In this document: positions 1-32,860 of the stretch, piece by piece
How the letters are laid out: each line of letters begins with the position of its first letter
Position numbering within the stretch: position 1 is the stretch's first letter
NCBI GenBank assembly: GCA_026692845.1
Contig: JAPLNM010000060.1
Coordinates: 1 to 32,860 of the forward strand
Length of the DNA stretch: 32,860 nucleotides
Reading direction: 5' to 3'
Origin: Planctomycetota bacterium
GTDB taxonomy: Bacteria; Planctomycetota; Planctomycetia; Pirellulales; Pirellulaceae
Translations under genes and position numbers: made by a program
Notes under the pieces: model-generated
What the model was told of the DNA's origin: nothing
Seen by the model: the letters and a program-made list of their open reading frames with translations, nothing else
Database searches by the model: none

Positions 1-586
1 CGCGATAGACCAAGCAGCCTTTGATTTGAGGCGTAGAGTCGCTTTTCCTCTCAGCGAAGAGTCTTAAAGAAAAATCGTGCGTTGCATCGTGTGCTTCTCG
101 GGAGGGGGAACACGGAGCGATTTGGCCATCGGCGTTCGCTTTTCGCGATTCCAGTTCCCAAGCGTCGCAAACAAAAAGTATCCTGCATTCCGGGATCGTC
201 GGCGTCCCAATGTCTCTCGGGAAATCATGTACACAAAACAGCTTCGAAAAATACTCACCATCAAAACGATACGATGGATCGTTGGAAAGGTGCCGAGCCA
301 AGTCGCCAAGTGTCTGCGGCGCGTCGACTCGGATCCAATCTTCTAGTAGGCCGCCTGTGTATCGGTGTAAAACCAATGCAAACGCCGAAAGCAACACGCT
401 GGAAACATCGACACCCTCGAGTCGCGGTGTTTTATCGAGGTGTTCGACGATCCGGTCTGGTACCGAGAACGCAAATCGGTCTAGCGTTGAGTCGCATGAA
501 AAGGCAAGGCCTCCAAGTGCTCCATCTTGCCCAGAACGGGCCAGCGGTTCCAGGGTCGGAAAGCTGTTAAAGTTTTCTTTGTCCAT
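1..586 (-). CDS. Partial condensation-domain-like protein (NRPS C-domain superfamily), 5' end of gene
   Basis: An open frame of 195 codons runs from an ATG at 586 to the left window edge without a stop; an in-frame TAA at 596-598 lies just upstream of the ATG. The product resembles the second half of a non-ribosomal-peptide-synthetase condensation domain. Residues 64-79 (VLLSAFALVLHRYTGG) match the conserved 'LLAAFALLLHRYTGQ' segment, and residues 170-195 (HDFSLRLFAERK, then IKGCLVYR) match the 'kfDLtl...l.g.leY' strands that follow it in that fold. The first half of the domain, with the catalytic HHxxxDG motif, is absent, because the frame starts just before the matching part. It may be a degenerate or standalone family member, or a 5'-truncated gene. 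The substrate cannot be told. Family placement is by motif memory only. Confidence 0.6.
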   Translation of the reverse strand, partial: MDKENFNSFPTLEPLARSGQDGALGGLAFSCDSTLDRFAFSVPDRIVEHLDKTPRLEGVDVSSVLLSAFALVLHRYTGGLLEDWIRVDAPQTLGDLARHLSNDPSYRFDGEYFSKLFCVHDFPRDIGTPTIPECRILFVCDAWELESRKANADGQIAPCSPSREAHDATHDFSLRLFAERKSDSTPQIKGCLVYR

Positions 587-680
587 CGCGTGTCTTTATC
601 TAGCAAAGGTCCGACTCCATTCAGATCGTCGCTGCATGGCTCATTTGGTGGTGGGAATTTGCTATGAAGTTTAGCGGGAT

Positions 681-708
681 AGAGTACTCAAGACGATCCT
701 AAAGTCAA
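681..708 (-). promoter_or_regulatory. Possible sigma70-type promoter for the condensation-like gene
   Basis: Read on the minus strand there is TTGACT (708-703), a 16-nt spacer and TACTCT (686-681). It lies about 95 nt upstream of the ATG at 586 and points toward it. The -35 box is good and the -10 box is weak. Confidence 0.35.
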
Positions 709-749
709 GCAAAAGCTTGATGCGATGGATTGGTGGATGAAACGGGATC

Positions 750-940
750 CCCGTCAGCAAGTAGGATCGCCAAGAGGGTTTCTCGCCAAGGCGCAAAGCT
801 CGCCAAGGATCGGAACAGGAGTCAATGAAATACTAGCTTCGATTTCCTTGCTTTGCTCTCCCCTTTGCGTCTTTTGCGCCTTTGCGAGAGACTCTGAATT
901 GCGTCCTTTGCGAGAGACTCAAGATTCCCGTCAGCAAGTA
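750..940. repeat. Repeat island after adk: flanking 14-bp direct repeats around a palindromic 'CGCAAAGG' element
   Basis: This is the core of the 393-bp stretch without a gene (587-979). A 14-bp sequence, CCCGTCAGCAAGTA, occurs at 750-763 and again at 927-940. Between the copies, TCTCGCCAAGGCGCAAAG (781-798) faces an inverted partner at 871-889, and a 16-bp sequence, CCTTTGCGAGAGACTC, is repeated at 879-894 and 905-920. The arms carry the motif CGCAAAGGCGCAAAG, which I recall as a common dispersed intergenic repeat in several phyla. No open frame here looks like a protein. Confidence 0.6.
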
Positions 941-979
941 ACTCCCGCGGGGGATGCGAAGATCTCGAACAGAATTGGC

Positions 980-1549
980 CTATGTCGCCACGGTCAGCGA
1001 TTTACGGATCGCTTCGAAGACTTCTATCTCGGACTCGGTCCCGTCGATCGATCGGAGTTTGCCCTGCGCCCCGTAATACTGAACCAAAGGCTTCGTCTGC
1101 TCGTGGAAGACCCGCAAACGTTCACGGATCGTCGAATCGTTGTCGTCGGCCCTTCCGTCGATCTTCGCTCGCTTGAGCAAACGCGTGATGAGCACCTCGT
1201 CGGGAACCCGTAGTTCCAAGACCACATCCAACGGCCTATTGAGCTCCGTCAGCAGATCGTCGAGCATCTGCGCTTGGACCATCGTCCTTGGGAACCCGTC
1301 GAATAAAGCTCCCTTGGCACAATCCGGACTCTTGATCTTCTGCGAGACGATCCGCATGACCAAATGGTCCGGCGCCAATTTGCCTGCATTGATGTACGAG
1401 GCGACATACCTGGACAACGCGGTGTCTTGCTCCATCACGGCACGAAGCATCTCGCCAGTTGAGAGATGCGGGATGTCGAACAATTCGACCAGACGTCGGC
1501 ACTGGGTCCCTTTACCTGCGCCGGGAGGACCGATGAAAACGATTAGCAT
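980..1549 (-). CDS. adk: Adenylate kinase, short type
   Basis: Adenylate kinase interconverts ATP + AMP and 2 ADP in the cytoplasm. The 189-residue product has the P-loop GPPGAGKGTQ at residues 7-16, the AMP-binding segment around STGEMLR (30-36), FDGFPRT near residue 85, and GRADDN in the lid region. It lacks the long zinc-binding LID insert of the 214-residue form, so it is the short variant. It lies 56 nt downstream of secY, the classic order at the end of the spc operon. Unusually, no infA, rpmJ, rpsM or rpoA follows; the cluster ends here. Confidence 0.96.
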   Translation of the reverse strand: MLIVFIGPPGAGKGTQCRRLVELFDIPHLSTGEMLRAVMEQDTALSRYVASYINAGKLAPDHLVMRIVSQKIKSPDCAKGALFDGFPRTMVQAQMLDDLLTELNRPLDVVLELRVPDEVLITRLLKRAKIDGRADDNDSTIRERLRVFHEQTKPLVQYYGAQGKLRSIDGTESEIEVFEAIRKSLTVAT

Positions 1550-1605
1550 CGATGTCGGCCCCCCTTTGGTCTAGTTTCCCTATGATCAGCCCTAGGAGTG
1601 CTGGA

Positions 1606-2976
1606 TTACGATTCCAACAACCCCTTGTAGTTCCGCATCAAAAGATGGCTATCGATCTTTTGGATCAAATCGAACGCGACGCTCACGGCGATCAACAATC
1701 CCGTACCGCCGTAGAACGAGGCAACCGTAAACGACACACCGAATTGCGAGGTGATGATCGTCGGGACAATCGCGATGATTGCAAGAAAGGCAGCCCCTAC
1801 GTACGTGATTCGCAACATAACCTTCTCAAGGTAATCCTCGGTTCGCTTGCCAGGCCGGTAGCCTGGGATGAACGCCCCGGAGTCTTTGAGATTTTGGGAC
1901 ATTTCCTTCGGATTGAACATGATCGACGTCCAAAAGAAACAGAAGAAGAAAATCAGCAACACGTACAGAACGTTGTAGGTAAAGGACGAGCCTGAGTTGA
2001 ACATCGATGAAGCTTGCTGTGCCCAACTAGCAAGCGTCTGCCAAATCCCCTCGCCCGAGGCAAAAGAGGTCGCCAAAAGACCGAATACCATCCCAGGAAT
2101 CATCAGAAAACTGCTGGCGAAGATAATCGGCATAACACCCGACTGATTGATCTTCAGCGGAAGGTACTGCTTGGTACCGCCTGACATGCGACGACCTCGA
2201 ACGTGCTTGGCACTTTGCATCTCAATGCGTCGCTGGGCCATGGTGATAAACACAACGCCAAAGACGACCGCGATGAACAACGCCGCCAAGACCACCAAAA
2301 CGTCAGGTCCAATGGTTGTTCCAGAGTTGCCCGTAAGCGAACTCGAAACGTTTTGACGCAAATCCCACAATGCTCTCGGCATCTGGGCCAAAATACCTGC
2401 CATGATGAGCAAGGAGATGCCGTTACCGATGCCGTATTCGTCAATTTGCTCACCGAGCCACATCAGGAACATCGATCCGGCGGTCATGATCGCCACGGAG
2501 GTGATCTGCCAACCAAGGGATAGACTGCTAGAGTTCAAGCCAAAAAACTGTGAAGAGGCAGGTGAGTCTTGAGGACCGACCGTGAAACTCAAATAAACCC
2601 AGCTTTGCAAAATGCAGATCACCACCGTCAGGTAACGGGTGTACTCGTTGATCTTCTTGCGACCGGCTCCACCCTCTTTTCGTAGATCTTCAATCGGCTT
2701 CCAAACCGTACCGAGCAATTGGAAGATGATCGATGCTGAAATGTAAGGAGCAAGCCCGAGGCCGAAAATCGTCAGACTTCGCAGGTCGGTTGCAGAAAAA
2801 ACTGCGACCTTCTCCATGAAGCTCTTGAGTTCGCTGGTGCTGCCGGCCAAATCCGACTTAAGCACAGGCAGGCGAACGTGGTATCCAATTCGATACACGG
2901 CCAATAGAAACAGGGTCAAAAGGATCTTTTGACGCAGTTCGGGGATGGAAAACACGACCCGCAGCTTCTCAAACAT
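1606..2976 (-). CDS. secY: Protein translocase subunit SecY
   Basis: SecY is the channel-forming subunit of the Sec translocon in the inner membrane. The 456-residue product shows the expected ten-helix pattern. It carries the signature GLGLAPYISASIIFQLL in TM2 (about 72-88), the cytoplasmic loop EGGAGRKKINEYTRYLT, YGIGNGISLLIMAGI, and the SecA-interacting loop around PGYRPGKRTEDYLEKVM. The C-terminus ends in LMRNYKGLLES, like the usual LMRRYEG tail. An AGGA-type ribosome site precedes the ATG. A terminator-like hairpin separates it from rplO, so secY-adk may be transcribed partly on their own. Confidence 0.98.
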   Translation of the reverse strand: MFEKLRVVFSIPELRQKILLTLFLLAVYRIGYHVRLPVLKSDLAGSTSELKSFMEKVAVFSATDLRSLTIFGLGLAPYISASIIFQLLGTVWKPIEDLRKEGGAGRKKINEYTRYLTVVICILQSWVYLSFTVGPQDSPASSQFFGLNSSSLSLGWQITSVAIMTAGSMFLMWLGEQIDEYGIGNGISLLIMAGILAQMPRALWDLRQNVSSSLTGNSGTTIGPDVLVVLAALFIAVVFGVVFITMAQRRIEMQSAKHVRGRRMSGGTKQYLPLKINQSGVMPIIFASSFLMIPGMVFGLLATSFASGEGIWQTLASWAQQASSMFNSGSSFTYNVLYVLLIFFFCFFWTSIMFNPKEMSQNLKDSGAFIPGYRPGKRTEDYLEKVMLRITYVGAAFLAIIAIVPTIITSQFGVSFTVASFYGGTGLLIAVSVAFDLIQKIDSHLLMRNYKGLLES

Positions 2977-3035
2977 GTTTTCAATGTTCCTGGATCGAGA
3001 ACGATGAACCGGATATGAACCGCCAAACTATACCA

Positions 3036-3071
3036 AAAACAAAGGCTGACGGCACCTAAGCGACGTCAGCC
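3036..3071 (-). terminator. Rho-independent terminator or attenuator between rplO and secY
   Basis: On the minus strand GGCTGACG (3071-3064) pairs with CGTCAGCC (3051-3044) across a 12-nt loop and is followed at once by TTTGTTTTT. It lies 42 nt after the rplO stop. Such a hairpin inside the spc operon would reduce read-through into secY-adk. Confidence 0.72.
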
Positions 3072-3113
3072 GATGGACTTATTCGGGTAGGACATTTTGC
3101 CCAGGACAGACGA

Positions 3114-3608
3114 CTAGCTCTTAGCCTTGGCGTCTGCTACCCGTTGCTTAGGTGTTCTCTTCGCAGCGATGAGCTTGACCGTACCGCCGACAGCTTCGAC
3201 CTTCGCCTTGGCTGACTGACTGATTCGGGTAACGACCAAATTCAATTTTTTGGTCACTTCGCCATCGCCGAGAATCTTCAACTCGTCGAATCGTACTTTG
3301 ACCAAACCACGGTGTCGGACATCGGCCGGGGTAATCTCAGAACCTTCTTCAAAGGCTGCATTGATCGCACCGATGTTGATTCCAACTACTTCCGTTGCGA
3401 AACGGTTGTTAAACCCCCGCTTAGGAGTTCGCATGTAGATCGGCGTATCGCTACCGCTGAACATCGGATGTCGGCTGTAGCCGCTTCGCGATTTGTGTCC
3501 GTCGCGTCCACGTCCGGAGGTCTTACCGGTCTTACTACCGACCCCACGTCCGATTCGTTTTCGGGCTCGATTGGTTTCGACGCCTTCGTTGACTTCTTCT
3601 AAATTCAT
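3114..3608 (-). CDS. rplO: 50S ribosomal protein L15 (uL15)
   Basis: L15 is a late-assembly protein of the large subunit. The start is the ATG at 3608, which gives 164 residues beginning [10 protein letters not shown] longer reading of this frame adds about 142 N-terminal residues antisense to nothing known but overlapping rpsE, and is rejected. The typical basic Gly-rich N-terminus ([18 protein letters not shown]) and [12 protein letters not shown] are present. The start overlaps the rpsE stop by 4 nt (ATGA), so the two are probably translationally coupled. Confidence 0.97.
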
Positions 3609-4093
3609 GACAGGTTCACTCCTCTGAGGCGTTCGACGTCTTCGCGTGTACGCAGTTTGGATAGGGCGTCGAAGGTCGCTTTGATCAACACCGTTGGGTT
3701 GTTGGACCGGAAGCTTTTGGTCAGGATGTCTTGGATTCCCAAGGCTTCGCAGACCGAGCGAACGGCTTGACCTGCAATGATCCCGGTGCCGGGACTCGCA
3801 GGCATGAGCAACACGTGCGCTGCTCCGTAATGACCACTGACTTCGTGGGGAATCGTTCCGTTGATAATCGGGACTTGGAGCATCGCACGCCCGGCGGCTT
3901 TTTGTGCCTTGGCAACGCTGGGGGGCACTTCGTTGGCTTTTCCGTAACCGTAACCAACCTTGCCTCGACCATCTCCGACGACAACCAGGGCTGCGAAACT
4001 GAAGCGACGGCCACCTTTGACCACCGCCGCACATCGCTTGATCTTCAAGACGCGGTCGATCTGGGAATCGCCTTGCATGGACTCGTTTGACAT
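3605..4093 (-). CDS. rpsE: 30S ribosomal protein S5 (uS5)
   Basis: S5 is a small-subunit protein that contributes to decoding accuracy and to the mRNA entry site. The 162-residue product has the S5 double-stranded RNA-binding domain near the N-terminus ([17 protein letters not shown], then [18 protein letters not shown]). The C-terminal domain contains [19 protein letters not shown] and the family ending [18 protein letters not shown]. Its stop overlaps the rplO start, and it lies 36 nt after rplR. Confidence 0.98.
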
Positions 4094-4129
4094 AAATTAC
4101 TCGCTAACTCTTTGTTTGTTTCCCTGGAA

Positions 4130-4498
4130 TTAGAATTCCAATCCCGCTTCTCGTGCCGCGTCGGCAAATGCCGCCACTCTGCCATGGTATTTGTAAGAGC
4201 CACGGTCAAACGAAACCGTTTTGATCCCGATGGCCGAGGCGCGTTCGGCAAGAATCTTGCCGAGCTTGGCAGCCGCATCGCGATTGCCACCATAGCCAAC
4301 CTGAGCACGCAAGGATTTCTCGGCCGATGAAACCGAGCACAATGTCTTGCCTGTCACGTCGTCGATCACTTGGCAACCGAAATTCTGCAAGGATCGGTAC
4401 ACGCACAACCTCGGTCGGCCCGGTGTGCCTCGTACCTTCTTGCGAACTCGATAGGCTCTTCGTTCCCTTTGTCCGTCGACTACTTTACGAATGTCCAC
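4130..4498 (-). CDS. rplR: 50S ribosomal protein L18 (uL18)
   Basis: L18 binds 5S rRNA and helps place it in the central protuberance with L5. The 122-residue product has the basic N-terminus RERRAYRVRKKVRGTPGRPR and the family C-terminal signature FDRGSYKYHGRVAAFADAAR ending in EAGLEF. The length is normal. It lies between rplF and rpsE in the canonical order. Confidence 0.98.
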   Translation of the reverse strand: MDIRKVVDGQRERRAYRVRKKVRGTPGRPRLCVYRSLQNFGCQVIDDVTGKTLCSVSSAEKSLRAQVGYGGNRDAAAKLGKILAERASAIGIKTVSFDRGSYKYHGRVAAFADAAREAGLEF

Positions 4499-4536
4499 TT
4501 TTCAACCTCGTATCAATTGGTTCGTTTGCTAGGCGA

Positions 4537-5079
4537 CTAGGTCGCACTCTTGCCTTGCTTGATCTTTACCACTTCGCCCACATAACGAACACCCTTGCCC
4601 TTGTAAGGCTCAGGCTTCCTCAGAGATCGGACATAAGCGGCGAATTGCCCAACGGATTGCTTGTCGCAACCCGACACGTTGATGTGCGTGTTGTCCGGGC
4701 ATACAACCGTCAAACCTTCAGGTATCGGAAGTTTCAACTCGTTGGCAAAGCCAACTCGAAGCGTCAGAACCTTCTCCTTGACCGAAGCTTGATAACCGAC
4801 GCCCTGGATCTCGAGTTTCTTCTCATAACCGGTCTTGACACCCAAGACCATGTTGTTGATCAGAGCACGTGTCAGTCCGTGCAGAGCCCTCGTCATCCCC
4901 TGATCGGACTCGCGGCTGACGTTGACGGTCTTGCCGTCTTCGGTCAACTCGACCTTTACCTCGTCTCTGTGTGTAAAAGAAAGCTTACCCTTTGGGCCAT
5001 CCACGTTGACCGTGTTGCCTTCAAGACTGACTTTCACACCGGCGGGAATCTCAACCGGTTTGCGACCAATACGGGACAT
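4537..5079 (-). CDS. rplF: 50S ribosomal protein L6 (uL6)
   Basis: L6 is a two-domain protein near the base of the L7/L12 stalk, close to the sarcin-ricin loop. The 180-residue product begins MSRIGRKPVEIPAGVKV, the usual L6 start. It contains GVGYQASV in the middle and the C-terminal signature RKPEPYKGKGVRYVGEVV. The length matches the family. It lies between rpsH and rplR as expected. Confidence 0.98.
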   Translation of the reverse strand: MSRIGRKPVEIPAGVKVSLEGNTVNVDGPKGKLSFTHRDEVKVELTEDGKTVNVSRESDQGMTRALHGLTRALINNMVLGVKTGYEKKLEIQGVGYQASVKEKVLTLRVGFANELKLPIPEGLTVVCPDNTHINVSGCDKQSVGQFAAYVRSLRKPEPYKGKGVRYVGEVVKIKQGKSAT

Positions 5080-5144
5080 CTATAATACTCCTGGAATGTT
5101 TGCTTGGATCACCAAGCAGTCTTCCGCTAATGGGATTTGAAAAA

Positions 5145-5540
5145 TTAACAAACTTCGGCCAGGACTTCCCCACCGAGTTTGTGCTGTCGAGCTTCGCGAT
5201 CGCTGTAAACACCCTTGGATGTGCTGACGATCGAAATTCCCAACCCGTTGAGCACCGGCTTTAAATCGGTGCACTTTGCATACACCCGTCGGCCAGGCTT
5301 GCTAACGCGTTTGACTGTCTGGATCACTTTCTCGCCGTTGGGTCCATACTTGAGTTCGATCCTAAGATTCTTACCCGGAGTTGCTTCGATCTCCGAGTAA
5401 TCCCAAATATAGCCTTCACGCTTCAATACGTCCGCTACGCTTTTTCGCAAATTCGACATCGGTACATCCACAAAGGTGCGCTCGATACGAATCGCGTTGC
5501 GGATTCTTGTCAGCATGTCTGAAATCGGATCATTGATCAT
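5145..5540 (-). CDS. rpsH: 30S ribosomal protein S8 (uS8)
   Basis: S8 binds the central domain of 16S rRNA; in Escherichia coli it also represses the spc operon, though no such control can be shown here. The 131-residue product begins MINDPISDMLTRIRNA, the family start. It ends with the signature GLGISIVSTSKGVYSDREAR followed by GGEVLAEVC. It is 17 nt downstream of rpsN. Confidence 0.98.
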   Translation of the reverse strand: MINDPISDMLTRIRNAIRIERTFVDVPMSNLRKSVADVLKREGYIWDYSEIEATPGKNLRIELKYGPNGEKVIQTVKRVSKPGRRVYAKCTDLKPVLNGLGISIVSTSKGVYSDREARQHKLGGEVLAEVC

Positions 5541-5557
5541 CTTGTTCTACCCCGCCC

Positions 5558-5743
5558 CTACCAGCTTGATTTACGTACACCAGGGATCAGACCTTTGTCA
5601 GCCAAATTGCGGAAGCAAATTCGGCATATGCCGAACTTGCGATACACGGCCCTGGGGCGCCCGCATAGTTTGCAACGATTCTCTCGCCGCGACGAAAACT
5701 TAGGCTCGCGATTCGCCTTTGCGATTTTGCTTTTGCTTGCCAC
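5558..5743 (-). CDS. rpsN: 30S ribosomal protein S14, zinc-binding short form (uS14)
   Basis: S14 sits in the 30S head. At 61 residues this is the short zinc-ribbon type: C24-x2-C27 and C40-x2-C43 frame the zinc site ([20 protein letters not shown] covers most of it). It ends [10 protein letters not shown], the typical C-terminus. Zinc-free paralogues used under zinc starvation are longer, so this should be the zinc-replete copy. Confidence 0.98.
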
Positions 5744-5797
5744 CGGTTCGCTCTTCCAATCAAAACAAAGTTATGAACTAAACAAAACCCAAATGTT

Positions 5798-6358
5798 CTA
5801 AGCAGTCTTTTTCTTGGGAGCTCGGAACGGCATTCCGAACATCTCAAGCAACCTTCGACCGTTGTCGTTCGATCGAGCTGTTGTTACGATCGTGATGTTC
5901 ATCCCCTGCGCTTTGGCATACTTGTCGTTGCTGAGCTCAGGGAAAACTAACCACTCGTTCAAACCCATCGAATAATTACCTTGGCCGTCAAAGGCTGTGC
6001 GACTGACCCCTCGGAAGTCACGTACCCGAGGAAGCACTATGCTGATGACGCGGTCAAGGAATTCATACATCCTATCGCCACGCAGCGTCACCTTGCACCC
6101 GATGGGAACTCCTTCGCGAAGTTTGAATCCGGCAATCGAATTGCGAGCCAGAGTCAAAACCGGCCTTTGACCAGTGATCTCCGCCATCGCATCGGCCGCC
6201 AACTCCAAAATCTTCTTGTCCTGCATCGCTTCGCCCACACCCATATTCACCGAGATCTTCTCGATCCTAGGGATGGCAAAGACATTCTTGATGCCCAGCT
6301 CCTCGCCTAGTTGCTTTTGGATGTTGTCGTTGTAGTGTTGTTGTAATCGAGGCGCCAT
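5798..6358 (-). CDS. rplE: 50S ribosomal protein L5 (uL5)
   Basis: L5 binds 5S rRNA and contacts the P-site tRNA and the 30S head. The 186-residue product has [16 protein letters not shown] in the first third and the family signature [20 protein letters not shown] with RVRDFRGV in the middle. [19 protein letters not shown] lies near the C-terminus. The length is slightly above the usual 179 residues because of a short basic tail (RAPKKKTA). Confidence 0.98.
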
Positions 6359-6403
6359 CGCGTCTGATCCTCTAAACCTTCTTCAAACCCATGAATCCGA
6401 AAA

Positions 6404-6751
6404 TTACTTCTTGACTTTTGTCTGCTTCGCAGGTGATACCACCCCGAGGCTAACACCCGATTTTTTGCAGTAACGCTCCTTCGATCCATCGCCAGCAATC
6501 CGGACTCCCAATCGAGTCGGCTTGCTTGTCTTCGGACACACTAGCATCACCTTGCAAGCTCGCAACGCTACTTCCTTGGAAAGTCGTCCCCCTTGAGGGT
6601 TACGCTGCGATTTCTTGACGTGCTTTAGCACCCGATTAATCCCCTCGACAACAAGCTTGTTGTTATCGCGATCAACCGATAGCACCGTACCACGCTGGCC
6701 CTTGTCCCGACCTGATATGACTTCGACGAGGTCTTGCACTTTGATCAACAT
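6404..6751 (-). CDS. rplX: 50S ribosomal protein L24 (uL24)
   Basis: L24 is an assembly-initiating protein at the tunnel exit side of the large subunit. The 115-residue product has the KOW motif near residues 10-30 (VISGRDKGQRGTVLSVDRDN), followed by VEGINRVLKHVKKSQ and NPQGG, typical of the family. It starts only 2 nt after the rplN stop, which suggests translational coupling. Confidence 0.97.
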   Translation of the reverse strand: MLIKVQDLVEVISGRDKGQRGTVLSVDRDNNKLVVEGINRVLKHVKKSQRNPQGGRLSKEVALRACKVMLVCPKTSKPTRLGVRIAGDGSKERYCKKSGVSLGVVSPAKQTKVKK

Positions 6752-6753
6752 GA

Positions 6754-7122
6754 TTAAACCACCTCACTTGCCAAAGAGACGATTTTCGTATAGCTCTTTT
6801 CGCGCAGTTCTCGTGCGACAGCACCAAAAATTCGCGTGCCGCGAGGGTTGTCGTCTTTGTCGACCAATACCACGGCGTTGCTATCGAAGCGTACGTAACT
6901 GCCATCACTACGTCGGGATGGCTGGGCCGTACGGACTATCACCGCACGTACCACTGCTTTCTTCTTGATCTCGCTACCAGGAATCACGCTCTTGACGGAG
7001 CAAATGATCACGTCGCCGATACCTGCGTAGCGTCTACGGGTACCACCAAGCACCTTGATGCACATCACTTCGCGTGCACCGGTGTTGTCGGCTACCTGGA
7101 GTCGGGTTTCTTGTTGAATCAT
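6754..7122 (-). CDS. rplN: 50S ribosomal protein L14 (uL14)
   Basis: L14 lies at the subunit interface and forms bridges to 16S rRNA. The 122-residue product begins [18 protein letters not shown], the canonical start. It contains [19 protein letters not shown] and ends with [20 protein letters not shown], the family C-terminus. The length is exactly usual. Confidence 0.98.
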
Positions 7123-7169
7123 GTTATGTGTCTCTCAAACCAATCTGTGTTCACCGAAGCAAATCGCAA

Positions 7170-7460
7170 CTACTGGCTCGCTTGAGCCTCCACGTGCGGT
7201 TCGGGCAATCCAGCTTCATCGTTCTTGCCTATAATCCGTACCAAGTTCCAACGCTTGAGCTTCGACAACGGTCGAGATTCCTCAATCTCAACTTTATCAC
7301 CGCTCTTGGACTCGTTGTTTTCGTCGTGCACATGACAAATCGTCTTGCGCCGCACAATCTTCGTGTACTTCGGATGCCGTACAGAACGCTCGATCTCGAC
7401 CCGTCGCGTCTTGTCCATCCGGTCGCTCTTGACGACCCCTACCAAAATTCTGCGTGCCAT
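7170..7460 (-). CDS. rpsQ: 30S ribosomal protein S17 (uS17)
   Basis: S17 is a primary 16S-binding protein with an OB fold. The 96-residue product has the family core GVVKSDRMDKTRRVEIER, then HPKYTKIVRRKTICHVHDEN and a GDKVEIEESRPLSK segment that matches the conserved 'GD.V.i.E.RPlSK.K' signature. The C-terminal tail after residue 80 is a short lineage-specific extension. A 148-nt gap separates it from rpmC. Confidence 0.97.
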   Translation of the reverse strand: MARRILVGVVKSDRMDKTRRVEIERSVRHPKYTKIVRRKTICHVHDENNESKSGDKVEIEESRPLSKLKRWNLVRIIGKNDEAGLPEPHVEAQASQ

Positions 7461-7608
7461 GTACCGCTTGCCCCTGTGTCAACCCTGTATCTTGTGTCTG
7501 ACTCGTAGCTCTTCGCTGCCTTATTCCTGACCCTCTTGCGCCCCTATGGTTTACCCCAGACTCTCGCCTGAGCTTTACCGTTACGGTGAAGGTCCATTAC
7601 CCAAAATC

Positions 7609-7809
7609 TCATCCACCAACGGACTTGGTCCGCTGGGTTTGAATCGTTTTGACTCTTGCAATCAAACGTCGATTTTTCTTATTCTGGGTCGGAATATCTA
7701 CCCGATCGGTCTGCGACTGTAGACGCAATCGAAACAAGGTTTCGGCTGCCTCAACAGCGGTGAGCTCCAACTGCTCGTCGCTCATCTCTCGTAGTTCGGT
7801 CGCTTTCAT
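7609..7809 (-). CDS. rpmC: 50S ribosomal protein L29 (uL29)
   Basis: L29 is a small two-helix protein at the polypeptide exit tunnel, where chaperones and the signal recognition particle dock. The 66-residue product begins MKATELREMSDEQL and has LFRLRLQSQTDRVD and NKKNRRLIARVKTI in the expected places. It is isolated within the cluster by 148 nt downstream and 272 nt upstream. Confidence 0.96.
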   Translation of the reverse strand: MKATELREMSDEQLELTAVEAAETLFRLRLQSQTDRVDIPTQNKKNRRLIARVKTIQTQRTKSVGG

Positions 7810-8081
7810 CTAGTCTGTATCCTGCTATGTATCTTGAACCGTATCCCGATGCATTTGATCCCGCTCAGCCGAACTTTTCAACGATTGTCCAAAGCCGATC
7901 CTTTCGAAACTGCTACGTTCAACCTTTTCGGTTCCAGACCGACGTATCCGCACGATCTGAAATCCTTACTATCGATCCCACCAAGCTTTACCTGACAGGA
8001 ATAGTCTTTATCCGTTATATCCGATCTTAGCCTCGTCAGCCGAGCCGTCCACCCGTCTATTAATCAATTACGACCTTTGGA

Positions 8082-8498
8082 CTAAGCCGGACGTCGACGA
8101 ACCAAACGCACCCGGATGGGCATCTTGGCCGCCAAACGAGCAAAGCAAACCTTCGCTTGCTGCTCTGAAACTCCACCGAGCTCGTACAAAACCGTTCCCG
8201 GCTTGACCACCGCCACCCAGTATTCCGGCTCCCCCTTACCTTTACCCATCCGCGTCTCGAGCGGCTTGGAAGATACTGGTTTGTCCGGAAAAATCCGAAT
8301 GTACAGGCGACCTTCGCCTCGAACGTATTGATTGGCAGCGATACGACCGGCTTCGATCGTCTGGGCTCGAATCCAACCGCCTTGCAGGCATTGGAGTCCA
8401 AAGTCACCAAAGACGACCTTATTGCCGCGTGTCGCGTTACCTTTTATACGTCCTCTTTGGCTTTTTCGGTGCTTGACCCGCTTGGGCATCAGCGCCAT
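8082..8498 (-). CDS. rplP: 50S ribosomal protein L16 (uL16)
   Basis: L16 is a late-assembly protein at the A-site side of the peptidyl-transferase centre. The 138-residue product begins MALMPKRVKHRKSQRGRIKG, the family N-terminus, and has GRLYIRIFPDKPVSSKP and TRMGKGKGEPEYWVAVVKPG. A GGGAG ribosome site sits 9 nt before the ATG at 8498, which supports this start over the ATG at 8489. The gene overlaps the 3' end of rpsC by 62 nt in another frame. Confidence 0.98.
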   Translation of the reverse strand: MALMPKRVKHRKSQRGRIKGNATRGNKVVFGDFGLQCLQGGWIRAQTIEAGRIAANQYVRGEGRLYIRIFPDKPVSSKPLETRMGKGKGEPEYWVAVVKPGTVLYELGGVSEQQAKVCFARLAAKMPIRVRLVRRRPA

Positions 8499-9150
8499 CG
8501 TTATTGTCTCCCGCGTAGGAACCTTGATTTACCCAAACCTGAACCCCGATATTCCCCTGCGGGGTCGAAGCCTCAGCGAAACCGTAACTGATCTTTGCTT
8601 GGATCGTGCTCAGGGGCAACGAACCTGCGTTTGCCTTTTCGCAACGAGCCATTTCTGCTCCACCTAGCCGGCCCGACAACTGGAGCTTAATCCCCTTGGC
8701 CCCGGCACTCATGGTCGTTTCGATCGAACGCTTCATCGTCCGACGAAAGCTAGAGCGTTTTGCCAATTGCTTGGCGATGTCTTCAGCGATTAACTGCGCC
8801 TGAATTTCCGGTCGATGGACTTCCTCAACCTTCAAATTCACACGACGTCCGATCAAATTCTGCAATTCTTCTTGCAGAATCTCGATCTCCGTACCCTTCT
8901 TGCCTATAAGCAAGCCAGGTTTGGCGACAAAGACGTGAAGTCTAACTTCGTCACGAGTGCGTTCGATCTCGATGCGATCGATCCCTGCCTCGCGGTAAGC
9001 CGGCTTGGTCGGATGAAACTTAATAAACTTGCGAATCTTCTGGTCTTCAACCAGAAGCTCCGCGAACTCTTTCTTACTGGCATACCATCGGCTTTTCCAA
9101 CCCATGACGATGCCGGTTCGAAAGCCAATAGGATTTACTTTTTGTCCCAT
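8437..9150 (-). CDS. rpsC: 30S ribosomal protein S3 (uS3)
   Basis: S3 lies in the 30S head at the mRNA entry tunnel and helps unwind mRNA. The 237-residue product begins MGQKVNPIGFRTGIVMGWKS. It has a KH domain with KPGLLIGKKGTEIEILQEEL and the C-terminal domain with SGRLGGAEMARCE and a GVQVWVNQGSY ending of the core. A lineage-specific tail of about 26 residues, rich in Asp/Ala and then basic (KKPKRTYKR), is encoded in the overlap with rplP. Confidence 0.98.
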   Translation of the reverse strand: MGQKVNPIGFRTGIVMGWKSRWYASKKEFAELLVEDQKIRKFIKFHPTKPAYREAGIDRIEIERTRDEVRLHVFVAKPGLLIGKKGTEIEILQEELQNLIGRRVNLKVEEVHRPEIQAQLIAEDIAKQLAKRSSFRRTMKRSIETTMSAGAKGIKLQLSGRLGGAEMARCEKANAGSLPLSTIQAKISYGFAEASTPQGNIGVQVWVNQGSYAGDNNDGADAQAGQAPKKPKRTYKR

Positions 9151-9162
9151 GTTCGTTACTTC

Positions 9163-9519
9163 CTACAGCTCGTCCAAGCGCTTGAGTACCACCGAAATAT
9201 GACTTGACCGCTTGAGGATCGTAAAGGCCTGGCCGCGCGATCGTGGCTGAAACCTCTTGACCATCGGGCCACCATCAATGCGAGCATCGACGACAACCAA
9301 TTCGTTAACATTGTACGATTCGCCGCTGTTTTGCTCCGTGTCCTGCGCACTGCCACACGCGCTCAAGATCACCTTCTCCAACATCCTCGCACCGCGATGA
9401 GGCTGGAACCGGAGTATCTCTAGAGCTTCGTCGGCAAATTTGCCACGAACCAAATCGGCCAGCGGACGCACCTTGCGTGCGCTGATTCTTGCATATTTGT
9501 GTGTTGCTCGATAAGGCAT
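9163..9519 (-). CDS. rplV: 50S ribosomal protein L22 (uL22)
   Basis: L22 lines the exit tunnel and contacts all 23S domains. The 118-residue product contains the N-terminal segment YARISARKVRPLADLVRGK, the middle part EKVILSACGSAQDTEQN, and a C-terminal signature with DGGPMVKRFQPRSRGQA, which forms the tunnel-loop hairpin. It is 12 nt downstream of rpsC's start side neighbour and shows canonical order rpsS-rplV-rpsC. Confidence 0.98.
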   Translation of the reverse strand: MPYRATHKYARISARKVRPLADLVRGKFADEALEILRFQPHRGARMLEKVILSACGSAQDTEQNSGESYNVNELVVVDARIDGGPMVKRFQPRSRGQAFTILKRSSHISVVLKRLDEL

Positions 9520-9559
9520 AATATTGTCTCGTTTTCCTCAGCGATTCGCTGCCTGAAAG

Positions 9560-9832
9560 CTACTTCTTGCCTCCCTTACCGCCGTGTCCGCGGAAGGTAC
9601 GCGTTGGAGCAAACTCGCCTAACTTGTGACCAACCATGTCTTCAGTGACGAAAACCTTGATGTGGGCCTTGCCATTATGCACCTCGAACGTCGTGCCCAC
9701 AAACTCCGGCACAATCGTACAACGACGTGCCCAAGTCCGGATTGGCTGGTTGCTACTTATAGACCGTGCCTTTTGAAACTTTTCAAAAAGCCTTGGGTCT
9801 ACGAAAGGCCCCTTTTTTGTCGAACGTCCCAT
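9560..9832 (-). CDS. rpsS: 30S ribosomal protein S19 (uS19)
   Basis: S19 sits in the 30S head beside S13 and contacts tRNA. The 90-residue product begins [18 protein letters not shown] and has the signature [20 protein letters not shown] with [14 protein letters not shown] at the C-terminus. The length matches the family. It is 20 nt downstream of rplB. Confidence 0.98.
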
Positions 9833-9852
9833 CTTTTATGCGCCCCTGATCG

Positions 9853-10710
9853 TTATCTCAACTTCAACTGACCGTATCGTACCGATTTACGTCGTCGAAT
9901 GATCGACGCATTGCTTGGCTTACGACGACGTCGTGTAAAGCCACCCTTGGCCAACTTGCCAGTCGGACTGACAGGATGGCGTCCACCCTTTGTTTTGCCT
10001 TCTCCACCACCGTGCGGGTGGTCGACTGGATTCATCGCTGTTCCGCGAACGTGTGGACGCCAGCCCTTCCAACGGTTCCGTCCAGCTTTGCCGATGCGTA
10101 CCGCATCGTGCTCGGAATTCCCCATCTTGCCAATCGTCGCTCGGCCTTGACTCGGTACGCGGCGAACTTCGCCACTGGGCAATTGAAGCTGCGCCCAAGA
10201 GCCCTCGCGGGCCATCAAAACCGCTGACGATCCAGCCGAACGGCATAGTGCCGCACCGCGTCCAGGAGTCATCTCGATACAACATACGTCCATCCCAGGC
10301 GGGATGTTTTTCATCGGTAAGCAGTTCCCAGGCGTCGGGGGAGCCTCCGGGCCGTTCATCAAAACGTCACCCTTTTTCATGCTCTCGGTCGCCAGGATGT
10401 AAACCTTCTCTCCGTCAGCATAGACCACCAACGCAATCCGTGCACTGCGATTTGGATCATACTGAATCGAATCGATCGTCCCCTTGATCCCATCTTTGAT
10501 CCTGCGGAAATCGACGATCCGATACATCCGCTTGTGACCACCACCCCGGTGTCGGGATGTGATGAACCCTTGGTTGTTGCGGCCACCCTTCTTCTTCTGA
10601 CGCTTAAGCAAACCCTTTTCAGGCTTGGCACCTGGTGTGAGTTCGGCAAAGTCACTACAAGACGAATTTCTCCGTCCTGGCGAAGTTGGCTTGTGTATTC
10701 GTATTCCCAT
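9853..10710 (-). CDS. rplB: 50S ribosomal protein L2 (uL2)
   Basis: L2 is needed for subunit joining and supports the peptidyl-transferase centre. The 285-residue product has KPTSPGRRNSS near the N-terminus, the RNA-binding part with RHRGGGHKRMYRIVDFRR, and the conserved MNPVDHPHGGGEG containing the functionally important histidine near residue 230. The C-terminus is basic (RRRKPSNASIIRRRKSVR). The N-terminal residues differ from the usual MAVKKYKPTSPGR, but the ATG at 10710 is the sensible start. Confidence 0.98.
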   Translation of the reverse strand: MGIRIHKPTSPGRRNSSCSDFAELTPGAKPEKGLLKRQKKKGGRNNQGFITSRHRGGGHKRMYRIVDFRRIKDGIKGTIDSIQYDPNRSARIALVVYADGEKVYILATESMKKGDVLMNGPEAPPTPGNCLPMKNIPPGMDVCCIEMTPGRGAALCRSAGSSAVLMAREGSWAQLQLPSGEVRRVPSQGRATIGKMGNSEHDAVRIGKAGRNRWKGWRPHVRGTAMNPVDHPHGGGEGKTKGGRHPVSPTGKLAKGGFTRRRRKPSNASIIRRRKSVRYGQLKLR

Positions 10711-10757
10711 GATCCGATTCCCGTTTCCTTATTGCTCGCTTCTTTAGTCGCTATGGC

Positions 10758-11069
10758 CTAGAAGAAATCAATCTTGTATTCACCACCGAGCTTTACGATC
10801 GCTTTTTTCCAAGCTTTCGTCACCCCAGCCTTGGCTTTGTACCGCCGTGCTTTGCCAGCATGATTCTGTGTCGCTACTGCCTCGACCTTGACGTTGAAAA
10901 GTTCCTCAATCGCATGCTTGATCTGAGGCTTAGTCGCCAACGGACTAACTTCAAATGCATAGCGATTTTGACGTGTCGCTTTGTGCACGCCCTTCTCGGT
11001 TACCAAAGGTCGGTAAACGATCTGGTGCGGCGTCAAAACCATCGAGGTCTTTGGAGGTTGTTTTGCCAT
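10758..11069 (-). CDS. rplW: 50S ribosomal protein L23 (uL23)
   Basis: L23 is the main docking site at the tunnel exit for trigger factor and the signal recognition particle. The 103-residue product has the N-terminal YRPLVTEKGVHKATRQNRYA, KPQIKHAIEELFNVKVEAV, and a basic loop with NHAGKARRYKAKAG. The ending WKKAIVKLGGEYKIDFF matches the usual 'wKKAivtL..G..i.ff'. The first 12 residues are an extension. Confidence 0.97.
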   Translation of the reverse strand: MAKQPPKTSMVLTPHQIVYRPLVTEKGVHKATRQNRYAFEVSPLATKPQIKHAIEELFNVKVEAVATQNHAGKARRYKAKAGVTKAWKKAIVKLGGEYKIDFF

Positions 11070-11129
11070 GACTCTTTACTCTTATTTCCTAACTGTCTCG
11101 CTTTGGGCTAACCCCAACAATCGATCCGA

Positions 11130-11759
11130 TTACGCACTGGCCCGTGATTTGATCCAATCCAAAGCCTCACGCGTAAGCACTAGCTTTCGCGGTCGGAGAA
11201 TACTCAACGCATTCAAATCGCTCACAGGGCTAATTGTCAAACCTTGTATATTTCTACCGCTGAGGTAGACGTTGCGGTCATGCGAGGCGATCGCAAGCGT
11301 CTTGCTGACGCCATCGAGCCCCAAGGCCTTGAAAGCACCGACCAATGCTTTGGTCTTTGGTGCCTCCATCGCCAATCGATCGATCACAATAACCGACTCG
11401 GCACCTATCTTGGCAGCTAAAGCCATTCGCGTCGCGGCCTGCACCGCCTTGCGAGGAAGCCGATAGTAGTAAGACCGAGGCTGCCTGGAGTTTGCGTGTC
11501 CACCGCCGCGCCTTACAGGCGTTCTCTTGGCACCCATCCGGGCGTTTCCAGTTCCCTTCTGCCGATACATCTTCTTGGTCGATCCGGAAACCTCTCCTCG
11601 AGATTTGGTCTTGTTGCTGCCCTGACGAGCGTTGGCCAAGTACATTACGACCGCATCATGCAATAACTGCTTGCTGACCCTCGGTGCAATCGTCGACGGG
11701 TCGATATCGTAATCACCGACTTGATTTCCCGACAGATCGTATACTGGAAGCTTTACCAT
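11130..11759 (-). CDS. rplD: 50S ribosomal protein L4 (uL4)
   Basis: L4 has a globular domain on the ribosome surface and a loop reaching the exit tunnel; in gammaproteobacteria it also represses the S10 operon. The 209-residue product carries the tunnel-loop signature QKGTGNARMGAKRTPVRRGG followed by GHANSRQPRSYYYRLPRK. The C-terminal part has the Rossmann-like core (ESVIVIDRL, NVYLSGRNIQG). The length and position between rplC and rplW are normal. Confidence 0.98.
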   Translation of the reverse strand: MVKLPVYDLSGNQVGDYDIDPSTIAPRVSKQLLHDAVVMYLANARQGSNKTKSRGEVSGSTKKMYRQKGTGNARMGAKRTPVRRGGGHANSRQPRSYYYRLPRKAVQAATRMALAAKIGAESVIVIDRLAMEAPKTKALVGAFKALGLDGVSKTLAIASHDRNVYLSGRNIQGLTISPVSDLNALSILRPRKLVLTREALDWIKSRASA

Positions 11760-11817
11760 GATTCGTATTCTACCGATTCCCCTACCACCGAACGCTCGAC
11801 CCTACAAACGCAACAAA

Positions 11818-12504
11818 TCAACCGACCTTGTTCGTCTCGCGAACCACTACGTACCCACCAGCAGGACCAGGAACCGGACCATGCACCAACAAGATATTGT
11901 TCTCGAGATCAATCTTGACCAATTTAAGATTCCGCATCGTGACTTGATCGACACCGTAGTGCCCAGCCATTTTGCGACCCTTGCGAACGCGACCTGGGTA
12001 AGTACCAGCAGCAGTACCCCCTGGGTGTCGGTGTACTTTCTTCACGCCGTGGGTGGCTCGCTGACCACTGAAATTGTGTCGCTTCATCCAACCGGAGTAA
12101 CCACAACCCTTAGAGATGGCCGTCACGTCAACCGACTTGATGCCGTCTAAGTAGCTTACCAAGACCTCTGCACCGACAGCCAAACCAGCGTCGCCACGCA
12201 ACTCTTTGATGAACTTCTTGGGCTCCCCCTCCGACTTGACAACCACTGCTACACCAGCAGCCTTGAGCTTCGCCGAACGCTTGCTCAAGATATCAGCCAC
12301 GTGGCCACGCTCCGATCGGGAGGCTAACCTGCGCGGCTTGTCCTTGAACCCCAACTGCACGGCGTCGTAGCCATCACGATCCACAGTCTTGACCTGCAAC
12401 ACTTTACAAGGCCCCGCCTCAATGACCGTCACAGACACGATGCTGCCATCGGGCTGGAATATCTGCGTCATGCCGACTTTGCGGCCCAGGATACCTTTTC
12501 TCAT
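11818..12504 (-). CDS. rplC: 50S ribosomal protein L3 (uL3)
   Basis: L3 is one of the two proteins that start 50S assembly. The 228-residue product begins [16 protein letters not shown], the canonical bacterial start. It contains [20 protein letters not shown] and [20 protein letters not shown] in the extension that reaches the peptidyl-transferase centre, then GRKMAGHYG. It is separated from rpsJ by 147 nt, a wider spacing than usual. Confidence 0.98.
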
Positions 12505-12651
12505 GTTTCAAGTTCCGTGAATCGTTGCCTTACAGGACTCGCCAACCTTTTCGTTACGCCCGAAAAGCTAGGCCGTTACCCCTAAAGCATCCGCACCATA
12601 CGAGGAAAACCTTTAATAAAAACCGTTTCGGGAAAACACCCGAGAGAAAGC

Positions 12652-12975
12652 CTACCTTGAAGTTGCCTTGATCTTGATATCAACCCCAGCCGGCAAACTC
12701 AATTTGTTCAACGCCTCAATCGTCCTGGCAGTCGCCTGCTTGATATCGATCAATCGCTTGTGGGTCCGAATCTCGAACTGCTGCCGAGCTTTCTTGTCAA
12801 TGTGCGGACCAGAAAGAACCGTGTACTTCTCAATTCTCGTCGGCAACGGGATCGGACCATGCACCTCAGAGTGCGTCCGCTTGGCCGTCTCGACAATTTC
12901 GAGAGCACTTTGATCCAGAACAGCATGATCGTAAGCTTCCATGCGTATCCTAATGACTTCGTGCGATCCAGACAC
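12652..12975 (-). CDS. rpsJ: 30S ribosomal protein S10 (uS10), first gene of the cluster
   Basis: S10 is a 30S head protein that in many bacteria also forms the NusB-S10 antitermination partner. The 107-residue product has [17 protein letters not shown] at the N-terminus, the loop signature [20 protein letters not shown], and [18 protein letters not shown]. It opens the operon: a promoter-like sequence lies about 110 nt upstream and no fusA or tuf gene precedes it. Confidence 0.98.
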
Positions 12976-13058
12976 AGTTACCTACCTCATCTAAAGCTAT
13001 CGTCAACGCGCAGTTGGCTCTTTCGAAGATCTCTCCGAACGCTCCACGCTCAAACAAG

Positions 13059-13076
13059 CCTTCTCAGGTGAGAAGG
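13059..13076 (-). promoter_or_regulatory. Hairpin in the 5' leader of the S10 operon
   Basis: CCTTCTC (13059-13065) and GAGAAGG (13070-13076) form a 7-bp stem with a 4-nt loop, just downstream of the -10 box. The transcript would begin near or within it. There is no T-run, so it is not an intrinsic terminator. It could stabilise the mRNA or serve in feedback control; this is inference. Confidence 0.4.
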
Positions 13077-13083
13077 GAGCAAG

Positions 13084-13112
13084 ATCGTATGAGGGACTCG
13101 ACAGTTAGTCAA
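13084..13112 (-). promoter_or_regulatory. Promoter of the S10 ribosomal operon
   Basis: On the minus strand TTGACT (13112-13107) is followed by a 17-nt spacer and TACGAT (13089-13084), both close to the sigma70 consensus. It lies between the terminator of the upstream operon and rpsJ, leaving a leader of roughly 100 nt. Confidence 0.65.
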
Positions 13113-13223
13113 CTACAAATCAAACTTTTTGCCTTCGCGGCTTAAAGAATGCTCGGTGTTTTCAGTTTCACCTAGCGTTTTCCCTGTTTTTAACCAGTGG
13201 GTTTGCCCGCAAAGCCAACCTAG

Positions 13224-13261
13224 AAAAAAAGCCAGAGCCGGTGTCTCCACCCAACTCTGGC
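13224..13261 (-). terminator. Intrinsic terminator of the PilM-type operon
   Basis: Read on the minus strand, GCCAGAG (13261-13255) pairs with CTCTGGC (13237-13231) across a 17-nt loop and is followed by seven T (13230-13224). It starts 49 nt after the stop at 13310. Together with the promoter and leader hairpin it fills the 334-bp stretch between that gene and rpsJ; I see no gene there. Confidence 0.85.
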
Positions 13262-13309
13262 CCGTTCGATTGACCAAGCTTTGCTCACTGAGCATCCAAT
13301 CGCAGAGGA

Positions 13310-15925
13310 TTACTTGCCGGCCCCCAAACCAGGACCGCCCGCACCAGCGCCCCCCAATCCAGGCCCGCCAGGACCCGAACCGCTGAGTCCAGGGCCGCCA
13401 GGACCCGAGCCTAAGCCGCCGAGTCCACCTAAGCCTCCAATACCACCCATGCCACCACCCATGCCACCGGGGCCTTCTCCTGCCGATCCGCCGTCGCTTC
13501 GGAGCGATCCACCCAAAGGACCTACAGCTGGCTTGTCGGGCTGAGTAAACATTCCATATCCATTGAAGTCGTCGAATTCGCGTAGCACCACGATCCGTCC
13601 AGAATCGGGATCAAAAGCGACCGAATCAGCTCCCGTTTTTAGACCACTGTCCTTAGGAACCTTCATCTCCAAGGGTTGCATGCCGTGCATGTCGATGACT
13701 GCCAAAAGGGTCTTGCCCTCCCTTTTCTCTACGGTCTTGATCAACTTGGTCACCGGATGGATCAATTCCAAGGCAACTTCCTTGCCCTGCTCCTTCAACT
13801 GCTGCCCAAATACATGCCCACGACTGGTCGTCTCTTTCCTTGCCAAATAACTAGCAAGCTTTGGATCGTAATCGGCAAACACCATCTCGGCCCGAGGCGC
13901 AGAGGCCTCAAATAACCGACGCTGCGCATCGGGAGCATAGGCTACATTCAACTCGCCAAGATAAGCCTCCGCCTGTCGCTTGGTCGATACAGGGCCAGAA
14001 GGCTCTGACCAAGCTGCCTTGCGGGCTGAGTTCCGCTTGTAATACGTTTCTCGACCATCCTTGTCTTTCTCGGGCTTAAACGCCTGCCGGTCTTGCCGCT
14101 CTTTGCCCAGCAAATCCTGAACACGTCGCAATGTACCCGTGGCAGAATCCAATACCGCCGATCGAGGCTGAATCGACCCGGATTCTGGGAAGTTCGGATC
14201 GTACATCAACAAACGCACGCGATAACGATACACCCGATTGGGCTTGGCCTCAAAGTCATAAAAACGAACCAGCTTGTACTTCGTCGAAGGCAACTCGCGT
14301 GGAATGTCTTCTCTGGCCGTTCCACTGCCAGCTCCCGCTCCGCCGCCGGCTCCGAAGCCGCCTGCTCCGCCTAAACCGCCAAGCCCACCGATTCCCCCCG
14401 GTGCTCCGCCCGATGGACCGCCGCCTCCACTGTAACCCGAGGGGGGTCCGCCAGCTCCACCGCCACCTCCACTGTAACCCGAGGGGGGGCCGCCAGCTCC
14501 ACCGCCACCTCCACTGTAACCCGATGGAGGTCCGCCAGCTCCACCGCCACCTCCACTATAACCCGATGGAGGTCCGCCTCCACCATAGCCTGCAGGCGCT
14601 CCACCCGCAGGCGCACTGCCCTCAGACTCGCCCCCGGATTCGCCCTCGAATCCACTGCTGCCACCAGCTCCAGGTCCACCCGCTGGACCTCCAAGCCCAC
14701 CAGGAGCTCGTACAACCCCAGAACCGGAACCGACTTTCGGTATCTCGGTGTGCGAAACAACCTCGCGGTAATTCTTCAATAGCAATGGCGGAACAGGAAT
14801 CGTGATGTTCGGTGCGGTCCAGCCTGCCTCGGAAACCTCCGGAGCTGTCCCGAGCCAAACGGATTTGGAAAGCTCTTTCAATCGCTCCGAACCGGCACCG
14901 ACCAGCGGTTGCCAATCGGCTTCCTGAATCGCTTTGGTCGGATCCTCGGTCACGTCGACTCGCTCGACTTCAAAGCCGGCATAGTTGGGCGTATCGCGAC
15001 CCGGCATGATGTTCCCCCCCGGAGAAAGCTTGGATCGATACTCTTTTTCCAATTCCTCATGGGGTGCCAAGGCCATGACACTCACAAATCCAATGTCCCT
15101 TGGGCCGATCGATTTGCGTCTCGGATCGTTCGGGTTCGACGCCCCAAGCGTATGCGAAGGGAAACCTTGATCATAGCCGCCCGACAAATAGCGCTTCGCA
15201 TTGGTCACCGCCCCACCTCCAAGCCCTCCGCCCATTCCTGGAGGCCCTCCACCGCCGATGAGTCCCGGAGGTCCCCCTCCCGGACCACCGCGGCCGCCCC
15301 CACCTTCTCCTTCAAATCCACCCCCGGGTCGACCCGCGCCGGGCTCTTTCTTTTTCGCTTCTTTTTTTTCTTCTGCAGCGCTGAGCTTGTCGAGATACTC
15401 GACCAATTGCGCATTGGCATTGCCCACAACAATCGGTCCAAAGTAATAACTGGCTTCCAGCCCCGTGGCCGGAAGAATCTCGGGGTCGACTCGGTATCCA
15501 GTGATTCTCGAACCCGGTACGGGTATCTCCGGACGATACATATCCTTGGGAATCGGCTTGGTAGCATCCACCGATTTCTCGGTATAGCTAACATCGACGA
15601 CCCCCTTGACTCGCGCCTCCTCATCCTTGATCGCATCCCAATGGTTCTCGCGTATCTGATTGAGAACTTGATTGGCCTTGTCGGAAAGCTTCTTCGGGTC
15701 TTTCGTCGCCTCGATGGTCTTGGACGTAAACCCCAAATAAATTAACCCAGCACTCAAGAGCAACATCAAGCCAAAGACGAATTTCTCCACATGGTAGAGC
15801 ATAAATTCTTTGGCATTGAAACTCCCCTTGGACTTCGACTTGCTCTTGCCAGCGGCCTTCTCTTCCGATTTGCTTGCCACCGGTTTGCTATCGGCTTGGT
15901 CTTTGCTTTTCTTTTTTCCGAACAT
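13310..15925 (-). CDS. Gly-rich single-pass membrane protein, third gene of the PilM-type operon
   Basis: I do not recognise a named family. The 871-residue product has a Lys/Ser-rich cytoplasmic N-terminus (1-45), one transmembrane segment at about 49-66 (FVFGLMLLLSAGLIYLGF), then an exported part. Two low-complexity stretches interrupt it: a Gly-rich run near DNA 15200-15340, and a tandem GGPPSGYSGGGGGA repeat at 14418-14580. Between and after them are folded-looking segments, including VRFYDFEAKPNRVYRYRVRL. It ends in another Gly/Pro-rich tail. An AGGAG site precedes the ATG, and the gene is 45 nt downstream of its partner. Its position suggests a PilO/PilP-type partner of the PilM-PilN fusion; this is inference. 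Confidence 0.75.
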   Translation of the reverse strand: MFGKKKSKDQADSKPVASKSEEKAAGKSKSKSKGSFNAKEFMLYHVEKFVFGLMLLLSAGLIYLGFTSKTIEATKDPKKLSDKANQVLNQIRENHWDAIKDEEARVKGVVDVSYTEKSVDATKPIPKDMYRPEIPVPGSRITGYRVDPEILPATGLEASYYFGPIVVGNANAQLVEYLDKLSAAEEKKEAKKKEPGAGRPGGGFEGEGGGGRGGPGGGPPGLIGGGGPPGMGGGLGGGAVTNAKRYLSGGYDQGFPSHTLGASNPNDPRRKSIGPRDIGFVSVMALAPHEELEKEYRSKLSPGGNIMPGRDTPNYAGFEVERVDVTEDPTKAIQEADWQPLVGAGSERLKELSKSVWLGTAPEVSEAGWTAPNITIPVPPLLLKNYREVVSHTEIPKVGSGSGVVRAPGGLGGPAGGPGAGGSSGFEGESGGESEGSAPAGGAPAGYGGGGPPSGYSGGGGGAGGPPSGYSGGGGGAGGPPSGYSGGGGGAGGPPSGYSGGGGPSGGAPGGIGGLGGLGGAGGFGAGGGAGAGSGTAREDIPRELPSTKYKLVRFYDFEAKPNRVYRYRVRLLMYDPNFPESGSIQPRSAVLDSATGTLRRVQDLLGKERQDRQAFKPEKDKDGRETYYKRNSARKAAWSEPSGPVSTKRQAEAYLGELNVAYAPDAQRRLFEASAPRAEMVFADYDPKLASYLARKETTSRGHVFGQQLKEQGKEVALELIHPVTKLIKTVEKREGKTLLAVIDMHGMQPLEMKVPKDSGLKTGADSVAFDPDSGRIVVLREFDDFNGYGMFTQPDKPAVGPLGGSLRSDGGSAGEGPGGMGGGMGGIGGLGGLGGLGSGPGGPGLSGSGPGGPGLGGAGAGGPGLGAGK
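14418..14580 (-). repeat. 42-bp tandem repeat coding for GGPPSGYSGGGGGA units
   Basis: About four head-to-tail copies of a 42-bp unit lie in frame in the 871-codon gene and encode a 14-residue Gly/Pro/Tyr unit. The copies differ by a few bases (for example CCCGAGGGG versus CCCGATGGA). The array is in frame, so copy changes would lengthen or shorten the linker without breaking the protein. Confidence 0.85.
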
Positions 15926-15970
15926 AAACGAACTCCTAGGTTAGTTGGTTCCCGAATCGGGATTCGTTGA

Positions 15971-17908
15971 TCAATTGCTAGAGGCAGGTGCTCCCGGACC
16001 GGCTGATGCACCCGGTTCGGCAGGTGTTCCCGGAGCGGTTGGTGCTCCCGGTTCGGCTGGTGCTCCCGGTTCGGCAGGCGCACTCGGATCGGTTGGTACG
16101 CCAGGATTGGCTGGAGCACTCGGATCGCTTGGTACGCCAGGATTGGCTGGAGCACTCGGATCGCTTGGTACGCCAGGATTGGCTGGAGCACTCGGATCGC
16201 TTGGTATGCCAGGATTGGCTGGAGCACTCGGATCGCTTGGCACGCCAGGATTGGCTGGAGCTGCGGGTGCACTGGTATCTCCAGGTGCTGCCGGTGCCTC
16301 ATTGGCCGCAGTTGCTGCCTCGACCGACTTGGTTCCGCTCAAGTTCGCTGGCGGGTTGTACAAGTAGATGAGCCCAAAAATCTCGACGGCTACCTCTCCA
16401 TTGGTGGATCGACTCGACGATCCACTGCCCAAACCTCCCATACCCGGCGCCGCGCCACCTTCGCCTGACTCCGGCTCACCACCCATGTCTCCGTCGCTTC
16501 GCAATTCCGCTCCGGATCCGCCAGCTCCAGTAGCACCCAGACCCGGCATGTTCCCTTCGCCTTCCCCACCGAAACCGCCCGCTCCAGCACCACTTCCGGC
16601 CGCTCCTCCGCTGGAGGTTGCGTCGGTGTTGTAGCGCACCTGAAGCACTTCAAGCATCATTTTTCCATTGCCGCACTCGGTGATTAGCCGACCGAGTTGC
16701 GATTCGTCGATCTTCAAACGCATGCGGACGGAAATTCGTTTGGCAACAGCAATGACCGCATCAGGAGCGTTTTTTAAGTCCATCGCGCTTCGCAACTGGA
16801 CTCCTGTAAGCGGCTTGAACGATGTATCGACATAGCGACCCTCGGCTGGATCTTTGGCTCTTGCGGCTCCCGAAGGCACCATCGAACCTCCCTTGCCACC
16901 CCCGCCCATTCCACCATAACCCGAGGGTGGTCCTCCTCCACCGCCGCCACCGGCGTAATCCGACGGCGGTCCGCCACCCATCATCCCCATCATTCCTCCA
17001 CCGGCACCACCGGCGGCTGCCCCGGCTCCCGACAGGCTACCTGCCTCGCGACTGGCCTTGGCCCCCCAACGGATCCACTCGATCTCCCTTACGACAGCCT
17101 GGAAGTTTTCCTTGGCCTCCGCATTGGTATTGGCAAGAATGTCCATGATGCCTCGCAAGATCCAAATATCTTCCTGCGTGTAGTAAATCTCATGGATCGT
17201 CGGAGGCGTCGAGCGGCCGTACCATGGCAAGGCCGTTGAGATGAGCTCCTTTTGAGCCGTTTCTGGCCATCGGACCAAATCCTTGCTGTCGTCGGGTTTG
17301 CCTGCAGTTCCCGTGGTCAAGCCACCACCAAACGCACCACCGCCGGGAGGCTCGAACCCGCCGCCTGCGGGTGCCATGGCTTTTTGATCCAAAACGAACT
17401 TCCAGGTGCTTCCAATTCGCTTCGCAAGCGCCGGGAACTCAGGCTCGATGTAGCCTTTGTAAACATCCCTATCGCGAACCGTCACCTGATCTAAAGGTGA
17501 TGGGATGGGCTCAGGCAGTGGGAATGGGACTTTCTTCTCAAAGGGCCTAAGTCCGTCGAAAATCTCTCGGACCTTGGGATATTGAAACGCATTGGTCGGC
17601 CAAGTCAAAAACTCTTTTTGTCGCTCGTACTGAAATTGCCAAGCTTGATCGACATCGCTGACGAGCCCCTCAAGCCGCCTTTCCATTTCTTTGTGGGACA
17701 ACTCATTGGGGTGCGTCGGAGTCTTGCCACCGATCTCGTTGATCTTGGAAAACACGCCATTGACCGTGCTGATTCTCTGCGAAATCGACGAGTACATGCT
17801 CGACGAGGTCAAATAGAAAATCACGCTCGACAAAAGCAGGACCAACCCTGCAAGGATCCAAAAGGAATACTTGGCTATCTCTTTGATGTACCTTTTCAAA
17901 TCGTCCAT
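15971..17908 (-). CDS. Single-pass membrane protein with Pro-rich C-terminal repeats, second gene of the PilM-type operon
   Basis: The 645-residue product has a short basic N-terminus (MDDLKRYIKEIAKY), one transmembrane helix at about 14-34, and then a helical stretch likely to be coiled (SSISQRISTVNGVFSKINEI). This topology fits PilO or GspM. After Gly-rich linkers, a segment around AVAKRISVRMRLKIDESQLG and LLEVLQVRYN looks like the small alpha/beta C-terminal domain found in such proteins. The C-terminus is a Pro/Ala repeat (PSDPSAPANPGV units). An AGGAG site precedes the ATG, 79 nt after the PilM-PilN fusion gene. The PilO-like reading rests on topology and neighbourhood, not a clear motif. 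Confidence 0.72.
   Translation of the reverse strand: MDDLKRYIKEIAKYSFWILAGLVLLLSSVIFYLTSSSMYSSISQRISTVNGVFSKINEIGGKTPTHPNELSHKEMERRLEGLVSDVDQAWQFQYERQKEFLTWPTNAFQYPKVREIFDGLRPFEKKVPFPLPEPIPSPLDQVTVRDRDVYKGYIEPEFPALAKRIGSTWKFVLDQKAMAPAGGGFEPPGGGAFGGGLTTGTAGKPDDSKDLVRWPETAQKELISTALPWYGRSTPPTIHEIYYTQEDIWILRGIMDILANTNAEAKENFQAVVREIEWIRWGAKASREAGSLSGAGAAAGGAGGGMMGMMGGGPPSDYAGGGGGGGPPSGYGGMGGGGKGGSMVPSGAARAKDPAEGRYVDTSFKPLTGVQLRSAMDLKNAPDAVIAVAKRISVRMRLKIDESQLGRLITECGNGKMMLEVLQVRYNTDATSSGGAAGSGAGAGGFGGEGEGNMPGLGATGAGGSGAELRSDGDMGGEPESGEGGAAPGMGGLGSGSSSRSTNGEVAVEIFGLIYLYNPPANLSGTKSVEAATAANEAPAAPGDTSAPAAPANPGVPSDPSAPANPGIPSDPSAPANPGVPSDPSAPANPGVPSDPSAPANPGVPTDPSAPAEPGAPAEPGAPTAPGTPAEPGASAGPGAPASSN
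16080..16259 (-). repeat. Five 36-bp tandem repeats coding for PSDPSAPANPGV units
   Basis: Five head-to-tail copies of exactly 36 bp start at 16080, 16116, 16152, 16188 and 16224 and differ at only a few positions. Each encodes 12 residues in the gene's reading frame. Degenerate shorter units (PGAPAEP type) continue the array toward the C-terminus. Confidence 0.93.
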
Positions 17909-17987
17909 GGGACTTCTCCTATACGGATCGCTAGGGCTGGATCTATGTTCTGTGAAAGTTAGGTCGATTCACGCTGGCAACTGGCGA

Positions 17988-20330
17988 TCAATTGCCGCTT
18001 TCGGGTTCGGCTCCGCCGGCCGGTGCAACGGCTGCTGGAGCAGAAGCTGCTGCAGGACCGGTAACGTTGGCCAACTCGCCTGGCTTCCAAGCAAATTGGA
18101 CGACGAAGTCGAACTTGGGTGCTGGGAAATTCGGCGGAACGACGTTTCCTTGGGCATCTTTGATCTCCGGTGGACCTTGCTGGCCACCTCCGACGCCTCC
18201 TGTGCCACCGGCGACACCTCCCCCGGTACCGAGCCCGCCTCCGAGCCCCAAACCACCGGCTCCGGACTCGGGTTCCGAGCCACCTGCCGGACCACCGGCC
18301 CCTAAACTAGGGCCGCCCCCTAACCCTCCTCCGCCAGTACCGCTACCGGTCAACGACGGACCTCCTCCTCCTGCTCCGGTGCCAAATCCCGAGCCGCCCG
18401 GGGCGCGTATCCCACGCTCTTCGAGCAACCGATAGTACTCGGGATTGGGAACCTTGTAGAGCCGATTCGGCTGGGCATTGCGATTCCTTAAAACCGGCCG
18501 CCGTACACCCAGGTCATACATGGTTACCTCGCGCACCTCGCCGGGCTTGTCCCCAGGAAGCTTGACCGTACCGTTTTCGAGAAACTCCACGAGATAGTTC
18601 GTCACGTGAGCGGCTCCCTCGCGCCCCTTCTTATCGGTTCCATTGTAGTAATGGTACCCCTTGAGCTCGATGACCCAACCTGGGCCCGTAGGATCAGGAT
18701 CCTTATCGGCCGCCCGCTTGATTTTCGCAAATCCCGCTTGCTCTCGCGATTTGTATTCCTCTTGGTAGCTTTGTTTCAAATCGGGCTTGTACCAATTGGC
18801 CAAACTATCGAAATACATTTGCTCGACGCTCGTGACATGGAACTCCATGCGGTCCTTGTAAGGCAACTCCTGGGGCGTCTTTTCCATCAACACCGGATCG
18901 CGTTGCAAGGCTTGTTCGATCGCCTCGTAGAGCTCCAAGCACATGAGCCTCTGCTGGGCTCCCTTGCTGACCTCCAAGCCGACGCTCTTGTAGAGATTCA
19001 ACTTGCCCTTGAAGTCCTCATCCTTGGCAAGCTCATCCTTGGAATTTTTATCGACCGACGAGACGGTCGATTCGGCGCTCGACCAAAGCTCAGGCCTGAG
19101 CGGCCGAAAGGATTGTCCAAGCATCGCATGATGCGTCGCAAAGCCTACAAGCAGCAGCGAAAGCGCCCCGACAGCCCACGGCTTTTTGTTGCGGATCACC
19201 CGATCCAAAACGATATCGCGAGGAAGCAAGTTCGTGTGCATCGGACCGCGGTTGAGCAACTGCAAACACAATCCATACACGACGCCATAAGCCGCCGCGT
19301 TTTCTTTGAACTGCTGTGCCCCGAGGACCTCGTTTCCTGTCAGCTTGGGATACTTGTCATACAACTCGACTTCCATGCTCAGGTTCTTGTTCAGAAACTG
19401 CAATAAACCGGGCATTTTTGCAGTGTTTCCCATCACTAGCATGCCATCGAGTTCGGACTTTTTGTTCAGCGATTTGTAGAAACTCAAACTCCGCTGAATC
19501 TCGGTGACCATGTCGTTAAAGACCGGTCTCATCGCCTGAAACACCAACTTCGGATCGTCGGCCTGCATGGCATTCTTCTTGATATGCTCCGCCTTGGCAA
19601 ACGTCAGCTTCAGATCCTTGGTCAACTGCCGAGTGAAGTGGTTTCCTCCGATCGGTACACTGCGCTGCCATACCCGAAAACCATTGGTGACCAACAAATC
19701 ACTCGCGTCGGTCCCAATGCTCAAAACCACAGAATTCGTCGGGGGACGGTCCGGGTCGAACTCCACCGTGGCCATCGAATCAGCAAACCGCTCATGGGCC
19801 ACCATGTTGTAAATGCCCATAGGCGCTAACTGCACCAAGTCGATGTCGATACCCTTTTCGCGGTAGGGCTTCAATGCCCGGAAAACCGCCTCTTTCTTCA
19901 TGGCAAACAAGCCGACTTCGCTCTCGAGCGCATAGCCATCCTCGATCTGGGCGCCTTCCATCTGCTGGAAATCCCAAATCACATCGTTCAAATCAAAAGG
20001 GATCTGCTGCTTGGCTTCATACTTGACAATGTCGCCAATCTTCTTGACCTCCACCGGGGGGGGCTTGAAGAATTTCGCCAATCCACTCTGGCCCGGTACA
20101 CTCACGGCGACCCTGGTCGACCCAGTCAAATCATTTCGCGACAGGAATTGTCCCAACGCGTCGTTGATCAACGCCTCAGGCTCTGCATCCGGTTGCGAGA
20201 GAATTTTCGGATACTCGATGTAATCAAAAGTATCGGCGACGACTTGGTCCCCGTCCAAATGGCATCGAAGGGCCTTGAGCGAACTTTGCCCAATCTCTAT
20301 CCCCCAAACGTGCTGAATCTTTTTCGCCAT
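17988..20330 (-). CDS. pilM: PilM-PilN-like fusion protein of a type IV pilus or type II secretion platform
   Basis: Residues 1-360 form a PilM-type actin-like ATPase fold: WGIEIGQSSLKALR at 9-22, AVSVPGQSGLAKFF at 75-88, VVLSIGTDASDLLV at 201-214, and MVMGNTAKMPGLLQF near 299-312. PilM is a cytoplasmic protein that binds the N-terminus of PilN. Here residues 367-372 read NLLPRD, the PilN motif recognised by PilM, followed at once by a transmembrane helix (about 385-401) and a long exported region. One chain therefore appears to join PilM and PilN. The C-terminal third has a Gly-rich linker and ends EPESGN. A GGAG site precedes the ATG at 20330. The fusion reading is from visible motifs. Confidence 0.85.
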   Translation of the reverse strand: MAKKIQHVWGIEIGQSSLKALRCHLDGDQVVADTFDYIEYPKILSQPDAEPEALINDALGQFLSRNDLTGSTRVAVSVPGQSGLAKFFKPPPVEVKKIGDIVKYEAKQQIPFDLNDVIWDFQQMEGAQIEDGYALESEVGLFAMKKEAVFRALKPYREKGIDIDLVQLAPMGIYNMVAHERFADSMATVEFDPDRPPTNSVVLSIGTDASDLLVTNGFRVWQRSVPIGGNHFTRQLTKDLKLTFAKAEHIKKNAMQADDPKLVFQAMRPVFNDMVTEIQRSLSFYKSLNKKSELDGMLVMGNTAKMPGLLQFLNKNLSMEVELYDKYPKLTGNEVLGAQQFKENAAAYGVVYGLCLQLLNRGPMHTNLLPRDIVLDRVIRNKKPWAVGALSLLLVGFATHHAMLGQSFRPLRPELWSSAESTVSSVDKNSKDELAKDEDFKGKLNLYKSVGLEVSKGAQQRLMCLELYEAIEQALQRDPVLMEKTPQELPYKDRMEFHVTSVEQMYFDSLANWYKPDLKQSYQEEYKSREQAGFAKIKRAADKDPDPTGPGWVIELKGYHYYNGTDKKGREGAAHVTNYLVEFLENGTVKLPGDKPGEVREVTMYDLGVRRPVLRNRNAQPNRLYKVPNPEYYRLLEERGIRAPGGSGFGTGAGGGGPSLTGSGTGGGGLGGGPSLGAGGPAGGSEPESGAGGLGLGGGLGTGGGVAGGTGGVGGGQQGPPEIKDAQGNVVPPNFPAPKFDFVVQFAWKPGELANVTGPAAASAPAAVAPAGGAEPESGN

Positions 20331-20401
20331 AACGCGAATTCTCCAAGAATCTCAAGACAAGCTGCCACTCGGGGTTCTCCCAAGCGATCCCTAACCCCTT
20401 A

Positions 20402-20431
20402 ATGGTATCGCGGATTCATAGCCCCTGTCAA
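20402..20431 (-). promoter_or_regulatory. Promoter of the PilM-type operon
   Basis: On the minus strand TTGACA (20431-20426) is followed by an 18-nt spacer and TACCAT (20407-20402), about 70 nt upstream of the ATG at 20330. The -35 box is perfect and the -10 is fair. Confidence 0.55.
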
Positions 20432-20621
20432 AACTTTACTCCCCTCAACTCCAAAATTCTTCCAATTCTATCCGTCTTCTCGACATTCTCACCCCAGACG
20501 CTCCGACCGGACTGCCAGCACCTGTGCCTCTGAGCTACAATCTTACTGGTCGGTTCTCCTGGTAGCGTCCCGAGTGTCGTCCAGAATATTTCACCCCCCT
20601 GAGCAACGGCTGAGCAACGGC

Positions 20622-22751
20622 ATGACCGAGGTCCAGGCACCCTGCAAGCAAAAAATCTCACTAGCTCCGCTAGCTTTCTTGGCAATTTTCTTCTCGGCCA
20701 GCGATTGGACACTCCCCTCAATCGCCCACGCCCAATCGGCTTTACCTGCCAAATCGATCGCCCAACAAGAAACCTCGGCCGCTTCGGAAAACCGCGCCAA
20801 TGGCGATTCCCAAGCAGAAATCCAACGCTGGATCGTCAAACTCGGGTCGGATTCCTACTCCGAACGGATCGAAGCCCAACGCCGACTCGAAGCCTACGGA
20901 ACCCTGGCCCTCGGGCAGATCCGTCAAGCCATCCTCAACGACGACCCGCAAATCGCCAGCCAAGCCCGCTTCCTGCTCCAAAGCAACCAACTTCGCTGGA
21001 CCTGGAATGACAACCCCTTCGAGACCCGCAAAATCGTCGAAGCCTACCAGCTTGCACCCCCCGAAACCAAACGCGTCCATATCAAAGAACTCAACGCCCT
21101 AGACAACAACCATGGCGTTGCGGCCCTGTGCCGAATCAGTTGCTACGAATCCAACGAACTGTACTCCAAACTCGCCGCCCTCGAACTCCTCGCACGCCTA
21201 AAGCCACGACGCATCCCGGGCATCGGTTCGAACCGAACCCTCAACGCCCTCCTCGACCCAAAAACCGTCCAATCCCTAATCGATTCGCCCGATCAAGACC
21301 TCGCCCCGGCAATCCTCCAAGCGACCCAAGGGGCCAACAGCCAAGCCTCCCAATGGCTCGCTCTGGCATTCTCCAACCCCGAGCCCTTCCCAACCGTTCC
21401 TTGGATCCAACTGATCGAGGCCGAAGAGAAACTCGTCGAAAACTCCAGCCCCGAGTCCCGTTTGAACGTCCTTGTCGAAATGTCCCACTGGGTGACGGAA
21501 CAACTTCTGAAGAATCCTCAAAACCGCTCCCAAGCCCTCCAAACCGCCCGACGCATCCCACCGGCAATCCTCGCCAGGCAGATCGAACTTGGCCAACCCG
21601 ATCTCGATCAACTCATCGATTTCGCCCAATGGGCTATCGATGCCGATCTGCCCGAACTGGTCCAAGAGCAATACCTGGAAATCCACAAACTCTTCCCAAA
21701 CACTCTCCCCCCCATCCTCCACTACTTGTTAGCCGAAAGTTTCGCTCGACAAGACAAGCCGGATATCGCCCAACGCATCGCCCAAGACGCACTGGATCGA
21801 AAACCCATCGCCCTAAACCCAGATCTGACTGTGCGATCGGAAAATCCTCTTGCACCGGCTGCTCCCCAACAACCGGCTGCTCCCCAACAACCGGCTGCTG
21901 CCCAACAGCAGATCCAATTCCGTTCCCTCAGCGCCGATGCCCAACGCCTCGAACTGGCGCAGCGATTGATCCAAATCGGACTCCAGGATTGGGCCCAACT
22001 CGAACTGCGCCGTGTCCTCCAAGACAAAGAAGACTCCCCCGAAACCGCCACGCTCCTTGCCCTACACCACCTGTCCTCCTCGCTGCACGACCAACTGCGC
22101 GACGAACAAGCAGCCAAATCCCTCGAAAAATGGGTCCGACGCTACGAAACCGAAAAGCTCTTTCGCATGCAAGTCGACGAATTCCAACTCGATCTAGCTT
22201 CGAATTACTATCTCTACCGCGCCAACGATCAAGCCAAACAAGGCAACGCGGATAAGGCCCGCGAGGATTACTTCCAATCGATCAACCTAGCATCCGACAA
22301 CGTCGATGCCCTTATCGGTCTGGCGCAACTGCCCGAAACCCCCGAACAAAAACGACGCCGACTATCCGATCAAGAACAAACCGTCAGCTCCCTGCGAAAT
22401 GAAATCGATGGCATGGATCGCGACCTGCGACTTGCAAACCCCATGTTCCAAGCCATGGAAAAGAAACGGCTTGCCAACTCCCTCAATACCCTCGCTTGGC
22501 TTTTGATCAACACCGATGCCGATAAACAAGAAGCCCTCATGCTCAGCCGCCGATCCTGCAACCTCTCTCCCGAGCAGTCCGCCTACCAAGACACCCTGGC
22601 TCATTGCCTGGAAAAGAACGGGAAACACCGCGAAGCATTCCGAACTCAAATCAAAGCCCTAACCCTCGAACCAAACCAACTTTCCCTCCAAAGGGCCCTG
22701 GTCGGCTTCTACCAACTGGCCGCAAAAGATCTTCCAGACAACGGCCAATAA
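20622..22751 (+). CDS. Exported HEAT/TPR-like protein of unknown function
   Basis: I chose the ATG at 20622 because it starts a signal peptide: polar MTEVQAPCKQK, a hydrophobic run (LAPLAFLAIFFSA) and an AHAQS cleavage region. An in-frame GTG at 20574 would add 16 unlikely residues. The mature protein begins with a HEAT-like repeat (WIVKLGSDSYSERIEAQRRL, then DPQIASQARFLL), a type I recall as common in planctomycete exported proteins. The C-terminal third looks like tetratricopeptide repeats (LNTLAWLLINTDADKQEAL; YQDTLAHCLEKNGKHREAF). An AAPQQP linker comes from three 18-bp repeats at 21855-21908. It is monocistronic and convergent with argG. A scaffolding role is only a guess. Confidence 0.78.
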   Translation: MTEVQAPCKQKISLAPLAFLAIFFSASDWTLPSIAHAQSALPAKSIAQQETSAASENRANGDSQAEIQRWIVKLGSDSYSERIEAQRRLEAYGTLALGQIRQAILNDDPQIASQARFLLQSNQLRWTWNDNPFETRKIVEAYQLAPPETKRVHIKELNALDNNHGVAALCRISCYESNELYSKLAALELLARLKPRRIPGIGSNRTLNALLDPKTVQSLIDSPDQDLAPAILQATQGANSQASQWLALAFSNPEPFPTVPWIQLIEAEEKLVENSSPESRLNVLVEMSHWVTEQLLKNPQNRSQALQTARRIPPAILARQIELGQPDLDQLIDFAQWAIDADLPELVQEQYLEIHKLFPNTLPPILHYLLAESFARQDKPDIAQRIAQDALDRKPIALNPDLTVRSENPLAPAAPQQPAAPQQPAAAQQQIQFRSLSADAQRLELAQRLIQIGLQDWAQLELRRVLQDKEDSPETATLLALHHLSSSLHDQLRDEQAAKSLEKWVRRYETEKLFRMQVDEFQLDLASNYYLYRANDQAKQGNADKAREDYFQSINLASDNVDALIGLAQLPETPEQKRRRLSDQEQTVSSLRNEIDGMDRDLRLANPMFQAMEKKRLANSLNTLAWLLINTDADKQEALMLSRRSCNLSPEQSAYQDTLAHCLEKNGKHREAFRTQIKALTLEPNQLSLQRALVGFYQLAAKDLPDNGQ
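21855..21908 (+). repeat. Three 18-bp tandem repeats coding for a PAAPQQ linker
   Basis: CCGGCTGCTCCCCAACAA occurs at 21855-21872 and 21873-21890; the third copy at 21891-21908 has two changes. The array is in frame and separates the N-terminal HEAT-like part from the C-terminal TPR-like part. Confidence 0.9.
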
Positions 22752-22770
22752 TCTCGCCAGCAGCTAGTCT

Positions 22771-24271
<1,501 letters not shown>

Positions 24272-24296
24272 CTAGGCAAACCTCTTGATGCTCGCA

Positions 24297-25586
24297 TTAT
24301 GCCCCAGATTCGAATTCTTGCCAAAGGCCAATTCGATCGACAGGTCGCTCGCCAATGCAGATCGAATCGAGCACCAAGCCCCGTGCAGCTTCGGTCTTGA
24401 CCGAGTCATCGCAAAGGATCTGCACGAGCACATCCCCTTTTTCCACACGATCCCCGAGCCTTCTTTCCATCGCCAAGCCCACCGAAGGATCGATGCTCTG
24501 GCCAGCCTGCATACGCCCGCCACCCATGACAATGACTCCTTGGCCAAGCCGCTGTCCATCGATCCGCTCAAGCCATCCGGACCGGTCGGCTCGAACCTCA
24601 GTGACTCGCCCAAGCCTCCTTGTTTGGCCCAAATCCCCGCCTTGCATGGCTACCATCTGCTCAAAACGTTCCATCACCCTACCAGAATCCAGGTGCCCCT
24701 GGAGCAACAAACGAGCTTGCTCAAGATCCACAGAACGACCGACACTGACCAAAACATACGCACTGAGCTCACGGGTCAACTCCCAGACATCTGCCGGTCC
24801 CTTGCCCTGCATGAGCTCGATCGACTCTGCGACTTCGCATGCATTCCCAACCATCCGCCCCAATGGCTGATTCATGTCGCTCAATAAAGCGCTCGTCGCT
24901 ATCCCGGCACGCTTGCCGTTGGCGCACAACGACAAGGCTAACTCCCGAGCTTTATCCAAATCCCCGAGAAATGCCCCTGTGCCCCATTTGACATCGAGCA
25001 CCAACGCATCGAGCGTCTCGGCGATCTTCTTGGACATAATGCTCGCAGTGATCAAAGCCACCGACGGAACCGTACCTGTGACGTCCCGCAACGCATAAAG
25101 CTTCTTGTCGGCAGGCACCAGAGTCTCCGTGGCCCCAGTGATAAAACAACCGAGCTTGGCTAACTGTCGCTGCGACTCCTGCTCGCTCAAGTCGCATCGG
25201 TAGCCAGCGATCGACTCGAGCTTGTCGAGCGTCCCTCCAGTGATCCCCAAACCCCGACCACTGATCATCGGTACGTCCAGATCGCAACAAGCCAACATCG
25301 GACCGAGAATCAAGGAGGTCTTGTCCCCAAGCCCACCGGTCGAATGCTTGTCGACCCTCGGACGCTCCGAGACCCTCTCCATTCGGTTCCCCGTCGCGAT
25401 CATCGCATCGGTCAACTGCGAGATCTCCTCGGGATCCATCCCCCGAATGAAAATCGCCATGGCCAATGCGGCCATCTGGTAATCAGGCAGATCTCCCCGC
25501 GCATAGCCAAAGATCATGAACCGAATCTCCGCCTCGGTTAACTTTTGGCCATCCCTTTTCTTCGAAATAATCACCGCAGGGATCAC
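24297..25586 (-). CDS. deoA: Pyrimidine-nucleoside (thymidine) phosphorylase
   Basis: This enzyme cleaves thymidine or uridine with phosphate to base and (deoxy)ribose-1-phosphate in nucleoside salvage. The product has the substrate-binding KHSTGGLGDK (about 80-89) and the family signature SGRGLGITGGTLDKLE (about 109-124), and the usual three-domain length of about 430 residues. No ATG lies at the expected N-terminus. I prefer the GTG at 25586, because a GGAG site lies 6 nt upstream; the TTG at 25592 would add two residues and has no spacing from that site. Which base it prefers cannot be told from sequence. It is divergent from the HtrA-like gene. Confidence 0.92.
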   Translation of the reverse strand: MIPAVIISKKRDGQKLTEAEIRFMIFGYARGDLPDYQMAALAMAIFIRGMDPEEISQLTDAMIATGNRMERVSERPRVDKHSTGGLGDKTSLILGPMLACCDLDVPMISGRGLGITGGTLDKLESIAGYRCDLSEQESQRQLAKLGCFITGATETLVPADKKLYALRDVTGTVPSVALITASIMSKKIAETLDALVLDVKWGTGAFLGDLDKARELALSLCANGKRAGIATSALLSDMNQPLGRMVGNACEVAESIELMQGKGPADVWELTRELSAYVLVSVGRSVDLEQARLLLQGHLDSGRVMERFEQMVAMQGGDLGQTRRLGRVTEVRADRSGWLERIDGQRLGQGVIVMGGGRMQAGQSIDPSVGLAMERRLGDRVEKGDVLVQILCDDSVKTEAARGLVLDSICIGERPVDRIGLWQEFESGA

Positions 25587-25615
25587 TTGCAACTCCGCTA
25601 TATTTATGTGTCTGA

Positions 25616-25632
25616 AATAGAATGAATCTATT
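25616..25632. promoter_or_regulatory. Operator-like palindrome between divergent deoA and htrA-like genes
   Basis: AATAGA (25616-25621) and TCTATT (25627-25632) form an inverted repeat around 5 nt, inside the AT-rich 90-bp gap between the two divergent starts. It could be a repressor site, but no regulator is identified. Confidence 0.25.
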
Positions 25633-25676
25633 CTGTCTGCCCTTCCGCAAAAACTCCCTGCCCAAGCTACCTGAAA

Positions 25677-26735
25677 ATGGCAATCTCCGCATTCCCCAAA
25701 TTCATCGCCGCACTGGCCATTCTATCCTCGGCCGCTTGGTGCGATGACCAAGAACTCAAACTCCTCGCGAAAAACCAAGCCAAGAGCTTGTCGATCGCCT
25801 TCCAAAATGCAGCCAACCAAGCCATGCCCGCTGTCGTTACCGTGCTTGCAAAACGCGCCGATGTCGATGTGACCCTCGATGAACTCGATCTGCTCGACAG
25901 CAACAGCACCCGAAACTTCAACATCGGATCAGGCGTGATTCTCGAAGGAAACGGTCTATGCGTCACGAACCACCATGTCATCAAAGAATCCAAAGGGATC
26001 CGCGTGCGACTCGCCGACGGTCGCGAGCTCCTGGGAAATGATCCAATCAGCGATCCATCAAGCGATATCGCCATCTTTCGAATCTCCTCGGATGCACCTT
26101 TGCCCCATGTCGAACTGGGAAACTCCGACCGCCTTCAAATCGGCGATTGGGTCCTTGCCATCGGGAGCCCCTTTGCCCTCGAACAAACCGTCAGCGTCGG
26201 GATCATCAGCTCCAAAGGTCGCGCCCTGAGCCGACTCGTCGAAGGCCAACTGCTCCAAACCGACGCGGCGATCAATCCAGGCAACTCCGGTGGCGCAATG
26301 ATCGACCTCGACGGGCAACTCGTCGGTATCAACACCGCGATCATGACCACAAGCGGTTCATTCCAAGGTGTTGGATTCGCAATCCCAAGCTCCCGTGTCC
26401 AATGGATCACCCGGGAACTGTCGTCCTTCGGCAAAGTCCGACGCGCCAAAGTCGGCATGCGAGTCGAACCTCTGACCCAAGCTCAGGCCGATGAACTCAA
26501 ACTACCCATCCGCGGTGGTGTGAGCGTCACTAGGATCAACCCCGATAGCCCCGCCCAAAACGCCGGCCTGAAAATCGAAGATGTCATCCTGGAAATCGCC
26601 AAACAAAGAGTCTTTACTCCCGAAGACTTCCGCAGCGTCGTCGAACAACTCCCGGCCGATAAACCCTATCCGGTGACCATCCTCCGCTCGACGGAGAAAC
26701 TCACCCTCGAAATCACTCCGATCATCAACGAATAA
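25677..26735 (+). CDS. Exported HtrA/Deg-type serine protease with one PDZ domain
   Basis: The product is a trypsin-like periplasmic quality-control protease of family S1C. A signal peptide occupies about 1-22 (ending SAAWC). The catalytic triad is visible: His100 in TNHHVI, Asp130 in SSDIAIF, and Ser204 in NPGNSGGAM. One PDZ domain follows from about 255 to 350 (VGMRVEPLTQAQADEL, then RINPDSPAQNAGLKIEDVIL). With 352 residues and a single PDZ domain it resembles DegS or short HtrA forms rather than two-PDZ DegP. W21-C22 might permit lipidation, but the motif is poor. It is monocistronic and convergent with fabG. Confidence 0.95.
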   Translation: MAISAFPKFIAALAILSSAAWCDDQELKLLAKNQAKSLSIAFQNAANQAMPAVVTVLAKRADVDVTLDELDLLDSNSTRNFNIGSGVILEGNGLCVTNHHVIKESKGIRVRLADGRELLGNDPISDPSSDIAIFRISSDAPLPHVELGNSDRLQIGDWVLAIGSPFALEQTVSVGIISSKGRALSRLVEGQLLQTDAAINPGNSGGAMIDLDGQLVGINTAIMTTSGSFQGVGFAIPSSRVQWITRELSSFGKVRRAKVGMRVEPLTQAQADELKLPIRGGVSVTRINPDSPAQNAGLKIEDVILEIAKQRVFTPEDFRSVVEQLPADKPYPVTILRSTEKLTLEITPIINE

Positions 26736-26770
26736 ACACCTAGCCACATAGCTCTGATCCCATAGTCCAG

Positions 26771-26800
26771 ACCCCAAAGTTCAGGAGCCTCGATTGGGGT
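26771..26800. terminator. Possible bidirectional terminator hairpin between the htrA-like gene and fabG
   Basis: ACCCCAA (26771-26777) pairs with TTGGGGT (26794-26800) across a 16-nt loop, in the 99-bp gap between convergent genes. There is no T-run on either side, so termination is uncertain. Confidence 0.4.
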
Positions 26801-26834
26801 GCCTAAGAATCACCTCAAGCAAATCGCATCACGA

Positions 26835-27599
26835 TCAGCCCGTCATCCCACCGTCGACGGTCAAGACCTGCCCGGTCACATAACTGGCCGCAGGACTCGC
26901 AAGGAACAGCACGCAAGCTGCCACGTCGTCGGGTTGCCCTAATCGGTTCGCAGGCACCCGCTTCTTAACCTCATCGACCACCGCGTCTCCGAGCGCCTTG
27001 GTCATCTCGCTCTCGATAAAGCCAGGAGCAACCGCATTGACCGTGATCTTACGCTTGGCCAGCTCCCGAGATAGCGATCGGGTAAATCCAATCATCCCTG
27101 CCTTCGTCGCCGAGTAATTCGTCTGGCCAGCATTTCCGATCAAGCCCGATACGCTCGACATGTTGATGATCCGGCCATATCGCTGACCCATCATGATCCG
27201 TGTCGCAGCGCGACAACACAGAAAACAACTCGTCAGATTTGCGGCGATGATCTCGTCCCATTGCGAATCGGTCATCCGAGGCAACAGCGTGTCGCGAGTG
27301 ATCCCGGCGTTGTTGACCAAAATATCCAACCGCTTGTACTCGATCTCGACGGTCTCAAAAATCTTCTCGACCGAGGTCCGATCCGTCACGTCGCAAGACA
27401 GCGCTACGGCGTCTCCACCCGCAGCGCGGATCGCTGCGACGGTCTCCTCGAGCTTCTCGGCGTTTCTGGCCACACACAGTACCTTCGCTCCGTTCTCCCC
27501 AAGCCGCATCGCGACGGCTTTTCCCAAGCCCTGCGATGCTCCGGTGACCATCGCTACTTGACCCTGTAAATTTGCAGAAAGTCCCAATGAAGTAGCCAT
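26835..27599 (-). CDS. fabG: 3-oxoacyl-[acyl-carrier-protein] reductase
   Basis: FabG reduces 3-oxoacyl-ACP with NADPH in fatty acid elongation. The ATG at 27599 gives 254 residues and has an AGGAG site 8 nt upstream; the upstream extension of the frame overlaps fabD and is rejected. The Rossmann motif TGASQGLG is at 19-26, NNAG at 96-99, and the catalytic residues Asn121, Ser149, Tyr162 and Lys166 (YSATK) are all present. The C-terminus [12 protein letters not shown] is typical. It is the last gene of the rpmF-fabD-fabG run, 38 nt after fabD; no acpP follows. Confidence 0.96.
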
Positions 27600-27637
27600 A
27601 AACGTCGCTCCTAGAATCCAATAAAAGAATGTTTCGA

Positions 27638-28546
27638 CTAATCCCCAAAAGCCTCGCAAGGAGCTTTGCGGTCGGTCCGTTTGAGCGTGCCAGTGAGCAC
27701 CCTGCCTGTCCCGATTTCGTAAAACTGATCGACGCCCATGTCCAAAAGTTTACGCAAAGATGCTTCCCACAAAACCGGGGATACGATTTGACGCGGCAAC
27801 AATCCCGCAAACGCACTGGCTCGGTCATGCACCTGCGCATCGACATTGGCCACCAACGGAACCCTCGAATCGATCAACTCGGCTTGCTCCAAGGCTCTTT
27901 GCAACACCTCGACGGCCGATTGCATGATGTCGGTGTGAAAAGCCCCAGCGACGGCCAAACGGATGAACTTATAACCCGCCTCGCTGACGAGCGTTTCACA
28001 GGCCCGCATCGACTCGGTATGACCAGAGATCGCAATGTTGCCCGGACACAACAGATTCGCTAATTGCAGAATCTCACCCGGACGACGCGCTTGATCGCAA
28101 TACGACTGAACCTGATCGCGATCCAATCCAATGACACTGGCCATCTGACTCGAAACCGTACTAGCCGCCGACTGCATCGCCCGACCACGCTCCGCGACAA
28201 GAGAAACCCCGTTCTCAAAGCCCAAAGCTCCAGCGGCATACAACGCCGAATACTCTCCAAGACTCAGTCCGGCAACCGCGACGACTTGGGCAGATACCTC
28301 AGGACGCTGTTCATAGAAGTCCGCCAAAGCGGCGGCAGAATGGACAAACAAGGCAGGTTGGCTGTTGCTCGTCAAATTCAACTCAGTATCCGGACCACCG
28401 ATACACAACTGAGCCAAATCATAGCCGAGTATTTCAGATGCCGTGGTGAACAAATCGCGAGCTCGCTCGCTTCGCGCAAGCAAACCCGCAGCCATTCCGA
28501 CCGCTTGGGCTCCTTGCCCAGGAAAAAGCAACGCGACTTTTGCCAC
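27638..28546 (-). CDS. fabD: Malonyl-CoA:ACP transacylase
   Basis: FabD loads malonyl groups from CoA onto acyl carrier protein. The 302-residue product begins [17 protein letters not shown], with the nucleophile Ser95 in GLSLGEYSA, Arg120 in AERGRAM, and His204 in AGAFHTDIM: the complete active-site set. The segment [13 protein letters not shown] near the C-terminus matches the family 'vpvvsNvtg'. It lies 53 nt after rpmF and 38 nt before fabG. Confidence 0.96.
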
Positions 28547-28599
28547 GGTCCCTCCTTAGACGATTCGAAACAAACTGCGACGAACCGAGAAGATTCAGA

Positions 28600-28788
28600 C
28601 TACTCTTGAGTCTGGCCCATATCGACCACAACGCGGCCCATATAGTACCCACACTTGGGGCAAACACAGTGGGTAGGAACTACTGTGCTGCACTTGCTGC
28701 AGACCTGCAGTTGCTTGGGCTTTTTGGCATGGTGCGCACGTCGCTTACCAGACCGGGAATTCGAATGTCGTCTCTTAGGTACTGCCAT
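28600..28788 (-). CDS. rpmF: 50S ribosomal protein L32 (bL32), zinc-ribbon form
   Basis: L32 is a small large-subunit protein. The 62-residue product begins MAVPKRRHSNSRSGKRRAHH, the family start, and carries C30-x2-C33 and C43-x2-C46, the zinc ribbon (an extra Cys lies at 41). It is the first gene of a transcript with fabD and fabG. The rpmF-fab linkage is known from many bacteria, but here plsX and fabH, which usually lie between, are missing. Confidence 0.96.
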   Translation of the reverse strand: MAVPKRRHSNSRSGKRRAHHAKKPKQLQVCSKCSTVVPTHCVCPKCGYYMGRVVVDMGQTQE

Positions 28789-28926
28789 GATTCAGGTCCA
28801 CGAATTTGCAGACAAAATAGATGTGTAAACCTCACCGAGCAGCTCTCGTTAGCCCAACTCGGCTGCCTCCGAAAACCAAATGATCGGGTTTCCCTTCATT
28901 CAGCCTCAAAAGACACTGGGGCAAGG

Positions 28927-28955
28927 AAATTACCTCTTAGACTCGATTCTGTCAA
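28927..28955 (-). promoter_or_regulatory. Promoter of the rpmF-fabD-fabG operon
   Basis: On the minus strand TTGACA (28955-28950) is followed by a 17-nt spacer and TAATTT (28932-28927). It is the best sigma70-like match in the window and leaves a leader of about 130 nt before rpmF, in the gap after the peptidase gene. Confidence 0.65.
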
Positions 28956-28965
28956 GACTTAATGC

Positions 28966-31170
28966 TCAGTCCTTGAGCCCGCGGCGGATCAAAAGCGCCT
29001 CGACCCCTGGTTCCTGTCCCCGGAAATCAATGTATTGCTGCATCACCTCCCGCGAACCTCCCCGCGAAAGCACCTTCTCGCGAAACAAGGTCCCGTTGGC
29101 CGATGTCAAACCACCCGAACGCTTCATAAAGGCATAAGCATCCGCAGCCAAAACCTCGCTCCATAAGTAAGCGTAATACCCGGCGGAGTAGCCCCCCGAC
29201 CAAACATGTGCAAAGTACGCACTGCGGTACCGGGGCGGGACGGCAGCCAAATCGACCCCAAACTTAGCCAAAAGCTGCTTTTCAAATCCGACGACATCCC
29301 CAGGCACTTCCTCAGGGCTTAGCGAATGCCATCCCAAATCCAGCAGCGCCGCCGAAAGATACTCCAACGAATCGAAACCCTTGTTGAACTTGCTTGCCGC
29401 TATCGCCTTGTCCAGGAGTTCCTTGGGCAAGACCTCTGCGGTTTGATAGTGCCTGGCATAATTGGCCAAAATGTCCGGCTCGATCGCCCAGTCCTCATGG
29501 AATGTCGAGGGAAACTCGACGTAATCTCGCGGGACGCTCGTGCCGGATAAACTCGGATACTCGACGGCCGAAAAAAGTCCATGAACGCCGTGGCCAAGCT
29601 CATGGAACATCGTCTGAACGTGATCCAGACTCATCAGCGCCGGTTCGCCCGGGGCCGGACTCGGAATGTTCATGACGTTGATCACCACAGGCAACTGATG
29701 GAGCAACCGCGACTGCGAGACCAACGAGTCCATCCAAGCCCCACCGCGCTTCGAATCCCTCTGGAAATAGTCGGCGTAGAACAATCCGATCGGCTTGCCA
29801 TCTTTCCCGACGACATCAAATACACGAACCGTCGGATGCCACACGGGCAAATCCGTTCGCTCCTTGAACTCCATCCCGTAGAGCTTGTTGTACGTATAAA
29901 ACACACCGTTTTTCAGTACGCTCTCTAGCTCAAAATAAGGCTTGATCGCACTCTCGTCGACCTGATACTTCTTGGCCCGGACCTTCTCGGCATAGTACTC
30001 CCAATCCCAAGCCTCCGGCGGGCCGCTCAACCCATCCTCTTTCATCGCTGCGGTGATCAGTGCCGCTTCGGATTTGACCTTCTCGACGACCCCTGGCACC
30101 AAATCCTGCAACATCTTCATGGCCGCCTTGGGGTTGCCAGCCATCTGGTTCTCCAAAGTAAACGAAGCATGATCGCTGTAGCCGAGCAACCTAGCCCTGC
30201 GTGCCCTGAGCGTGGCTAACTCCAAAACAATCGGCTGATTGTCGATCCCCGCATTTTCTCCCAACGCGCGATTGGCACTGGCCAACCACACCCGTCGGCG
30301 AAGCTCGCGATTCTTCAACGATGTCAAAACCGGCTGCCTTGTCGTGTTGGTGATCGCCAACAAATACTTTCCATCCTGCCCCCGCGCACTGGCCGACTGC
30401 TTGGCCGCAGCGATCTCTCCGTCACTCATCCCTGCAAGCTGGGCGATGTCATCGACCAATACGGCTCGCTCCTTGGTCACCGCCAACAAATGGTTCTGAA
30501 ACTGAGTCGTGAGCGTCGAAATCCGCTCGTTGATCGCTCGGACCTCGATCTGCTGGGGCTCGGATAGCTTGGCCCCGGCCCGCACGAAATCCTCATACGT
30601 CTTCTTGAGCAACCTCTGCTGCTCTTCGCTGAGCTTCAACTCTTGACGCTCGCTCCAGAGCCGCTCGACTCGAGCAAACAATGGCTTGTCCAAATAAATG
30701 TCGTCGGAATGCCGAGCCAACTTCGGGGCCACCTCGCGTTCGATTTCCTGGATCGCTTCGTTGGTGTGAGCACCTGCCAAATTGAAAAAGACCGCTGAGA
30801 CGCGCGTGAGAATCTCTCCGGACTTCTCCATCGAAACCAGCGTATTTTCAAATGAGGGTGGATCCTGCTGCCGGGCGATCGAGCGTACTTGCTCGAGCTG
30901 CTGGGCGAACCCTGCATCAAAGGCACTGGCGAAATGCTCTGGCTTGATCGATGCGAAATCAGGTGCTTGAAATGGAAGTTTACTAGCCGCAAAAAATGGA
31001 TTGTCGTGGTTCATCGTTTTGATACTGGTCTTGTCGGTCGATCGGGTTCCTGAAGCGTCCTGTCCCCAAACCATTGGGCCCGCTTCGATCACCCATGAAG
31101 CCTGCACTCCGATCGCACAGACCAACCCAACCTTCCCTAGACCCATCCCCCATCGAACTCTTTTATTCAT
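28966..31170 (-). CDS. dcp: Exported M3-family metallopeptidase (Dcp/oligopeptidase A-like)
   Basis: The product is a zinc peptidase that cleaves short peptides. The HEXXH motif is HELGH at about residues 523-527 (in MFHELGHGVHGLF). The Dcp-type continuation SGTSVPRDYVEFPSTFHEDW carries the likely third zinc ligand, and FNKGFDSLEYLSAALLDLGW completes the family C-terminal half. The ATG at 31170 gives 734 residues with a signal-peptide-like start (basic MNKRVRWGMGLGK, then a hydrophobic run to about residue 30); an ATG at 31185 would add five residues. Export would be unusual for classic oligopeptidase A but occurs in environmental Dcp homologues. It appears monocistronic. Confidence 0.9.
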   Translation of the reverse strand: MNKRVRWGMGLGKVGLVCAIGVQASWVIEAGPMVWGQDASGTRSTDKTSIKTMNHDNPFFAASKLPFQAPDFASIKPEHFASAFDAGFAQQLEQVRSIARQQDPPSFENTLVSMEKSGEILTRVSAVFFNLAGAHTNEAIQEIEREVAPKLARHSDDIYLDKPLFARVERLWSERQELKLSEEQQRLLKKTYEDFVRAGAKLSEPQQIEVRAINERISTLTTQFQNHLLAVTKERAVLVDDIAQLAGMSDGEIAAAKQSASARGQDGKYLLAITNTTRQPVLTSLKNRELRRRVWLASANRALGENAGIDNQPIVLELATLRARRARLLGYSDHASFTLENQMAGNPKAAMKMLQDLVPGVVEKVKSEAALITAAMKEDGLSGPPEAWDWEYYAEKVRAKKYQVDESAIKPYFELESVLKNGVFYTYNKLYGMEFKERTDLPVWHPTVRVFDVVGKDGKPIGLFYADYFQRDSKRGGAWMDSLVSQSRLLHQLPVVINVMNIPSPAPGEPALMSLDHVQTMFHELGHGVHGLFSAVEYPSLSGTSVPRDYVEFPSTFHEDWAIEPDILANYARHYQTAEVLPKELLDKAIAASKFNKGFDSLEYLSAALLDLGWHSLSPEEVPGDVVGFEKQLLAKFGVDLAAVPPRYRSAYFAHVWSGGYSAGYYAYLWSEVLAADAYAFMKRSGGLTSANGTLFREKVLSRGGSREVMQQYIDFRGQEPGVEALLIRRGLKD

Positions 31171-31270
31171 GGCTCCATCTCGCATCGCGTGGCTAAAAAC
31201 CCATCTAAGCTCCCTATGGTAACCGATCCATCAAATCCGATCAGCCAACCCCGAAGGAATATTTTTTTGA

Positions 31271-31444
31271 GGCTGATTCAAATCGCCCAACCGCTGTCGC
31301 TGGTTGGCTAACCGACAACTGATTCACTCTGTGAGCCGCCTAGGCGCAAGCCGCGGGCTATTGCCATAAGCCCCGCACCGATCCGATCGTGCTGCACCGC
31401 CGGAATTCGCTTACCTGCTGGAGCCCAAACGCAGCGTCGTAGGG
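31271..31444. repeat. RAYT-island repeat, unit 1 (A-type end)
   Basis: This is a 174-bp unit beginning GGCTGATTCAAATCGCCCAA and ending with the A-type segment (GGAATTCGCTTACCTGCTGG, then CAAACGCAGCGTCGTA). It is the most diverged of the units in its first 60 bp. Like all units it contains a near-palindrome, GCGGGCTA..CATAAGCCCCGC, and a GCACCGATCCGATCGTGC inverted repeat. The 100 bp before it (31171-31270) are the leader of the peptidase gene and hold nothing else I can name. Confidence 0.9.
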
Positions 31445-31617
31445 GGCTGATTTAAATGCCCAACCGCTTGCGCTGGTTGGCTCACCGACAGGTGATTCAC
31501 CCTGTGAGCCGCCTAGGCGCAAGCCGCGGGCTATGGCTATAAGCCCCGCACCGATCCGATTGTGCTGCACCGCCGGAATTCGCTTACCTGCTGGGGCCCA
31601 AACGCAGCGTCGTAGGG
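31445..31617. repeat. RAYT-island repeat, unit 2 (A-type end)
   Basis: A 173-bp copy directly abutting unit 1 in the same orientation. It has the paired segments GGCTCAC and GTGAGCC around AGGTGATTCACCCT, and GCTTGCGC facing GCGCAAGC, so the left half can fold into one long imperfect hairpin. Confidence 0.93.
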
Positions 31618-31802
31618 GGCTGATTCAAATCCGCCCAACCGCTTGCGCTGGTTGGCTCACCGACAGGTGATTCCCCCTGTGAGCCGCCTAGGCGCAAGCC
31701 GCGGGCTATGGCCATAAACCCCGCACCGATCCGATCGTGCTGCACCGCCGGAATTGTCCACCCGCACGAGTCCAGCTCGGGCCTAAACGCAGAGTCGTAG
31801 GG
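31618..31802. repeat. RAYT-island repeat, unit 3 (B-type end)
   Basis: A 185-bp copy abutting unit 2. It shares the left 130 bp with the other units but has a different, longer right segment (GTCCACCCGCACGAGTCCAG) in place of CGCTTACCTGCTGG, before the common AACGCAG-GTCGTAGG end. Confidence 0.93.
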
Positions 31803-31893
31803 GGCTGATTTAAATACGCCCAACCGCTTGCGCTGGTTGGCTCACGGGTGATTCACCCCGTGAGCCAACCAGCGCAAGCCGCGGGCGATTGCT
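31803..31893. repeat. Truncated repeat unit 4 with a perfect 23-bp-stem hairpin upstream of the transposase gene
   Basis: Only the left half of the unit is present. Here the imperfect hairpin of the other units is perfect: 31826-31848 (GCTTGCGCTGGTTGGCTCAC then GGG) is the exact reverse complement of 31857-31879, around an 8-nt loop (TGATTCAC). The unit ends about 105 nt before the transposase start; an AT-rich stretch fills the rest. Confidence 0.93.
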
Positions 31894-31999
31894 ATTTCAT
31901 GGTCGAATCAAATCAAGGCACGAAATCCGAAATACGTTTTTTTAACCAAAACAAGGTTCTTTTCTGATTTTTCGCTATAACGAAAAAAAGGAGCGGACT

Positions 32000-32461
32000 A
32001 TGAATGGACCACTGGCGTACTTTATAACTTGGACCGTATATGGAACGCATTTACCTGGCTCCGAGAAATGGTGGAGAAACCGATCGGAAATATCACTGCC
32101 GCCCAGACCCAAGTTAGAGGAGTGGTGCCGAAATCAGCTTCGGTATCCAGTTCTTACACTGTCGGTTGATGAACGACAAGTTGTGAAATCCACAGTTGCA
32201 CTTCACGCGAATATCCGAAAATGGAATCTATGGGCTGTGAACGCTAGGACCAACCACGTTCATGTGGTAATCAGCGCTCAATCGGTTTTATGGAATATCA
32301 TTAGGGATCAGTTGAAAGCATATTGCACACGTGATTTGAGAACGGATTTCTCCAGGTGGAGGGGACGGCCAGTATGGACTAAGGGGGGTGACTGTGAGTT
32401 CATTGATACGATGGACGAACTCGAAAATGTAATAAATTACGTATTGTATGGACAAGACTGA
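32000..32461 (+). CDS. REP-associated tyrosine transposase-like protein (Y1/HUH family, RAYT)
   Basis: The 153-residue product belongs to the single-strand HUH nucleases related to IS200 transposases. The HUH motif is HVH at 86-88 in NHVHVVIS; it is preceded by the N-terminal YFITWTVYGTHLPG typical of RAYT proteins, and the C-terminal helix INYVLYGQD offers Tyr147 or Tyr150 as the catalytic tyrosine. An AGGAG site lies 7 nt before the ATG. RAYT proteins cut and join at palindromic repeats; this gene is bounded by such repeats, and its stop codon almost touches the next unit. Its base composition is visibly more AT-rich than the neighbours, which suggests foreign origin. It is complete, not obviously decayed. 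Confidence 0.88.
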   Translation: MNGPLAYFITWTVYGTHLPGSEKWWRNRSEISLPPRPKLEEWCRNQLRYPVLTLSVDERQVVKSTVALHANIRKWNLWAVNARTNHVHVVISAQSVLWNIIRDQLKAYCTRDLRTDFSRWRGRPVWTKGGDCEFIDTMDELENVINYVLYGQD

Positions 32462-32462
32462 A

Positions 32463-32638
32463 CTGAATCGCCCAACCGCTTGCGCTGGTTGGCTCACCGA
32501 CAGTGATTCCCCCTGTGAGCCGCCTAGGCGCAAGCCGCGGGCTATGGCCATAAACCCCGCACCGATCCGATCGTGCTGCACCCCCGGGATTGTCCACCCG
32601 CACGAGTCCAGCTGGGGCCCAAACGCAGCGTCGTAGGG
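32463..32638. repeat. RAYT-island repeat, unit 5 (B-type end)
   Basis: Starts 2 nt after the transposase stop, with its first few bases trimmed (CTGAATCGCCCAACCGC). It has the B-type right segment, like unit 3, so the gene is flanked on both sides by B-type copies. Confidence 0.92.
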
Positions 32639-32813
32639 GGCTGATTTAAATACGCCCAACCGCTTGCGCTGGTTGGCTCACCGACAGGTGATTCACCCTG
32701 TGAGCCGCCTAGGCGCAAGCCGCGGGCTATGGCCATAAGCCCCGCACCGATCCGATCGTGCTGCACCGCCGGAATTCGCTTACCTGCTGGAGCCCAAACG
32801 CAGCGTCGTAGGG
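32639..32813. repeat. RAYT-island repeat, unit 6 (A-type end)
   Basis: A 175-bp copy abutting unit 5 in the same orientation, with the A-type right segment. It is nearly identical to unit 2. Confidence 0.93.
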
Positions 32814-32860
32814 GGCTGATTCAAATCCGCCCAACCGCTTGCGCTGGTTGGCTCACCGAC
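32814..32860. repeat. RAYT-island repeat, unit 7 (cut by the window end)
   Basis: The first 47 bp of a further unit (GGCTGATTCAAATCCGCCCA and on to GGCTCACCGAC). The array therefore continues beyond the window. Confidence 0.9.

Follow-up and report, generated by a model that had tools for sequence, protein, structure and literature searches.

The window analysed here, a stretch of 32,860 nt, comprises one whole contig (G000:C60:1–32860) of a draft planctomycete genome of 5.24 Mb in 182 contigs (G000), and an array of repeats together with a transposase gene was located at its right-hand end, at 31271–32860 (Table 1). As the window is a single complete contig, the right side of the array is truncated and runs off the contig end. 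Direct repeats in the same orientation were found at 31271–31895 and 32465–32860, on either side of an ORF at 32000–32461, which bore out the original prediction of a same-direction array flanking a small HUH/Y1 gene. The ORF encodes 153 aa, and the copies of one arm of the repeat (repeat family D5) start 173, 175, 185 and 184 bp apart, corresponding to a head-to-tail period of 173–185 bp. The predicted number of at least seven copies was correct for the 'CCCAACCGC..GGTTGGCT' arm, seven copies of which can be read in the window sequence. Complete units number five, with one further pair interrupted by the gene and the outermost ones cut. The units of the window are 155–167 bp long and are joined to each other via linkers of 14–18 nt. 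Parts of the two sides are nearly the same: the 207-bp copies starting at 31458 and 32654 share 99% identity, and 32503–32681 is 97% identical to 31667–31845, which holds REPIN 3. A scan for promoters and terminators around the transposase gene found nothing. The neighbouring gene on the opposite strand (28966–31185) encodes a Peptidase_M3 protein (420.8 bits).

Table 1. Features of the repeat array and the transposase gene, in window positions
Feature	Position	Strand	Basis
Truncated left unit: diverged REP1 arm (31285–31312) and linker	31271–31330	+	Repeat families D2, D5
Complete REPIN 1 (GTGAGC ... GCTCAC)	31331–31485	+	Unit search
Complete REPIN 2; phase reference for array edges	31504–31660	+	Unit search
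Complete REPIN 3, spacer longer	31679–31845	+	Unit search and unit alignment
REP facing the 5' side of the gene; chimera of REP1 5' half and REP2 3' half	31860–31895	+	Sequence reading
RAYT, putative TnpA_Y1 class-3-like HUH transposase, 153 aa	32000–32461	+	ORF and Y1_Tnp match
REP1 arm, 8 bp past the stop codon	32470–32497	-	Sequence reading and repeat families
Complete REPIN 5	32515–32681	+	Repeat families and unit search
Complete REPIN 6; array then leaves the contig end	32700–32856	+	Unit search
Example REP2: TGAG foot, CCGC/GCGG lower stem, bulge CTA, GGC/GCC, loop GCAA	32700–32727	+	Both hairpin scans
Example REP1: TGAG foot, CCAACC/GGTTGG lower stem, bulge A, GC/GC, loop GCAA	32829–32856	-	Sequence reading

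Each unit consists of a pair of bulged hairpins, 5'-GTGAGCCGCCTAGGCGCAAGCCGCGG and 5'-GTGAGCCAACCAGCGCAAGCGGTTGG, inverted relative to each other and standing with their feet outward around a spacer of approximately 100 bp. Written by its parts, REP2 is GTGAGC CGC CTA GGC GCAA GCC GCGG and the inverted REP1 is GTGAGC CAACC A GC GCAA GC GGTTGG, the GTGAGC feet being outermost. With two inverted REPs per unit and the units in tandem, the repeat unit is, as read from its sequence, a REPIN, and the head-to-tail array a tandem BIME. The unit had been regarded as several times longer than a REP, which does not hold for the hairpins themselves: at about 28 nt these have the usual size of a REP, and it is the REPIN together with its linker that makes up the long unit. 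An oversized REP was likewise rejected, as solitary copies with clean ends have the foot of an ordinary REP at either end.

The limits of the unit were judged at 46 places holding an array or a solitary copy in five genomes, with REPIN 2 as phase reference. Exact GTGAGC starts were found at 7 of 41 array starts (1.9 expected; binomial p 0.002) and exact GCTCAC ends at 10 of 39 array ends (1.6 expected; binomial p 2e-6), counts that exclude contig ends, edges at N runs and one orthologous site; when the N-run edges and the orthologous site were included, 9 of 43 starts and 11 of 41 ends were exact. Since some copies start exactly with GTGAGC and finish exactly with GCTCAC, the unit is read as a REPIN with its feet outward. 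Most edges lie away from the feet (34/41 starts and 29/39 ends), as would be expected of decayed or mosaic copies. Clean solitary units of 154–155 bp are found at G000:C106:53377–53530, with an extra REP1 arm adjoining, and at G017:C44:5066–5220.

Alignment of 49 of the 55 full-length units gave mean column identities of 0.926 and 0.972 for the two arms, compared to 0.863 for the spacer. The G-N-N-A tetraloop is kept in 48/49 and 49/49 units, with variable middle letters (GCAA, GCCA). The inverted repeats that had been predicted inside the unit are real; when single-stranded DNA folding was compared with shuffles, one REP1 arm stood out (32655–32681, z −3.14; the counterpart of 32829–32856, recovered by the motif scan), and neither the two REP2 arms folded (z −0.23 and −0.25) nor the whole unit (z −0.64) did. 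Both arms have a TGAG foot, and none of the REPs of the window shows the canonical GT[AG]G. GTAG does occur in the spacer (..GTCGTAGGGGG..), where many other units read CTGG, and was rejected as a foot, being found at no hairpin foot. A structured RNA family was also rejected, since 31000–32860 matched nothing in Rfam at E values up to 1.

The transposase gene is bracketed by the REPs at 31860–31895 and 32470–32497, whose feet point outward, and it fills the spacer position of one REP pair, with GTGAGCCAACCAGCGCAAGCCGCGGGCGATTGCTAT to its left and AATCGCCCAACC..GGCTCAC to its right. In the chimeric left REP the usual stem is unpaired, and 31860–31890 has no folding advantage over shuffles (z 0.26); this REP is perhaps a recombination product.

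The 153-aa protein matches Y1_Tnp with 24.6 bits (cut-off 23) and carries NHVH at 85–88, W126-T127, and a presumed catalytic Tyr147 with Gln152 (Y----Q). H86 and H88 are invariant, and Y147 and Q152 are invariant in 21 aligned rows and present in at least 90% of 53, these rows being from an alignment with 52 of 80 relatives. Its AlphaFold2 model (pLDDT 90.8) gave the IS608 and ISDra2 TnpA proteins as best Foldseek matches, and also matched 4er8, TnpA_REP with a REP hairpin (E 6e-4), a fold match at 10% identity. A sequence search of the PDB with the same protein returned unrelated matches alone, at E 0.44 or worse. Motifs and predicted model together indicate an HUH protein with a single tyrosine and an IS200/IS605-like fold, the catalytic role being putative. 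A defence gene was considered and rejected (nothing in PADLOC matched at E values up to 1).

The distribution of the repeat was assessed in the source genome and its relatives. With the last 861 bases of the window as query, 67 matches were obtained in G000 on many contigs, several of them at contig ends, and the repeat is thus not confined to this one locus. Among 99 genomes (the source genome and 98 relatives), unit DNA was found in 7 and a relative of the RAYT in 47. Match counts from the multi-genome searches are lower bounds, with up to 8 candidates scored per genome in the 99-genome search and up to 40 in a search of five genomes with a 155-bp unit from G017 (40/59, 40/57, 40/40, 40/43 and 18/18 candidates scored in G000, G019, G017, G010 and G001). 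In the latter search, matches counted as full-length (140 or more of the 155 bp) numbered at least 41 in G000, at least 5 in G019, at least 5 in G017 (one being the query itself), at least 2 in G010 and at least 1 in G001, and all unit matches at least 96, 44, 33, 35 and 4, respectively. A profile search of the fetched loci gave full and partial units of 41/27, 5/22, 6/5, 2/11 and 1/1 for G000, G019, G017, G010 and G001; here the ratio is informative and the total is not, since the loci were chosen by earlier matches. The 41 full units of G000 were spread over 18 of 21 sources (20 fetched loci and the window). Full-length units are thus, among the five genomes compared, abundant only in G000, which bears this RAYT, and a similar number of units in genomes without the transposase, which would have spoken against a link between the two, was not seen, although fragments are not rare there.

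The expectation that repeat-bearing genomes would always carry this clade of transposase failed. Of the seven genomes with unit DNA, three had a strong RAYT match (G000, G001 and G057, the unit match in G057 being marginal at 28 bp) and G010 had a weak one (E 5e-4). No RAYT match was obtained in the 99-genome search for the incomplete drafts G004, G017 and G019, though unit DNA is present in them. Absence of the RAYT from G004, G010, G017 and G019 is uncertain, since the relatives are mostly incomplete MAGs, and MAGs tend to lose genes lying inside repeats. At the place syntenic to the RAYT locus, G010 and G019 carry degenerate units alone and no RAYT, G017 has no unit, and the contig of G004 ends; the flank of the locus gave no match in G001.

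Several arrays are shared by descent: the C113/C172 array of G000 with C172 of G019 (flanks 87–88% identical), that of C40 with C191 of G010, and that of C41 with C111 of G001. Such arrays at orthologous sites across species indicate that old inheritance accounts for part of the distribution. Two candidate empty sites were rejected as not clean. At L086 the unit is missing in G010, G017 and G019, but a different REP array is present there, and at L099 G000 and G019 are rearranged or partial. The repeats are mostly extragenic, as judged with mechanical ORFs: of 20 arrays of G000, a single one (L080) runs into an ORF of 200 aa or more, by 100 bp. Such ORFs lie on both sides of 11 of the 20 arrays, and 7 of these 11 stand between convergent ORFs, two of the 7 in one gap.

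The surroundings of related RAYT genes were scanned in a first set of 30 loci (the window and 29 relatives) and a second set of 81 (the window and 80 of 190 relatives, of which 79 are Planctomycetota and one is labelled 'bacterium'); the two scans are not independent, since their contigs overlap. In the first set, both sides of the gene carried repeated segments within the fetched locus at 28 of 30 loci, and a motif scan within 300 bp detected 92 bulged hairpins, compared to 1.3 in shuffles, at 20 of the 30 loci. In the second set, 258 hairpins were found within 350 bp of the gene (4.1 expected by shuffling), with at least one at 69 of 81 loci and hairpins on both sides at 56; at the remaining 12 loci no such hairpin was found within 350 bp. 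Close to the gene, hairpins occurred at 4.67 per kb, approximately 14 times the density of 0.34 per kb observed at distances over 700 bp. To be counted in either scan, a hairpin had to have AG in its foot, a G..A loop and stems of Watson-Crick pairs; these traits follow from the search itself and are not independent findings, and a GTGG foot could not have turned up. The shuffles preserved blocks of two bases and nothing longer. The enrichment over shuffles and over the far flanks is independent evidence. The first place of the foot was T in 185 of the 258 hairpins (TNAG), and GTAG preceded 14 of them. CNGA stood immediately 5' of the upper stem in 43 hairpins at 16 of the 69 loci, and in none of the REPs of the window. 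With the unit dispersed and such hairpins flanking 69 of 81 related genes, the idea of a planctomycete RAYT–REP system is supported.

The type of hairpin was then compared with a maximum-likelihood tree of the 81 RAYT proteins, 69 of which had a hairpin label, using 300 shuffles of the labels. The lower-stem class (its first two letters) required at least 8 changes on the tree, compared to 18–28 in the shuffles, and the loop required 20 compared to 32–41, while bulge length followed the tree weakly (18 changes compared to 18–29). Judged from these sequences, the hairpin type follows the RAYT tree, and the enzyme and its hairpins appear to have changed together. The closest relative found, the RAYT of G001 (58% identity), has repeats of another family on its flanks (GTTAGCCGAC..GTCGG); a query containing them had at least 36 matches in G001 and 0 in G000, G010, G017 and G019. 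Similarly, the repeats beside one RAYT of the closed genome G036 had at least 31 matches there and 0 in each of four others, and those beside the RAYT of G053 had at least 81 in G053, compared to 0, 0, 1 and 3 in the closed genomes G006, G032, G036 and G044; no RAYT match was found in G006 and G032. For the three other RAYTs tested, the REP families are thus nearly private to their own genome. Many of the G053 repeats stand in tandem approximately 75–84 bp apart, which means that other members of the clade have tandem REPINs too, with a shorter period. What is unusual in G000 is its long spacer, and there may be other cases of long spacers.

Taken together, the locus is best explained as a REPtron, in which a single, apparently non-multiplying RAYT of the TnpA_Y1 class 3 type is accompanied by its own REP family in the form of tandem REPINs (BIMEs), a reading to which a probability of about 0.83 is assigned. 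What is broadly expected of a RAYT and its REPtron was found, namely palindromic flanks, dispersed families (in G000, G001, G036 and G053), a single-copy gene and extragenic repeats. In such a system the enzyme would recognise a folded single strand by its TNAG foot, asymmetric bulge and GNNA tetraloop, and Tyr147 would cleave next to the foot. The REPs or REPINs would be copied or moved as ssDNA, probably during replication, and recombination would then lengthen and shorten the tandem arrays. Upon loss of the RAYT, or a change in its specificity, the old family would stop spreading and decay to fragments, and a new family would expand. That the enzyme recognises and mobilises these repeats is inferred from their association, the nearly private families, the exact ends of some copies and the covariation. 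Against the REPtron reading stand the units, mostly fragments, in G004, G010, G017 and G019, in which no cognate RAYT was found, as well as the arrays at orthologous sites, the failure of both candidate empty sites, the array edges away from the feet, feet unlike GT[AG]G and CnGA, the unremarkable folding of REP2 and of the whole unit, the weak fit of bulge length to the tree, and the 12 loci with no such hairpin.

An alternative, considered unlikely, is an IS200/IS605-like element with MITEs, in which the gene and its bracketing hairpins transpose together and the units of approximately 155 bp are internally deleted derivatives. The position of the gene between a left and a right REP with feet outward, where the spacer of a unit normally stands, is what such an element would show; both edges of the gene resemble units (on the left up to ..GATTGCTAT, on the right from AATCGCCC), and some solitary units have exact ends. 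At L013 and L018, however, complete REPINs flank the gene on both sides, and the gene does not lie inside one. Near-identical, hairpin-bounded copies of the gene at several sites, as expected for the IS200/IS605 family, were not found: the RAYT has one match in G000, where the only other Y1 gene found encodes a different protein of 266 aa, and 10 of 11 pairs of RAYTs from the same assembly are 43–52% identical, so that one RAYT per REP type fits better than a multiplying IS. A possible exception comes from another assembly, where L140 and L169 are identical at 118/118 positions, but their flanking DNA is shared as well, and a segmental or assembly duplication is therefore possible.

Still more improbable is that the repeats owe their spread and upkeep to recombination, slippage during replication or some other transposase, and that the RAYT merely landed in the arrays or is sheltered by them. 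In favour of this are the units in genomes without a RAYT match, orthologous arrays that differ in copy number (the 36-bp REP1 array of C41 has six copies in G000 and two at the orthologous site in G001) and the half-unit mosaics of G019 and G010. Against it are the one hairpin design at 69 of 81 related RAYTs and its concentration near the gene, a hairpin type that tracks the RAYT tree, and the near-private REP families in all three tests.

An extension of the REPtron reading, put forward tentatively, would place class 3 RAYTs between insertion sequences and domesticated RAYTs, as an intermediate that still exists. The gene would here be cargo between two REPs, the enzyme would still mobilise REP-bounded units as whole REPINs, and enzyme and stems would diversify in step while the TNAG foot, the GNNA loop and the asymmetry of the bulge are kept. 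If this is true, related species would hold mutually exclusive REP families.

Pseudomonas REPINs, which Bertels and Rainey reportedly described in 2011, are said to be inverted REP doublets dispersed in trans by a presumed RAYT. The units found here are likewise inverted REP doublets, but they differ in their spacer of approximately 100 bp, their tandem arrays and their foot. In the sections available of Corneloup et al. 2021 (PMC8266576), a BIME is a REP and an inverted REP, often in tandem, and bulge and foot are needed. E. coli TnpA_REP with its REP/BIME sequences (subclass 2.2, group 2; 4er8) shares with the window, according to those sections, the HUH/Y1 fold, the frequent tandem arrangement of REP and inverted REP, and a 5' tetranucleotide followed by a hairpin whose lower and upper stems are separated by a bulge, with a loop at the tip; unlike the E. 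coli REPs as presented there, those of the window lack a GTAG foot, and their bulge is asymmetric, mostly on the 5' side, and not AA/GC. REP families in R. baltica, and RAYT-like genes with TIRs (TIRYTs/TIRtrons), are reported in the part available of Di Nocera et al. 2013 (PMC3733652). Common features are the inclusion of Planctomycetes, RAYT-like genes and flanking repeats other than GTAG, some of which form families; the flanks in the window are bulged, REP-like hairpins in REPINs, in contrast to the plain long TIRs of the TIRtrons in that account.

The closest published counterpart is TnpA_Y1 class 3, which according to the accessible portion of Quentin et al. 2018 (PMC6006769) is found mainly in Planctomycetes, Acidobacteria and Proteobacteria, has NHVH, W[TA] and Y----Q motifs, and comprises loci resembling both IS and REPtrons. 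Its flanks are given in that portion as atypical structures with a CnGA foot, identified by hand, with up to approximately 600 copies per genome. The planctomycete host, the three motifs and the multi-copy, atypical REP-like flanks are all shared with the window. The Y motif reads YVLYGQ here and YV[VI][AENY]EQ in class 3, with a fitting Y147..Q152 spacing, and the feet before the lower stem are TGAG in the window and TNAG in most relatives, not CnGA. From its sequence, and set beside the class by the published description, the protein fits TnpA_Y1 class 3 except for the letters of the Y motif and the CnGA foot. The occurrence of CNGA just 5' of the upper stem at 16/69 loci suggests that the CnGA structures are maybe one sub-type of a wider design. 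The two-part, bulged hairpin resolved here and the tandem REPINs with a long spacer go beyond the class 3 description in the portion available. Calling this an undescribed system was too strong, given the REPtron-like class 3 loci in Planctomycetes reported there; the RAYT–REPIN system is real, and it is new in detail (the TNAG foot and the long-spacer REPIN), not in kind. In a literature search by title and start of abstract, which left most subscription journals outside, no further treatment of the class 3 hairpins or of the REPINs of the window was found.

The class 3 structures are described in the accessible part of Quentin et al. 2018 (PMC6006769) as 'atypical' and as needing experiments. 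The approximately 80 RAYTs from planctomycetes, of which 69 have a hairpin readable at their flanks, would constitute natural pairs of enzyme and substrate in which the stems differ and the design is kept. The related species provide a contrast of their own: a REP family has expanded in the genome with its RAYT and is present mostly as fragments in those where the RAYT was not found. With such natural pairs and contrasts between related species, specificity and co-evolution become testable without designed libraries.

The genome from which the window derives carries a second Y1 transposase gene, on the flanks of which short REPs of the type GCCTCCGCCGGGACGAGCCCGACGGTAGGC are arranged head to tail, forming a family distinct from that of the window. 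When this array was used as a query against five genomes, it returned at least 38 matches in the own genome (G000) and at least 22, 16 and 42 in the relatives G010, G017 and G019, respectively, and no match in the relative G001. An intergenic region of G000 (L086:833-1086) contains a window-type REPIN, whereas the same place in the three congeners G010, G017 and G019 holds an array of another REP, GTAGCCATCCGCTGCCAAGCGGTGG.., and one and the same gap is thus occupied by different REP families.

At the site in G010 that is syntenic with the window RAYT, an antitoxin/toxin pair is flanked by two degenerate units; its MazE_antitoxin match scored 24.8 bits (cut-off 24.7) and its PIN match 48.9 bits (cut-off 23.6). 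In the window itself, the REP adjoining the RAYT start (31860-31890) reads as a REP1/REP2 chimera, in which the usual stem is not formed.

Coordinates of the transposase gene, the toxin–antitoxin pair and additional repeats
Feature	Location	Strand	Details
Second Y1 transposase gene	L009:335-1135 (G000:C31)	minus	Y1_Tnp 45 bits, 266 aa
MazE-like antitoxin/PIN-domain toxin pair	L207:2108-2745 (G010:C163)		Pfam matches
Minisatellite, 9 bp, GATCCGTCC	L099:4899-5056		adjoins solitary REPIN
Tandem repeat, 42 bp	window 14373-14593		
Tandem repeat, 18 bp	window 15951-16297		

Other repeats were also observed. A terminator-like palindrome, AAACTCGGGGACAGTCCCCGAGTTTTT, recurred with variants next to several arrays of G000, G019 and G017 (loci L075, L093, L099 and L249), and the minisatellite stretch had matching places in G000, G001, G004, G010 and G019. 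The two tandem repeats of the window perhaps encode low-complexity protein segments.

In the closed 7.18 Mb genome of the relative G036, 20 of the 31 REP matches fell inside approximately 50 kb at the genome midpoint (C1:3592326-3641778), and a further eight lay near 7.02-7.04 Mb, where its RAYT is located. This distribution is possibly linked with a terminus region.
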